The position numbers were made by a program, and so were the translations under genes. From NCBI RefSeq assembly GCF_022179465.1, contig NZ_BPQV01000009.1:62001-126000 (forward strand): DNA of 64,000 nucleotides, in the 5' to 3' direction. The notes under the pieces are model-generated. The model worked only from the letters and a program-made list of their open reading frames with translations, ran no database searches and had not been told where the DNA came from. Every line of letters starts with the position of its first letter. The stretch's first letter is position 1. Source of the stretch: Methylobacterium organophilum. Lineage in GTDB: Bacteria; Pseudomonadota; Alphaproteobacteria; Rhizobiales; Beijerinckiaceae. Shown here in pieces: positions 1-64,000 of this stretch.

Positions 1-1200
1 CTTGGAATGGTCGAAGGGCGGCTCGTCGAGCCAGATCCGCACCCCGGCCTCCAGCAGTGGGCCGATATGCGCCCGGGTCGCCCAGTCGACGAAGCGATGG
101 TCGCTGCGATGGGGGATGACGACGTCGACCTCGATCCCGCGCCCTGCGGCGAGGCAGAGGGCGTTGAGGATCAGCTCGTTGGGCAGGAAATAGGGCGTCG
201 TCAGCCGGATCGAGCGCCGGGCGCAGGCGAGGGCCTGCAGGATGACGCTGGCGATCTTCTCGATATCGGCATCGGGCCCGGAGGTGACGACGCGGGCGGT
301 CACGTCGCCGGCCGGGGCGAGGTCCGGGAACCACGCCTCGCCCTCGAGCTCCTCGCCCGCCACGAAGGCCCAGTCCGTGGCAAACGCCTGGGCGAGCTGC
401 TCCACCACCGGCCCCTCGATCCGGAAATGCGTGTCGCGGATCGGGAAGGCGGGGTTTCTCGCGACGCGGTTGCCGTCGGAGATGTTCACCCCTCCGGTGA
501 AGGCGAGGCCTCCGTCGAGGAGGAGCAGCTTACGGTGGGTGCGTAAGTTCAGGAACGGCATGCGCCAGGGCAGAGCCGAGTGCATGAACAATCCCGCCGG
601 CACCCCGGCCCCCCGCAACCGCCGCCAGACGGCGGGGAAGAAGTAGCCCGAGCCGATGCCGTCGACGATCACTCGCACGGCGACGCCCCGTGCCCTGGCT
701 GCGATCAGCGCCTCGCAGAAGGCGCCACCGATCTCGTCGTCGCGGAAGATGTAGCTCGACAGGGCGATGCTGGTGCGCGCCTGCCCGATCGCCTCCAGCA
801 TCGCCGGATAGGCCTCGTCCCCGTTGCGCAGGAGCGCGATGCGGGTGCCGGCGACGACGGGAAGCTGCGTGATCGCCTGCACCGCCCGGTCGAGGGCGCG
901 ATAGGCCTCCGGCACGGGAGCCGGTGCCTGCGGCGTCTCGTCGGTCTGCTGCGAGGGCCGCCGCTTGAGCTTGCGTGCGCGCCGCTCGACCCGGTTGATG
1001 CCGAAGGTGAGATAGAGAAGGCTGCCGAAGAAGGGCGAGAGCCAGGCGAGCCCGATCCAGCCGATCGCCGCCCCGACCACGCGCTTGCGCAGGAGCGCGT
1101 GCACGGACACCAGCAGGGACAGGGCGAGACCGGCCAGGAACAGGAGATCCGTACGGATCGAGGCCGTTTCCTGAAGCCAACGGGTGAGGGCGTCTTCCAC
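1..1200 (-). CDS. cls: Cardiolipin synthase, phospholipase D family (C-terminus cut by window edge)
   Basis: This membrane enzyme likely joins two phosphatidylglycerols into cardiolipin. Reading from a GTG at 1200, 400 residues fall inside the window. Two hydrophobic helices (about residues 18-38 and 42-64) are followed by a basic stretch, then the PLD catalytic region. The first HKD motif, HRKLLLLD, gives H222, K224 and D229. The second motif begins with HSK (H398, K400) exactly where the sequence runs out, so the protein continues beyond base 1. The helix-linker-two-HKD layout is the bacterial Cls plan. The GTG start is chosen because it places the first membrane helix near the N-terminus. 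A phosphatidylserine synthase or other PLD-family transferase is less likely. Confidence 0.85.
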   Translation of the reverse strand, partial: MEDALTRWLQETASIRTDLLFLAGLALSLLVSVHALLRKRVVGAAIGWIGLAWLSPFFGSLLYLTFGINRVERRARKLKRRPSQQTDETPQAPAPVPEAYRALDRAVQAITQLPVVAGTRIALLRNGDEAYPAMLEAIGQARTSIALSSYIFRDDEIGGAFCEALIAARARGVAVRVIVDGIGSGYFFPAVWRRLRGAGVPAGLFMHSALPWRMPFLNLRTHRKLLLLDGGLAFTGGVNISDGNRVARNPAFPIRDTHFRIEGPVVEQLAQAFATDWAFVAGEELEGEAWFPDLAPAGDVTARVVTSGPDADIEKIASVILQALACARRSIRLTTPYFLPNELILNALCLAAGRGIEVDVVIPHRSDHRFVDWATRAHIGPLLEAGVRIWLDEPPFDHSK

Positions 1201-1302
1201 GCTTAGGTCGCTGTCCGCCGAGAGGTCACGGGATCGGCGCTGGGCGCCGCTTCAAGCCACCAAGCTAGAGCGGTTGCGCCGGAAGGGGACGACGGCGTGG
1301 CG

Positions 1303-2784
1303 CTACTCGACCACCAGCTTGTAGCTCTGCCCCGGCCGCACGCTCGCGCCACGCTCCATGCCATTGAGCACGAGGAAGCGCTCGCTCGCCCGGTCGGTCA
1401 CCACCATGCGGCGGGCGAAGCTCTCGACGGTGTCGCCCTGGGCGGCGGTGACGACTTCGAGATGCAGCGGCTTGAGGGAGCGGGCCTCTTCCGGCGGCAC
1501 GCTCGACAGGCTCTCGATCCAGCGCCGGAAGGCCGGCTCGGGATCGGTGCTGCCCTTGGCGGCCATGATCATGCGGTAGGTCGCGTCGCCCTCGCGGATG
1601 GCGGCGAGGCGGAAGGTCCAATCCTTGCCGCGGGAGAGCGCGGTGACGGCGGCCCGGCCGCCGATCATCCGGTTCTGGATGGAGCCCGGCTCGATCGCAT
1701 CGTTCCAGGTCGCCTTGAGCATGTCCTCGAGGCTGCGGCCGCTGTTGCTCTCGACCTGATCGAACAGGAGCCGGCTCCTGCCGTCGCGGGTGGTGCCGAG
1801 CACGGCGTTGCGGGTATTCTCGATGGCGAAGCCGTCGGGCACCTCGAAGGCGATGCCGAGGCTCTGGTGGATGAAGCGCTTCCCGCGCACGACACCCTCG
1901 CCGGGATTGTCACCGTAGCTGAGCCCGTCGATCGCCGCCATGTAGCGGGCGCGCTCGTCGGCGCCGAGGCCGGGGGCACCGATGCGGCGGGCGGCCTGGG
2001 TGACGAGGACGACGCGCTCCGCGGTGGCCGGATGGGTCGCGAGCATGTCCGGTTCGCCCGGCGCCCCGGCCCCCGCGCCGAGAGCCATGGTGCGGCTCAG
2101 GCTGGTCAGGAAGCGACTCGCGCCGAAGGGATCGTAGCCGGCCTTCGCTAGGGTGCGCACGCCGATCGTGTCGGCCTCGAGCTCCTGCTCGCGGGAGAAG
2201 CGGGCGAGCGTCACCTTCGACTGGCTCTCGAGCTGCGCCCCGGTGACGGGATCGTTCAGCACGTCGGCGACGACGCGGCTGACGAGCTGCGACCGGAGGG
2301 CCATCTCGCTGCGCGCATTGGCGTGGCGCAGCGTCACGTGCGCGATCTCATGTGCGAGCACCGCCGCCACCTCGGAGGTATCGGTGGCGAGCGCCAGAAG
2401 CCCGCGGGTGACGTAGAGCCGCCCGCTCGGCAAGGCGAATGCGTTGACGACGGGCGAATCGAGCAGCGTGACCGCGAAGGCCTCGTCCGGCCGATCGCTC
2501 GCCTTCACGAGCCGATTGGTCACGTCCGTGAGAAGCCGGTGCACCGTGGGTGAGCGATACTCGCCCCCGAAGGAAGCGACGAGCTTGGCGTGATCCGCGT
2601 CGTCGGACGGCCGCTCACGCCCCGTCGTGCGCGGGGCCTCGGCGGGCACCTTGATCGCAGCGGGCGTCAGAACCGCACCGGTCTGGTCGCCGGCACAGGC
2701 GGCGACCTGCAGGGCCAAAAGAAGAGCGAGCGCGCGGCGGCAGCCTGCGCCGGGCCGGTTGGCCTGTCCCAATTCCCCGTTCAT
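1303..2784 (-). CDS. M48-family metalloprotease lipoprotein with C-terminal LysM-like region
   Basis: A 493-residue zinc protease, probably anchored to a periplasmic face of a membrane. The N-terminus has a hydrophobic stretch ending in a lipobox (VAAC, Cys30). The catalytic zinc site is HEIAH at 145-149, with the third ligand in ELEAD at 201-205, as in BepA/YcaL-type M48 proteases that act on outer-membrane protein assembly. The last 50 residues (about 440-493) read like a LysM fold. The ATG at 2784 lies 5 nt after the stop of the upstream thermonuclease-like gene, so the two are probably cotranscribed. A longer reading through 3294 only runs through the neighbour in the wrong frame. The substrate is not evident. 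Confidence 0.87.
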   Translation of the reverse strand: MNGELGQANRPGAGCRRALALLLALQVAACAGDQTGAVLTPAAIKVPAEAPRTTGRERPSDDADHAKLVASFGGEYRSPTVHRLLTDVTNRLVKASDRPDEAFAVTLLDSPVVNAFALPSGRLYVTRGLLALATDTSEVAAVLAHEIAHVTLRHANARSEMALRSQLVSRVVADVLNDPVTGAQLESQSKVTLARFSREQELEADTIGVRTLAKAGYDPFGASRFLTSLSRTMALGAGAGAPGEPDMLATHPATAERVVLVTQAARRIGAPGLGADERARYMAAIDGLSYGDNPGEGVVRGKRFIHQSLGIAFEVPDGFAIENTRNAVLGTTRDGRSRLLFDQVESNSGRSLEDMLKATWNDAIEPGSIQNRMIGGRAAVTALSRGKDWTFRLAAIREGDATYRMIMAAKGSTDPEPAFRRWIESLSSVPPEEARSLKPLHLEVVTAAQGDTVESFARRMVVTDRASERFLVLNGMERGASVRPGQSYKLVVE

Positions 2785-2789
2785 GACGT

Positions 2790-3566
2790 TCAGCGCCGTG
2801 GCGCCCTGTCCCCCTCGAGCACCTCGATCATGTCCGCACTGGCGATGTCGAGGATCGGGCCGCGCCAGATCTCCAGCATGCCGCGAACGCGCACGAAGCG
2901 CCCCTTCAGCGTCTCTGCAGACAAACCACGCTCGCGCATACTCCGCCAAGTGCGTTTCGTCACGGTCACGCTGAGCCCCGCCTCGCCGCGTGCAGAGAAG
3001 TTCAAATAGGTGCGCGAACGCCTCTCTCCGACGGAGCGCACGCGCCCGGTCGCGACCACGAAGCGGCCGGCCCGCGTCCCGAGTTCTTCGGCCCTGGCGG
3101 CATCGAAGACGCCTTCGCGCCACACGCCGAGTCCCGCCTTGCGAGGGGCCTCCTCCAGGGCGAGCAGGGCCGGCCGGCACAATCGGTCGACCTCGCCGGC
3201 ATCGGCATAGGCCAGCCCGGACGCGACGAGGCCGGCACCGAGATCGACCGGCTCCTCGCCTTCGGTCACGGCGTCCGCCGGGATGCGGCCCCAACGATCG
3301 GCCTCACCGCGGGGCGTCAGCCGCAGCAGGCTGCCGCGATGGCCAGAGAGCCAGGCGCCCGCTTCCGCGGCGGTCGCTTCGTCCTCCGGCCAGCCGATTC
3401 CGGAGAGCACGATCCGGCCGCCATCCGCGAGGACGAGTTCTCCCCGTGGGCCGAGACCCTGAAGGCGCTCCGTCCGCGCGATGCCGCTCCGGCAGGACTC
3501 GGCCGCCTGCGCGGCGGGAGACGTCGCGAGAAGGATGCCGAAGAGCGCACGCACGCCAGAAGACAT
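2790..3566 (-). CDS. Exported thermonuclease-like (SNase-fold) protein
   Basis: A 258-residue protein from the ATG at 3566. Residues 1-21 look like a Sec signal peptide ending in AQA-A. The body resembles the staphylococcal nuclease/TNase group found in alphaproteobacteria (the segment GWPEDEATAAEAGAWL and the following GLGVWREG region). I could not identify the full Arg/Glu catalytic set of a true nuclease, so nuclease activity is not assured. A C-terminal half with RTYLNF and VRVRGMLE resembles an OB-like add-on. It lies 5 nt upstream of the M48 protease gene in the same direction. An in-frame ATG 40 codons upstream is possible but would bury the signal peptide. Confidence 0.6.
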   Translation of the reverse strand: MSSGVRALFGILLATSPAAQAAESCRSGIARTERLQGLGPRGELVLADGGRIVLSGIGWPEDEATAAEAGAWLSGHRGSLLRLTPRGEADRWGRIPADAVTEGEEPVDLGAGLVASGLAYADAGEVDRLCRPALLALEEAPRKAGLGVWREGVFDAARAEELGTRAGRFVVATGRVRSVGERRSRTYLNFSARGEAGLSVTVTKRTWRSMRERGLSAETLKGRFVRVRGMLEIWRGPILDIASADMIEVLEGDRAPRR

Positions 3567-3723
3567 CGATCCGTGCTCCGTCGGCGGCATCCGTGCCGTG
3601 CCGCAGGATGAGTCAGGTGCGCATCGCAGGGAAGCATCGCCTTCGGCAGGAGGCGCGATCCGTGCTGCCCTGCGGCCCGCCGGCAACGCCCTGTTCTCTG
3701 GAAATCACCTGTCGCCGGCGTGG

Positions 3724-3752
3724 TTGGCGCGGCGGCCTGCCGATGCTATGGC
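3724..3752 (+). promoter_or_regulatory. Candidate sigma-70-type promoter of the tRNA-Arg gene
   Basis: TTGGCG at 3724-3729 and TATGGC at 3747-3752 are separated by exactly 17 bases. The predicted start of transcription falls a few bases before the tRNA at 3763. Both hexamers match the consensus only partly, so this is a positional inference. Confidence 0.35.
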
Positions 3753-3762
3753 AGGCGCGGTT

Positions 3763-4093
3763 GTCTCCGTAGCTCAGCTGGACAGAGCACAGGTTTCCTA
3801 AAGAAAATTGGGCGCCGCGAACGGGAAACCGCGCGGCGGATCCGCTCAAATTCGGGGAAAGCTTACGGCGTCTCAGTGCGCCCTGCCGATCCCGAGCCAA
3901 GCCTTCGCAAGCCCTGCCAGGGTCGAGCGAAGGAAGGTGTAGAGACTAGACGGGCGGCACCTAACGGTACGGCAGGCTCCGTGCCCATGGTGAAGGGATA
4001 GTCCAGGCCACGAACGCTCTGCAACGAGCGGCGGTGAAAGCCGAAGTGGTATGAAACCTGGGGTCGCAGGTTCGAGCCCTGCCGGGGACGCCA
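3763..4093 (+). tRNA. tRNA-Arg(CCU), gene split by a group I intron
   Basis: Exon 1 is 3763-3799 and exon 2 is 4054-4093. Joined, they give a 77-nt tRNA with the CCA end encoded. The acceptor stem GTCTCCG pairs with CGGGGAC (one G-T wobble). The D stem GCTC pairs with GAGC. The anticodon stem CAGGT pairs with ACCTG around the loop TTCCTAA, which gives anticodon CCU. The T arm is GCAGG-TTCGAGC-CCTGC. The interruption falls directly after the third anticodon base. Six T residues follow the CCA and probably end transcription. This isoacceptor reads AGG codons. Confidence 0.93.
3800..4053 (+). ncRNA. Group I self-splicing intron in the tRNA-Arg anticodon loop
   Basis: The 254-nt insert follows a U at the 5' splice site and ends in G, the two hallmarks of group I introns. 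CCUAA across the 5' site can pair with UUGGG in the intron, placing the required U-G wobble at the cleavage point (P1). The conserved core is present: an R element with AGAGACTAGACGG at 3941-3953 and an S element AAGGGATAGTCC at 3993-4004, whose GACTA/TAGTC segments form P7. CGGG near 3857 and CCCG near 3893 can form P4. The size and position match the known Agrobacterium tRNA-Arg(CCU) intron (subgroup IC3). It has no room for a homing endonuclease. Confidence 0.93.
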
Positions 4094-4199
4094 TTTTTTC
4101 ATTCTTCACCTTACACTGTGCGTGCCTCAACGCATTTTTGCTTGCAGCGCTTGGCGTTTCGTTGAATCGATCCGATCAGCGGGGTGCGGCGGGGCAGAC

Positions 4200-4604
4200 A
4201 TGGCAGGGCAAAAGACCGATGAGCGAGACGTCCATCTCGGCCGGCGTATGGCCGAGCGACGCAAGCGGTCGAAGCTGACGCAACGCGAGGTCGCCGACCG
4301 TTTCGGCATGTCGGCCGCCCAGCTTCAGAAGTACGAGAAGGGCGTCAATCGGATCAGCGCGATCCACCTCGCCATCCTCAGCCGGCTGACCAACACGCCC
4401 GTCAGCGATTTCCTGGACGGCATCGCACAGGACCCGTCCATGCCGGGCTTCTCGGACCAGGGGCAGCAGATTTATGCCGCCGACGATCCGTGGAGCGGTC
4501 TGGCCCGAGTCGTCGCCCGCCACGTCTCGCAGACATTCAGCGAGCAGAGCCGGCGTGAATTTGCGGCTGCCGTCGATTCTCTCCATCGTGAATTGAACGG
4601 CTGA
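4200..4604 (+). CDS. XRE-family helix-turn-helix regulator upstream of metK
   Basis: A 134-residue cytoplasmic DNA-binding protein. Residues 13-68 form a Cro/CI-type HTH; the recognition part reads [20 protein letters not shown]. The C-terminal half (about 75-134) is shorter and unrecognised. The ATG at 4200 is preferred because an in-frame ATG at 4122 would add 26 residues overlapping the end of the tRNA transcript. Similar small XRE genes often precede metK in alphaproteobacteria, which suggests a role in methionine or SAM control. That role is inference. Its stop codon lies in a small hairpin (TGATTG/CAATCA, 4602-4618). Confidence 0.83.
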
Positions 4605-4662
4605 TTGTTCAGCAATCAAGAGCGGTATCGATCTGAGGCAGCCGTCGGCGGCGGATCGTGTT

Positions 4663-4672
4663 CGTTATAACG
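4663..4672. promoter_or_regulatory. Perfect 10-bp palindrome upstream of metK, candidate operator
   Basis: CGTTATAACG is a perfect palindrome in the 181-bp gap between the XRE regulator and metK, and it contains a TATAAC -10-like hexamer. A site of this kind would suit a dimeric HTH protein such as the neighbouring regulator. No second copy was seen nearby. Confidence 0.3.
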
Positions 4673-4691
4673 GACGATTCCGCCGTTTCGC

Positions 4692-4742
4692 CTTGACCGA
4701 CCGTTTTATGGGTGCAAGAACCCTCCGCCGTATCGGGTCAAG
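4692..4742 (+). promoter_or_regulatory. Structured leader upstream of metK (nested hairpins)
   Basis: CTTGACC at 4692-4698 pairs perfectly with GGTCAAG at 4736-4742. Inside it, GGGT (4710-4713) pairs with ACCC (4720-4723). The structure ends 43 nt before the metK start. It does not match my recollection of the SAM-II or SAM/SAH riboswitch consensus, so it could be an uncharacterised leader or a chance repeat that partly overlaps a TTGACC -35-like element. Confidence 0.3.
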
Positions 4743-4785
4743 CGCCGCAATCACGTCGGGCGCGCCCGCGATCGGGGTGCCCTGC

Positions 4786-5961
4786 ATGCCGCGCTCAGAC
4801 TTCCTGTTCACGAGCGAGTCCGTCTCGGAAGGCCACCCTGACAAGGTGAGCGACCGGATCTCCGACACCGTCGTCGACGCCTATCTCGGGGTCATGCCCG
4901 AGGCGCGTCTCGGCGTCGAAACGCTGACGACGACGAACCGCATCGTGATCGCAGGCGAAGTGCGCGGTCCCGATTCCGTGACCTTCAAGGACCTGGAAGA
5001 ACTGACCCGCGAGGCGGTCAGGGATATCGGCTACGAGCAGAACGGCTTCCACTGGAAGCACGCCGACGTCGCCATCCATCTGCATGCCCAGTCCGCCGAC
5101 ATCGCCCAGGGCGTCGACGCCTCGGGCAACAAGGACGAGGGCGCGGGCGACCAGGGCATCATGTTCGGCTACGCGTCGGACGAGACCCCGGCTCTGATGC
5201 CGGCCCCGATCTACTACGCCCACAAGATCCTCAAGGACCTTGCCGACGCCCGCAAGGCCAAGCAGGGCGAGGCCGCCAAGCTCGGCCCCGACGCCAAGAG
5301 CCAGGTCACGGTGCGCTACGCGAACGGCCGGCCGGTCGAGGCGACGCAGATCGTGCTCTCCACCCAGCACCTCGACGAGTCCCTCGACTCCGCGGACGTG
5401 CGGGCCATCGTCGAGCCCTATATCTGCGCGGCCCTGCCCCAGGACTGGATCACCGAGTCGACGGTGTGGCACGTCAACCCGACCGGCAAGTTCGTGATCG
5501 GCGGCCCAGACGGCGATGCCGGCCTCACCGGCCGCAAGATCATCGTCGACACCTATGGCGGAGCGGCCCCCCATGGCGGCGGCGCCTTCTCGGGCAAGGA
5601 TCCGACCAAGGTCGACCGTTCGGCGGCCTACGCGGCGCGCTATCTCGCCAAGAACGTGGTCGCCGCAGGCCTCGCCCGCCGGGCCACGATCCAGCTGTCC
5701 TACGCCATCGGCGTGGCCAAGCCCCTGTCGATCTATGTCGACCTGCACGGCACCGGCAACGTAGACGAGGCCAAGCTCGAGGCGGTCCTGATGGACGCCC
5801 TCGATCTCTCGCCCCGCGGCATCCGGACGGCGCTCGGCCTCAACAAGCCGATCTATGCCCGCACCTCGGCCTACGGCCATTTCGGCCGGGATCCCGAGGC
5901 GGATGGCGGCTTCTCCTGGGAGAAGACCGACCTTGCCGACAAGCTCAAGTCGGCGTTCTGA
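4786..5961 (+). CDS. metK: S-adenosylmethionine synthetase
   Basis: A 391-residue cytosolic enzyme that makes S-adenosylmethionine from methionine and ATP. The N-terminus carries [14 protein letters not shown], with the catalytic HPDK at 17-20. The ATP-binding hexapeptide GAGDQG is at 119-124, and the glycine-rich loop [16 protein letters not shown] follows in the central domain. The length is normal. The start [12 protein letters not shown] at 4786 is used because the in-frame ATG at 4693 adds a non-conserved 31-residue leader that coincides with the structured region. trmB begins 13 nt after the stop, so the two SAM-related genes probably share a transcript. Confidence 0.97.
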
Positions 5962-5974
5962 GGCCCGAACCGCC

Positions 5975-6709
5975 ATGGGGAGGGATGAGAGCATCCCTCC
6001 CGAAGCGGGCGGGATCGGCGAGCCGGATCGGGCTTTCTTCGGCCGCCGCAAGGGCAAGCGGCTACGGCCCGGTCAGGAGCAGCGCCTTGAGGCGCTGCTG
6101 CCCCAACTTCGTGTGGCCCTGCCCCCGGCAGGCGCCTTCCTCGATCCGCCGGCGCTCTTCCCGGTTCCGGTGGACGAGGTCTGGCTCGAGATCGGCTTCG
6201 GCGGTGGCGAGCATCTCGCGGCTCAGGCCGAGAGCCATCCCGGCACCGGCATCATCGGCTGCGAGCCCTTCGTCAACGGCGTCGTCAAGCTCCTGCGGGA
6301 GGTCGACGAGCGCGGGTTGCGCAATGTCCGCCTCTGGGACGAGGACGCGACCGCTGTGCTCGCGGCGCTGCCCGATGCGTCGGTTGCGCGGGTCTACCTG
6401 CTCTATCCGGATCCATGGCCGAAGCGCCGCCAGCGCAAGCGCCGCTTCGTCGCGGACGCCTCGCTCGCCGAGATCGCCCGTGTTCTGAAGCCCGGCGGCC
6501 TGTTCCGCTTCGCGACGGACATCGACGACTATGCCGGCTGGACGCTGGTGCGCGCCGCCCGTTGCCCGGGCCTGCGCTGGACAGCCGAGCGGGCGGACGA
6601 TTGGCGCACGCCGTTCCCCGGCTGGCCCGGCACCCGCTACGAAGCCAAGGCCAAGGCGGCCGGGCGGCGGCCGAGCTACCTGACATTCGAGCGGGTTCGG
6701 CCGGTTTAG
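5975..6709 (+). CDS. trmB: tRNA (guanine-N7-)-methyltransferase
   Basis: A 244-residue SAM-dependent enzyme that methylates G46 in the variable loop of tRNAs. The SAM site reads EIGFGGGEHL, and the family signature YPDPWPKRRQRKRRF is present, followed by the FATDIDDY segment. The ATG at 5975 lies just after metK. A longer in-frame reading from 5855 would overlap metK and is rejected. The product of metK is the methyl donor for this enzyme. The stop overlaps the convergent reductase gene by 4 nt. Confidence 0.95.
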   Translation: MGRDESIPPEAGGIGEPDRAFFGRRKGKRLRPGQEQRLEALLPQLRVALPPAGAFLDPPALFPVPVDEVWLEIGFGGGEHLAAQAESHPGTGIIGCEPFVNGVVKLLREVDERGLRNVRLWDEDATAVLAALPDASVARVYLLYPDPWPKRRQRKRRFVADASLAEIARVLKPGGLFRFATDIDDYAGWTLVRAARCPGLRWTAERADDWRTPFPGWPGTRYEAKAKAAGRRPSYLTFERVRPV

Positions 6710-7575
6710 CCCTGGCCGCTGCGCCGGGCCGCCACGCTCGCGAGGGCCGCGAAGTCCTTGTCGCCGTCGCCGTGGCTCAGTGCGTCGATGAAGTTGTCCC
6801 GCAGCACGCTGCCGAAGCCGAGGGGTACGCCCACCGCCTCGGCGGCGGCGAGGGCCAGGCGGATGTCCTTGGCGCCGAGTCGCATCGTGAAGCCCGGCGG
6901 CTCGTAGCGCTTCTCCGCGATCAGCGCGCCGTACCCCTTGTAGACCGGGGAGGCGAACAGGGTGTTGGTGAGCAGGTCGAGGAGGTCCGCACCCTTGACG
7001 CCGTGGCCCTCGACCAGGGCACAGGCCTCGCCCATGGCCTCGATCGCCGACATCAGCATGAAATTGCCCGCGAGCTTCACCGCATTGGCGCGATGCGGCT
7101 CCTCGCCGAAGCGCCAGGTCTTAACGCCCATGGCGTCGAGCAGGGGCTGAACCGTCGAGATGGCCCTATCATCGCCAGCGGCCACGATGTTGAGCGCACC
7201 CTTCTCGGCTGCATCCGGCCGGCCGAAGACGGGGGCGCCGACATAGGTGACGCCGGCCCGAGCATGGATCGGTGCCAACTCCTGGGCGAGCGCGACGGAG
7301 ATTGTCGACATCGAGACGTGCACGGCCGGGCGCTCCGGCGCGTCGAGCAGCCCACCCTCCACGATCACCGAGCGCAGGGCAGCATCGTCGGCGAGCATGG
7401 TGATGGCCGCGTCGCCGCGGAACGCCTCCGCCGCGCTCGCCACGGGAGTGGCTCCCGCAACCTGCCGCGCCGGGTCGGGCGAGCGGTTCCAGACCCGGAC
7501 GTTATGCCCGGCCGCCACGAGTTGCGCCGCCATGGCGCGGCCCATGCGGCCGAGCCCGAGAAATCCGACATCCAT
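6706..7575 (-). CDS. NAD(P)-dependent oxidoreductase, 3-hydroxyisobutyrate dehydrogenase family
   Basis: A 289-residue beta-hydroxyacid dehydrogenase. The Rossmann motif GFLGLGRMG is at the N-terminus. The substrate loop VSMSTIS and the catalytic lysine region VKLAGNFMLMSAIEAMGEA (Lys near 170) follow the family pattern. The second half is the helical dimerisation domain. Members reduce or oxidise 3-hydroxyisobutyrate, tartronate semialdehyde, glyoxylate or related compounds. The sequence alone does not fix the substrate; a glyoxylate or succinic semialdehyde reductase-like role is possible. It converges with trmB and follows the alpha/beta hydrolase gene by 20 nt on the same strand. Confidence 0.85.
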   Translation of the reverse strand: MDVGFLGLGRMGRAMAAQLVAAGHNVRVWNRSPDPARQVAGATPVASAAEAFRGDAAITMLADDAALRSVIVEGGLLDAPERPAVHVSMSTISVALAQELAPIHARAGVTYVGAPVFGRPDAAEKGALNIVAAGDDRAISTVQPLLDAMGVKTWRFGEEPHRANAVKLAGNFMLMSAIEAMGEACALVEGHGVKGADLLDLLTNTLFASPVYKGYGALIAEKRYEPPGFTMRLGAKDIRLALAAAEAVGVPLGFGSVLRDNFIDALSHGDGDKDFAALASVAARRSGQG

Positions 7576-7595
7576 GGCTCTCTCCGATCCCTGCG

Positions 7596-8627
7596 CTAAT
7601 GCCCGTTGAGGAAGTCGAGGGCGAGGGCGTTGAAGCGCTCGGTGGCTTCCATGTGAACGAGGTGGCCGACGCCGTCGATCACTTCGACGCGGCCATCGGC
7701 CATCTTCCCGGCGAGCGCCCTGGCATTGCGCGCGTTCTCACCCATCCCGGCTCGCAATTCGGCCGGCGCGTAGGGCTTGCCCGGGGCGTTGTGATCGTTG
7801 CCGCCCATGATGAACAGGGTCGGCGCCTTCACGAGCGGGATCTCGTGGACCACTGGCTGCCCCCAGATCGCCTGGTAGGAATTCACGAAGGATTGCAGCC
7901 AGCGGGGGTACTCGCCGGAATCCTTCACCCGTTCGCGCATCGCGACGAAGGGCTCGATGGCCGATTCCGGCAGGGACAGGGCGTAGCTCGTCATCAGCTG
8001 CCGGCGATAGGCATCGGCCGTCAGTTCGCCCTCGCGCTTGAGCAGAACGGCGTTGGAGACCGGCGGCACCGTGAAGCGGTAATCCTCAAGCCCGATCGGC
8101 GCCTCCAGAACCAGGGAATTGACCCAGTCCGGGAAGTTGCGGGCGAGGCGGAGGGCGAGCATGCCGCCCATCGAGTGCGCGACCACGTCGACGCGCTTCA
8201 ACCCCAGCCGGTCCAACAGGTTAACCGTTTCCGCAGCCATGGTATCGAAGCTGAAGGCTCCGACAGGCTTCGAGGACTTCCCGAAGCCGAGCTGGTCGAC
8301 GGCCACGACCCGGTAGCCCGCCGCCGACAGGGCTCGGATGACCGGCTGCCAGTAGCTCGAGGGGAAGTTGCGCCCGTGGAGCAGGAGGGCGGTGCGTCCG
8401 TTGGCGGTTCCCGAGGCCGGCACGTCCATGTAGGCGAGGCGCAGCGCCTCCCCGTCCCGCGTCACCGGGAGGTAGCGGACGGGATAGGGATAGGCGAAGC
8501 CTTCGAGGGCGATCCCCAGGGCCGGGTCGGTCGTCGCGGACGGCCCCTCCTGCGCGGGAGCGGCCTCGGGGAAGGCCAGTTGGGCGAGTCCGAGGCCGAG
8601 AAGCCCGAGGATCGCGGCGAGACGCAT
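7596..8627 (-). CDS. Exported alpha/beta hydrolase
   Basis: A 343-residue protein with a signal peptide (about residues 1-25, ending APAQ) from the ATG at 8627. The fold is classical: LLLHGRNF oxyanion loop, nucleophile elbow AHSMGGM, and catalytic His in GVGHLVHME near the C-terminus. It is probably periplasmic and hydrolyses an ester or epoxide-like substrate, which cannot be named from the sequence. A 24-codon upstream extension to 8699 exists but would place arginines before the signal peptide. It lies 20 nt upstream of the HIBADH-family gene and is divergent from the DHA2 exporter. Confidence 0.82.
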   Translation of the reverse strand: MRLAAILGLLGLGLAQLAFPEAAPAQEGPSATTDPALGIALEGFAYPYPVRYLPVTRDGEALRLAYMDVPASGTANGRTALLLHGRNFPSSYWQPVIRALSAAGYRVVAVDQLGFGKSSKPVGAFSFDTMAAETVNLLDRLGLKRVDVVAHSMGGMLALRLARNFPDWVNSLVLEAPIGLEDYRFTVPPVSNAVLLKREGELTADAYRRQLMTSYALSLPESAIEPFVAMRERVKDSGEYPRWLQSFVNSYQAIWGQPVVHEIPLVKAPTLFIMGGNDHNAPGKPYAPAELRAGMGENARNARALAGKMADGRVEVIDGVGHLVHMEATERFNALALDFLNGH

Positions 8628-8734
8628 GGGAACTCCGGTGCGGATGCGGCGTCGCGCGCCGCTGCGGCACGGGAGATAGGGTTTTGCGCGCTCCGGCAAT
8701 GGCCCACGGCGCCGCGGTCGGGAGGTTTTGCCGG

Positions 8735-10108
8735 ATGACGCCCATGCCGAGCACCCAAGGGGACGGCCTGCCCGTCCGCGAACGGATGCTGGCGCTCACC
8801 GGGATCGCGCTGGCCATGACCCTGGCCGTGCTGGACGGGGCTATCGTCAACGTGGCCCTGCCGGTCATGGCCAAGGACCTCGCCGTCGCGCCCGCCGACG
8901 CGATCTTCGTCGTCAACGCCTACCAGATCGCGGTGACGGCGACGCTCCTGCCGCTCGCGAGCCTCGGCGAGATCGTGGGCTATCGCCGCGTCTATCTCTG
9001 GGGGCTCGCCGTGTTCACCGCGGCCTCCCTCGCCTGCGCCCTCTCGCCGAACCTGACCGTGCTGATCGCCGCGCGGATCGCGCAGGGGCTCGGCGCGGCC
9101 GGCGTGATGAGCGTGAACATCGCGCTGGTGCGCTTCATCTATCCCCACCGGATGATCGGGCGGGGCGTCGGCAACGTCGCCCTGATCGTCGCGGTGGCCT
9201 CCGCCGCGGGCCCCACGGTCGCCGCCGCGATCCTGTCGGTGGCGACCTGGCCCTGGCTGTTCCTCGTGAACATCCCGACCGGGCTCGCGGCGCTCGCCGT
9301 CGCGGCCCGCACTCTCCCGGCCAATCCCCTGAGCCAGCGGCGCTTCGATCTCGTCAGCGCCGCGCTCAACGCACTCACCTTCGGGCTGCTCATCGTCGGC
9401 GTCGACGGGCTCGGCAGCACGGAGGGGCGCGGGATCGCCCTGGCGCAGATCGGCGGCGCCGTCGTGGTGGGCGGGATCTTCGTGGCCTACCAGCTCCGGC
9501 TGCCCGCGCCGCTGCTGCCCCTCGACCTCCTGCGCATCCCGGCCTTCGCCCTGTCCATGGCGAGCTCGATCTGCGCCTTCGCCGCGCAGATGATCGCCTA
9601 TGTGGCGCTGCCCTTCTACTTCCAGGACGTGCTGCATCTCTCCGAGACGCGCACCGGCCTGCTGATGACGCCCTGGCCGCTCGCCATCGCGGCGATGGCT
9701 CCGGTCTCGGGGCGGCTCGCCGACCGGTTTCCGCCCGGGCTTCTCGGCGGCCTCGGCCTCCTGATGCTCGCCGCCGGCCTGACCGCCATCGCGCTCCTGC
9801 CGGATGCCCCCACAACCCTCGACGTGGTCTGGCGGCTCGGCCTCAGCGGCCTCGGCTTCGGCCTATTCCAGGCACCCAACAACAAGATCATCATCACCAG
9901 CGCGCCGCGGGAGCGGGCGGGTGGCGCCAGCGGCATGCAGTCCAGCGCGCGGCTCGTCGGGCAGTCGCTGGGCGCGGCCTATGTCGCGGTCGTCTTCGGT
10001 CTGCTCGCGGGGCGGGCCTCCTCCGCGGTCGCCGCGGCCTTGTGGAGCGCGATGCTCCTCTCCCTGGCCGGCGCCGTCACCAGCGCCCTGCGCCGGACCC
10101 GGGCCTGA
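8735..10108 (+). CDS. MFS exporter, DHA2 (EmrB/QacA) family
   Basis: A 457-residue inner-membrane protein whose length and hydrophobic profile fit a 14-helix drug:proton antiporter. The family motif LDGAIVNVALPVMAKDL in helix 1 (DHA2 motif D1) and the RIAQGLGAAG motif in helix 4 are clear. The ATG at 8735 has GGAGG 9 nt upstream, which decides against the ATG at 8684. It is divergent from the hydrolase gene. No adjacent membrane-fusion partner is present, so it probably works alone at the inner membrane. The substrate is unknown. Confidence 0.85.
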   Translation: MTPMPSTQGDGLPVRERMLALTGIALAMTLAVLDGAIVNVALPVMAKDLAVAPADAIFVVNAYQIAVTATLLPLASLGEIVGYRRVYLWGLAVFTAASLACALSPNLTVLIAARIAQGLGAAGVMSVNIALVRFIYPHRMIGRGVGNVALIVAVASAAGPTVAAAILSVATWPWLFLVNIPTGLAALAVAARTLPANPLSQRRFDLVSAALNALTFGLLIVGVDGLGSTEGRGIALAQIGGAVVVGGIFVAYQLRLPAPLLPLDLLRIPAFALSMASSICAFAAQMIAYVALPFYFQDVLHLSETRTGLLMTPWPLAIAAMAPVSGRLADRFPPGLLGGLGLLMLAAGLTAIALLPDAPTTLDVVWRLGLSGLGFGLFQAPNNKIIITSAPRERAGGASGMQSSARLVGQSLGAAYVAVVFGLLAGRASSAVAAALWSAMLLSLAGAVTSALRRTRA

Positions 10109-10193
10109 CCGCCTGCCGCGGCGCACCCATGCTCCCCCTCGCGCGTTGACGCGACTGAGGCGGCGCATCGCGCGTCATGCGGGAGAAACGGCC

Positions 10194-10985
10194 ATGGACA
10201 TCGACTTAAAGGGCCGCAGCGCCCTAGTGACCGGTTCGACCGGCGGCATCGGCTACGCGGTCGCCCGGGAACTGGCCCGGCTCGGCGCCTATGTCGCCGT
10301 GAACGGGCGCACCGCCGAGCGCGTCGAGGCGGCGATCGAGCGGCTGAAGGGCGAGGTCGAGGGCGGCCAGTTCATGGCCGGGATCGGTAATGTCGGCACC
10401 GCGGAGGGCGCGGCAGACCTCGTGGCGGCCCTCCCCAAGGTCGACATCCTGGTCAACAACGCCGGCATCTTCGAGCCGAAGCCCTTCTTCGAGATCCCGG
10501 ATTCGGACTGGGCGCGCTTCTTCGAGATGAACGTGATGAGCGGCGTGCGCCTGTCCCGCGCCTATGCGCCAGGCATGGTGGAACGCGGCTGGGGGCGGGT
10601 CGTCTTCGTGGCGAGCGAGTCGGGCGTGAACATCCCGACCGAGATGGTCCATTACGGGATGACCAAGACGGCGCAGCTCGCCATCGCCCGGGGCCTCGCC
10701 GAAACGGTCGGGGGCAGCGGCGTGACGGTGAACGCGGTGCTGCCCGGGCCGACCCTGACCGAAGGCGTCGCCGAATTCCTGAAGGCGATGGGCGGCGCGG
10801 GCGAGGATCTGGAGGCCCTGGGCCGCACCTTCATCGCGGAGAACCGGCCGACCTCGCTGATCCAGCGGCTGGCCCGGCCGGAGGAGGTCGCCAACCTCGT
10901 GGCCTATCTCTGCTCCCCCGCCGCCAGCGCGACCACGGGGGCCGCTTTGCGGGTCGATGGCGGGGTGCTCCGCGGCATCGTCTGA
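10194..10985 (+). CDS. Short-chain dehydrogenase/reductase (SDR)
   Basis: A 263-residue Rossmann enzyme. The cofactor motif TGSTGGIG starts at about residue 13, LVNNAG is at about 88, and the catalytic Ser (VASES) and YxxxK (YGMTK) follow in order. The C-terminal TGAALRVDGG is typical of classical SDRs. The ATG at 10194 has GGGAGA upstream. A longer in-frame reading from 9804 is antisense-like sequence inside the exporter gene. The substrate cannot be assigned. It probably follows the DHA2 exporter as its own small unit. Confidence 0.88.
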   Translation: MDIDLKGRSALVTGSTGGIGYAVARELARLGAYVAVNGRTAERVEAAIERLKGEVEGGQFMAGIGNVGTAEGAADLVAALPKVDILVNNAGIFEPKPFFEIPDSDWARFFEMNVMSGVRLSRAYAPGMVERGWGRVVFVASESGVNIPTEMVHYGMTKTAQLAIARGLAETVGGSGVTVNAVLPGPTLTEGVAEFLKAMGGAGEDLEALGRTFIAENRPTSLIQRLARPEEVANLVAYLCSPAASATTGAALRVDGGVLRGIV

Positions 10986-11055
10986 GCCCCCGGTCTCCCG
11001 GCGCGACCGGCAGATCCGGTCGCGCGCGGGGCGGTCTCTTTCGAAGAGGCCCTGA

Positions 11056-11364
11056 TCAGGCCTTCAGATGCGCGGCGAGATGCTTGTTCATCTCGAACAT
11101 CGAGCACTTGTCCTTGCCGAAGATCTTCTTGAGCTTGTCGTCGGCAACGATCTCGCGCTTGTTCTCTGGGTTCTGGAGATTGTGCTTCTTGATGTGCTCC
11201 CACACCTTGCTCACCACCTCGCCGCGGGGAAGCGGCTTGTCGCCGACGATGGCGGCGAGCTCGGCGGAGGGCTTCAGCGGCTGCTGAAGGGCGTTGGGCT
11301 TGCCCTCGCCTGCGGCGGCCTTCTTGGGGGCGGCGGCCTTCTTCTCGGTGGTCTTCGTTGCCAT
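11056..11364 (-). CDS. SWIB/MDM2-domain protein
   Basis: A 102-residue protein. Residues 1-28 are a lysine/alanine-rich tail resembling histone H1 tails. Residues 30-102 are a SWIB domain (LPRGEVVSKVWEHIKKHNLQ and FEMNKHLAAHL). SWIB proteins occur in chlamydiae and several alphaproteobacteria and are thought to affect chromatin or DNA topology, but no bacterial role is well established. A candidate EcfG promoter sits about 70 nt upstream, which would place it in the general stress response. It is convergent with the SDR gene. Confidence 0.88.
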   Translation of the reverse strand: MATKTTEKKAAAPKKAAAGEGKPNALQQPLKPSAELAAIVGDKPLPRGEVVSKVWEHIKKHNLQNPENKREIVADDKLKKIFGKDKCSMFEMNKHLAAHLKA

Positions 11365-11432
11365 GGGTTCCTCCGTTACGGCGCGCCAGCGCCAACGCCT
11401 GCCGGCTCGCAGCCTGCGACGCTGAGTGCAAC

Positions 11433-11457
11433 AACTAAGCGGTGTTACGCGTGTTCC
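11433..11457 (-). promoter_or_regulatory. EcfG-type general stress promoter candidate (SWIB gene)
   Basis: On the minus strand GGAAC (11457-11453), a 16-nt spacer and AGTT (11436-11433) resemble the alphaproteobacterial EcfG consensus GGAAC-N16/17-CGTT, with one mismatch in the -10 part. It is oriented toward the SWIB gene. Confidence 0.45.
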
Positions 11458-11614
11458 AAGAGCGCGGCGCGGTCAACCCGGAAGCCGTCCACAGGCGGGC
11501 ACCGAGAGCGGTTTTCATCCCGCATCCCCTCAAATTTGCGTCCCAACCCCTCTAGGGAGGGCAGCGGCGCCCGGCCGCCTCCCTGTTTCGCCTCCCCTTC
11601 CCCCGCGCGGCATC

Positions 11615-12106
11615 ATGCTCGACAGCCTCTCCCCCTCGACCCTCGACAGCACGGCGCACATCATTCAGGTAGCGCTGACGCCGGTGTTCCTGCTCTCGGG
11701 GCTCGCCACGCTGCTCAACGTGTTCGCGACCCGGCTGGGGCGCGTGGCCGACCAGTTCGACGCCCTCACCAACCGCATCGTCTCCGTCGAGGACGGCGAG
11801 CGGGCCCATATCGAGCGGCGCATCGCCCGGCTGCGGGTCCGTTCGCTCCTCCTCGACCTCGCCGTCCTGCTCGGCGCCGCCGGCGGGGTCGCGATCTGCG
11901 GCGCGGTGCTGACGCTGCTCGTCGGCGCTTTGCGCGACGCGACGGTCGCCAGCCTGCTCTTCGCCCTGTTCGGCGCGGCCATCCTGTGCACGATCTGCGC
12001 GCTCGTGGCCTTCGGCGTCGAGATGCTGATCGCCAGCAAGGGCGTGCGCCTGCAGATGGCCGCCGAGGAGGCCAAGGCCGGAACCGGCGGCGACGCCCGG
12101 GATTGA
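11615..12106 (+). CDS. DUF2721 family membrane protein
   Basis: A 163-residue protein with hydrophobic segments at about 15-40, 85-110 and 115-140 separated by a charged amphipathic stretch. The N-terminal IQVALTPVFLLSGLATLLNVFATRL pattern is typical of DUF2721, a family without known function. The ATG at 11615 is used; the reading frame is open upstream to 11426 but that part is proline/arginine-rich and not conserved-looking. It is followed 37 nt later by a PRC-barrel gene on the same strand. Confidence 0.8.
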   Translation: MLDSLSPSTLDSTAHIIQVALTPVFLLSGLATLLNVFATRLGRVADQFDALTNRIVSVEDGERAHIERRIARLRVRSLLLDLAVLLGAAGGVAICGAVLTLLVGALRDATVASLLFALFGAAILCTICALVAFGVEMLIASKGVRLQMAAEEAKAGTGGDARD

Positions 12107-12142
12107 AACCGGATCGTCGTGTGCACTGCGTTGGAGGCCACC

Positions 12143-12583
12143 ATGCCGACGGATCTGCCCGGGGAAACCCGCCTGCGCCCTCCCGGCAGCCTGGAGCTCG
12201 ATCCCTCCGGGGGCGAGGGCGTCGCCCTCGACGAGACGCGCCGGCTGATCGCCTCGAACAAGGTCGAGGGCACGCCGGTCTATGACGGCGAGGGCCGCCA
12301 TCTCGGCACGGTCCACAATTTCATGGTCGACAAGGTGTCGGGGCAGGTCGCCTACGCGGTCCTGTCCTTCGGCGGGTTCCTCGGGCTCGGGGAGACCTAT
12401 CACCCGCTGCCCTGGAACGCCCTGCGTTACGATACGACGCTGTCCGGCTACGTGGTCGACATCGATCCGCGGGATCTCAGCGGAGCGCCGACCCAGGGGC
12501 GCGACGAGGATCCCTTCGCCGAGCCGGGCTTCGGAGGCCGGCTCGACGATTATTACGGCGGCCGGAAGGCTCCGACCGCCTGA
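12143..12583 (+). CDS. PRC-barrel domain protein (cytosolic)
   Basis: A 146-residue soluble protein. The PRC-barrel occupies about residues 30-115 (GTPVYDGEGRHLGTVHNFMVD, then AYAVLSFGGFLGLGE). The ATG at 12143 has GGAGG five bases upstream, which rules out the ATG at 12119. PRC-barrels bind other proteins or RNA and are common in stress and envelope proteins of this group. The tail is glycine- and aspartate-rich. It lacks a signal peptide, unlike the related protein at 13330. The exact role is unknown. Confidence 0.83.
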   Translation: MPTDLPGETRLRPPGSLELDPSGGEGVALDETRRLIASNKVEGTPVYDGEGRHLGTVHNFMVDKVSGQVAYAVLSFGGFLGLGETYHPLPWNALRYDTTLSGYVVDIDPRDLSGAPTQGRDEDPFAEPGFGGRLDDYYGGRKAPTA

Positions 12584-12589
12584 GCGCCC

Positions 12590-13018
12590 TCAGAAGCTGC
12601 CGCCGACGCCGACGCCACCGCTGCCGGTCAGGCTCGGCGTCAGGCCGCCGGAGCTGCCGCGCGGGCCCGTCTCCGCCCCCTCGATCTCGTCGCGGCTGAT
12701 CCGGCGCGGGCCGGTCTCCGCCGTCCGCGTGGCCACGCCCGCGTTCTTCGGGATGTCGAGGCGGCGGGTCGGCGTCGTGGCGATCGGCTTGCCGTCCTCG
12801 TCGACGGAGGAGGTCCGGAACTGGCCCGGCACGGAGCCCCTCATGGAGGGCGGCGGCCCCACATCGGATTCCGGCATCACGCCGCCACCGCCGCCCAGGG
12901 CCTGGCAACCGGCCAGGCCGGCGGCAAGGAGAGCCGCGGCACCGACGTGCCTGGCATGAAAACCGACGGACGAAGCGGACCCTTTGACGGACCCCTTCGC
13001 AGACCCCTTGGGCGGCAT
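12590..13018 (-). CDS. Hypothetical lipoprotein
   Basis: A 142-residue protein of unknown function. A basic start with a repeated KGS unit leads into a hydrophobic stretch and a lipobox LAGC at about residue 38, so it is probably anchored in an envelope membrane. The mature part is low-complexity, rich in Gly, Pro, Ser and Thr, with no recognisable domain (for example RRLDIPKNAGVATRTAETG). It is convergent with the PRC-barrel gene, 6 nt apart. Confidence 0.6.
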   Translation of the reverse strand: MPPKGSAKGSVKGSASSVGFHARHVGAAALLAAGLAGCQALGGGGGVMPESDVGPPPSMRGSVPGQFRTSSVDEDGKPIATTPTRRLDIPKNAGVATRTAETGPRRISRDEIEGAETGPRGSSGGLTPSLTGSGGVGVGGSF

Positions 13019-13329
13019 GGCTCGATCCTCGCACGACGCGGCGCCGTTCCAGGGCGCTCGACTTTGATCTCCGGCTGCCGCTCTACGACGCGGTTACGGC
13101 GAAAACCAGACAAGGTCGTCGGCTACCATTGGCCGTTCCCCCACCGCAACGGCTGCCGCGCCCCCGACGCGGGATCGTCTCGGCGGGTCCACAACTTCGC
13201 CTTCCTTGCTGGCCAGAAGGCCATGCCCGCCGCGCGGTTGCGAAGAGGGCCGGAACCGGGTTGAACCAGGGCTGTTCTTTGCCGGTGCCGCGCATGGCCG
13301 CATGCGCGGGACGATCGAGAGGTGACGGG
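13019..13329 (+). promoter_or_regulatory. Intergenic region with EcfG-like promoter for the PRC-barrel gene
   Basis: This 311-bp gap separates the divergent lipoprotein and PRC-barrel genes and holds no convincing gene. GGAAC at 13252-13256, 16 nt, then TGTT at 13273-13276 resemble an EcfG promoter (one mismatch), pointing to the gene at 13330. The match is partial. Confidence 0.35.
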
Positions 13330-14025
13330 GTGCGCAGACTGATCCGGACGATCGCTTGCTCGACGATCGCCCTGTGGGCCGCAGCCGCTTCGGCCGGCCA
13401 GACCAACCCACCGGCCGCGTCGGACCCGGCGCCGGCCGCCACGCCCGCCCCGGCCCCCGCCGCTCCGCCACCGCCGGCGCCGCCGGCCCAGAATCCCGGC
13501 ACGCCCGCGACCGTGCTCGACACGCAGGACTACGAGACCCTGCTCGGCAAGAGCGTGCGTGCGGCCAATGGCGACGATCTCGGCCGGATCATCGACATCG
13601 TGGTCGACAAGGACGGGAAGCCCCGGGCCGCGATCATCGATTTCGGCGGCTTCCTCGGCGTCGGCTCCCGCAAGATCGCCGTCGAGTGGCGCGCCCTGAA
13701 GTTCAACGCGGACGGTAAGCTCGGCGCGCTCACGCTCCAGCTCAATCGCAACCAGGTTCGCGTCTCCCCCGAATACAAGTCGGGTGAGCCCATCGTCGTG
13801 CTCGGCCCCTCGAACCCGGGCAACGCCGCCGACGCCGATCCGGCCGCCCTCGAACGGGCCGCGCAGGAGAAGGCCGCTCAGGAGAAGGCGCTCCTGGAGC
13901 GGGCGGTGCAGGAGCGGGCCGCCCAGGAAAAGGCGGCCGCCGAGAAGGCCGCTCAGGAGCGGGCCAACCAGGACAAGGCGAGCCAGGAGAAGGCCGCCCA
14001 ACCGGAGATCAAGCCGGAGAAATGA
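13330..14025 (+). CDS. Exported PRC-barrel protein with Ala/Gln/Lys/Glu repeat tail
   Basis: A 231-residue protein from a GTG at 13330, preceded by GAGAGGTGA. The signal peptide (about 1-22, ending ASA-G) is followed by a Pro/Ala linker (about 25-55), a PRC-barrel (about 60-155, including RIIDIVVDKDGKPRAAIIDFG) and a tail of about 50 residues built from repeats of the type AAQEKA/AAQERA, likely a helical coiled segment. It is probably periplasmic. Longer in-frame starts at 13129 lack a signal peptide at the terminus. Its stop overlaps the start of the following MFS gene, implying translational coupling. Role unknown. Confidence 0.75.
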   Translation: MRRLIRTIACSTIALWAAAASAGQTNPPAASDPAPAATPAPAPAAPPPPAPPAQNPGTPATVLDTQDYETLLGKSVRAANGDDLGRIIDIVVDKDGKPRAAIIDFGGFLGVGSRKIAVEWRALKFNADGKLGALTLQLNRNQVRVSPEYKSGEPIVVLGPSNPGNAADADPAALERAAQEKAAQEKALLERAVQERAAQEKAAAEKAAQERANQDKASQEKAAQPEIKPEK

Positions 14026-15359
14026 TGGCAACCCGGCCGAAGGAGAGACGCCCGATTTCCCCGCGTGAGCGCGATACGGCGCGGCCCGACCCGCGCGAGC
14101 GCGGTGCGGCCCGGCCGCTGCGGCGCCCCGCCGGCGGCCCGGCCCCGGCGCCGTCCGCGCCGAACGCGCGGTCGGGCGCCTACGGGCTCGACGCCTTCGC
14201 CTTCTTCGTCGCCAATCTCCAGACCGGCTTCGGCCCGTTCCTGGCCGTCTATTTCACCCAGCAGAAATGGACGCAGTCGGATATCGGCTTGGCGCTCACC
14301 GTGGGCAGCCTGGTCAGCCTGCTCGGCCAGGTGCCCGGGGGCGCCTTCGTGGACGCGTCCCGCTCCAAGCGCTTCGCCGCCGGCTTCTCCGCCTTCTGGG
14401 TTGGCGCCAGCGCCTTCATGCTCGCCGCCGTCCCGACCTATCTCGTGGCCCTGCTGGCCATGGCGATCCACTCCGCCGCGAGCTGCGTGCTGACGCCGGC
14501 CATCGCCGCGATCTCGATCGGCCTCGTCGGCCATGCCCGGGCCGGTGCCCGGCTCGGGCGCAACGCGAGCTTCTCGGCCATCGGCAACGCCCTCGGCGCC
14601 GCCGGGATGGGCGCCATCGGCTACTATCTCTCGAACAACGCGGTGTTCTACCTCGCCGGGGCGCTCGTCATCCCGGCGCTCTTCGCCCTCTCCTTCATCC
14701 CCGCGCGCGGGGTCGAGGAGATGCCGATGCCGAAGGCCTCCGCCGCCTCGGACGAGCCCGGAGGCCTGAAGGCGCTCCTGAAGAACCGGGCCCTGCTGTG
14801 CTTCGCCGCCTGCATGGTCCTGTTCTTCCTGGCCAACGCGGCGATGCTGCCCCTCGCCGGCTCGGTGCTGACCCTGCGGGCGAGCGAGACCGCGACCGCG
14901 CTCGTGGCCGCCTGCATCATGGTGCCCCAGGCCGTGCTGGCCGTGACGGCGCCCCTGGTGGGACGGCTCGCCCAGAGCTGGGGCCGCCGGCCGCTCCTGC
15001 TGATCGGCTTCGCGGCCCTGCCGATCCGCGGGTTCCTCTTCGCCTATGTCGACAGCCCGCACCTGCTGGTGGCGGTGCAGGTCTTCGACGGCATCTCCGC
15101 CTCGGTGCTCGGCGTGATGGTGCCCCTCGTGGTCTCGGACGCGACGCGCGCGACCGGCCGCTTCAACCTGGCTCTGGGCGCGGTCGGCACGGGCATGGGC
15201 ATCGGCGCGGCCCTCTCGACGGCGCTGGCGGGGGTGGTCGCCGACGAGTTCGGCACCCATACCGCCTTCCTCGGGCTCGCCGGCATCGGCGTCCTCGCTT
15301 TCCTCCTCGTGCTGGCGATCATGCCCGAGACCCGGGCCCCGGCGGAGGCAACGCCCTAG
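14022..15359 (+). CDS. MFS transporter
   Basis: A 445-residue protein. The first 50 residues are a basic, proline-rich cytoplasmic extension, followed by 12 predicted membrane helices. The helix 2-3 loop reads GGAFVDASRSKRF, a variant of the MFS motif A (GxxxDRxGRR). ATG at 14022 overlaps the PRC-barrel stop (ATGA); a second ATG at 14025 is equally possible. A shorter start near the first helix cannot be excluded given the low-complexity extension. The substrate is unknown. It could be an exporter. Confidence 0.8.
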   Translation: MMATRPKERRPISPRERDTARPDPRERGAARPLRRPAGGPAPAPSAPNARSGAYGLDAFAFFVANLQTGFGPFLAVYFTQQKWTQSDIGLALTVGSLVSLLGQVPGGAFVDASRSKRFAAGFSAFWVGASAFMLAAVPTYLVALLAMAIHSAASCVLTPAIAAISIGLVGHARAGARLGRNASFSAIGNALGAAGMGAIGYYLSNNAVFYLAGALVIPALFALSFIPARGVEEMPMPKASAASDEPGGLKALLKNRALLCFAACMVLFFLANAAMLPLAGSVLTLRASETATALVAACIMVPQAVLAVTAPLVGRLAQSWGRRPLLLIGFAALPIRGFLFAYVDSPHLLVAVQVFDGISASVLGVMVPLVVSDATRATGRFNLALGAVGTGMGIGAALSTALAGVVADEFGTHTAFLGLAGIGVLAFLLVLAIMPETRAPAEATP

Positions 15360-15605
15360 AGGCGGCGAAAGAAAATCGTGCCGAAGCCCCGGGGCGGGTT
15401 GAGCCCGGGCGCGTGCGGCGCGACAAGGGACGCGTGCGATGCGTCTCCCCGCTCAAGCGCCGTTCAGGTTCCGCGATTTATGAATCTGGTCGCGGCCTCG
15501 CTTGAAACATAAGGCGACGCTTCGCGTTCCGACCTTTGAGGGTGAGTGCGGCCTGCCGGCGGCGCGTCGCCCTGCAGGTCTGATCAATCGGGATCGGCAG
15601 TCGCG

Positions 15606-17372
<1,767 letters not shown>

Positions 17373-17395
17373 GCGGCGGGATCGACGCCGAGACG

Positions 17396-17432
17396 AAAAG
17401 GGTCGCCGCGCGGAGAGCGCGGCGACCCTTTT
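17396..17432. terminator. Strong bidirectional intrinsic terminator
   Basis: A perfect 16-bp stem (17396-17411 with 17417-17432) encloses the 5-nt loop GGAGA. Four A on the left and four T on the right let it serve both the ABC exporter and the convergent MFS gene. Confidence 0.9.
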
Positions 17433-17477
17433 CATGAGAAGAGGACGGCGCCCGAAGGCCGTCGAGTCAAGGGCGCT

Positions 17478-18737
17478 TCACCGACGCGCCCTCAGGAATG
17501 CGCCGCCCCCCGGACGGGACCGCGCGTCCAGCGCCCAGGACATTGTCCAGATCGCGAGACCGCCCAGCGCGAGGGCGACGCCAACCCAGCCCGTGGCCGG
17601 CAGGCCGAAGCCGGATGCGATGGCGAGCCCCGCGAGCCACGGCCCCAGCGCATTGGCGACGTTGAAGGCGGAATGGTTCAGCGCGGCGGCGAGGGTCTGG
17701 GCATCCTCGGCAACGTCCATCAGCCGGGTCTGCAGGATGGTGGCGAGGCCGCCGCCGCAGCCGATCAGGAACACGACCGGGAGCAGCGTCCACAGGCTCG
17801 CCGTCGCCGCGGGATAGAGCGCGAGCACCACGGCACTCCAGACGAGCGTCGCCGCGGCCGAGAGCATCAGGGCCCCGGACCGGTCGGCAATCCAGGCCCA
17901 GCCGAGATTGCCCAGGGTCAGACCGGCGCCGAACACGGCCAGCGCCGCCGGGATCAGCGCGGGCGAGACCTGCGTGACCGACAGCATGGTCGAAGCGAGA
18001 TAGGTGTAGACCGAGAACATCCCGCCGAAGCCGACGGCGCCGATCGCGAGCGTCAGCCAGACCTGGCCGCGCTTCAGGGCGCCGAGCTCGCGCAAGGGGC
18101 TCGCCCCCTCCATCGGGGCGCCGAGGGGCGCATAGAACCGCACGAGCGCCGCCGTGAGCAGGGCGAGCCCGGCCACGATGGCGAAGCTCCAGCGCCAACC
18201 GAAGATCTGACCGATGGCGTTGGCGAGCGGCACGCCGACCACCGTGGCGACGGTGAGCCCGGTCAGGACCTTGGCGGAGGCTCCGGCGCGCTTCTCCCGC
18301 GGCACGAGCGAGGCGGCCAGCAACATCGCGACGCCGAAATAGGCACCGTGGGGCAGCCCCGCGAAGAAGCGGAACGCCAGCATCGCGTGGTAGCTCGGCG
18401 CGATCGCCGAGAGCAGGTTGCCGAGAGCGAACATCACCATCAGGCCGATCAGCAGCGTCCTCCGGGCGATGCGCGCCGCGAGCACGGCGATGACCGGCGC
18501 GCCGACGACGACTCCGAGGGCGTAGGCGCTGATGACGTGGCCGGCGGTCGGCGCGTCGATGCCGAGCGCCGGCGCGAATTCAGGCAGCAGGCTCATCGAG
18601 GCGAACTCGGTCGTGCCGATGGCGAAGCCGCCGACAGCGAGGGCCAGGATCACGAGGGCGGGATGATGGGCGTCGGCGGCAGCCGTCGGCGCCGCATCGG
18701 CGGCGCAATCGGCCGTCGAGGCGTGGGGCACGGGCAA
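17478..18737 (-). CDS. MFS transporter, AraJ/YdhP-like (DHA1)
   Basis: A 419-residue inner-membrane protein with 12 predicted helices after a 26-residue polar N-terminus. GGFAIGTTEFASMSLLPEFA at helix 1 and the GLPHGAYFGVA segment in helix 4 are characteristic of the AraJ/PbuE/NepI-type efflux proteins (sugar, purine or drug efflux). Which substrate is exported is unknown. It is transcribed toward the terminator at 17396 and has its own upstream region (18738-18949) shared divergently with the methyltransferase gene. Confidence 0.83.
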   Translation of the reverse strand: MPVPHASTADCAADAAPTAAADAHHPALVILALAVGGFAIGTTEFASMSLLPEFAPALGIDAPTAGHVISAYALGVVVGAPVIAVLAARIARRTLLIGLMVMFALGNLLSAIAPSYHAMLAFRFFAGLPHGAYFGVAMLLAASLVPREKRAGASAKVLTGLTVATVVGVPLANAIGQIFGWRWSFAIVAGLALLTAALVRFYAPLGAPMEGASPLRELGALKRGQVWLTLAIGAVGFGGMFSVYTYLASTMLSVTQVSPALIPAALAVFGAGLTLGNLGWAWIADRSGALMLSAAATLVWSAVVLALYPAATASLWTLLPVVFLIGCGGGLATILQTRLMDVAEDAQTLAAALNHSAFNVANALGPWLAGLAIASGFGLPATGWVGVALALGGLAIWTMSWALDARSRPGGGAFLRARR

Positions 18738-18949
18738 ATTCTCTCGATGGCGTGGTGCGCCGCAACGTAGACCTCACGGTCGAGCGGCCCACCGAAATCC
18801 GTTCATGTCCGGCATGTGCCGGGTGCAAACGCGATGTGGGCCGGGGCGGCCCATCGAACGACCATGTGCGTGAGCGCACCTGACGGGTGCGCAGGCAGGC
18901 GATCTGACATAATCAGCAACAAAGCGGAGCGTGCCGGGAGAACGATCGG

Positions 18950-19702
18950 ATGTGGATGATCGGCAAGCTGCGTCAGGCGTTCCGCGAGGATGGCATCTCC
19001 GGGCTGCTGAGCCGCAGCCTCGGCTTCCTGTACCGGCGCCTCGTCCGCCCCCTGTCGCCTGCGCGCCGGCCCCTGCGCTGGGGCGGTGTCCCGATCTGCC
19101 ATCTCCGCAAATGGACCGATCTCCTGGTGCCGGATTCTTGGCACACGGAGCGGCTCGACGATCCGACCTACGAGGCCGGGCTCGTCGGTGGCCTGAACGC
19201 GCAGGTGCGCCCCGGTGACCGGGTCGTGGTGGTGGGCGGCGGCGTGGGGGTCACGGCGGTGACGGCGGCCCTGTGCGCCGGGCCCTCGGGGCGGATCGAG
19301 TGCTACGAGGGCAGCGCCGAGAATTGCGGCCATGTCCGCGCCACCGCCGCGCTGAACGGCGTGGCGCTCGGCATCCATCACGCCGTGGTGGGCGAGCCGA
19401 TTGCCGTCTACCACGACCCCGCCGGCTTCGGCGCGCTCGTCGCCCCGGCGGCCCTGCCCCTCTGCGACGTGCTCTGCCTCGATTGCGAGGGAGCGGAGGT
19501 GACGATCCTGCGCGAATTGCCCTTCCGCCCCCGCGTGCTGCTCGTCGAGACGCACGGGGTCTATAAGGCGCCCTCCGCCCTCGTCGCCGCGATGATGCGG
19601 GAGCGCGGCTACGCGGTCACGGATCTCGGCTGGGCCGAGCCGCGCTTCGCCGAATCCTGCCGCAGGGACGACATCCGCGTCCTGCTCGGGACCGCGGCCT
19701 GA
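18950..19702 (+). CDS. FkbM-family methyltransferase
   Basis: A 250-residue SAM-dependent methyltransferase. After a basic N-terminal segment (1-60), the SAM-binding loop reads VVVVGGGVGVTAVT (about 88-101), followed by the acidic strand IECYEGS and CLDCEGAE, which match the FkbM pattern (DVDGxE-like). FkbM proteins O-methylate sugars or polyketide-like products, here possibly surface polysaccharide. No glycosyltransferases are adjacent, so the substrate is open. The ATG at 18950 is the second of two near ATGs and fits the frame with no overlap. Confidence 0.72.
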   Translation: MWMIGKLRQAFREDGISGLLSRSLGFLYRRLVRPLSPARRPLRWGGVPICHLRKWTDLLVPDSWHTERLDDPTYEAGLVGGLNAQVRPGDRVVVVGGGVGVTAVTAALCAGPSGRIECYEGSAENCGHVRATAALNGVALGIHHAVVGEPIAVYHDPAGFGALVAPAALPLCDVLCLDCEGAEVTILRELPFRPRVLLVETHGVYKAPSALVAAMMRERGYAVTDLGWAEPRFAESCRRDDIRVLLGTAA

Positions 19703-19709
19703 GGGATCC

Positions 19710-20192
19710 TCAGAGGGCGCCCTCGCGGATGGCGCCGGGATCGGCGAGGGCGTGCAGCAGCCCGGCCGCGCTGTGGGCGAAGCGGAGCGTCACCGCCTTG
19801 CGCCGGGCGGGGCTGAGCGCGTGATCCGGCGGCTCCCGCAGGATCGCCGCGCCGAAGGCATCGGCGACGATCAGCCCGCATTCCTCCGGGATGAGGCTCT
19901 CGGGCACCGTGTCGGGGATCGCGAAGAAGAAGCGGTCGCAGAAATCGCGGTAATCGGGCCATTTCCGGTCGGCCCGGAAATCGGCCACGCTCGACTTGAT
20001 CTCGACGATGGTGAGCTTGCCCACCCCGCAGAGGGCGATCACGTCCGCCCGGCGGCCATTGGCGAGGGAGAATTCGGGGAGCGTGACGCAGCCCATCTCG
20101 GCAAAGAGCCGCCGCACGCCGCGCTGGACATGGAGCGCGGTCGGCGACTGACGGCGGTCCGGCGGCAGGGTGAGGGCGACGGCGGCGGACAT
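19710..20192 (-). CDS. mmcB: MmcB family DNA repair protein (PD-(D/E)XK nuclease fold)
   Basis: A 160-residue protein of the DUF1052/MmcB family. It shows a restriction-endonuclease-like core: DVIALCGVGKLTIVEIKSS (D, E and K of the PD-(D/E)XK site) followed by RKWPDYRDFCDRFFF. MmcB was described in Caulobacter as an SOS gene that contributes to mitomycin C resistance (recalled knowledge). I see no GTTC-N7-GTTC box in the 100 bp upstream here. The ATG at 20192 is preferred over 20261. It is convergent with the methyltransferase gene, 7 nt apart. Confidence 0.82.
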   Translation of the reverse strand: MSAAVALTLPPDRRQSPTALHVQRGVRRLFAEMGCVTLPEFSLANGRRADVIALCGVGKLTIVEIKSSVADFRADRKWPDYRDFCDRFFFAIPDTVPESLIPEECGLIVADAFGAAILREPPDHALSPARRKAVTLRFAHSAAGLLHALADPGAIREGAL

Positions 20193-20292
20193 CGGGCTTC
20201 CTTGCGCGGCGCCGGTGCGCGGGGACGCCCCAGGCCGAATCACGAATCCGCATCCTGCCAAGGCCGGACTCGCCCTGTCACCTGCGGCGGGT

Positions 20293-21069
20293 TCACGCGA
20301 GCAGGCGGCGGATCGCCTCGAAGCCGTCGCCGAGCGCCGCCGGGCCCGGCTGCAGGATCAGAGGGGACTTGATCTCGTGGATGCGCCCGTTGGCGACCGC
20401 CGGGATCGCCGCCCAGCCCGGGCGCCCGGCGATGCGCTCGGGGTTCACACGCTTGCCGCACCAGGAGGCGAGGATCACGTCGGGCGCGGCAGCGATCACC
20501 ATCTCCGAGGTCACGATCCGGTCCTTGGCGGCCTGAGCCTTCGCCCGGTCGGGAAACACGTCCTGCCCGCCCGCGAACCCGATCAGCTCCGAGACCCAGC
20601 CGATGCCGGAGATCATCGGCGCATCCCATTCCTCGAAATACACCCGAGGCCGCGCCCGGCCCGCGGTCTCCGCCGCGGATTGAGCCAACCGCGTCTCGTA
20701 GGCGCTCGCAAGATCGTCGGCCGCTGCGGACATGCCGACGAGGGCGCCGAGCGTGCGGATCATGGCGAGGCAGCCCGCCACGTCGCGCTGGTTGAACAGG
20801 TGCACGGCGATGCCGGCGCGGGCGAGATCGGCGACGATCTCCGCCTGCAGGTCGGAGAAGGCGAGGACGAGGTCGGGATCGAGGGCGAGGATCTTCGGCA
20901 GGTCGGCGCTGGTGAAGGCCGAGACCCGCGGCTTCTCCTTGCGCACCCGGGCCGGGCGCACGGCATAGCCCGAGACGCCGACGATACGGTGCTCCTGGCC
21001 GAGCAGGTAGAGCGTCTCCACCGTCTCCTCGGTGAGGCAGACGATCCGCTCCGGCGGGAAACGGCGCAT
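20293..21069 (-). CDS. BtuF-like substrate-binding protein without signal peptide
   Basis: A 258-residue helical-backbone (cluster A) binding protein of the BtuF/FepB type: RIVCLTEETVETLYLLG at the N-terminus, DLPKILALDPDLVLAFSD, and WGMPMISGIGWVSELI-like segment (read here as DAPMISGIGWVSELIGFAGG). Unlike transported binding proteins it begins directly with MRRFPPERIV, with no signal peptide, so it is predicted to be cytosolic. Its ATG overlaps the stop of dedA by one base (TGATG). No ABC permease or ATPase is adjacent. It may bind cobalamin or a metal complex inside the cell. The role is unknown. Confidence 0.72.
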   Translation of the reverse strand: MRRFPPERIVCLTEETVETLYLLGQEHRIVGVSGYAVRPARVRKEKPRVSAFTSADLPKILALDPDLVLAFSDLQAEIVADLARAGIAVHLFNQRDVAGCLAMIRTLGALVGMSAAADDLASAYETRLAQSAAETAGRARPRVYFEEWDAPMISGIGWVSELIGFAGGQDVFPDRAKAQAAKDRIVTSEMVIAAAPDVILASWCGKRVNPERIAGRPGWAAIPAVANGRIHEIKSPLILQPGPAALGDGFEAIRRLLA

Positions 21070-21590
21070 CAGCCCCGGAACCAGCCGAGCAGCCCCGCAC
21101 CGGGGGCGAGCAGCACGAAGGCCCAGACGAAGGCCGATCCCCAATTCGCGATCTGGAACGGGATGCGCGTCACCCCGAAGCTGCCTGCGACGAGGGGCAC
21201 CACGGCCCGGGCCGGGCCGAAGAAGCGGCCGATCGCCACCGCGCCCGCGCCCCAGCGGCGCAGGAAACCCTCGGCCTTCTCGGTCATCTCGGGATGGCGG
21301 CTCATCGGCCAGAGCCGCTTCACGCCGTCCTTGAAGTAATGGCCGACCTCGTAGGAGATCCAGTCGCCGAGCCCGGCGCCCACCGCCGCCCCGATCACGA
21401 TCGGCCAGAACGGCAGGTCGCTTCCGCCGATCAAGGCGCCGATGCCGACCAGGATCACGGTGGCCGGCACGAGCAGGGACAGGAAGGCCACGGATTCGCA
21501 GAAGGCCAGGAGGCCGGTCACCAGGGGCGCCCAGGCCCTGTGCGCCTCGACGAATGCGAGCGTCGACTGGCGCAGGGCATCGATATCCAT
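21069..21590 (-). CDS. DedA family membrane protein
   Basis: A 173-residue inner-membrane protein of the DedA/SNARE-associated family, thought to recycle undecaprenyl phosphate or flip lipids. Conserved features are FLSLLVPATVIL, GAAVGAGLGDWISYEVG and the RFFGPARAVVPLVAG motif (the Arg/Pro motif of DedA). It is shorter than E. coli DedA (about 219). The start at 21590 is chosen; an ATG at 21623 would add 11 residues and is possible. It is translationally coupled to the downstream BtuF-like gene. Confidence 0.83.
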   Translation of the reverse strand: MDIDALRQSTLAFVEAHRAWAPLVTGLLAFCESVAFLSLLVPATVILVGIGALIGGSDLPFWPIVIGAAVGAGLGDWISYEVGHYFKDGVKRLWPMSRHPEMTEKAEGFLRRWGAGAVAIGRFFGPARAVVPLVAGSFGVTRIPFQIANWGSAFVWAFVLLAPGAGLLGWFRG

Positions 21591-21698
21591 TCCTGAAAGG
21601 CTCCCTCCCCCGGAGCCTGCCATGTGGCCAAGGCATCGCCCCTCGGCAAGCGGCGCCGTTCGTCAAACGGCGCCGCCACCGAGGAGCCCGTGGGCGGA

Positions 21699-23375
21699 TC
21701 AGGCCGCGCGGACCCCTTCGAGGAAGCGGTTCACCTCGTGGCCGAGATGCGTCGACTGGCGCGACAGCTCGGAGGCGGAGGCGAGCACCTGGCTCGCGGC
21801 GGCCCCCGTCTCCCCCGAGGCCTGCGCCACGCCGGCGATGTTGGTCGTCACCTCGCCGGTGCCTACCGAGGCCTGGGCGACGTTGCGGGCGATCTCCTGC
21901 GTCGCGGCGCCCTGCTGCTCGACCGCGGCGGCGATGGTGACGGCCACGGAGTCGATCTCGCGGATGCGGGTGGCGATCCCCGCGATGGCGCGCACGGCCT
22001 GTTCCGTCACGCTCTGCACCTCGGTGATCTGCTGGGAGATCTCGTCGGTGGCGCGGCCGGTCTGGTTGGCGAGCTCCTTGACCTCGGCCGCGACCACCGC
22101 GAAGCCGCGGCCCGCCTCCCCGGCCCGGGCGGCCTCGATGGTGGCGTTCAGGGCGAGCAGGTTGGTCTGGGACGCGATGGTGGAGATCAGGCCGACCATG
22201 TCGCCGATCTTGGTCGAGGTCTGGCTCAGGAGCTGGACCAGATGGGCCGTCGAATCGGCCTCGCCGACGGCGGTCTGGGCGAGCCGGGCCGAGCCGGCGA
22301 CCTGGCGACCGATCTCCTCCACGGAGGTGCCAAGCTCCTCAGCCGCCGCCGCGACGGTCTGGACGTTGCCGGAGGCCTGCTGCGCCGCGGCCGCCACGCT
22401 GTTGGACTGGCTGGCGGTCTGGGTCGCGGAGGCGGTCATCGCCTGAGCGGTCGATTGGAGGTTCGACGCGGCGTCGTTGATCGTCGCGAGCGATCCACCG
22501 ACCGTCGACTCGAAGCCGCCGATCAGGCTGTCCAGAAGGATGGCGCGGCGGTTCCGGCGTTCCTGCTCGGCCGCCTGCTCCCTCTCCAGCCGCTGGCGCT
22601 CGATGGCGTTGTCGCGGAACACGAGGACGGCCCGGGCCATCGCGCCGATCTCGTCGCTGCGCTTGGCCTCCTCCAGCGCCACCCCGGTCTCGCCGGTGGC
22701 CAGCACGCCCATGGCGTCGAGCAGCCGGTTGTTCGGGCGGATGATCGAGCGGATGATCAGGCCGGAAACGGCGGCAAGCGCGATCATGATGCCGACGCCG
22801 ATCAGCGACAGCCGCTTGATCTGCTCCCAGATCGCCATGTTCAGATCCCCGATATGCACGCCGGTGGCGACGTAGAGGCCCCAGGGCTTGTGGTAGCGGA
22901 ACACGGCGATCTTGGTCGTCGGCTCGTTCTCTCCTGGCCGCACCCAGGCATAGGACACCTGGGCATGTCCCTCCTGGCGGGCCCGGGGAAGGACGTCCGC
23001 GACAAAGCGGAAGCCGTTGGCATCGGCCTGGTCGCTGAGATCGGTGCCGATCATCTCGGGCTTGATATGCATGCGGATTCTGCCCTTCTCGTCCATGACG
23101 AAGAAGTAGCCGTCGTGGTCGAACCGCATCGCGACGACGTTCTTCAGGGCCTCGGACTGGGCTGCGGCCGCGCTCATCTCCCCCTTCTCGGCCAGGGCAT
23201 GATAGCGATCGATCAGGTTCACGGCCGCTTCGGTCATCAGCTCGATGCGGTTGACCCGCTGCTGAAACATCGTTCCGAACTGGTAGTAGAGGGCTGTGCC
23301 GCCGAGAATGATCAAGCTCAGGCCGGCGAGCGCGACAAGCGCGTAGAGTTTGCGTGGAAGATTGATCCGCAGCAC
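21699..23375 (-). CDS. Methyl-accepting chemotaxis protein with single Cache sensor
   Basis: A 558-residue chemoreceptor. Helix 1 (about 10-30) and helix 2 (about 185-210) bracket a periplasmic sCache_2 domain containing the [16 protein letters not shown] segment typical of receptors for small carboxylates. A HAMP domain follows (about 210-265). The signalling domain (300-550) has the conserved hairpin tip [28 protein letters not shown]. Ligand unknown. No cheA or cheW is nearby, so it is an orphan receptor. The ATG at 23375 faces the AT-rich intergenic region. Confidence 0.92.
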
Positions 23376-23796
23376 TTCGAGCGCTCCAAAGTTCGATCAG
23401 ATGCCCGCGATCAACAATGATAAAATGCTTAACAATTAATTAAAATTATAATAAATATCCCGAACGGTCATGATTATGACAATGATTTTGATAGGTTTTT
23501 GAAATCTTGTTCGGATTTCAAAATTTCATAATACAATCGATACCCACACGCCTCGACTGCCGCAATCGAGAATTGCAAATATTCGTCCGTTCCGCAGAAC
23601 TCGAAGCGTCGTTTTCCCTGAGACGCGGGCCGAGCCACGTTCGATCGGACGCGGCCCAGCCTCGGCCGCGCCGGCCGCCCGAGGCCCGGTCGCCGTGACA
23701 GCCGCTGGGATCATGGCCGCCCCGGCCCATTGTCGGGTGCGCCCGCGTCCGGTTCCGGCTAACACGGCCTCCCCTGCCTGACTTCCAGAGGGCGCG
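23376..23796. other. AT-rich intergenic region with inverted repeat
   Basis: This 421-bp gap separates the divergent chemoreceptor and pdxY genes. About 23400-23545 is strikingly A/T-rich compared with the GC-rich surroundings. A perfect 10-bp inverted repeat, TTTTGAAATC at 23497-23506 and GATTTCAAAA at 23514-23523, with a 7-nt spacer, could be an operator or hairpin. No gene is convincing: the short frame at 23507-23698 is unlikely. The promoters for both neighbours probably lie here. Confidence 0.5.
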
Positions 23797-24648
23797 ATGA
23801 ACGTCCTGTCGATCCAGTCCCACGTTGCCTACGGCCATGTCGGCAACGCCTCCGCCGTGTTCCCGATGCAGCGGCTCGGGGTCGAGGTCTGGCCGGTGCA
23901 TACGGTGCAGTTCTCCAACCACACCGGATACGGCGCCTGGCGCGGGCGGGTCTTCGACGGGCCGGCGGTCGAGGAAGTGGTGCAGGGCATCGCCGAACGG
24001 GGCATGCTCGCCGCCTGCGACGCCGTCCTGTCCGGCTATATGGGCTCGGCCGAGATCGGCACGGCGATCCTGCGGGCGGTGGCGGCGGTGCGGCAGGCCA
24101 ACCCGGGGGCACTCTATTGCTGCGATCCCGTCATCGGGGACACCTATGCCGGGATCTACGTGCGTCCGGGCGTCGCCGAGTTCATGCGCGACCATACCGT
24201 GCCCGCCGCCGACATCGTCACGCCCAACCAGTTCGAGCTCGATCTTCTCACCGGCCTTCCCACGGGAACGCTCGAGGGGGCCAAGGCCGCCGCCGCGGCC
24301 CTGCAGGCTCTCGGGCCGCGGGTGGTGCTCGTCACCTCCCTGACGACCGAGGAGACGCCCGCCGACGCCATCGACATGATGGCCGGCGAAGGCGGCGGGT
24401 TCTGGCGGGTGCGCACGCCGCGGCTCGATCTCAAGGCCGTCAGCGGGGCGGGCGATGCGGTCGCCGCGCTCTATCTCGTGCATTACGCTCGCACCGGATC
24501 CGCGGCCCTGGCGCTCGGCATGGCCGCCGCCTCCATCCACGGGCTGCTGCGGTGCACGGCGGAGGCCGGCGCGAGCGAGCTGCTGACGGTGGCCGCACAG
24601 GACGAGTTCGTAGCGCCGAGCGCGACCTTCCCCGTTGAGGCGGTCTGA
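23797..24648 (+). CDS. pdxY: Pyridoxal kinase
   Basis: A 283-residue ribokinase-fold enzyme that phosphorylates pyridoxal (vitamin B6 salvage). The N-terminal SIQSHVAYGHVGNASAVFP and HTGYGAWRG segments are diagnostic, and the catalytic GAGD loop (VSGAGDAVAALYL) lies near residue 225. The length is typical of PdxY. PhzF follows 29 nt downstream on the same strand, so a short operon is likely, although no functional link is obvious. Confidence 0.93.
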   Translation: MNVLSIQSHVAYGHVGNASAVFPMQRLGVEVWPVHTVQFSNHTGYGAWRGRVFDGPAVEEVVQGIAERGMLAACDAVLSGYMGSAEIGTAILRAVAAVRQANPGALYCCDPVIGDTYAGIYVRPGVAEFMRDHTVPAADIVTPNQFELDLLTGLPTGTLEGAKAAAAALQALGPRVVLVTSLTTEETPADAIDMMAGEGGGFWRVRTPRLDLKAVSGAGDAVAALYLVHYARTGSAALALGMAAASIHGLLRCTAEAGASELLTVAAQDEFVAPSATFPVEAV

Positions 24649-24677
24649 CCGCCCGGCGCCATCACGAGGACGACACC

Positions 24678-25610
24678 ATGGCTGAGCCGACGGCCGGACG
24701 CCGCTTCGCCACCCTGGACGTGTTCACGCAGAATCCCCTCGCCGGCAATCCGCTGGCGGTGGTGCTGGATGCCGGGGGGCTCGACACGGACGCGATGCAG
24801 GCCATCGCCGGCGAGTTCAACCTCTCCGAGACGGTGTTCGTGCTGCCGCCCGAGGATCACCGCCACCGGGCGGCCCTACGCATCTTCACGCCCGCCCGCG
24901 AATTGCCCTTCGCCGGCCATCCGACCATCGGCACCGCCGTTCTGCTCGCCCTGCACGACAGGGCGGCAGACGGGCGGCCGGATGCGGGGATGTTCGGGCT
25001 CGAGGAGGCGGCGGGGATCGTGCCCTGCGTGGTCGAGGCGGAGCCCGCCGCCCGCCGCGGCCAGGCCCGGTTCAAGGCGCCCATCCTCCCCGCCTGGCTC
25101 GGCGAGGCCGCGGAGGCGGCAGCCTATGCGGAGGCCCTGGGGCTCGCCCCGAGCGAGATCGGCTTCGGCCGCCACGCGCCCAGCCGCCACGAGGGCGGCG
25201 GCCCGCGCTTCACCGCGATTCCCGTCGCCTCCATCGAAGCCCTGACCCGGGCCCGTCTCGACGCCGCCGCGCTGACCCGGCTTACCCCCGAGAGCGCGCA
25301 GGACGGCCTCTATCTCTACGCCCTCGATCCCGAGGGCTTGGGGCGGAGCTATCAGGCGCGCATGTTCGCCCCCCATCTCGGCATCGCCGAAGACCCGGCC
25401 ACCGGCTCGGCGGCGGTGGCCTTCGCCGGGGTGCTGATGCAGTTCGAGCCCCTGGGCGAGGGCACGCACGACGTGGCCATCCGCCAGGGCGTGGCCATGG
25501 GCCGGCCTAGCGCGATCGCGCTTCAACTCGTGGTGGCGGAGGGCGCCCTGCGCTCCGTCGAGATCGGCGGAGCGGCGGTGGTGGTGAGCGAGGGCAGGCT
25601 CCTTGTCTGA
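24678..25610 (+). CDS. PhzF family isomerase
   Basis: A 310-residue protein with the two-domain diaminopimelate-epimerase-like fold of PhzF. It shows TLDVFTQNPLAGNPLAVV at the N-terminus, the catalytic Glu in NLSETVFVL, FAGHPTIG and the C-terminal EDPATGSAAVAFAG signature. PhzF itself isomerises trans-2,3-dihydro-3-hydroxyanthranilate in phenazine synthesis, but no phenazine genes are present here, so this is a general family member of unknown substrate. Its end overlaps the TTG start of the NUDIX gene. Confidence 0.9.
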   Translation: MAEPTAGRRFATLDVFTQNPLAGNPLAVVLDAGGLDTDAMQAIAGEFNLSETVFVLPPEDHRHRAALRIFTPARELPFAGHPTIGTAVLLALHDRAADGRPDAGMFGLEEAAGIVPCVVEAEPAARRGQARFKAPILPAWLGEAAEAAAYAEALGLAPSEIGFGRHAPSRHEGGGPRFTAIPVASIEALTRARLDAAALTRLTPESAQDGLYLYALDPEGLGRSYQARMFAPHLGIAEDPATGSAAVAFAGVLMQFEPLGEGTHDVAIRQGVAMGRPSAIALQLVVAEGALRSVEIGGAAVVVSEGRLLV

Positions 25611-26343
25611 GCCGGAAGCGCCGGTCTTCACCCGGACGTCCCTTATTACGCTCTCGGCCCGGCTCGTGCCCCATCGCTGGGCCTGGGCGGAGGCGAATGC
25701 CGCGATGATCGCCGCCAACTGGGAACGCCGCCGCGCGGCGACGCCGGGTTTGTTCGACGGGATCGTGCTGCTGGCCTCCGGCTGCACAATCTCGGGCGGC
25801 CATTGCCAAGTGGACTTCTTCGAGGCGCGCTATTCGCGCTTCATCGCGTTCCGCGACGCCGGTTCGCCGGATCCGGCCGTCGCCAACGCCTTTGCCGCGA
25901 TCGTGCCCCGGACCGCGGATGGCGCGGTGCTGCTCGGCCAGATGGCGCCCGGCACCGCCAATGCCGGCCAGGTCTATTTCCCCTGCGGCACCCCCGATGC
26001 GGGCGATGTCCGGGACGGCGGCGTCGTGGATCTCGCCGGCAGCGCGGAACGGGAGTTTCGCGAGGAGACCGGCCTCACCCTGCCCGCTTCGGCCGCGCAG
26101 GCGCCGTGGACGCTGCTGCAAGGCGACGGCCAATTCGCCTTCCTGCGCCCGGTGCGCTTCGAAGCGCGGGCCGACGCCCTCAAGGCCCGCATCGCGCAGC
26201 ACCATGCGGGCGAGGCCGAACCGGAACTGTCCCGGATGATCTGCGTGCGGAGACCGGACGATATCGATCATGCCCGCATGCCGCCCTTCGTACGGGCCTA
26301 TCTCGACGGCCTGTTCGCGGCGCGCGACCTCGCGGCCGGCTGA
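25603..26343 (+). CDS. NUDIX hydrolase
   Basis: A 246-residue protein. The Nudix box is recognisable as GGVVDLAGSAEREFREETGL, with the REFREETGL catalytic core at about 147-155 and a longer than usual spacing to the glycine. The start is a TTG at 25603 overlapping the PhzF stop by 8 nt; internal ATG codons such as the one near 25699 would remove conserved-looking sequence, so TTG is preferred but not certain. Substrate unknown (a nucleoside diphosphate derivative or CoA-type compound). It is convergent with zur. Confidence 0.8.
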   Translation: MSEPEAPVFTRTSLITLSARLVPHRWAWAEANAAMIAANWERRRAATPGLFDGIVLLASGCTISGGHCQVDFFEARYSRFIAFRDAGSPDPAVANAFAAIVPRTADGAVLLGQMAPGTANAGQVYFPCGTPDAGDVRDGGVVDLAGSAEREFREETGLTLPASAAQAPWTLLQGDGQFAFLRPVRFEARADALKARIAQHHAGEAEPELSRMICVRRPDDIDHARMPPFVRAYLDGLFAARDLAAG

Positions 26344-26355
26344 GCCGGTTCGGCC

Positions 26356-26853
26356 CTAGCCTTCGCCCCGTTCGCGGCAATTGCCGCATTGCCCCTCGAC
26401 TTCCAGGATCCGGCTGACCGGGGTGAAGCCGACCTGGGCCAGGGTGCGGTCGAGGGCGTTCTCGACGTTGGGTGCGGTCATCTCGTCGATGCCGCCGCAG
26501 GTCCGGCAGATCAGGAAGACCAACCCGGCCTTGTCGCCGTGCTCGTGCCCGCAGGACACGAAGGCGTTGCGGCTGGCGATGCGGTGGACGAGGCCCTGCT
26601 CGGTGAGGAAATCCAGCGCGCGGTAGACCGAGACGGCGGCGACACGGCGCCCCTCCCCGCTCAGGCGTTCGGCGATGTCGTAGGCCCCGAGTGGCCTGCC
26701 CTCCTTCGCCACCGCTTCCAGCACGTCGCGGCGCAGGCGCGTGAACTGGAGATCCCGCTCGCGGCAGAGGCGCTCGGCGCGCGCCAAGATCTCCCCCGGC
26801 CCATGCTCCGCCTCGCAGCAGCCGGCTTCCTCGCCGTGCGCGTGGTGGTGCAT
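26356..26853 (-). CDS. zur: Zinc uptake regulator, Fur family
   Basis: A 165-residue winged-helix repressor. The N-terminus is His- and Cys-rich (HHHAHGEE, CCEAEH). The DNA-binding part includes FTRLRRDVLEAVAKEGRPLGAYDI and VSVYRALDFL. Two CxxC pairs, C116/C119 and C156/C159, supply the structural zinc site, with HEHGD at 103-107 contributing to the sensor region. The assignment as Zur rather than Fur rests on the divergent ZnuCB genes and on the Zur-like palindrome between them. It would repress zinc import when zinc is plentiful. Confidence 0.9.
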   Translation of the reverse strand: MHHHAHGEEAGCCEAEHGPGEILARAERLCRERDLQFTRLRRDVLEAVAKEGRPLGAYDIAERLSGEGRRVAAVSVYRALDFLTEQGLVHRIASRNAFVSCGHEHGDKAGLVFLICRTCGGIDEMTAPNVENALDRTLAQVGFTPVSRILEVEGQCGNCRERGEG

Positions 26854-26892
26854 CCTCCGCTCCTCGCTGGCGGCCCGATTGAGTTCGGCGCC

Positions 26893-26907
26893 TGTTACAG
26901 TGTATCA
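26893..26907. promoter_or_regulatory. Candidate Zur box between zur and znu genes
   Basis: TGTTACA-G-TGTATCA is a 7-1-7 near-perfect palindrome with one mismatch. It resembles the alphaproteobacterial Zur consensus centred on TGTTATA-n-TATAACA. It lies between the divergent zur and znu transcription units, about 40 bp from zur and 100 bp from the first plus-strand gene. Confidence 0.55.
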
Positions 26908-27010
26908 GCCGCAGGATCATACGCGCGCACCCGGACCCCGGCAATCCGAAGGTCCCCACGCCCGCCTGTCACGCGGCGCGACCCGAGGTCGGCCGCGCCC
27001 TGGAGACCGC

Positions 27011-27142
27011 ATGTCCCGCCCGCCCGGCCTCGCCCGCATGCCACGCCGGTCCCTGTTCCGTTCGAGCGCCTTCACGCGTCTGATCGCCGCCTTCGTGCTC
27101 TCCGGCCTGCTCTGGGCCGCGATCCTGTGGGCGCTGGCGTGA
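27011..27142 (+). CDS. Small membrane protein (43 aa) at the head of the znu operon
   Basis: A 43-residue ORF with GGAG eight bases upstream of its ATG. A basic, arginine-rich first half (RRSLFRSSAFTR) leads to one hydrophobic helix (about 23-42, ending WAAILWALA). The stop overlaps the GTG start of znuC (GTGA), so it is translated in the same operon and is probably real. The product would be a single-pass inner-membrane peptide. It has no recognisable family; a link to the zinc importer is inferred only from coupling. Confidence 0.6.
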   Translation: MSRPPGLARMPRRSLFRSSAFTRLIAAFVLSGLLWAAILWALA

Positions 27143-27987
27143 CGACCGCGGAGACCGCCGCGATCCGCTTCCGCGGCCTGACCCTGGGCTACGACCGCCA
27201 CCCGGCCGTGCACCATCTCCAGGGATCGGTGCCACGGGGCGACCTGCTCGCGCTGATCGGCCCGAACGGGGCGGGCAAGTCGACCCTGCTGAAGGGCATT
27301 GCGGGGGAGTTGCGGGCGCTCGACGGCGCCATCGAGCGGCCCCGGGGGGAGGTCGTCGCCTATCTGCCCCAGGCGGCCGAGATCGACAGTTCCTTCCCCT
27401 TGAGCGTGCTCGATCTCGTCTCGATGGGCCTGTGGCGCCTGCACGGCGCCTGGCGCAGCCTGTCGGGCGAGCGCAGCCGGCTCGTCGGCGCCCTGGGGAC
27501 GGTGGGCCTGTCCGGCTTCGAGGACAGGCCGATCGGAACCCTCTCCGGCGGCCAGTTCCGGCGCGCCCTGTTCGCGCGGCTGATCCTGCAGGATGCCTCG
27601 CTGATCCTGCTCGACGAGCCCTTTACCGGCATCGATGCCCGCACCACCGCCGATCTGCTGGCGCTGATCCGGGGCTGGCACCGGGAGGGGCGCACCGTCG
27701 TCGCGGCCCTGCACGATTTCGCGCAGGTGCGGACGCATTTCCCCACGACCCTGCTCATCGCCCGCGCGCCCATCGCCTGGGGGCCGACCGCGACGGTGCT
27801 GACCGAGGAGAATCTCGCCCGCGCCCGCCATCTCTCGGAGGCCTGGGACGAGAACGCCGCGATCTGCCGCCACGACGACGCGGTGGCCGACCCGTCGGAT
27901 CATGGCCACGACGGCCACGATCATCACGATCACAGCCATCACGGGCACGACCACGCTCGTCCCGTCCGTCACGAGGCTGCCGAGTGA
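27139..27987 (+). CDS. znuC: Zinc ABC transporter ATPase with His-rich tail
   Basis: A 282-residue ATPase from a GTG at 27139. It has Walker A GPNGAGKST (41-49), signature LSGGQ (135-139), Walker B LILLDEP (155-161) and an H-loop LHDF. The final 32 residues are rich in His and Asp (DHGHDGHDHHDHSHHGHDH), a likely metal-binding tail that suits a zinc importer. It is coupled at both ends: its start overlaps the 43-aa gene and its stop overlaps znuB. Manganese or iron transport is a less likely alternative. Confidence 0.9.
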   Translation: MTTAETAAIRFRGLTLGYDRHPAVHHLQGSVPRGDLLALIGPNGAGKSTLLKGIAGELRALDGAIERPRGEVVAYLPQAAEIDSSFPLSVLDLVSMGLWRLHGAWRSLSGERSRLVGALGTVGLSGFEDRPIGTLSGGQFRRALFARLILQDASLILLDEPFTGIDARTTADLLALIRGWHREGRTVVAALHDFAQVRTHFPTTLLIARAPIAWGPTATVLTEENLARARHLSEAWDENAAICRHDDAVADPSDHGHDGHDHHDHSHHGHDHARPVRHEAAE

Positions 27988-28865
27988 GCGCCGTTCTCGA
28001 TTATCTCGTCGGCCCCTTCGCCGAGTTCGGCTTCATGCGCCGGGCGCTGGTGGGCTGCTTCGCCCTGTCCCTGTCGACACCGCCCCTCGGCGTGTTCCTG
28101 ATGCTGCGCCGGATGAGCCTGATGAGCGAGGCGATGAGCCACGCGATCCTGCCCGGCGCCGCGGCCGGCTTCCTGGTGGCCGGCCTGTCCCTGCCGGCGA
28201 TGACGCTGGGCGGCCTCGTCGCCGGCCTCGCGGTGGCCCTGCTCGCGGGCCTCGTCACCCGCTCCACCCTGCTCAAGGAGGATGCGAGCCTCGCCGCCTT
28301 CTACCTGATCTCCCTGGCGGGCGGCGTCTTCCTCGTCTCGCTGAGGGGCTCGCAGGTCGATCTTCTGCACATCCTGTTCGGCTCGGTTCTGGCGCTGGAC
28401 GACGACGCGCTCGTGCTGCTGGGGGGCATCGCCACGGTGACGCTGATGGGGCTCGCGGCCCTGTACCGCCCCCTCGTCATGGAATGCGTCGACCCGCTCT
28501 TCCTGCGCACGGTGAGCCGCGCCGGGGGGCCGGTGCATTACGCCTTCCTCGGCCTCGTGGTGATGAACCTCGTCGCCGGCTTCCAGGCGCTCGGCACCCT
28601 GCTCGCGGTCGGGCTGATGCTGCTGCCGGCCATCACCGCGCGCTTCTGGGCGCAGGACCTGTCCGGGCTGATCCCGGTCTCGATGCTGGTCGCGATGCTC
28701 GCCAGCCTGATCGGGCTGATCGGCTCCTACCATGCGGAGATCCGCCTGCCGACGGGGCCGGCGATCGTGCTCGCCGCGGGCGGGCTCTACATCCTGTCGA
28801 TGCTGTTCGGCCCCCGCGGCGGCCTGATCCACCGCCTGGTGCGGCGCCGCCACCTGGAGGCGTGA
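27984..28865 (+). CDS. znuB: Zinc ABC transporter permease
   Basis: A 293-residue protein from a GTG at 27984 with about eight membrane helices and the ABC-3 family pattern (MRRALVGCFALSLSTPPLGVF, MSLMSEAMSHAILPGAA). It forms the membrane channel with ZnuC. The periplasmic binding protein ZnuA is missing from this locus, so it must be encoded elsewhere or replaced. GTGA overlap with znuC signals translational coupling. Confidence 0.92.
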   Translation: MSAVLDYLVGPFAEFGFMRRALVGCFALSLSTPPLGVFLMLRRMSLMSEAMSHAILPGAAAGFLVAGLSLPAMTLGGLVAGLAVALLAGLVTRSTLLKEDASLAAFYLISLAGGVFLVSLRGSQVDLLHILFGSVLALDDDALVLLGGIATVTLMGLAALYRPLVMECVDPLFLRTVSRAGGPVHYAFLGLVVMNLVAGFQALGTLLAVGLMLLPAITARFWAQDLSGLIPVSMLVAMLASLIGLIGSYHAEIRLPTGPAIVLAAGGLYILSMLFGPRGGLIHRLVRRRHLEA

Positions 28866-28872
28866 CGCCTGT

Positions 28873-29244
28873 TCAGAACAGCCGGCTGCCGTTCGGCACC
28901 GGCTGATCCGGGGCGAACAGGACCACGGCGCCCTGCGCGTCTGCGAAGCCGAGGGTCAGCACCTCGGACAGGACCTTGCCGATCTGTCGCGGGGGAAAGT
29001 TCACCACCGCCGCCACCTGCCGGCCGACCAGCGTCTCGGGCGTATAATGCTCGGTGATCTGCGCGCTCGATCGCCGGGTGCCGAGGGTCGGGCCGAAATC
29101 GATCGTGAGCTTGAGCGCCGGCTTGCGCGCCTCGGGAAAGGCCTCAGCCGCCACCACCGTCCCGACGCGGATGTCGACGGCCAGGAAGGCGTCGAAGGCG
29201 ATCCGCGGCGCTGCGGGCGCGTCGAGGGCATGAGTCGCGTGCAT
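28873..29244 (-). CDS. csaA: CsaA-type tRNA-binding-domain protein
   Basis: A 123-residue protein consisting of one OB-fold tRNA-binding domain ([23 protein letters not shown], then [16 protein letters not shown]). CsaA-like proteins form dimers that act as chaperones in protein export and can bind tRNA. It is convergent with znuB and 33 nt upstream of nothing else on its strand. The symbol is by family similarity. Confidence 0.8.
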
Positions 29245-29277
29245 CCGGCTTCCTCCGGCCCGGTCAGCCGGCGCCGT

Positions 29278-29997
29278 TCAGTGGATCAGCGCGGCGAGCC
29301 CCGGCACGAAGCCCGAGAGCCACGTCAGCGCGCTCATGACGCTGGCGAACAGCGTGTAGACGAAGCCGACGGAGATGCCGACACCGACCGCGCCGATGGC
29401 GAGGCCGCCCATGACCACGAAGCCGTCGCGCTCCACCAGCCCGAGGCCGATCAGCGAGACCGCGAGCCCGAGGGGGATCTGCCCGAAGAAGGGCGGCGCC
29501 ACGATCAGCGCCAGGGCCAGCGCCAGCAGCAGCACGCCCATGCCGCGCATGCCGACCGCGCTGTCGAACAGGCTGAGGCGCGGGCGCGACCAGCGCTCCA
29601 GGCGGCGCAGGATCGGCACGGCGCGGGTCACCGCCCGCTCGACATTCTCCCGGGCGATCGACTGGCCCAGGATGCTGCGCGGCAGCCAGGGCGCCGACAT
29701 GCCGGCCACGATCTGAACTGCGATCATCAACAGCAGCAGGCCGCAGACCAGCGGGATCGGCGGCGGCATCGGCAGGCAATTGGGCAGGCCGAGCAGCACC
29801 ACGAGCAGCGCGAAGGCGCGATCGCGGAGCACGGCGATGATGTCGCCGACGGTCAGGCGGTCGCTCTCCTGGCTCGCGAGCACAGTGAGGACGTCGGAAG
29901 TGCGCGCGCCGGAGGACAAAAGGCGGATGCCGTCTCTTTTCTCGTTCGGCGGCGGCTCTAGCCGATGCCGCCGCTTCCGCCAAGCGCGCCAACGCAC
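29278..29997 (-). CDS. ExoD family exopolysaccharide synthesis protein
   Basis: A 239-residue membrane protein from a GTG at 29997. Residues 30-60 carry the ExoD pattern TSDVLTVLASQESDRLTVGDI, followed by hydrophobic segments including LPNCLPMPPPIPLVCG, the most recognisable ExoD motif. ExoD was found in Sinorhizobium as needed for exopolysaccharide production and alkali tolerance; its biochemical role is unclear. The N-terminus before residue 28 is basic and may be shorter in reality. Confidence 0.78.
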   Translation of the reverse strand: MRWRAWRKRRHRLEPPPNEKRDGIRLLSSGARTSDVLTVLASQESDRLTVGDIIAVLRDRAFALLVVLLGLPNCLPMPPPIPLVCGLLLLMIAVQIVAGMSAPWLPRSILGQSIARENVERAVTRAVPILRRLERWSRPRLSLFDSAVGMRGMGVLLLALALALIVAPPFFGQIPLGLAVSLIGLGLVERDGFVVMGGLAIGAVGVGISVGFVYTLFASVMSALTWLSGFVPGLAALIH

Positions 29998-30233
29998 CTG
30001 TGACGCAGCGTGAGGCCCGGCGCATCAACGTTTGCCCCCTCGCGATTCGACAGCGCTGAAGTTCAGGTCGGCGCCAAGATCGGATCTGAGGTCTCCCGAT
30101 CTATGGATATGCACAGGGCGAACTGAGTAATCGTGGACATGTTTGCTGAAATACTGATAGCATTCGTCGAATTTAATTCGTTAGTTTAAACCATCGCAGG
30201 TTGCATATAGTGCTTTAGCGCGACGGCAGACGG

Positions 30234-30965
30234 ATGCCCGATTTGGCAAAAAATCTTTTTCCGAGGATTTTGCCCGTCATCCACACGCTCTGCCTGATGA
30301 TGCCGCCGGCGATCGTCCGTGCGGAACAGGATCCCGTCCACACGATCCTGTTCGGAAGCCTCGATGCGGGACGATCCTCTTTCACGAGCGCCGGGGCCAA
30401 GGTCGGGCTCGCGGGCCATGATCGCGAGGGAATCGCCGTCCTCGTCAGCCTGGGCGGCGGGGTGCGCCGCGAGCGTGGCTCGGGCCCGGCCTCCCCGGTT
30501 TTCCTGCGCGCGACGATGCTCGGCTCTGCCCTGGCCGGTTATCAGATGGTGCGCCCCTGGGGCGTCGCCGCCTTGTTTGCCGGCCCCGAGGCCACGGCGG
30601 AGGCGCTCGCCGGAATCGACGCGTTCCAGATGCTCAAGCCGCGTGTCGGCTTGCGCCTGCACGGCGAAGTCTGGGCGCGGCCCAGCGACGACACCCTGGT
30701 GACGCTGACGCTGATCCTCGGCTCGGCCCGCTCCGATGCCTATGGCCGGGCCTCGTTCGGATACCGGATCTGGGGCGCCTATCTCGGGCCGGAAGCCGCC
30801 CTCTATGCCGACCGAACCGGCTACCTCAAATGGAGCGTCGGCGTTCACGCCACGGACTTCGCCCTCGGCGCCGTCAGCTTCCGCGTTTCGGCCGGACTCC
30901 AGGGCGAGACCGGCGAGGACGATCCCTGCGGTTATCTCACGCTAGCCGCCTGGACGCCGCTCTGA
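30234..30965 (+). CDS. Putative BcsS-like outer-membrane protein of cellulose biosynthesis
   Basis: A 243-residue exported protein with an N-terminal signal peptide (about 1-30). The mature part alternates short beta segments (GRASFGYRIWGAYLGPEAAL, GYLKWSVGVHATDFALG) as in a small outer-membrane barrel. It resembles the BcsS family of rhizobial cellulose loci, but no bcs genes are adjacent. A TATAGT -10-like element at 30206-30211 lies 22 nt upstream. The upstream gap (30014-30233) is AT-rich. Family assignment is moderate. Confidence 0.5.
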   Translation: MPDLAKNLFPRILPVIHTLCLMMPPAIVRAEQDPVHTILFGSLDAGRSSFTSAGAKVGLAGHDREGIAVLVSLGGGVRRERGSGPASPVFLRATMLGSALAGYQMVRPWGVAALFAGPEATAEALAGIDAFQMLKPRVGLRLHGEVWARPSDDTLVTLTLILGSARSDAYGRASFGYRIWGAYLGPEAALYADRTGYLKWSVGVHATDFALGAVSFRVSAGLQGETGEDDPCGYLTLAAWTPL

Positions 30966-30974
30966 CCGGCGCCG

Positions 30975-32504
30975 TCACGTCTCCAGCGCGTCGAGGAAGC
31001 GCGCCGCATCGGCCACGATCGCGGCCCGCCGCTCCTCGCCCATGGCGCGCAAAGTCCGGTACGGCATCGCCATGCGCGGATTGCTACACAATCTCTGTTC
31101 GTGCGTGATAAGAAAATTCCAGTACAGATAATTAAATGGGCAGGCCTCCGAGCCTGTCTTCGCTTTCACGTCGTACCGGCATTCCGCTCCGCAATAATCG
31201 GACATCCGGTCGATATAGGCCCCCGAAGCCGCGTAGGGCTTGGAGCCGAGCAGGCCGCCATCGGCCCAGAGCACCATCCCGTGCACGTTAGGCAGCTCGA
31301 CCCATTCATAGGCGTCGGCGTAGACGACGAGGTACCATTCCTCGACCTGGGCCGGTTCGATCCCCGCGAGCAGCGCGAAATTGCCCAGAACCATCAGCCG
31401 CTGGATGTGGTGGGCATAGGCATGGTCCCGGGTCTGGGCGATGCATTGCCGGAGGCAGTTCATCCCCGTCTCGCCCGACCAGTAGAACCAGGGCAGGTCA
31501 CGCCGGGCCGCGAGCGCGTTGCTCTCGGCATAGACCGGCATCTGCGCCCAGTAGAGGCCCCGCACATATTCCCGCCAGCCCAGGATCTGGCGAATGAAGC
31601 CCTCCGCCGCATTGAGGGGGATGCCGCCCTCGCGATAGGCGCGCTCGGCCGCCCGGCAGATCTCCTCCGCCGTGAGCAGCCCCGCGTTCAAGGCCGGGGC
31701 GATCAGCGCGTGGTAGAGGAAGGGCGCATCCGCCTTCATCGCGTCCTGGTAGTCGCCGAAACGCGGCAGGCCCTCGCGGAGGAAATGCGCGAGGCTCCTC
31801 AGCGCCTCGGCACGGGTCACCGGCCAGGCGAAGGCGTCGAGGCTGCCGAAATGATCGCCGAATTCCCGCGCGACCAGCGCCATGGCCTCGCGGGTGATCG
31901 CGTCGGGTGGAAAGCCGATCCGCTCCGGCGGGACATGGCCCCTGGGCAGCCGCTTGCGGTTCTCGGCGTCGAAGTTCCACTGGCCGCCTTCGGGCCCTTC
32001 TTCCGTCATCAGGATCCCGGTCCGCTTGCGCATGAAGCGGTAGAAGGTCTCCATCCGCAGCGCGGTGCGGTCGCCGGCCCAGGCCTCGAAGGTCTCCCGC
32101 GAGCACAGGAAGCGGTTGTCCGCCCGGATCTCGACCGGGACGGACAGCTCCTCGCGCCAGGCCTGCATCATCTCCCAGACACGCCACTCCCCCGGCTCCG
32201 TGACGACGACGCGCTCCGGATCGTGCCGGGCAATCGCCCGCTCCAGCTCCTCCGTGAAGGACCCGGTATTGCCCTCCGCATCGAGCCGCACGTAGTCGAC
32301 CCTGACGCCTTCGGCTTCCAGCTCCGCCGCGAAATGGCGCATGGCCGAGAACAGGAAGGCGATCTTCTGCTTGTGGTGGCGGACATAGGTCGCCTCGGCG
32401 CGGACCTCGACGAGAAGGACCACATCCGCCTCGGAATCGAGATCGGTAAGCGAGGCGACCCGGCGATGCAGCTGGTCGCCGAGGATGAACCGCAGCACGC
32501 CCAT
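30975..32504 (-). CDS. Fe-S (6-4) photolyase / CryPRO family cryptochrome
   Basis: A 509-residue flavoprotein of the bacterial (6-4) photolyase group (Agrobacterium PhrB type). Evidence is the N-terminal antenna-binding domain (RFILGDQL start, HHKQKIAFLFSAMRHFA), the long helical FAD domain and four cysteines placed to hold a 4Fe-4S cluster: C350, C438, C442 and C455. It would use light to repair (6-4) photoproducts. The second and third ligands are separated by three residues (C-GAE-C), one more than the CxxC I recall as usual. It is divergent from a formyltransferase and a DUF2256 gene. Confidence 0.88.
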   Translation of the reverse strand: MGVLRFILGDQLHRRVASLTDLDSEADVVLLVEVRAEATYVRHHKQKIAFLFSAMRHFAAELEAEGVRVDYVRLDAEGNTGSFTEELERAIARHDPERVVVTEPGEWRVWEMMQAWREELSVPVEIRADNRFLCSRETFEAWAGDRTALRMETFYRFMRKRTGILMTEEGPEGGQWNFDAENRKRLPRGHVPPERIGFPPDAITREAMALVAREFGDHFGSLDAFAWPVTRAEALRSLAHFLREGLPRFGDYQDAMKADAPFLYHALIAPALNAGLLTAEEICRAAERAYREGGIPLNAAEGFIRQILGWREYVRGLYWAQMPVYAESNALAARRDLPWFYWSGETGMNCLRQCIAQTRDHAYAHHIQRLMVLGNFALLAGIEPAQVEEWYLVVYADAYEWVELPNVHGMVLWADGGLLGSKPYAASGAYIDRMSDYCGAECRYDVKAKTGSEACPFNYLYWNFLITHEQRLCSNPRMAMPYRTLRAMGEERRAAIVADAARFLDALET

Positions 32505-32686
32505 GGCCGCTCAGGCCCTGCCGCTCGAGAGACCGACGCGCTGCATGGGGATCCCCCGTTCCACGGCCTTCCCGTACCGCCCAAATCGACTAGCTATCGC
32601 TCCGATGCGGGCCTGGGATCCGGCAGCCGCGCGTCATGCCCTGCGCCGAAGGTCGCAGGGCCGCTCACGGATGGTCTGGACGGCCC

Positions 32687-33550
32687 ATGAAATTCGCCTT
32701 CGCCGGCATCGATTTCCTCGGCAGCGTGTTCGACGGGCTGGTCGAGGCGGGCTGGAGCCCGCTCAAGCTGTTCACCCGCCCCTGCGACGGGATCTACGAC
32801 CACAACGACGTCATCGTGGCGCAGGCGCGCCGGCACCGCATCCCGATCCAGCTCTCGCGGGTGCTGCCCGCCGATCTCGACGCCCTCAACCGGGAGCACG
32901 GCCGGGACTGGGCGCTGGTGGTGGCGGGTTATCCCTGGCTGGTGAGGGGCTGGCACGGCAAGGCCCGCTTCGCCCTCAACTTCCATCCCTCGCCCTTGCC
33001 CATCGGGCGCGGCCCCTACCCGCTCTTCCGCGCCGTGCTCGATTCCTACGAGAGCTGGGGCGTTACCGCCCACACGCTCTCGGAGAATTTCGACACCGGC
33101 GACATCCTGGCCCAGGACATCTTCCCCGTCTCGCCGCTGGAGAGCCACGAGACGCTGCTCGCCAAATGCCGGATGGCCGGGCGCCGCCTCGCCGTGGGGC
33201 CGATCGCCAGGAGCCTGCCGGATCTCTGGCGCCGGGCCGAGCCGCAGGGCGACGGCTCCTACTGGCCGCGGGTGAACGATGCCGACCGCACGCTCGACTT
33301 CCGCAAGGAGGTGGCGGAGGTGCTGCGCAAGGTGCGCGCCTTCGGCACGATCGAGACCATCGCGCGGCTCGGCGAGTCCCGCGTCTACGTTGCCGCCGCC
33401 GAGGGCTGGACCGAGGCGCACCGGCTGATCCCGGGCTCGGTGGTGCACCGGCATCGCCGCCACGTCGTCGTCGCGGCGCAGGACGGCTTCGTCCAGCTCA
33501 CCCGCTGGAGCCCGGTGCCCCTGGCCGAGGCCGGCCAGATCGGGCGCTGA
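32687..33550 (+). CDS. Formyltransferase family protein (Fmt-like)
   Basis: A 287-residue protein with the formyl-tetrahydrofolate transferase fold. It shows FAFAGIDFLGSVFDGLVEAG at the N-terminus, NFHPSPLPIGRGPYPLFRAV (the Asn-His-Ser active-site loop; HPS present) and TAHTLSENFDTGDIL (catalytic Asp in FDTGDI). It is shorter than the translation initiation enzyme Fmt and lacks its full C-terminal domain, so it more likely formylates a small molecule or sugar nucleotide. It sits between the photolyase and DUF2256 genes. The ATG at 32687 is preferred over 32636. Confidence 0.8.
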   Translation: MKFAFAGIDFLGSVFDGLVEAGWSPLKLFTRPCDGIYDHNDVIVAQARRHRIPIQLSRVLPADLDALNREHGRDWALVVAGYPWLVRGWHGKARFALNFHPSPLPIGRGPYPLFRAVLDSYESWGVTAHTLSENFDTGDILAQDIFPVSPLESHETLLAKCRMAGRRLAVGPIARSLPDLWRRAEPQGDGSYWPRVNDADRTLDFRKEVAEVLRKVRAFGTIETIARLGESRVYVAAAEGWTEAHRLIPGSVVHRHRRHVVVAAQDGFVQLTRWSPVPLAEAGQIGR

Positions 33551-33571
33551 GAGGAGGCGGCCCTGCCCCCG

Positions 33572-33718
33572 ATGCGCCGCAAGGGCGACCTCCCGCAGAA
33601 GATCTGCGCCACCTGCGGCCGGCCCTTCGCGTGGCGCAAGAAGTGGGAGCGGGTCTGGGAGGAGGTGCGCTACTGCTCCGAGCGCTGCCGCAACGCGGCA
33701 CGCCGCGAGAAGACGTGA
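33572..33718 (+). CDS. DUF2256 zinc-ribbon-like small protein
   Basis: A 48-residue protein matching DUF2256: two CxxC/CxxxC-type pairs (CATC near the start and CSERC near the end) and the core [19 protein letters not shown]2256 genes are often next to photolyase/cryptochrome genes, as here. AGGAGG lies 13 nt before the ATG. It is 21 nt after the formyltransferase stop and probably cotranscribed. Function unknown; likely binds zinc. Confidence 0.85.
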
Positions 33719-33721
33719 CGG

Positions 33722-34321
33722 CTACCCGCGCGGCAGGGCCTCCGGCGTGTCGACGTCGAAGGCGACGGCCTCGTCCGTGGCGATCTCCAGCACGTCGTCC
33801 CGCGCCGCCAGGATCGCCCCTGCGCCGCGATCCCCCTGCAGAGCCGCGAGATCGCCTCCCAGGCGGTCGAGATCGAGCAGGACCGGGTTGCCGCGCCGGC
33901 CGCCGCTCACCGGCACGACCGCGCAGGTGCAGCCTTGGGCGAGCCGGTAGGCCGCGATCAACGCGTCGAGATGAGTGGCGGTGATGCGAGGCATGTCGCC
34001 GAGCATCACGATCGCGGCCCGGGTGTCCGGCGGCAGGGCGGCGAGACCCGCGCGCAGCGACCCGGACAGGCCCTCGGCATAGGCCGGATTGAGCACGCGA
34101 TGCAGGTCGAGGCCGTCGAGGCTCACGCCGACGGCTTCCTCATGGGCGCCGAGCACCGCGATCACGGGCCGGGCGCGGGAGGCGAGCGCGGCCTCCGCGG
34201 CGTGGCGCACCAGCGGCTTGCCATCAAGCCGGGCCAGGAGCTTCGGCGCGGCGCCGAATCGTGTGCCCCGGCCGGCAGCGAGCAGGACGAGGCCGACCGG
34301 TACGTTCCGGTCCCCCCTCAT
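33722..34321 (-). CDS. MocA/MobA-like molybdopterin nucleotidyltransferase
   Basis: A 199-residue NTP-transferase. The nucleotide loop reads VLLAAGRGTRFGAAPKLL, and a metal-binding LGDMPRI follows. This is the plan of enzymes that attach CMP or GMP to molybdopterin (MocA for xanthine-dehydrogenase-type cofactor). Its ATG overlaps the stop of the upstream molybdopterin-binding gene by 4 nt. The xdhC genes upstream support MocA (cytidylyl) over MobA. Confidence 0.82.
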   Translation of the reverse strand: MRGDRNVPVGLVLLAAGRGTRFGAAPKLLARLDGKPLVRHAAEAALASRARPVIAVLGAHEEAVGVSLDGLDLHRVLNPAYAEGLSGSLRAGLAALPPDTRAAIVMLGDMPRITATHLDALIAAYRLAQGCTCAVVPVSGGRRGNPVLLDLDRLGGDLAALQGDRGAGAILAARDDVLEIATDEAVAFDVDTPEALPRG

Positions 34322-35337
34322 GCCTCCTCCCCGGCGCTCGCGCCGCCCTCGCGCGGCTGAGGCCGCGAGACGATCTCCATGAGCAGCCCGCCGACGCCGA
34401 GGCGAACGATGTCCGCCCGGGTCACCGGCAGGTCGGCGAGCAGGCGGTGAAGGATCCAGTCGAAACCGTTCTCGACGGGCGAGCGGGCACAGCCCGGCGC
34501 GCCGATCACCGGCATTTCGCGTAGGGCGCCGAGCAGCAGGAGATTGCCCGGATCGACCGGCATGCCGAAATGCGCGACCTGCCCGCCGGCGGCCTCGATC
34601 CCGGCAGGGATCACGTCGCGCCGGTCGGCGATGGCCGAGGCGCCGAACACCACCACGAGATCGGCCGCGCCCACCGCCTGACCGAGGGCCTCGGCGACGG
34701 CCCGGGCCTCGTGGGGCACCCGGCTCTCCACGACGATCTCCGCCCCTGCCGGTGCCAGCCGATCGGCCAGCACGCGCAGGGTCTTGTCGATGGTCGCGGG
34801 CTTCAGCCCGGAGAGAAGGGTCGAGATCACGGCGACCCGCCGCCGACGGTAGGGCGCGATCCGCAGAGGCGGCGCGGGCACCTGGGTAGCGGCACGGCCG
34901 AGGGCAGCGCCGGCCACGGCATAGGGAATGATCTTGACCGTCGCGACCATCTCGCCGGCCACCACCGGCTTGAAGGGGGGAAGCGTCGCGGCGGTGATCG
35001 ATTCGTCGACGCCGTTCAGCGCGTCGACCGTCTCGGCCTCCACCAGGAGGACGCCCGCATGCGCCGCGAACAGGTTGCAGCGGCCGGTGAAGGGCGGCTC
35101 GATCCGCAGGCCGGGCCCCGCGAGGCAGCGGGCGAGGCGTTCGGCCGCCGCATCCTCCCCGACATCGCCGGGTTCGAGGATGGCCACCACCACCTCCGCA
35201 AGCCCCGCCCGCTCCAGGGCGGCGGTGTCCTCGGGGGTGATGGTCTGACCCTTGCGCACGGCGAAGCCGTTGCCGCGGACGCCGTGCGCCGCGATCAGCC
35301 CGGCGCTCTCGCGGACCGGGATGGGACCGAACTTCAT
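34318..35337 (-). CDS. Molybdopterin-binding protein (MoeA/MogA-like)
   Basis: A 339-residue cytosolic protein. The central to C-terminal half carries a MoCF-biosynthesis (MogA/MoeA) nucleotide-binding fold: VAVISTLLSGLKPATIDKTL and VVVFGASAIADRRDVIPAGI. The N-terminal half (1-160) resembles the molybdopterin-binding segment seen fused in CoxI/XdhC loci. It probably helps hand Mo to the cofactor of a hydroxylase. It overlaps the NTP transferase by 4 nt and xdhC (C-terminal part) by 4 nt (ATGA), so the operon is tightly coupled. Confidence 0.8.
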   Translation of the reverse strand: MKFGPIPVRESAGLIAAHGVRGNGFAVRKGQTITPEDTAALERAGLAEVVVAILEPGDVGEDAAAERLARCLAGPGLRIEPPFTGRCNLFAAHAGVLLVEAETVDALNGVDESITAATLPPFKPVVAGEMVATVKIIPYAVAGAALGRAATQVPAPPLRIAPYRRRRVAVISTLLSGLKPATIDKTLRVLADRLAPAGAEIVVESRVPHEARAVAEALGQAVGAADLVVVFGASAIADRRDVIPAGIEAAGGQVAHFGMPVDPGNLLLLGALREMPVIGAPGCARSPVENGFDWILHRLLADLPVTRADIVRLGVGGLLMEIVSRPQPREGGASAGEEA

Positions 35338-36032
35338 GACGTCGCCTTGATCCGGTCCTTGCGCAGGGTCGCGACGATCTGGGCCAGGATGGAGACGGCG
35401 ATCTCGGCGGGCGAGACGGCACCGAGATCGAGGCCGATCGGCGCGTGGATGCGGGCGATCTGGGCCTCCGAGAACCCCGCCTGGGTCAGGCGCTCGACGC
35501 GGCGGCCATGGGTCTTCCGCGAGCCGAGGGCGCCCACATAGAAGCATTCCGCGGTGAGCGCCGCCGTTAGGGCCGGATCGTCGATCTTGGGATCGTGGGT
35601 CAGTGCCGCCACGGCCGTGTAGCGGTCGAGCGGCCCGAGAGCTTCCCAAGCCACATCCGGCCATTCCGCGATCAGCCGCACGCCGGGGAAGCGCTCCGGC
35701 GTGGCGAAGGCCGTGCGCGGGTCGATCACGGCCACGTCGAGATCGAGGCTCGCCGCCATCGGGCAGAGCGCCTGGCTGATATGCACCGCTCCGATCACCA
35801 CCAGGCGGATGGGCGGCACCTGCACCGTCAGGAAAAGCGAGCGGCCCTCCGCCTCGACGAGCCCGCTGCGCCCGCTCTGCAGGCGCTCGCGCAGGGTCTC
35901 GGCCAGCGGGTCGGAGGCGAGATCGGCCTCGGTGACGAGGCGCTGGCTGCCCTCGCCCGTATCCGTGACCAGGATGGCGGCCCGGCGGGCGGCCCGCTCG
36001 GCGTTGAGGCGCTGGAGAAGATCGAGGCGCAT
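35334..36032 (-). CDS. XdhC family protein, Rossmann (C-terminal) half
   Basis: A 232-residue protein equal to the Rossmann half of XdhC/CoxI: LVVIGAVHISQALCPMA is the nucleotide-binding loop, and GALGSRKTHGRRVERL and LDLGAVSPAEIAVSILAQI complete the family pattern. XdhC binds the molybdenum cofactor and inserts the sulfurated cofactor into xanthine-dehydrogenase-like enzymes. Here the N-terminal XdhC domain is encoded by a separate gene just upstream, 5 nt away. Confidence 0.85.
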   Translation of the reverse strand: MRLDLLQRLNAERAARRAAILVTDTGEGSQRLVTEADLASDPLAETLRERLQSGRSGLVEAEGRSLFLTVQVPPIRLVVIGAVHISQALCPMAASLDLDVAVIDPRTAFATPERFPGVRLIAEWPDVAWEALGPLDRYTAVAALTHDPKIDDPALTAALTAECFYVGALGSRKTHGRRVERLTQAGFSEAQIARIHAPIGLDLGAVSPAEIAVSILAQIVATLRKDRIKATS

Positions 36033-36037
36033 GGCGC

Positions 36038-36361
36038 TCAGTCGATTCGCTCGACATAGACGCGGATCCGGCCGCCGCAGGACAGGCCTGCCCGCCAGGC
36101 GGTCTCGTCGGCCACGCCGAATTCGAGGGTGCGCGGGCGCCCGTCCTCGATCGCCTCCATCGCCTCGGTGATGACCTCGCCCTCGACGCAGCCGCCGGAG
36201 ACCGATCCGAGGAAGCTGCCCTCTCCGTCGATGACGAGGTGGCTGCCGACCGGGCGCGGCGCCGAGCCCCAGGTCTCGATGACGGTGGCGAGGGCAACCC
36301 TGCGCCCCTCGCGCCGCCAGCCCTCGGCCGTGCGCAGGATGTCGTCCTCGGTGGAGAGCAT
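36038..36361 (-). CDS. XdhC family protein, N-terminal half
   Basis: A 107-residue protein matching the XdhC/CoxI N-terminal domain: VALATVIETWGSAPRPVGSH, EGSFLGSVSGGCVEGEV and GLSCGGRIRVYVE. The conserved cysteines (SGGCVEG and LSCGG) bind cofactor. The start MLSTEDDIL at 36361 has GGGAG 8 nt upstream; a start at 36451 adds 30 unlike residues. It heads the four-gene Mo-cofactor operon. No molybdenum hydroxylase subunit lies in this window. Confidence 0.85.
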   Translation of the reverse strand: MLSTEDDILRTAEGWRREGRRVALATVIETWGSAPRPVGSHLVIDGEGSFLGSVSGGCVEGEVITEAMEAIEDGRPRTLEFGVADETAWRAGLSCGGRIRVYVERID

Positions 36362-36548
36362 GTCTGAAACTCCCGGGCGCGGATCGAGAACGCCGCGCTC
36401 CGTCATCGATCCGAAGTAAGCCTTCGCGCCCGTTTCGCAATGCGGATCCATCCCCCGGGACAGGCAAGCAAACAGGCTCGCGCGACTGTTCGGGGAAGCG
36501 GGGCCGGGCTAGGGTCGCGGCGAGGTCTCACGCAAAAGGCGCGCCGCG

Positions 36549-37676
36549 ATGCCGCTCCGGGTGAAGGCGGCTGCCGCCGCGCCGGCCCTGCTCTCCCTGA
36601 CGCTGCTCACCGTGCCCGCCGCGGCGCAGGTGCGGATCGGGCTCGCGGCACCGCTGACCGGGCCGGATGCGGGCTTCGGGGGCGGGATGCGCGCCGGCGT
36701 CGAGCAGGCGGTCGCGGACATCAACCGGGCCGGCGGCATCGTCGGGCAGAAGATCCAGCTCGTCGTGCAGGACGATGCCGGCGATCCGAAACAGGCGGCG
36801 GAGGCCGCGCGCCGGCTCGCGGCGGCGGGGGTAAGGCTCGTCGTCGGGCCGCTCGATTCGGGGGCGACCGCTGCCGCCCTGCCGATCTTCGAGGAGGCGG
36901 GCCTGCTCGCCGTGACGCCGGGGGCGACTTGGGCGAGCCTCACCGCCCGCGGTGCAGGCCGCCTGTTCCGCCTGGCCGGCAACGACGCGCAGCAGGGTGC
37001 GGTGGCCGGCGCCTGGCTCGCCGAGACCTTCCAGGGGCGGCCGGTCGCGATCCTCAACGACAAGACCGGCTTCGGCCGGTCGCTCGCCGAGGACGCAGCC
37101 CGAGTCTTGCGCAGCCGCGGCGGCCGCGAGGCCTTGTTCGAGGGCATCAATCGCGGCGACAAGGATTTTCCCGCCCTCATCGGCCGCATGCGGGCGGCGG
37201 GGGTGGAGGCGGTGTATTTCGGTGGCCTCGCGCCGGAAGCGGCCATGCTGGTTCGCGCTTTGCGCGAGGCCGGGCTGCAAGCGCCCCTCGTCGCCAGCGA
37301 CGGGATCCTCGACAAGGATTTCGCCCAGCTCGCAGGGCCCGGTGCCGAGGGCACGCTGATGACGCTGGCGCCCGATCCCCCGCGTCTGCCCGAAACGAAA
37401 GGCGCGAAAGGCGCCCGCACGCCCGAGGACGAGATGTTCGCCGCCCCGGCCTATGCCGCGATCGAGGTGATCCGCCAGGGCATCGAGGGCGCCCGCTCGA
37501 CGGACCCGGCCAAGGTCGCCGCGTTCCTGCATGCCGGCCGGCCGCTGCGCACGGTGGTCGGCGAGGTGGCGTTCGACGGCAAGGGCGATCTCACCCGGTC
37601 GCCCTACCGGCTGCATGTCTGGCACCGGACGCCGGACGGCCGCATCGACTACGCCGGGAACGCCGTCCCGCGATAG
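36549..37676 (+). CDS. Branched-chain amino-acid-type ABC binding protein
   Basis: A 375-residue periplasmic binding protein with a signal peptide (about 1-26, ending AAAQ). The type I fold shows IGLAAPLTGPDAGFGGGMRAGVEQAVADIN and the second lobe YFGGLAPEAAMLVRAL. LivK-like proteins bind amino acids, amides or urea. No cognate permease or ATPase genes are adjacent, so it is an orphan binding protein. It is divergent from the xdhC operon. The ligand is not inferable. Confidence 0.85.
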   Translation: MPLRVKAAAAAPALLSLTLLTVPAAAQVRIGLAAPLTGPDAGFGGGMRAGVEQAVADINRAGGIVGQKIQLVVQDDAGDPKQAAEAARRLAAAGVRLVVGPLDSGATAAALPIFEEAGLLAVTPGATWASLTARGAGRLFRLAGNDAQQGAVAGAWLAETFQGRPVAILNDKTGFGRSLAEDAARVLRSRGGREALFEGINRGDKDFPALIGRMRAAGVEAVYFGGLAPEAAMLVRALREAGLQAPLVASDGILDKDFAQLAGPGAEGTLMTLAPDPPRLPETKGAKGARTPEDEMFAAPAYAAIEVIRQGIEGARSTDPAKVAAFLHAGRPLRTVVGEVAFDGKGDLTRSPYRLHVWHRTPDGRIDYAGNAVPR

Positions 37677-37923
37677 CGCCGCACCCGTTCGACAGAGAGT
37701 CTTGGCAGGAATCCTGGACAATCGACAACTTTCGTTGCCGGGCTCCCGCCAATCAGCTGCCTCTTTCCTTGCGAAAATGCGGTTGCGGCATTAGATGCAC
37801 GCACACGCTGGCGTCGCTGCGCCTCCGAGTGGATCGGACCCGCACCGCCAAGCGTTTCGCACGACGATCTGTAAAAGGATTTGCCGGGGCTGTGTGCGGG
37901 CCGCCCGGCCAAGGACACGGTGC

Positions 37924-38202
37924 ATGGCGAAAGAAGAATTGATGCAGTTCGAAGGGCTCGTCATCGAGATCCTTCCCGATGCGCGCTACCGCGTGCAGCT
38001 CGACCAGGGTCACGAGATCGTGGCCTACACGGCGGGCAAGATGAAGAAGAACCGCATCAAGACCTTGGCCGGCGACCGCGTCACCGTCGAGATGTCTCCC
38101 TACGATCTCGAGAAGGGCCGCCTCGTGTTCCGCCACAAGGACGAGCGCTCCTCCGGCCCGCGTCCGCCCCAGCGCGGCGGCCAGCAGTTCCGCCGCCGCT
38201 GA
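37924..38202 (+). CDS. infA: Translation initiation factor IF-1
   Basis: A 92-residue OB-fold protein: [27 protein letters not shown] and [31 protein letters not shown]. It binds the 30S ribosomal A site. The C-terminal tail is longer than in E. coli IF-1 (71 aa) and is Arg/Gly/Gln-rich. Some alphaproteobacteria carry more than one infA-like copy; this could be the second. ATG at 37924. It ends before the bidirectional terminator shared with parC. Confidence 0.92.
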
Positions 38203-38225
38203 GCCAGCAGGCGATCTCCTCAAGA

Positions 38226-38254
38226 AAAAAGCCGGGCACGATGCCCGGCTTTTT
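38226..38254. terminator. Bidirectional terminator between infA and parC
   Basis: AAAAAGCCGGGC pairs with GCCCGGCTTTTT around the loop ACGAT. A-tract and T-tract on opposite sides let it stop both convergent genes. Its right edge touches the parC stop codon. Confidence 0.9.
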
Positions 38255-40503
38255 CATTTTCCGAACCGCTCGAATTTCGGGAAGCTGCGGGTCATCAGCA
38301 TGCCCGCCTCGCCCCGGTGCCCCATCCACTTCTCCAGAATGCCGGCATGGGCGAGCCGGCCTTCGGGGGAGCCGTCCCGCCAGGGCAGTCCCTCGGCCAG
38401 GGTGAAGACATGGGCGTGGACGAGGCTGCTGCCGCGGCAGCGCTGCAGGCGCACACCCTTGCCGCGGGACAGCTCCTGAAGCTCCGAGACCGGGAAGATC
38501 AGCAGCAGCTTGTCGGACGAGCAGACCGCGACGTGGTCGCCCTCGGCGGGGACGAGCACGGTGGCGGTCACGCCCTCGTCGACGCCGAGGATGCCCTTGC
38601 CCTTGCGGGTATTGGCCACCACCGCATCCGCGGGGGCGACGAAACCGCGTCCGTCCGAACCCGCGATCAGGAGCTTGCCCTCGGGCTGGTAGGGCAGAGC
38701 GGCGACGATCTCGGTACCGTCGTCGAGATCGACCATCAGGCGGATTGGATCGCCGAAGCCGCGGCCCCCGGGCAGCTTCGAGGCTTCCAGGGTGAAGACC
38801 TTGCCGTTCGAGGCGAGCACCAGGATCTTCGCCGTGGTCTCGCTGAAGAAAGAGACCTTGAGGGCGTCGTCGCCCTTGAAGGCGACGCCGGACAAATCGG
38901 CGACATGGCTCTTGAGAGCGCGGATCCAGCCCTTCTCCGAGACGATCACCGTGATCGGCTCGCGCTCGACCATGGCCTGGGTGAAGTCGATGCCGGCGGT
39001 GTCCGGCGGGTTCTCGAGGGTGGTGCGGCGGCGGCCGAGGGCGGTCTCCGGGCCGAAGGTCTTCTTCACCGCGCGGATCTGCTTGGTGATGTCGCTCCAT
39101 TGCAGCTTCTCGGAGCCGAGCAGCGCCTCGAGGCCCTCCTTCTCCTTGGTCAGCGCGTCGAATTCGCGCTTCAGCTCCATCTCTTCCAGCTTGCGCAAGG
39201 AGCGCAGCCGGGTGTCGAGGATGGCGTTGGCCTGAACCTCGCTCAGCGCGAAGCGGGCCATGAGGGCGGGCTTGGGCTCATCCTCCTCGCGGATGATGCG
39301 GATCACCTCGTCGAGGTCGAGATAGACGATGAGCAGGCCGCCCAGGATCTCGAGGCGCCGCTCGATCTGGCCGAGGCGGAAGCGCGAGCGCCGCTGCAGC
39401 ACCACCCGGCGGTGGTCGATCCACTCGCGCAGGGCCTCGACGAGACCGATCACCCGCGGCACGAGCCCGCCGACGAGCACGTTCATGTTGAGCGGGATGC
39501 GCGCTTCGAGCTCGGTGAGCCGGAACAACGATTCCATCAGGATGACGGGATCGACCGAGCGGGAGCGCGGCTCCAGCACGATGCGCACGTCCTCCGCGGA
39601 TTCGTCGCGCACGTCGGCCAGAAGCGGCAGCTTCTTCTCCTGGAGAAGCTCGGCCATCTTCTCGTTGAGCCGGCTCTTCGGCACGCCGTAGGGAATCTCG
39701 GTGACGACGATGTTCCAGGTGCCGCGGCCGAGATCCTCCTTGGCCCAGCGGGCGCGCACGCGGAAGGCGCCGCGGCCGGTGCGGTAGGCCTCGGAGATGG
39801 TCGCGGCGGAATCGATCAGGATACCGCCGGTGGGAAAGTCCGGCCCCTTCACGAAGGTGAGCAGCTGCTCGGAGGTCGCCTCGCGATTCTGGATCAGGTA
39901 GAGCGCCGCGTCGCAGAGCTCGGCCGCGTTGTGCGGCGGGATCGAGGTCGCCATGCCGACCGCGATGCCCTGGCTGCCATTGGCGAGCAGGTTCGGGAAG
40001 GCGGCCGGCAGCACGACCGGCTCTTCCTTCTCGCCGTTATAAGAGGGCCGGAAATCGACCGTGTCCTCGTCGATCCCGTCGAGGAGCAGGCGGGCGACCT
40101 CGGTCATCCGCGCCTCGGTGTAGCGGTAGGCCGCCGGGCCGTCGCCGTCGATGTTCCCGAAATTGCCCTGGCCGTCCACGAGCGGGTAGCGCTGGGCGAA
40201 ATCCTGGCTCAGGCGCACGAGGGCGTCGTAGATCGCCTGGTCGCCGTGGGGGTGGAAATCACCCATCACGTCGCCGACGATCTTCGCGCATTTCTTGAAG
40301 GTCGCGGTCGGATCGAGGCGCAGCAGGCGCATGCCGTAGAGGATGCGGCGATGCACCGGCTTCAGGCCGTCGCGCGCGTCGGGCAGCGCACGATGCATGA
40401 TCGTGGAGAGCGCGTAGGCGAGGTAGCGCTCCTCCAGGGCCGATTTCAGCTCGACGCTCTCGATGCCGTCGCCGGTCGGCGGCTCGAAGGCCTCCCCCAT
40501 CAC
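38254..40503 (-). CDS. parC: DNA topoisomerase IV subunit A
   Basis: A 749-residue type IIA topoisomerase subunit that decatenates replicated chromosomes with ParE. The N-terminal breakage domain has [35 protein letters not shown] (catalytic Tyr in RYTE) and later the C-terminal beta-pinwheel. The length is normal for alphaproteobacterial ParC. The ATG has GGAG 6 nt upstream. A perfect LexA box lies 30 nt upstream, so it may be induced by DNA damage. Confidence 0.96.
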
Positions 40504-40532
40504 TCACTCCAGGTCAACGTCTTTGAAAAACG

Positions 40533-40547
40533 GAACATAACACGAAC
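40533..40547 (-). promoter_or_regulatory. Alphaproteobacterial LexA (SOS) box upstream of parC
   Basis: On the minus strand this reads GTTC-GTGTTAT-GTTC, an exact GTTC-N7-GTTC direct repeat, the alphaproteobacterial LexA operator. It is in the parC sense orientation, 30-44 nt before the ATG and just after the recO stop codon. Confidence 0.7.
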
Positions 40548-40548
40548 A

Positions 40549-41292
40549 TCAAGGCCGCGTCGCGGTGCCGAGTGCGACGAATCGTGCCCGTTCCTCCGGC
40601 GGTGGCAGCCCGCGCGGTTCCCAGATGTGCTGAGTGAGGAAATACCCCGTCAAGGTAAACCCCTCGGAAACGTCCTGGGCGTCCGGAGGGCGCCAGCCGC
40701 TGCCGGGAACGGAGCGGTCGCGCAGGAAGGGCGGCAGCGACAGCAGGCGGTCGCGATAGGGTTCGCCCGCCGAGGCGCTGACGGCCCGCCCGCTCCGGGG
40801 CGAGACGTAGATCAAGGCGTCGTTCTGGCCGGTCGACGCGCAGGCCGCGAGGTCCAGGCCGAAGCCGAGTTCGGCGAGGACCGCGAGCTCGAAGCGCACC
40901 ATCAGCGCCGGGGCGATGGCGGGGTCGTCGAGATGGCCCACGAGCACGCGCATCGCCTCGTAGAGGGCGGGATGCGGATCGCGCTCCGGCAGGAGCCGCA
41001 GCAGGGACGTGGCATGGCCGATGCCGTAGAGCGCGAGGCCCGAGCCCATCAGCCGCGCCGCGACCATGGCGACGGGCTCCACCGCATAGGTGCCCAGCCC
41101 CTCGTCGAGCCGGGCCCGCCAGGTGGCGCGCAGGTGGTTGCCGGGTTGGAGCATCGGCTGCATCCGGCGCGAGCGCCCACCATGGACGAGGCCCGCATGG
41201 CGGCCGTGCTCGGCGGTCATCAATTCGAGGATGACGCTCGTCTCCCCGTGCCGGCGCACTCCGATCACCAGCCCGTCGTCGGTCCATTGCAT
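40549..41292 (-). CDS. recO: DNA repair protein RecO
   Basis: A 247-residue recombination mediator that helps load RecA via RecR. The N-terminal OB fold is clear (WTDDGLVIGVRRHGETSVILELMT, EHGRHAGLVHGGRSRRMQPMLQPGN), followed by the helical domain. No typical zinc-binding CxxC is visible; alphaproteobacterial RecO often lacks it. The stop lies 2 nt before the LexA box that serves parC, so read-through from recO would reach parC too. Confidence 0.93.
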   Translation of the reverse strand: MQWTDDGLVIGVRRHGETSVILELMTAEHGRHAGLVHGGRSRRMQPMLQPGNHLRATWRARLDEGLGTYAVEPVAMVAARLMGSGLALYGIGHATSLLRLLPERDPHPALYEAMRVLVGHLDDPAIAPALMVRFELAVLAELGFGLDLAACASTGQNDALIYVSPRSGRAVSASAGEPYRDRLLSLPPFLRDRSVPGSGWRPPDAQDVSEGFTLTGYFLTQHIWEPRGLPPPEERARFVALGTATRP

Positions 41293-41438
41293 GATGCCAG
41301 GACGATACGCGTTCCGGGGACCGCGCGCATCCTGCGCAGGGACGAAACCTCGCCTCGCGCCGATGCAACCGCGGGTCGCTTCCTCGGCCCCTTCCGCGCG
41401 GCTACGCTCATCCGGGCTGAGAAGCGGGGAATCGGGCG

Positions 41439-41858
41439 ATGGACGGGCGGCCTGCGATGCGGGGCTTCGCGTTGGGAATCGCGCTCGCCGTCTCCGCCTG
41501 CACGACGGCCACGGCCCCGCCGGCCCCCTCCCCGATCGTGCCGACGACCTTCCGCGAACGCGTCGCGGCCCTCGCGCTCAAGCAGGTGAAGTTCGGCGCC
41601 GTGTCTCTGCTCCCGGTCCGGTTCGAGCGCAGCCGCATCGCCGGCCCCTTTGAGGACGGGGAGCGCACGCTCTACTGCGTGTCGAGCCGGATGTATGGGC
41701 GCGACTTCTTCGAGCCGGAGCGGCCGAAGGTGGTGATCCGCGAAGAGATCGGCACGGAAAAGCTCAGCATCGTCGAGGAGGACGACGAAGTCTGTTCCGG
41801 CCATCGCTATCAGCCGTTCCCGGAACTCGACGCTCTCGGCAACCGGCGCGGCGGATAA
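41439..41858 (+). CDS. Small lipoprotein of unknown function
   Basis: A 139-residue protein with a lipobox VSAC (Cys21) after a hydrophobic stretch. Start at 41439 keeps a GGGGA-like site upstream; ATG at 41457 would give the same lipobox with a shorter n-region. The mature part has two cysteines (YCVSSRMYG, EVCSGHRYQPF) that could form a disulfide. I do not recognise a family. It is divergent from recO and 44 nt before chaC. Confidence 0.6.
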   Translation: MDGRPAMRGFALGIALAVSACTTATAPPAPSPIVPTTFRERVAALALKQVKFGAVSLLPVRFERSRIAGPFEDGERTLYCVSSRMYGRDFFEPERPKVVIREEIGTEKLSIVEEDDEVCSGHRYQPFPELDALGNRRGG

Positions 41859-41902
41859 GCTTCGGGTTGCATTGCGCGGCGGAGTTTGGTCCGCTGCAAC
41901 CC

Positions 41903-42616
41903 ATGGCTTCGCGCTCGCTCGATCTCAGCCTCGCCCTCATCGCCCGCGCCCACCCCGATCCCGTCGCCGACGACGAGACCGCGCTTCCTCTCCTCTCCGA
42001 CACGGAACTGACGCCCGGGCTCGAGACCATCCTGGCACATGCGCGCCGCCCGCCGGGCGACCTCTGGGTCTTCGGCTATGGCTCGCTGCTGTGGAGCCCC
42101 GAATTCGAGATCGCCGAGCAGAGGGTCGCGACCCTGCGCGGTTGGCACCGCCGGTTCTGCCTGCTGCAACGGCGCTTCCGCGGAACGCCGGAACGGCCGG
42201 GCTTCGTCCTCGCCCTGGAGCGCGGCGGCCTGTGCAAGGGCGTAGCCTTCCGCCTTCCCGGGGACGATCCCCACGCCGTGCTGATGCCGCTCTGGCGGCG
42301 GGAGATGAAGGGCAAGGGCTACGAGGCCCGCTGGGTGGAGGTCGCGACCGCGCAGGGGCCGGTCACGGCGCTCACCTTCGTCGCCAACCGCGCGAGCGAC
42401 CGCTACAGCGGACGCCTTTCAGAAGAGGCCATCGCCGACAAGATCGCCAGCGCCTGCGGCCATCTCGGCCCGAGCGCGGAATACCTGTTCCGGACGGTCG
42501 CCGCCTGCGCCGAACTCGGGATTCGCGACCGCCACCTCTGGCGGCTCCAGTCCCTCGTGGCCGCTCGGCTGCGTGACGGTGACACAGCCTCACAGAAAAT
42601 TGAGAGCTGCGCTTAA
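41903..42616 (+). CDS. chaC: Gamma-glutamylcyclotransferase, ChaC family
   Basis: A 237-residue enzyme that cleaves glutathione to 5-oxoproline and Cys-Gly. The signature FGYGSLLWSPEFE and the catalytic Glu in LWRREMKGKGYEARW are present. ATG at 41903 (MASRSLD) is chosen; one 12 codons upstream is possible. It would turn over glutathione, relevant in methylotrophs that use thiols for formaldehyde. It lies before the oxlT promoter region. Confidence 0.87.
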   Translation: MASRSLDLSLALIARAHPDPVADDETALPLLSDTELTPGLETILAHARRPPGDLWVFGYGSLLWSPEFEIAEQRVATLRGWHRRFCLLQRRFRGTPERPGFVLALERGGLCKGVAFRLPGDDPHAVLMPLWRREMKGKGYEARWVEVATAQGPVTALTFVANRASDRYSGRLSEEAIADKIASACGHLGPSAEYLFRTVAACAELGIRDRHLWRLQSLVAARLRDGDTASQKIESCA

Positions 42617-42712
42617 GCTTCCGTGAAAACAGCGATTTCTCAGAGACTCCCCGCTCGCGACCATGTGCCGCGAACACACCCCGCCAGCGTTTTCGTGCCG
42701 GGATCGTCATCT

Positions 42713-42727
42713 GGTATATTGCATACC
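42713..42727. promoter_or_regulatory. Inverted repeat upstream of oxlT, candidate GntR-type operator
   Basis: GGTAT-ATTGC-ATACC is a perfect 5-5-5 inverted repeat, 62 nt before oxlT, in the 172-bp gap after chaC. GGTAT/ATACC half-sites occur in operators of GntR-family repressors of organic acid genes. No repressor gene is adjacent. Confidence 0.35.
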
Positions 42728-42788
42728 TGACGAAATTTTGCATGCTCGCGGGACGGTCGCAGGACCGAACCAAAACAAGGATTCAGGG

Positions 42789-44084
42789 ATGGAACGCCAG
42801 GACGCCCCCTCGGCCAAATGGTGGCAGCTCGCCTTCGGCGTGCTCTGCATGGCCATGATCGCCAACCTGCAATACGGCTGGACTCTGTTCGTCGATCCGA
42901 TCGACGCGAAGCACCACTGGGGGCGGGCGGCGATCCAGCTGGCCTTCACGCTGTTCGTGGCCACCGAGACTTGGCTGGTGCCGGTCGAGGCCTGGTTCGT
43001 GGACCGCTACGGCCCCAAGATCGTGGTCTGCTTCGGCGGCTTCATGATCGCCCTGTCCTGGGTGCTGAACGCCCATGCCGACTCGCTCGCCCTGCTCTAC
43101 GCGGCGGCCGTGGTCGGCGGCATCGGCGCCGGCTCGGTCTACGGCACCTGCGTCGGCAACGCCCTGAAGTGGTTTCCCCATCGCCGCGGCCTCGCGGCCG
43201 GTGCGACGGCGGCGGGCTTCGGCGCCGGCGCGGCCATCACCGTGGTTCCGATCGCCAAGATGATCGAGACCAGCGGCTACCAGGACGCCTTCCTCTATTT
43301 CGGCCTCGGCCAGGGCGCCGTGGTGATCGCGCTGTCCTTCCTGCTGCGGAAGCCCTCGACCCTGGTTCCGGTCACCCGCAAGAACCTGCGCCTCCCCCAG
43401 ACCACCGTCGACCGCACGCCCCGCGAGGCGGTCCGCACGCCGGTATTCTGGGTGATGTACGTGATGTTCGTGATGGTTGCCTCCGGCGGCCTGATGGCGG
43501 CGGCGCAGATCGCCCCGATCGCCCACGACTTCAAGGTCGCGGACGTGCCGGTGAGCCTGTTCGGTATGCAGATGGCGGCGCTGACCCTGGCGATCTCGCT
43601 GGACCGCATCTTCGACGGGTTCGGTCGCCCGTTCTTCGGCTTCGTGTCCGACAATATCGGCCGCGAGAACACGATGTTCATCGCCTTCAGCATCGCCGCC
43701 CTCGCGACGATCATGCTGATCGGCTACGGCCGCACGCCGATCGTCTTCGTGCTCGCCACGGCCTGCTACTTCGCGGTGTTCGGTGAGATCTACTCGCTGT
43801 TCCCGGCGACCTGCGGCGACACCTTCGGCTCCAAGTATGCAGCCAGCAACGCCGGCCTGCTCTACACCGCCAAGGGCACCGCGGCCTTCATCGTGCCCTT
43901 CGCGAGCATGCTGTCGGCGGCCTATGGCTGGACGGCGGTCTTCGCCCTGGTGATCGGCTTCAACATCACCGCGGCGGCTCTGGCCCTGTTCGTGCTGAAG
44001 CCGATGCGCCTGCGCCTTCTGGCCTCCGAGGACGCGCCCACCGCGACGCGTTCCGTCAAGCTCGCCGAGAACGCCTCGGCGTGA
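42789..44084 (+). CDS. oxlT: Oxalate/formate antiporter (MFS)
   Basis: A 431-residue 12-helix transporter of the OxlT group. Landmarks are ANLQYGWTLFVDPIDAKHHWG at helix 1, NALKWFPHRRGLAAGATAAGFG and GRPFFGFVSDNIGRENTMF (MFS motif). OxlT exchanges oxalate for formate, supporting oxalate use and a proton motive force. The ATG at 42789 is preceded by AAGGA and replaces a much longer in-frame reading. It is followed by a 63-aa small protein. Oxalate-degrading enzymes are not in this window. Confidence 0.88.
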   Translation: MERQDAPSAKWWQLAFGVLCMAMIANLQYGWTLFVDPIDAKHHWGRAAIQLAFTLFVATETWLVPVEAWFVDRYGPKIVVCFGGFMIALSWVLNAHADSLALLYAAAVVGGIGAGSVYGTCVGNALKWFPHRRGLAAGATAAGFGAGAAITVVPIAKMIETSGYQDAFLYFGLGQGAVVIALSFLLRKPSTLVPVTRKNLRLPQTTVDRTPREAVRTPVFWVMYVMFVMVASGGLMAAAQIAPIAHDFKVADVPVSLFGMQMAALTLAISLDRIFDGFGRPFFGFVSDNIGRENTMFIAFSIAALATIMLIGYGRTPIVFVLATACYFAVFGEIYSLFPATCGDTFGSKYAASNAGLLYTAKGTAAFIVPFASMLSAAYGWTAVFALVIGFNITAAALALFVLKPMRLRLLASEDAPTATRSVKLAENASA

Positions 44085-44191
44085 CGCGACGTGCGGGCGC
44101 GCTTTGCCCGCACGCTTTTTCCTCCGACACTTGCGAGCCCGGCGCCCTCGGCGTCGGGCTTGCCTTTCCCGGATGCGCCTCGGAGCGATCG

Positions 44192-44383
44192 ATGAATGTC
44201 CCCGCGGCGCTTGCCCTGCAGAGCATCCCCTTCGCCGGCCTCGCCTTCCTGCGCAGCCGGAACCCGAGCCGCTTCATCCTGCTCTACGCGGTCATCCTGG
44301 GGCTCCTGCTCTCGGCCATCGCGCTGATGGGCGATCCCCGCATTGCGGAGACCTTCGAGCAGAGCATCGAGCAGGCGGAGTAG
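44192..44383 (+). CDS. Small membrane protein downstream of oxlT
   Basis: A 63-residue hypothetical protein with GGAG six bases upstream of ATG 44192. One hydrophobic helix at about 28-46 (FILLYAVILGLLLSAIALM) is flanked by basic residues before and an acidic tail after. An in-frame GTG at 44081 overlapping the oxlT stop would make it 100 residues; I prefer the shorter form. No family recognised. It may be cotranscribed with oxlT. Confidence 0.55.
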   Translation: MNVPAALALQSIPFAGLAFLRSRNPSRFILLYAVILGLLLSAIALMGDPRIAETFEQSIEQAE

Positions 44384-44410
44384 AGACGCGCGGGTGCCGC
44401 GGCCCCGGCC

Positions 44411-47932
<3,522 letters not shown>

Positions 47933-48137
47933 GACCGACCTTCGTTGGGGGCGGGCAGGATCGGGAGAATCGGCTCAAGAGTCGACTGCGAGCCGGCTCA
48001 CGAGACGCGATATCCACCGGCCGTGCCCCCGCGGCATCATCGCCCAGGGGCGGAGGCACCCGCGGCGGGGCCTTTCCGCGATCTCCTGTGAACAACCCGT
48101 TTCCGGCGGAACACGGGCGGACCCTTCAACGCGGCCT

Positions 48138-48242
48138 TCACCGGATCGGCGACAGAGCTACGGCCCAGAGCACGACAGCGCTCGACAGGAGCCCGAAAGC
48201 GGTGAACTCGACCATGCCGGTGAGGATGATGCGCCTGACCAT
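48138..48242 (-). CDS. 34-residue membrane peptide with LexA-box promoter (SidA-like candidate)
   Basis: A short ORF in the lolD-dnaE gap. The ATG at 48242 has GGGAGG six bases upstream, the strongest ribosome site in the region. The product begins MVRR, has one continuous hydrophobic helix (about residues 5-30, with one Glu at 12 and Trp26) and ends in SPIR, a single-pass membrane peptide. A LexA box sits inside its promoter spacer. Caulobacter SidA is a similar sized (29 aa) SOS-induced inner-membrane peptide that blocks division by binding FtsW/FtsN (recalled knowledge). I cannot show sequence homology to SidA; the analogy rests on size, topology and control. Confidence 0.6.
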   Translation of the reverse strand: MVRRIILTGMVEFTAFGLLSSAVVLWAVALSPIR

Positions 48243-48270
48243 GTTCGCCTCCCGTTCTGTGTACGGGAGA

Positions 48271-48299
48271 AGTTTTGTTCCTGTTTTGTTCTGTGTAAA
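48271..48299 (-). promoter_or_regulatory. Promoter of the 34-aa peptide
   Basis: On the minus strand TTTACA (48299-48294) and AAAACT (48276-48271) are spaced by exactly 17 nt. The -35 matches consensus at 5 of 6 positions and the -10 at 3 of 6. Predicted transcription starts about 22 nt before the ATG. Confidence 0.45.
48277..48291. promoter_or_regulatory. LexA (SOS) box between lolD and dnaE
   Basis: GTTC-CTGTTTT-GTTC is an exact GTTC-N7-GTTC repeat on the plus strand (GAAC-N7-GAAC on the minus). It lies wholly in the spacer of the promoter for the 34-aa peptide, an ideal position for LexA repression. Confidence 0.72.
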
Positions 48300-48367
48300 G
48301 CCTGTGCAGGACGCGTTCGGAAACTGGGGTTAACGTGCGGTAAATCAGGCCCCGATCGACAGGCGCC

Positions 48368-49078
48368 TCACACCACCTGCTCGATCAGCCCGTCCCGGAT
48401 CGTGACCCGGCGGTCCATGCGGGCGGCGAGGTCGAGGTTGTGGGTGGCGATCAGCGCGGCGAGCCCCGAGGCCCGCACCAGCGCCATCAGGACGTTGAAG
48501 ACGTGGTCCGCCGTGTGCGGGTCGAGATTGCCGGTGGGCTCGTCCGCCAGCAGCAGGCGCGGGCCATTGGCCACGGCGCGGGCGATGGCGACGCGCTGCT
48601 GCTCGCCGCCGGACAGCTCGGCCGGACGGTGCGGAAGCCGGGCGCCGAGGCCGAGGAAGCTCAGAAGCTCGGTGGCGCGCTTCTTCGCCTCGGCCCGGGA
48701 GAGGCCGCGGATGAGCTGGGGCATCACCACGTTCTCCAGGGCGGAGAACTCCGGCAGCAGGTGATGGAACTGGTAGACGAAGCCCATCTCCTCGCGCCGG
48801 ATGCGCGTGCGCTCCACATCCGACATCGCCGCGGTCGGCCGGCCGCCGATATAGACCTCGCCCCCGTCCGGGCGCTCCAGCAGGCCGGCAAGGTGCAGCA
48901 GGGTCGACTTGCCCGCGCCCGAGGGTGCGACCAGCGCCACCAGCTCGCCGGGCCAGATCGCGAGATCGGCCCCGCGCAGGATCTCGAGGGCGCCCTCCGC
49001 CTGGGCGTAGCGCCGCTCGACGCGGGCGAAGAACAGAGCCGGCACCGGCTGGCCGCCGGCTGCCTCCTTGCTGGACAT
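48368..49078 (-). CDS. lolD: Lipoprotein-releasing system ATPase
   Basis: A 236-residue ABC ATPase that powers release of lipoproteins from the inner membrane. Walker [10 protein letters not shown], signature [14 protein letters not shown], Walker [13 protein letters not shown] and H-loop IATHN are present. MacB/FtsE-type relatives share this plan, but lolC 21 nt upstream fixes the role. It probably ends the proS-lolC-lolD transcript. Confidence 0.93.
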
Positions 49079-49099
49079 GTGAGGAAACAGCTCCCGGGA

Positions 49100-50416
49100 T
49101 CAGCCGTAGCGCAGGGCCTGCACCGGATCGAGCCGGGCGGCGCGCCAGGAGGGATAGAGGGTCGCCACCAGCGAGAGGGCGATGGAGGTGAGCACCACCG
49201 CCGTGATCTCGTTGGCGTTCATCTCCGCCGGGATCTCGGCGAGGAAGCGCACGGTCGGATCCCAGGCGGAGGGGAAGAGGATCCGCTGGATCGGCTTGAT
49301 GTTGAGGGTGAACACGATCCCGAGCGCGAGCCCGCACAGGGTGCCGACGATGCCGATCAGGGCGCCGTTGAGCAGGAAGACCCGCATGATCGTGCCCGGC
49401 GTCGCCCCCATGGTGCGCAGGATCGCGATGTCGCTCGACTTGTCGCGCACGAGCAGGATCAGGCCGGAGATGATGTTGAGGGTCGCCACCACCACAATCA
49501 GGCTGAGGATGAGGAACATCACGTTCCGCTCCACCTCCAGCGCGCCGAAGAAGGTGCGGTTGCGCTGGCGCCAATCGGTGAGCACCACCGGGCGCTCCGC
49601 GGCCATCTCCAGGTCGCCGCGCAGCTCGGCCACCCCGTCGGGATTGTCGATATAGACCTCGATCAGGCTGACATCGCCGTCGCGGTTGAAGAAAGCCTGC
49701 GACTCCGTCAGCGGCATGAACACGAAGGTCTGGTCGAACTCGGTCATGCCGATCTCGAACACCGCCTTGACCGTGTAGGTCTTGGTGCGGGGCGCCACGC
49801 CGAAGGGCGTGCTGGCGCCCTTCGGCGTCGAGAGGGTGATCTGGTCGCCGGCCTGGAGGCCGAGCGTCTCCGCGAGCCGGCGGCCGATGGCGACGCCGGT
49901 GCCGTCGTCGAAGCCGGCGAGCGAGCCGCCTTTGATGTTGGAGGAGATCGCCGCGATCTTGTCGAGGTCCTTGGCGCGTACGCCGCGCACCAGCACGCCG
50001 GAGCCGCCATAGGGCGAGGAGGCGAAGGCCTGCCCCTCCACGAGGGGGATCGCCGCGCGCACGCCGGCCACCTTCTCCAGGCGGTCGGAGAGGTCGGCAT
50101 AGTCGGTGAACAGGCGATCGACCGGGGCGACGAAGATGTGGCCGTTCAGCCCGACGATCTTCGACAGCAATTCCGTGCGGAAGCCGTTCATCACCGAGAG
50201 CACGATGATGAGCGTGGCGACGCCGAGGGCGATGCCGAGCACCGAGAACAGGGCCACCACCGAGACGCCGCCGCCCCGCCGCCGCGCCCGGAGGTAGCGC
50301 CCGGCGATGATCCACTCGAAGGGCGCGAAGGGCGCGGTGCCGCCGCCGCCGAAGCGCGCGGCGAGGCTGCCGGCGAATGCCCGTGCCTTGATCCCGAGAC
50401 CGGCCGCGCCCGCCAT
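49100..50416 (-). CDS. lolC: Lipoprotein-releasing system permease (LolC/E)
   Basis: A 438-residue permease with four membrane helices in the FtsX/MacB arrangement: helix 1 near 50-75 (VALFSVLGIALGVATLIIVLSVMNGF), a large periplasmic domain, and three helices at 300-430. RSSDIAILRTMGATPGTIMRVF-like motif (KSSDIAILRTMGA) matches LolC/LolE. Only one permease gene is present, so it probably works as a homodimer, as proposed for many alphaproteobacteria. It follows proS by 7 nt. Confidence 0.92.
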   Translation of the reverse strand: MAGAAGLGIKARAFAGSLAARFGGGGTAPFAPFEWIIAGRYLRARRRGGGVSVVALFSVLGIALGVATLIIVLSVMNGFRTELLSKIVGLNGHIFVAPVDRLFTDYADLSDRLEKVAGVRAAIPLVEGQAFASSPYGGSGVLVRGVRAKDLDKIAAISSNIKGGSLAGFDDGTGVAIGRRLAETLGLQAGDQITLSTPKGASTPFGVAPRTKTYTVKAVFEIGMTEFDQTFVFMPLTESQAFFNRDGDVSLIEVYIDNPDGVAELRGDLEMAAERPVVLTDWRQRNRTFFGALEVERNVMFLILSLIVVVATLNIISGLILLVRDKSSDIAILRTMGATPGTIMRVFLLNGALIGIVGTLCGLALGIVFTLNIKPIQRILFPSAWDPTVRFLAEIPAEMNANEITAVVLTSIALSLVATLYPSWRAARLDPVQALRYG

Positions 50417-50423
50417 CGCCGCC

Positions 50424-51749
50424 TCAGACCAGCCGGAAGCGCGCGACGAGGTCGATCGGCGCGATGGTCTCGCGCTCGCCGGTGGCGCGGCGCTTGATCT
50501 CGACCTTGCCCTCGGCGAGCCCCTTCGGCCCGACGATGACCTGCCAGGGCAGGCCGATCAGGTCGGCGGTGGCGAACTTGGCGCCGGGGCGCTCGTCGCG
50601 GTCGTCGTAGAGCACCGACATGCCGCCGGTCTCCAGGCTCGCCTGGATCTCGGCGCAGGCCTTGTCGCAGGCGGCGTCGCCGACCTTCAGATTGATCAGG
50701 GCGACGTCGAAGGGCGCGACGGAATCCGGCCAGATGATGCCGCCCTCGTCGTGGCTCGCCTCGATGATCGCCGGCACGAGTCGGCTCGGGCCGATGCCGT
50801 AGGAGCCCATATGCACCGGCCGCTCCTGGCCGTCCGGCCCGGTGACCACGGCCTTCATCGGCGCGGAATACTTGGTGCCGAAATAGAAGATGTGCCCGAC
50901 CTCGATGCCGCGGGCGGACATGCGCGCCTCCTCGGGCACCTCGGCGAAGACCGCCGCGTCGTGCATCTCGTCCGTGGCGGCGTAATGCGAGGTCCAGGCG
51001 TCGACCGTGCCCTGCAGCCCGGCCACGTCGTCGAAATCGACGGTGGGCGGGGGGATGTCGAAGTCGAGATAGGCCTTGTCGCAGAAGACCTCGCTCTCGC
51101 CGGTCTGGGCGAGGATGATGAACTCATGGCTGAGATCGCCGCCGATCGGGCCGGTATCCGCCCGCATCGGGATCGCCTTGAGGCCGAGCGCCGAGAAGGT
51201 CCGCAGGTAGGCCACGAACATCTTGTTGTAGGAGTGCCGCGCACCGGCCTGGTCGAGATCGAAGGAATAGGCGTCCTTCATCAGGAATTCCCGCGAGCGC
51301 ATGGTGCCGAAGCGCGGCCGCACCTCGTCGCGGAACTTCCAGGAGATCTGGTAGAGGTTCTTGGGCAGGTCCTTGTAGGAGCGCGCGCTCGCCCGGAAGA
51401 TCTCGGTGACGACTTCCTCGGCGGTGGGCCCGTACAGGATGTCGCGCTCGTGGCGATCCTTGATGCGCAGCATCTCCTTGCCATAGGCCTCGTAGCGGCC
51501 CGATTCCCGCCAGAGATCGGCCGACTGGATCGTCGGCATCAGGATCTCGATGGCGCCGGCGCGGTTCTGCTCCTCGCGGATGATCTTGCAGACCTTGTCC
51601 AGCACCCGCAGGCCGAGCGGCAGCCAGGCATAGATGCCCGCCGCCTCCTGACGGATCAGGCCCGCGCGCAGCATCAGCCGGTGCGAGACGATCTCGGCTT
51701 CCTTGGGCGTCTCGCGCAGGATCGGCAGGAAGTAGCGGGAGAGACGCAT
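50424..51749 (-). CDS. proS: Prolyl-tRNA synthetase (short alphaproteobacterial form)
   Basis: A 441-residue class II synthetase charging tRNA-Pro. Motif regions appear in [58 protein letters not shown] (motif 2) and [16 protein letters not shown] (motif 3). The length shows the editing insertion (INS) domain of longer bacterial ProS is absent, as usual for this class. ATG at 51749 replaces a 25-residue longer reading. An inverted repeat lies about 50 nt upstream. Confidence 0.96.
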
Positions 51750-51797
51750 CGTCAGGCCTTCATGAAACCTTTTCGCACCCGTTGAGGGCGCGCTTGC

Positions 51798-51819
51798 GGG
51801 GCACACAACACATTGCCCC
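51798..51819 (-). repeat. Inverted repeat in the proS leader
   Basis: GGGGCA at 51798-51803 and TGCCCC at 51814-51819 form a 6-bp stem with a 10-nt loop about 50 nt before the proS start. It may be a leader hairpin; significance unknown. Confidence 0.3.
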
Positions 51820-51970
51820 GGCAAAAGACAAGCGTTCCGGGGCGACGGTCTCCGCGCAATCGACGGACGGGGACTTCACATCCCGCTGGCGCCGCACCGC
51901 GCCGCGGTGACCCCGACCGGAAGGGCATATTGCCCCGTGAAAAAAAACGCAGCAAATCTCTCTTGGGCTG

Positions 51971-51999
51971 ATGACAAAGGGAAATCTTCTTCCTATAAG
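51971..51999 (+). promoter_or_regulatory. Promoter of a small RNA candidate
   Basis: ATGACA (51971-51976) and TATAAG (51994-51999) are spaced by exactly 17 nt, each matching the sigma-70 consensus at 5 of 6 positions. It faces the terminator at 52122 with no gene between. Confidence 0.5.
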
Positions 52000-52005
52000 C
52001 GGCCC

Positions 52006-52150
52006 CGTGATGGTCGCAGCCGTCTTCCGGCAGCGAACGGTCCGGGTCTTGGGAGGAACAATCAGCCGCCGCGCCGATCAAGATGCGCGAGACAAATCGA
52101 GGCTGTTCATATCCTTTATTCAAAAGCAAGGCTTCGAGCCTTGCTTTTTG
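52006..52150 (+). ncRNA. Candidate intergenic small RNA (about 145 nt)
   Basis: The 609-bp gap between proS and the sugar-type MFS gene, both on the minus strand, has a good promoter at 51971-51999 and a perfect terminator at 52122-52148 on the plus strand, with no credible coding frame between. The RNA would contain a GGGAGGA stretch near 52046 that could act as an anti-ribosome-binding site seed. It does not match my memory of 6S, SRP, tmRNA or RNase P RNA. The rest of the gap (51750-51960 and 52160-52358) shows no gene. Confidence 0.5.
52122..52148 (+). terminator. Intrinsic terminator of the small RNA candidate
   Basis: AAAAGCAAGGC pairs perfectly with GCCTTGCTTTT over 11 bp around the loop TTCGA, and the T-rich stretch continues to about 52155. 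Confidence 0.85.
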
Positions 52151-52358
52151 TTTTGTTGGACCCTCCCTTCCAACGCGTAAGTCTTGAAGACCCGCTCGCA
52201 GCAGAGCGGCCTCGGATGCGGCGTATCCGATTGTCTTGGACGCGCCCGATCTCCCCGGACATCTGGACCGTCCCGCCGCTCCCCCAGCTCAGCCGGCAAA
52301 GCATTACGCGACTTCTCGCGGTCGTCTCCCGAGATCCGGCCCGCGGCCGTGCACGCCG

Positions 52359-53666
52359 CTACGCGGCGACCGCGCCGGACCGCGTCGAGGCCTGGCCGAA
52401 CACGTCCCGCAGGTTGGCGAAGGCGTAGGCCGCGATGCAGAGGTAGCAGACCACCGGGGCGCCGAGGGATAAGGCAAGCCCGAAGCCATCCGCCAGCATG
52501 CCGGTGATCACGGGCACGATCGCCCCGCCGACGATGGCGACACAGACGATCCCCGCCCCCTGCGCGGTCCGCGCGCCCAGCCCTTCGATCGCCATGGCGA
52601 AGATGGTCGGGAACATGATCGCATTGGCGAGCCCCACCGCGATCAGCGTCCAGGCCGCGAGCGGACCGGCCGACAGGCCCGACAGGGTCGCGAGTAGGCC
52701 GGCCGTAAGCGCGCAGGCACAGAGCGCCGCCCCCGGCCGCACGAGGCGCAGCACCGCCGCGCCGACGATGCGGCCGGTGAGCGCGCCGCCCCAATAGAAG
52801 CTGAGGAGATGAGCCGCCCGTTCGGGGGGCGCCGCCAAAACCCGGGGCTGCTCCAGATAGCTGACCATCAGCGTCCCGATGGAGACTTCGGCGCCGACAT
52901 AGAGGAAGATCGCCAGGGCTCCGAAGGCGAGGCGCGGCCGCCGCAGCAGGTCGAGCCCGAGGCCGCCGCCCCCGGCGGAGGCCGGCTTCTCCTCCCGCAC
53001 CCGGCGGCGCAGGGACCAGAACAGGATCGCCAGGGCGCCGAGCCCCAGGGCGATCACCAGAAAGGGCGTGCGCACGACATCGGCCTCGGCTTGGCGCGCC
53101 GCGGCGAGGGCCGCCGCGTCCGTGCCCGCGGGCGCAGCCGATTGCGCCAGGATGGTGTAGGCGCCGATCACCGGCCCCACGGTGGTGCCGAGGGAATTGA
53201 AGGTCTGGGCCAGGGTGAGGCGGCTCGAGGCCTGGGCCGGGTCGCCGAGCCGGGCCACCAGGGGATTGGCCGCGACCTGAAGGATGGCGATGCCCGAGGC
53301 CATCACGAACAGGGCGAGCAGGAACATCGGGAACAGCCCGAGCCGCGCCGCCGGCGCGAAAAGCAGGCAGCCCGTGGCCATGACGAGCAGCCCGGTGACG
53401 AGGCCGCGCATGTAGCCGATCCGCGCCACCATCGCGCCGGCCGGCAGCGAGACGAGGGCAAAGGCCGCGAAGAAGCAGAACTGGGTGAGTGTCGCCTCGG
53501 TGTAGCTCAGCGAGAACAGGCTCTTGAGCTTGGGCGTGACGATGTCGACGAGAACGGTGGCGAGCCCCCAGGCGAAGAACAGCGCCAGCATGAAGGGAAA
53601 GAGCCAGCCCTGGCCGCCCGACCCGCCCTCGCTCCTGGCGGAGGTCGTCCCCGGGGCCGTCACCAT
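52359..53666 (-). CDS. MFS sugar permease, FucP/GluP-like
   Basis: A 435-residue 12-helix transporter. The N-terminal FMLALFFAWGLATVLVDIVTPKL and the following QFCFFAAFALVSLPAGAMVARIGYMRGLV are characteristic of the fucose/glucose-galactose H+ symporter (FHS) family, as is QVAANPLVARLGDP. It likely imports a hexose or fucose-type sugar; specificity unknown. ATG at 53666 with GGGAGA upstream replaces a longer frame. Together with the small RNA it interrupts the otherwise conserved DUF1467-proS neighbourhood. Confidence 0.85.
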   Translation of the reverse strand: MVTAPGTTSARSEGGSGGQGWLFPFMLALFFAWGLATVLVDIVTPKLKSLFSLSYTEATLTQFCFFAAFALVSLPAGAMVARIGYMRGLVTGLLVMATGCLLFAPAARLGLFPMFLLALFVMASGIAILQVAANPLVARLGDPAQASSRLTLAQTFNSLGTTVGPVIGAYTILAQSAAPAGTDAAALAAARQAEADVVRTPFLVIALGLGALAILFWSLRRRVREEKPASAGGGGLGLDLLRRPRLAFGALAIFLYVGAEVSIGTLMVSYLEQPRVLAAPPERAAHLLSFYWGGALTGRIVGAAVLRLVRPGAALCACALTAGLLATLSGLSAGPLAAWTLIAVGLANAIMFPTIFAMAIEGLGARTAQGAGIVCVAIVGGAIVPVITGMLADGFGLALSLGAPVVCYLCIAAYAFANLRDVFGQASTRSGAVAA

Positions 53667-53789
53667 GGCGTTCTCCCTGTCGCGCGCGGGCCAAGCCCGG
53701 CTCGCCCTTCGGCAGCTGCGCGTCCGGGGCAAAGTTGCAGAGGCAACGGCTCGGCTGTCAACAGAAAGCCGCACCGCATCCCAGGGGCT

Positions 53790-54125
53790 TCACAGCCGGG
53801 CCAGGGGGAAGACCAGCACCGCGATGAAGAAGGCCACGGCTGCGACGAGGGTCGTGACGAGGGCCTTCTCGCGCAGGCGCGGCAGGGCGGGCGCGCCGGG
53901 ATCCTGCCCCGGCACCATCCGCTGCGGATCGGCTTCCGGCGCGTTGCCGATCGGCAGAATCGCGAACAGGAAGGTCCACCACAGCACGAAATAGAGGGCG
54001 CAGGCTCCGAACACGGTCAGGTCGAACACCTTCACGGCGATCCAGGCGATCGCCGCCACGCCGGCGGCGACCATGAGGAGCGTGAGCGGCGTGGAGGCCG
54101 CGACGGATCGGAACAGGCTGCGCAC
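53790..54125 (-). CDS. DUF1467 family membrane protein
   Basis: A 111-residue protein from a GTG at 54125. Three hydrophobic segments are visible: about 15-32, 38-58 (the family pattern YFVLWWTFLFAILPIGN) and 88-108 (ALVTTLVAAVAFFIAVLVF). DUF1467 occurs next to mce and proS in alphaproteobacteria; function unknown. It is 41 nt downstream of mce on the same strand. The exact start is uncertain because the upstream frame is open. Confidence 0.72.
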   Translation of the reverse strand: MRSLFRSVAASTPLTLLMVAAGVAAIAWIAVKVFDLTVFGACALYFVLWWTFLFAILPIGNAPEADPQRMVPGQDPGAPALPRLREKALVTTLVAAVAFFIAVLVFPLARL

Positions 54126-54166
54126 GAAGGGGCTCTCTCGGAAACGTCGGAACGGCCGCAGGTCGC

Positions 54167-54571
54167 TCAGACCTGTTCCAGTTCCACGAGGGTGCCGAGG
54201 AAGTCCTTGGGATGCAGGAAGATCACCGGCTTGCCGTGGGCGCCGATCTTCGGCTCGCCGGTCCCGAGCACGCGGGCGCCGGCAGCCTTCATCTTGTCGC
54301 GGGCGGCGATGATGTCCTCGACCTCGTAGCAGACATGGTGAATGCCGCCGGCCGGGTTCTTGTCCACGAAGCCCTGGATGGTCGAGTTCTCGCCGAGGGG
54401 CGACATCAGCTCGACCTTGCTGTTGGGCAGCTCGACGAACACCACCGTCACGCCATGCTCCGGCTGCGGCAGCGGCTCGGTCACCTTGGCGCCGAGGGTG
54501 TCGCGATAGACGGCCGTCGCCGCCTCGAGGTCCTTCACGGCGATGGCCACGTGGTTGAGCCGCCCGATCAT
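54167..54571 (-). CDS. mce: Methylmalonyl-CoA epimerase
   Basis: A 134-residue VOC-fold metalloenzyme that interconverts (R)- and (S)-methylmalonyl-CoA. Metal ligands appear in LNHVAIAV, in HHVCYEV and in the C-terminal VELEQV; MSPLGENSTIQGFVDKNPAGGIHH is typical of the family. In methylotrophs it serves the ethylmalonyl-CoA pathway. It follows rnj on the same strand, as in other alphaproteobacteria. Confidence 0.94.
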   Translation of the reverse strand: MIGRLNHVAIAVKDLEAATAVYRDTLGAKVTEPLPQPEHGVTVVFVELPNSKVELMSPLGENSTIQGFVDKNPAGGIHHVCYEVEDIIAARDKMKAAGARVLGTGEPKIGAHGKPVIFLHPKDFLGTLVELEQV

Positions 54572-54686
54572 TGTGTCGTCCTCCCTCGTCTCGTTCTTCG
54601 GTCACCGCGGGCGCGCGCGACGGGTCGCCCGCCGGCGCCCGCGGTGACCGTTTCGGTCCCCGGCGCACGGAGCGCCGGGAAAGCTA

Positions 54687-56360
54687 TCACACCTCGACCA
54701 CCTGCACGTGGCAGGCGGGCTTCTTACCCCAGGCCTCGTTGACGGCGGAGCGGACGGCCCGGTCGACCGCGTTCTCCACGGCCTCGGAATCCTTCATCTT
54801 GCCGCGCGACAGGCCGCTCAGGGTCCGGTGCACCGTGTCCACCACCGTGTCGAGCAGGGGTTCGTTCGAGCGCCCGCGGTTGGGCAGACCCATGATGTCC
54901 ACCGCCGGCTCGCCGATCACCTCGCCCCGCTCGTCGATGGCGATGGCCACCGAGACGATGCCCGTCTGGGCGAGCTTGCGGCGCTCCGGGATCGCCCGGT
55001 CGTTCGCGTCGATCAGGACATTGCCGTCCTTGAACAGGCGGCCGGCCTTGACGTGGCCGATCACCTCCGGGGCGCCCGGCGCCAAGCGCACCACGGAGCC
55101 GTTGCGCGCCTTCACCACCGTGTCGACGCCCTGCGAGCGGGCGAAGCGCGCATGCTCGTCGAGATGCAGGGCCTCGCCGTGCACCGGCACGGCGGCCTTG
55201 GGCCGCGTCCAGGAATACATCGCCACCATCTCGTCCCGGCGGGGATGGCCGGAGACGTGAACGAGTTCGGTCCGGTCGGTGATGACCTCGACGCCGGCCT
55301 CGATCAGGTCGTTGATGATGGCCCCGACATCCCGCTCGTTGCCGGGGATGGCCCGCGAGGAGAAGATCACCCGGTCGCCCGCGGTCAGCGAGATCGCCGG
55401 ATGGTCGTCCCGCGACACCCGGGCCAGGGCCGCCCGGGACTCGCCCTGCGAGCCGGTGAGCAGGCAGACGACCTTGTCGCGGGGCAGGCGCGCGTAGGAA
55501 TCGGCGGAGAGGAAGTCGGGCAGGCCGTCGAGATAGCCGCATTCCCGGGCGACATCGATCACCCGGTCCATGGCCCGGCCCACGGCGATCACCTGCCGGC
55601 CGCAGGCCTTGGCCGCGTCGGCCACGGCGCGGATGCGGGCGACGTTGGAGGCGAAGGTCGTCACCGCGACCCGGTGCGGCGCCTCCTCGATCAGGCGGGC
55701 CAGGGTGGCCGCCACCTCGGACTCGCTCGGGGAACGGCCCTCGCGCACGATGTTGGTGGAATCGCAGACGAGCGCCAGCACGCCCTCGTCGCCGAGCGCC
55801 CGGAAGGCGTCGGGCGAGGTGATGTCGCCGGCCACCGGCGTGTCGTCGAGCTTCCAGTCACCCGTATGCAGCACGAGGCCGTGCTCCGTGCGGATGGCGA
55901 TGGCGTTCGATTCCGGGATCGAGTGTGAGACGGGCACGAACTCGATCTCGAAGGGGCCGATCGGCACGCGCTTGCCGGGCTTGATCTCGCGCAGCTCCAC
56001 CTTCGGCGCGCCAGGCTCGGAGAGCCGGCGGGTCTCCAAGAGCTGCTTGGCGAAGCGAGTCGCGTAGACCGGCGCCTTGAGCCGCGGCCACAGCTCGCTC
56101 ACCGCGCCGATATGATCCTCGTGCGCATGGGTGATGAAGATGCCCAGAAGGTCCTTCCGGCGCTCCTCGATGAAGCTGAGGTCGGGGAACATCAGGTCGA
56201 TGCCGGGGAAACCCTCCTCGCCGGCAAAGCCCATTCCGCAATCGACCATGATCCATTTGCGGCTCTTCTCCGGGCCGAAGCCATAGAGGGCCGCGTTCAT
56301 GCCGATCTCGCCCACGCCGCCGAGCGGCACGAAGACGAGTTCGTCCTGCCTAGTCGTCAT
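54687..56360 (-). CDS. rnj: Ribonuclease J
   Basis: A 557-residue metallo-beta-lactamase/beta-CASP ribonuclease with endo- and 5' exonuclease activity in mRNA decay and rRNA maturation. The zinc motif THAHEDHIGA (HxHxDH) and the later VSGHPRRDEM (motif C) are intact, and the C-terminal domain is present. 19 nt separate it from birA upstream, so it belongs to the nuo-birA-rnj-mce transcript region. Confidence 0.95.
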   Translation of the reverse strand: MTTRQDELVFVPLGGVGEIGMNAALYGFGPEKSRKWIMVDCGMGFAGEEGFPGIDLMFPDLSFIEERRKDLLGIFITHAHEDHIGAVSELWPRLKAPVYATRFAKQLLETRRLSEPGAPKVELREIKPGKRVPIGPFEIEFVPVSHSIPESNAIAIRTEHGLVLHTGDWKLDDTPVAGDITSPDAFRALGDEGVLALVCDSTNIVREGRSPSESEVAATLARLIEEAPHRVAVTTFASNVARIRAVADAAKACGRQVIAVGRAMDRVIDVARECGYLDGLPDFLSADSYARLPRDKVVCLLTGSQGESRAALARVSRDDHPAISLTAGDRVIFSSRAIPGNERDVGAIINDLIEAGVEVITDRTELVHVSGHPRRDEMVAMYSWTRPKAAVPVHGEALHLDEHARFARSQGVDTVVKARNGSVVRLAPGAPEVIGHVKAGRLFKDGNVLIDANDRAIPERRKLAQTGIVSVAIAIDERGEVIGEPAVDIMGLPNRGRSNEPLLDTVVDTVHRTLSGLSRGKMKDSEAVENAVDRAVRSAVNEAWGKKPACHVQVVEV

Positions 56361-56379
56361 CTTGTCCTTGGTTCCACGT

Positions 56380-57165
56380 TCAGGCCGCCGTCGCGGCTTC
56401 TCCGAAATGCACCTCGCCCGCCGTCACGGTTCGCCGCGTACCATCATCCGGGGCGAGGATCACGAGCCGCCCCCCCTCGTCGATATCGTCGAAGGTCCCC
56501 GCCAGCGTCTCGCTGCCGGTGCGCACCGCCACGGGCTGCTTCAGCCCCGCGGCGCGCTCCAGCCAGCGCCGGCGGATTCCTTCCGGAAATCCGCGCCCCT
56601 TGTTCCAGATCCGGGCCGCTTCCACAAATCGTTCCGACAGGAATTCGAAGAGAAGCGGCGCATTGCCCCCGCCATGATCGCGCAGGCAGGCCGCCGGAGA
56701 GGGCAATCCCTCGGGTGCGGCGGCGACATTGACGCCGAAACCGATCACCACCGCCCGCCGCCCGCCGGGCAGCTGCTCGGCTTCGAGGAGGATGCCGGCG
56801 AGCTTCCTGCCCTCCGCCAGTACGTCGTTGGGCCATTTCAGGCGGAACGCGTCCGGGGACTTGGTCACGTCGCCGAGCGCCCCCACCAGGGCCACGCCGG
56901 CCACGAAGCCCAGGGTCGCGACCAGCTCCGGCGCCACGCCCGGCACCGGCCAGAGCAGGCTGGCGGCGAGGTTGCCTTCCGGCGAGACCCAGGCATTGCC
57001 GCGCCGCCCTCGGCCCGCCTCCTGGCGCTTCGTCACCACCCAGAGCGGGCCGGCCGTCCCCTCCCGGGCGAGGCGCAGGGCCTCGCTGTTGGTCGAGGGC
57101 AGCGTGTCGTGCAGGTGCAAACGATGCCCCTCGGCCCTTGCCCCCTGGCCGAGCCGAAACGTCAT
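56380..57165 (-). CDS. birA: Biotin--[acetyl-CoA carboxylase] ligase
   Basis: A 261-residue enzyme that attaches biotin to carboxylases. The active-site loop GRGRRGNAWVSPEGNLAAS and the KWPNDVLAEGRKLAGILLE segment are diagnostic. It has no N-terminal HTH, so it is the monofunctional form without repressor role. The ATG at 57165 lies 5 nt after the nuoN stop, so it is cotranscribed with complex I, a common alphaproteobacterial arrangement. Confidence 0.94.
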   Translation of the reverse strand: MTFRLGQGARAEGHRLHLHDTLPSTNSEALRLAREGTAGPLWVVTKRQEAGRGRRGNAWVSPEGNLAASLLWPVPGVAPELVATLGFVAGVALVGALGDVTKSPDAFRLKWPNDVLAEGRKLAGILLEAEQLPGGRRAVVIGFGVNVAAAPEGLPSPAACLRDHGGGNAPLLFEFLSERFVEAARIWNKGRGFPEGIRRRWLERAAGLKQPVAVRTGSETLAGTFDDIDEGGRLVILAPDDGTRRTVTAGEVHFGEAATAA

Positions 57166-57170
57166 CGCTC

Positions 57171-58610
57171 TCAGAACAGGGACTTGGCCGCCTCGCCGGC
57201 TGCCGCCACGAGGGGCGCCGGGGCGAGGAAGAACAGCAGCACCACCGCACTCGACACGCCGAGCACGATGCGCAGGCCCGGCGCCATCGGCTCGTAGGGC
57301 GCGCGGGCATCGTCGAAATACATCACCTTGACGAGGCGCAGGTAGTAGAAGGCGCCGACCACGCTGGTGACGACGCCGATCACGGCCAGCGTCACGAGCC
57401 CTTCCTTGATGGCGGCGGCGAAGACGTAGAACTTCGCGAAGAAGCCGGCCAGGGGCGGGATGCCGGCCAGCGAGAACATCATCGCGGCGAGGCAGAAGGC
57501 CAGGACGGGATGCGTCCGCGACAGGCCGGACAGGTCGTCGATCGTCTCGTACATCCGGTCCTGGCGGCGCAGGCTCAGGAGCACCGCGAAGGCGCCGAGC
57601 GTCATCGCCAGGTAGATGATCATGTAGATGATGACGCCGCGTACGCCCTCCTCGGTGCCGGCGGCCAGCCCGATCAGGGCGTAGCCGACATTGCCGATGG
57701 AGGAATAGGCCATCAGGCGCTTGATGTTGCGCTGGCCGATGGCGGCGAAGGAGCCGAGCGCCATCGAGGCGATCGCCACGAACACGATGATCTGCTGCCA
57801 GATCGCCGTCACGTCCGGGAAGGCGCCGATGAAGACGCGCACGGTCATCGCCATGGCCGCCATCTTCGGGGCGGAGGCGAAGAAGGCGGTCACCGGGGTC
57901 GGCGAGCCCTCGTAAACGTCCGGCGTCCACATGTGGAACGGCACGGCGGCGAGCTTGAAGGCGACGCCGGCCGCCACGAACACGATGCCGAGCACGATGC
58001 CGAAGCTGGTGGCGCCGTGCAGGGCCGTCACGATGCCCGGGAAGGAGACGGTGCCGGTGAAGCCGTAGACCAGCGACGCGCCGTAGAGCAGCATGCCGGA
58101 GGAGAGCGCGCCGAGCACGAAGTACTTCAGGCCGGCTTCCGTCGACTTCACGTCGTCGCGGTGGAAGGCGGCGATGACGTAGGCGGCGAGCGACTGCAGC
58201 TCCAGGCCGAGATAGAGCGCGATCAGGTCGTTGGCCGAGGCCATCACCATCATGCCGATGGTGCAGAGCACGACCAGCAGCGGGTACTCGAACCGGTCGA
58301 TCCGCTCGCGCTGGAAATAGTCGCGCGAGAGCAGGATGGTGGCGGCCGAGCCGATCAGGATCAGGGCCTTCATCACCCGGGCGAAGTTGTCGGCGATGAA
58401 GGCGCCGTTCAGCGTCGTCACCTTGCCCTGCTGGGTCACCACCAGGAAGAAGGTGAAGATCAGGAAGGCGAGCGCGCCGAGATTGACCCCTTCCGAGGAT
58501 TTCTCGCCGCGCCAGGCGCCGTAGAGCACCAGCAGCAGGGCGCCGATGCTGAGCACGATCTCCGGCAGGACCGGGAGGATCGAGGGCATCACGGAATGGA
58601 TGTTGCTCAT
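57171..58610 (-). CDS. nuoN: NADH-quinone oxidoreductase subunit N
   Basis: A 479-residue antiporter-like membrane subunit of complex I with about 14 helices. Key signatures are [40 protein letters not shown] and [20 protein letters not shown]. It pumps protons. Its ATG overlaps the nuoM stop by 4 nt (ATGA). Confidence 0.96.
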
Positions 58611-60177
58611 CGGGCGGCGACCTCGGACGCGGCGTCGGCCAGCTTGGGCTTCTCCGCCGTCTTGAGCTTCAGCGTCTCGGCCTCGGCGGCCTGCGTGTTG
58701 GCGAGCGCGGCGCGCATGTTCTGCATCAGCTGGTCCGTCGACGGGGCGAAGGTGTCGAGGACCGGCGCGGGATGGACGCCGTACCAGATCGTCAGGGCGA
58801 CGAGGGGGGCGATGATCAGCTTCTCGCGGGTGTCCAGATCGAGAATGCCCTGGAGGCTCGGCTTCTCGAGCTTGCCGTAGATCACCCGGGCGTAGAGCCA
58901 GAGGGCGTAGGCCGCCGAGAGGATGATGCCAAAGACCGAGAAGAAGGCCACGGTCGGGTTCGTCCGGAAGGCGCCCATCATGGCCAGGAACTCGCCGACG
59001 AAGCCGGAGGTGCCGGGCAGGCCGACATTGGCCATGGTGAAGACCATCATCGCCGCCGCGTAGAGCGGCATCCGCTTCACCAGGCCGCCATAGGCCGCGA
59101 TCTCGCGGGTGTGCATGCGGTCGTAGACCACGCCGACGCAGAGGAAGAGCGCGCCCGAGACGATGCCGTGGGAGATCATCAGGAACAGGGCGCCCTGGAT
59201 GCCCTGCTCGTTCAGCGTGAACAGGCCGAGCGTCACGAAGCCCATATGCGCCACGGAGGAATAGGCGATCAGCTTCTTGATGTCGGTCTGCATCATCGCG
59301 GTGAGCGAGGTGAAGATGATCGCGATCACCGAGAGGGCGAAGACGAGGGGCGCGAAGGACTGGCTCGCATCCGGCAGCATCGGCAGCGAGATCCGGATGA
59401 AGCCGTAGCCGCCCATCTTCAGGAGGATGCCCGCCAGGATCACCGAGCCGGCGGTGGGCGCCTCGACGTGGGCGTCCGGCAGCCAGGTATGGACCGGCCA
59501 CATCGGCATCTTCACCGCGAAGGAGGCGAAGAAGGCGAGCCAGAGCCAGGTCTGCATGCCCACCGGGAAGCGGTGCGCGAGCAGGGTCGGGATGTCGGTC
59601 GTGCCGGCCTCCCAGTACATCGCCATGATGGCGAGCAGCATCAGCACCGAGCCGAGCAGGGTGTACAGGAAGAACTTGAAGCTCGCGTAGATCCGGCGCT
59701 TGCCGCCCCAGATGCCGATGATGAGGAACATCGGGATCAGTCCGGCCTCGAAGAACAGGTAGAACAGCACCAGGTCGAGGGCGCAGAACACGCCGATCAT
59801 CGTCGTCTCGAGGACGAGGAAGGCGACGAAGTACTCCTTCACGCGGCTCTCGACCGAGAGCCACGAGGCGCCGATGCAGAACGGCATCAGGAAGGTGGTC
59901 AGCAGGATCAGCGGCATCGAGAAGCCATCGACGCCGAGCTTGAACTTGATCGTCTCGGCGAGCCAGCCATGGGTCTCGACGAGCTGGAAGCTCGGGCTCG
60001 CCACGTCGTAGCGCGCCCAGGCGACCAGGGAGAGCAGGAAGGTGACCACCGTGGTGATCAGCGCTGCCCAGCGGGCGTTGCGCTTCACGCCCTCGGTCTC
60101 GTCGCCGAGGGTCAGGATGAAGGCCGCACCGACGAGCGGAACGATCAGCAGGCCCGAGAGGATGCCGAGACCGAGCA

Positions 60178-60178
<1 letters not shown>
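58607..60178 (-). CDS. nuoM: NADH-quinone oxidoreductase subunit M
   Basis: A 523-residue proton-pumping subunit. Landmarks are [21 protein letters not shown] (key Glu), [20 protein letters not shown] and [19 protein letters not shown]. The C-terminus carries a polar Ala/Lys/Glu-rich tail of about 35 residues after the last helix. Its ATG overlaps the nuoL stop by one base (TGATG). Confidence 0.96.
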
Positions 60179-62265
<2,087 letters not shown>

Positions 62266-62320
62266 GTCGGGCAGAAGCCTCGCAGAAGGCGGAAGGAAAG
62301 GGCGGCGGCGCTCGGCGCGG

Positions 62321-62626
62321 TCACCCCTTCATCATGCTCACGTCCTCGACGGCGATAGAGCCGCGGTTGCGGAAGAACACCACCAAGATGGCGAGCCCGA
62401 TGGCGGCCTCGGCGGCGGCGACGGTCAGCACGAACAGAGCGAAGACCTGCCCGGTGATGTCGCCGAGATGGGTCGAGAAGGCCACGAGGTTGATGTTCAC
62501 GGCGAGCAGGATCAGCTCGACCGACATCAGGATCACGATGACGTTCTTGCGGTTGATGAAGATCCCGAGCACCCCGAGGGTGAACAGGATCGCGGCGACC
62601 GTCAGGTAGTGGCTCAGGCCGATCAT
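62321..62626 (-). CDS. nuoK: NADH-quinone oxidoreductase subunit K
   Basis: A 101-residue three-helix subunit. Conserved acidic residues sit in [16 protein letters not shown] and [17 protein letters not shown], both part of the proton path. Length is exact for NuoK. It lies between nuoL and nuoJ in the usual order. Confidence 0.97.
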
Positions 62627-62650
62627 GACGAAGACTCCTGCCTAGCCTGT

Positions 62651-63271
62651 TCAGACCTCGACGCCCTGGCGCGAGGGCACCTTGACGTTGGTCACGGCCA
62701 TGCCCTGCGTGCGGGCGTTCTGGACGGCGATGTTCTGGCGCTTCACGCCCGGGCGGTCCCTCAGCGTCAGCACGATCGCGCCGATCATCGCCACCAGCAG
62801 GACGAGGCCGGCGATCTGGAAGAAGTAGACGTAGTCCGTGTAGAGGACGCGCCCGAGCTCCTGGGCGTTGGTCAGGCCCTCGGCACCGGCGGCGCGGCCG
62901 AGGGGCGCCTGCACGAGGCCGGGATCGATCGTCCAGGATCCGACGACGAGGATGAGCTCGATGGCGAAGACCGCGCCGATCAGCGCGCCGATCGGCAGGT
63001 AGCGCTGGAAGCCCTGGCGAAGCGCGGCAAAATCCACGTCGAGCATCATCACGACGAAGAGGAACAGCACCGCCACGGCGCCGACATAGACGACCACCAG
63101 GATCATCGCCAGGAACTCGGCGCCCATCAGCACGAACAGGCCGGCCGCGTTCACGAAGGCGAGGATCAGGAACAGAACGGACGTGACCGGGTTCCTCGCC
63201 GAGATGACCATGAAGGCCGAGGCGAGGGCGACGCCCGCGAAGAGGTAGAAGAAGGCGGCGGCTGCGGTCAT
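62651..63271 (-). CDS. nuoJ: NADH-quinone oxidoreductase subunit J
   Basis: A 206-residue five-helix membrane subunit. LAFVNAAGLFVLMGAEFLAMILVVVYVGAVAVLFLFVVMML is the core helix pair of NuoJ, here split in description: NAAGLFVLMGAEFLAM and VVYVGAVAVLFLFVVM. The ATG at 63271 is chosen; the frame is open to 63379 but that part is polar and unlike NuoJ. It lies 24 nt before nuoK. Confidence 0.95.
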   Translation of the reverse strand: MTAAAAFFYLFAGVALASAFMVISARNPVTSVLFLILAFVNAAGLFVLMGAEFLAMILVVVYVGAVAVLFLFVVMMLDVDFAALRQGFQRYLPIGALIGAVFAIELILVVGSWTIDPGLVQAPLGRAAGAEGLTNAQELGRVLYTDYVYFFQIAGLVLLVAMIGAIVLTLRDRPGVKRQNIAVQNARTQGMAVTNVKVPSRQGVEV

Positions 63272-63404
63272 GCGGTCTTCAGCGTAGCCGCCCTGCGAGA
63301 GCGGCTCCTCCTGCCTTGAGAGACTCGGTCGAACCGCGGCGGGCGGCCCGTCTATAAAACCCGGTCCTGCGGCGCACAACCGGCGCGCCGCCCGGTCCGG
63401 AGCG

Positions 63405-63893
63405 TCAGCGATACGGCGCGTCGATCGCGATGTTGCGGGCGATCTCGCGCTCCCAGCGGTCGCCGTTCGCGAGCAGCTTCTGCTTGTCGTAGAGCAGCTC
63501 TTCCCGGGTCTCGACGGAGAACTCGAAGTTCGGCCCCTCGACGATGGCGTCCACCGGGCAGGCCTCCTGGCACATGCCGCAATAGATGCACTTCACCATG
63601 TCGATGTCGTAGCGGGTGGTGCGCCGCGTGCCGTCGTTGCGGCGCGGCCCCGCCTCGATGGTGATGGCCTGGGCCGGGCAGATCGCCTCGCAGAGCTTGC
63701 AGGCGATGCAGCGTTCCTCGCCGTTGGGATAACGCCGCAGGGCGTGCTCCCCGCGGAAGCGGGGGCCGCGATGGCCCATCTCGAACGGGTAGTTGATGGT
63801 GGCCTTGGGCTTGAAGAAGTACTTCATGGCGAGGACGAACCCCGACACGAACTCCTTGAGCAGAAGGCTGCGTGCGACCTGATCGAGCTTCAC
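63405..63893 (-). CDS. nuoI: NADH-quinone oxidoreductase subunit I
   Basis: A 162-residue peripheral iron-sulfur subunit linking the arms of complex I. Two 4Fe-4S motifs are complete: [12 protein letters not shown] and [12 protein letters not shown] (clusters N6a and N6b). [16 protein letters not shown] precedes them. Length is typical for alphaproteobacteria. A 133-bp gap separates it from nuoJ and holds no gene. Confidence 0.97.
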
Positions 63894-63918
63894 GGCGCGA
63901 TCTCCGATGCGGTTGCGG

Positions 63919-64000
63919 TCAGGCCCCCGGCGCGAGGCCGGTGAGCTTGAGGACGAAGGCGACGACGACGACCGAGATCAGCGAGAGGGGAAGGAACACC
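63919..64000 (-). CDS. nuoH: NADH-quinone oxidoreductase subunit H (C-terminus only)
   Basis: Only the last 26 codons lie in the window, ending in KLTGLAPGA and a TGA at 63921-63919. The hydrophobic segment [16 protein letters not shown] fits the last helix of NuoH, and the position just upstream of nuoI is the standard one. The rest lies beyond base 64000. Confidence 0.8.

Follow-up and report, generated by a model that had tools for sequence, protein, structure and literature searches.

The 64,000-nucleotide stretch of Methylobacterium organophilum DNA analyzed here (the window) encodes a 34-residue peptide which, with a probability of about 0.77, we take to be a divergent ortholog of Caulobacter SidA: a LexA-repressed, single-pass inner-membrane peptide that would hold the septal proteins FtsW, FtsI and FtsN inactive after DNA damage. 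Comparison across genomes establishes the gene, the constraint on its codons, its LexA box, its synteny with sidA and a stepwise homology with SidA; the features of the locus are collected in Table 1.

Table 1. Features of the candidate sidA locus and of the parC region, in window coordinates
Feature	Position	Strand	Basis
sidA-like ORF, 34 aa, single hydrophobic helix	48138..48242	-	ORF list, genus conservation, codon constraint, hydropathy
Ribosome-binding site GGGAGG, 5 bases before ATG	48248..48253	-	ggagG in consensus of 55 upstream sequences
LexA box GAACAAAACAGGAAC, reads GTTC-N7-GTTC on +	48277..48291	-	exact box in 37/37 same-genus genomes
Putative -10 hexamer AAAACT, 17 nt after TTTACA	48271..48276	-	AAAACT/AAAGAT/ATACT-type sequences there in relatives
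Putative -35 hexamer TTTACA	48294..48299	-	CTTtaCa kept in 55 distinct upstream sequences
dnaE, replicative DNA polymerase III alpha subunit	44411..47932	-	205 bp separate it from the stop codon of the peptide gene
lolD, ABC transporter ATPase, upstream neighbor	48368..49078	-	gene match
parC, DNA topoisomerase IV subunit A	38254..40503	-	TIGR01062
Exact LexA box GTTCGTGTTATGTTC, ~30 bp before parC	40533-40547	-	motif scan

A conserved short gene between lolD and dnaE

A first-pass annotation, made from the letters of this DNA, had picked out an ATG-started ORF of 34 codons between lolD and dnaE, and the ORF and both neighbors are indeed where it had placed them. The gene occupies the position that characterizes sidA in the broad sense, directly upstream of dnaE and with lolD beyond it, and its product, MVRRIILTGMVEFTAFGLLSSAVVLWAVALSPIR, has the corresponding size (about 29-36 residues) and a single hydrophobic helix, with a hydropathy maximum over 19 residues of 1.95. 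The same annotation had described a hydrophobic helix with a basic end; the helix stands, but the last residue varies across the 29 distinct same-genus peptides (H in 14, R in 13 and P in two). Invariant among these 29 are E12, W26, A29, L30 and P32, and the conserved positions line up along a single side of the helix, E12-A15-L19-A22-V23-W26-L30 (p=0.03).

Sixty-one genomes were searched in six frames, 37 from the same genus (the window's own included) and 24 others. The peptide was recovered in every one of the 37 (E from 2.4e-16 to 6e-5), and all 37 carry an exact GAAC-N7-GAAC, mostly as GAACAAAACANGAAC, 45-58 bp before codon 1. Loss of the frame or the box in relatives was what the first-pass annotation had said would speak against it; both are kept throughout the genus. 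The 24 genomes from outside the genus gave seven chance-level matches (E 0.12-2.7), none with the box, and a larger family search returned a match in all 46 same-genus genomes listed. A 24-kb query aligned with Methylobacterium bullatum over 41% of its length at 79% identity, which fits the genus. At two of the 37 loci (L004, L005) codon 1 is not a start codon, and the start would lie four codons earlier. The fetched locus includes dnaE in 32 of the 37 cases; in the other five the ORF and box are kept with dnaE outside the fetched flank, which in one (L011) ends at a contig end, and in one genome (G008) the peptide lies at 0.49 Mb and dnaE at 1.85 Mb of the same contig. The loci of the genus at which the peptide gene and box are kept without an adjoining dnaE include L084, L086, L087 and L007-L010; at L084 and L086 lolD remains beside the peptide gene and dnaE does not, and at L086 the peptide gene is followed by a converging ORF with one hydrophobic stretch.

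Constraint was assessed at 63 loci, including repeats of the same genome, which reduce to 51 distinct coding sequences; L161, where the peptide pattern was not matched, was left out. Nonsynonymous differences are fewer than synonymous ones (pN 0.224 vs pS 0.506; pN/pS=0.44, a moderate value), variability at the three codon positions is 0.19, 0.12 and 0.32, with the third the highest, and in both shifted frames pS is lower than pN. Judged on its presence with the box in all 37 genomes and on these patterns of substitution, the 34-codon ORF is a real gene under codon-level constraint. A plasmid origin was considered and rejected: the 421-bp region has no DNA match in the plasmid collection, and only two chance-level protein matches.

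A LexA-box promoter in an SOS setting

The promoter elements proposed earlier, TTTACA and AAAACT 17 nt apart with an exact box (GTTCCTGTTTTGTTC) between them, were all recovered, and the box lies wholly within the spacer, 49 bp before the peptide start. The GGGAGG ahead of the ATG is also present, although it is separated from it by five bases (CGAAC) rather than the six first reported. A strict sigma-70 scan gave no promoter match at TTTACA/AAAACT. Among 55 distinct upstream sequences a block of the form CTTtaCa-n-a-GAACAAAACANGAACAaA is conserved amid mostly unconserved flanks, as are the bases directly after the box and a GGAG. The bare GTTC-N7-GTTC occurs three times in the window against 1.21 expected, and 11 of 100 shuffles reach three, which by itself is not significant, so that more than the motif is needed to make the case. 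Its sharper form, GAACAAAACANGAAC, which was defined afterwards from the relatives, is found at a single place in the window and never in 100 shuffles. A second exact GTTC-N7-GTTC at 48243-48257 overlaps the ribosome-binding site of the peptide gene; it was rejected as a second operator, since none of the other 36 same-genus genomes has it there.

Elsewhere in the genome, exact boxes precede lexA (just upstream of it), radA, ssb and parC; those upstream of recA, which is also present, are one-mismatch boxes only, weak enough that chance could give them. Genome-wide the motif occurs 86 times vs 45 for the reversed control. The published operator consensus of Caulobacter LexA is GTTCN7GTTC (PMC12700426), and from this and the genes that the motif precedes we infer that it serves as the LexA operator here; parC may be an SOS gene in this genome. 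A further ORF of 159 residues on contig C16 of the same genome (L395) matches the LexA model in its C-terminal part, at a score under the cut-off, and also has an exact LexA box upstream.

Distribution across the family, order and class

Beyond the genus, profile matches with the same peptide layout and one or two exact boxes come from g56, another genus of the family, and from g42, g46 and g60; the boxes in g39 and g35 are degenerate. In the g56 set (L118-L137), 18 of 20 loci carry a pair of LexA boxes ahead of the peptide gene, spaced by 21 bp, and paired boxes are further noted at L169, L176, L178, L179 and L181-L184. Such pairing suggests two LexA dimers lying side by side. In the f35/g77 loci, which come from large genomes, a box in the GTTC orientation lies 18 bp past a GAAC box. 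The order search (L162-L184) yielded an exact box before a peptide of 31-36 residues at 20 of 23 loci, the exceptions being two with degenerate boxes (L162, which is a same-family genome, and L165) and one with no box (L175).

The family and order loci were found by the peptide alone, with dnaE playing no part in the search; dnaE is nonetheless present at 22 of the 23 order-search loci and at 31 of the 40 family loci, a set that includes chance matches. Where both genes are present in the genus, family and order sets, they share a strand at 84 of 85 loci. At one g56 locus (L136, G156) the peptide gene and its boxes are inverted between lolD and dnaE. The family loci with no dnaE beside the match are L145-L148, L150, L153, L154, L156 and L157, several of which were set aside as chance matches or paralogs. 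Two of these (L153 and L157, in g56 genomes G368 and G414) encode, away from dnaE, a second short peptide of the MPLL(R/K)S type with ELxCLGxFAxAxALWS, possibly a paralog; a LexA box lies some 190 bp ahead of the match.

For the order as a whole, 90 dnaE-upstream regions fetched from 110 searched genomes were scanned for a box 20-80 bp before a short hydrophobic ORF. The arrangement with an exact box was found in 44 of them, the window's own genome included, spread over 23 of 43 families, and in 0/90 in each of three controls; four further regions have a one-mismatch box, and 46 of the 90 are without the exact-box arrangement. One of the positives (L409) lies about 1.4 kb from dnaE, and a family that is positive among the order-search loci (f20) falls outside the 90 regions. 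A frequent pattern, (R/K/E/Q)(D/E)xxA(A)(L/F)xx(S/A)xxxF, is near the ARESLALVSVxxF of SidA.

A profile search of the class matched 74 of 289 genomes at E≤0.5, four of them in the window's own order, and nothing outside the order was convincing, the best match (E=5.2e-4) lying within a 224-residue frame; a search anchored on dnaE was therefore needed. This covered 69 dnaE-upstream regions, 68 from other orders and one (L215) from the window's own family, a few of which end at contig ends. An exact box 20-75 bp before a hydrophobic ORF of 22-60 residues was present on the dnaE strand in 12 of 69 (11 of 68 without L215), against none on the other strand, none with the reversed motif on either strand and 0/29 in dnaE-side sequence.

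The relationship to Caulobacter SidA

SidA is a 29-residue inner-membrane SOS inhibitor that interacts with FtsW (PMC4211646); its gene is CCNA_02004 (PMC10769358) and the dnaE of Caulobacter is CC1926 (PMC1839093). Caulobacterales genomes were reached with a PopZ probe, and 24 of them were searched for dnaE, with 23 matches. Upstream of dnaE, which by construction is present at all 23 loci, a SidA-type ORF occurs in 21, of which 13 have an exact box, 31-64 bp before the start, and eight a one-mismatch box; a lolD match lies upstream in 11 of the 23. The NCBIfam model NF033228 (div_inhib_SidA, cut-off 35 bits) recognized all four Caulobacterales ORFs compared with it, at 57.8-72.7 bits, so that in Caulobacter and Phenylobacterium a recognized SidA lies directly upstream of dnaE. 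Given the SidA ORF before dnaE and lolD upstream of it, lolD-sidA-dnaE is an arrangement shared with the window. NF033228 matched neither the window peptide (at E≤5) nor any of 11 non-Caulobacterales peptides, one of which had been entered mistyped; the window peptide lies below the model's cut-off and hence is not filed in that family. Pfam recognizes neither the non-Caulobacterales peptides nor SidA itself.

The resemblance is thus one of place, control and form: both genes directly precede dnaE with lolD upstream, both have a LexA box before the start (at 31-64 bp in Caulobacterales and 49 bp in the window), and both encode a peptide of about 30 residues with a basic N-terminus and one hydrophobic helix; stepwise profile homology joins the two. 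The peptides differ in length (29 residues in SidA, 34 in the window) and in sequence, the window peptide having E12 and W26-x-x-A-L-x-P in place of SidA's ARE(S/T)LA core and FVWMMC; besides the unmatched NCBIfam model, direct similarity between the two is undetectable. In column-permutation tests, run on subsets of rows (10 of 29 for the window genus, 6 of 12 for SidA), the window genus against SidA is at chance level (z=-0.9, with 166 of 200 permutations reaching the score). The same genus is linked to its family relatives (z=8.3) and to the order peptides (z=5.8; 0/200 in each case), and the order peptides to SidA (z=2.9, 1/200); the family relatives against SidA give z=0.4. With hhalign, the wider family against SidA gave a weak match (E=0.007, probability 5.5).

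Profile tests used 386 short hydrophobic ORFs as decoys and 5600 shuffles. With a profile of 16 family relatives, all 29 window-genus peptides outscored every decoy and every shuffle, whereas 12 of 30 order peptides and none of seven SidA sequences outscored the decoys. A profile of the 30 order peptides, containing neither Caulobacter nor the window's family, placed all seven SidA sequences above every decoy and five above every shuffle, together with 15 of the 16 family relatives, seven of 11 peptides from other orders and three of the 29 window-genus peptides above the decoys. The combined profile placed 27 of 29 window-genus peptides and seven of seven SidA sequences above every decoy, with 16 and four, respectively, above every shuffle. 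The decoy counts depend on the removal of five of an original 391 decoys after these had scored above the rest, as they carry the family motif and two of them lie upstream of dnaE; with them retained (order-profile maximum 33 bits), SidA would not exceed every decoy. Since the profile steps link the sequences and the direct tests do not, the homology is transitive, via intermediates, rather than direct. Taken with the shared gene order and operator, it makes the window peptide very probably a homolog of SidA. The original description of the peptide as SidA-like is supported, and strengthened by its place, which is that of the NCBIfam-recognized SidA, and by the stepwise profile link; the lack of direct similarity and of a match to the NF033228 model speaks against it.

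A proposed division brake and its alternatives

We infer damage induction, membrane insertion, partnership with FtsW and division arrest as follows. In the undamaged cell LexA, bound to its box amid the -35 and -10 elements, would block RNA polymerase; upon DNA damage RecA would become active, LexA would cleave itself and the peptide would be made. It would then insert into the inner membrane as a single-pass helix, whose face E12-A15-L19-A22-W26-L30 may pack against the septal peptidoglycan synthase complex FtsW/FtsI/FtsN and keep it inactive, so that division would wait for the completion of repair. In Caulobacter, a change of FtsW F145 to L suppresses both SidA and DidA (PMC4211646). Each of six FtsW sequences examined has F at this position (numbered as in C. 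vibrioides OR37). A246, another suppressor site, is A in four of the six and S in the window's own genome and g56, a point against the reading; together these residues are compatible with, and not decisive for, a SidA-like binding of FtsW. Only one FtsW/RodA-type protein was found in each of the window's own genome (contig C3, L390) and the g56, f20 and g77 genomes, whereas a Caulobacter and a Phenylobacterium had two apiece.

Among other known inhibitors, SulA of E. coli is also SOS-induced and blocks division, and is not known to be a small membrane peptide. Unlike the mode of action proposed here, it disrupts FtsZ polymerization (PMC4211646). DidA of Caulobacter is, similarly, a small damage-induced single-pass membrane inhibitor of division, but it has 71 residues, is driven by DriD independently of the SOS response and binds FtsN (PMC4211646), whereas a LexA box precedes the gene in the window. 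YneA of Bacillus and SosA of Staphylococcus are SOS-induced division inhibitors, the former acting on FtsW (PMC13396833; PMC6851548); they belong to another phylum, and the likeness, set by their description, is one of analogy.

The main competing explanation is an SOS-induced peptide that acts on the membrane itself, causing depolarization or dormancy in the manner of TisB or DinQ, the latter an SOS-regulated, toxic, single-transmembrane inner-membrane peptide (PMC3567139), rather than on the divisome. The size, the single helix and the LexA box would all fit such a peptide; however, an acidic residue and a Trp, both invariant and on the same side of the helix, point to a protein partner, and the synteny and profile link lead to SidA, which acts on FtsW (PMC4211646), leaving this explanation unlikely. 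The LexA promoter might alternatively serve dnaE, as an SOS promoter or leader for the polymerase, with the peptide a minor leader ORF. Adjacency to dnaE is widespread, and a consensus scan found no minus-strand terminator-like site between the peptide gene and dnaE, as this would have it. Yet the peptide is under amino-acid constraint, the ORF and box persist at the five same-genus loci with no dnaE in the flank (and in G008 far from it), and SidA in Caulobacter works, by genetics (PMC4211646), all of which make a mere leader improbable.

Two more explanations would deny the peptide any role. A damage-induced non-coding RNA with an incidental ORF is conceivable inasmuch as the promoter would yield a transcript either way, but the most variable third codon positions, an excess of pS over pN that is absent from shifted frames, and homologous peptides in other genera and families render it highly improbable. 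That ORF and box arose by chance might be argued from the three bare motifs in the window; it is refuted by conservation, as the pair is kept in 37 of 37 genomes and the arrangement is absent from every order-scan control, and we accordingly regard the ORF and box as real, with the probability of coincidence negligible. The preferred reading remains that of a SidA ortholog acting as an SOS-induced brake on division.

Implications

More broadly, and only tentatively, since we consider it rather doubtful, SidA could be, rather than a peculiarity of Caulobacter, an SOS brake on division ancestral to much of Alphaproteobacteria, kept with dnaE as a pair of genes in one SOS unit, where a single LexA promoter would halt septum synthesis and, by read-through, resupply the polymerase, with fast drift having hidden SidA from family models. 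SidA itself is already known; what is new, as far as the literature was searched, is the presence before dnaE, in many alphaproteobacterial families, of sidA-type genes that the SidA model does not recognize. None of the titles and abstract beginnings searched, a set without the SidA paper of 2011, dealt with peptides of this type from beyond Caulobacterales. For alphaproteobacteria other than Caulobacter, the locus described here offers a tiny, concrete candidate for the means of pausing division after DNA damage, in Methylobacterium and in 23 of the 43 sampled families of its order, along with a rule by which it may be found in other genomes: a LexA box and a short hydrophobic ORF just upstream of dnaE. 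Because dozens of diverged natural partners can be aligned, the contact between SidA and FtsW would thereby become a comparative problem.
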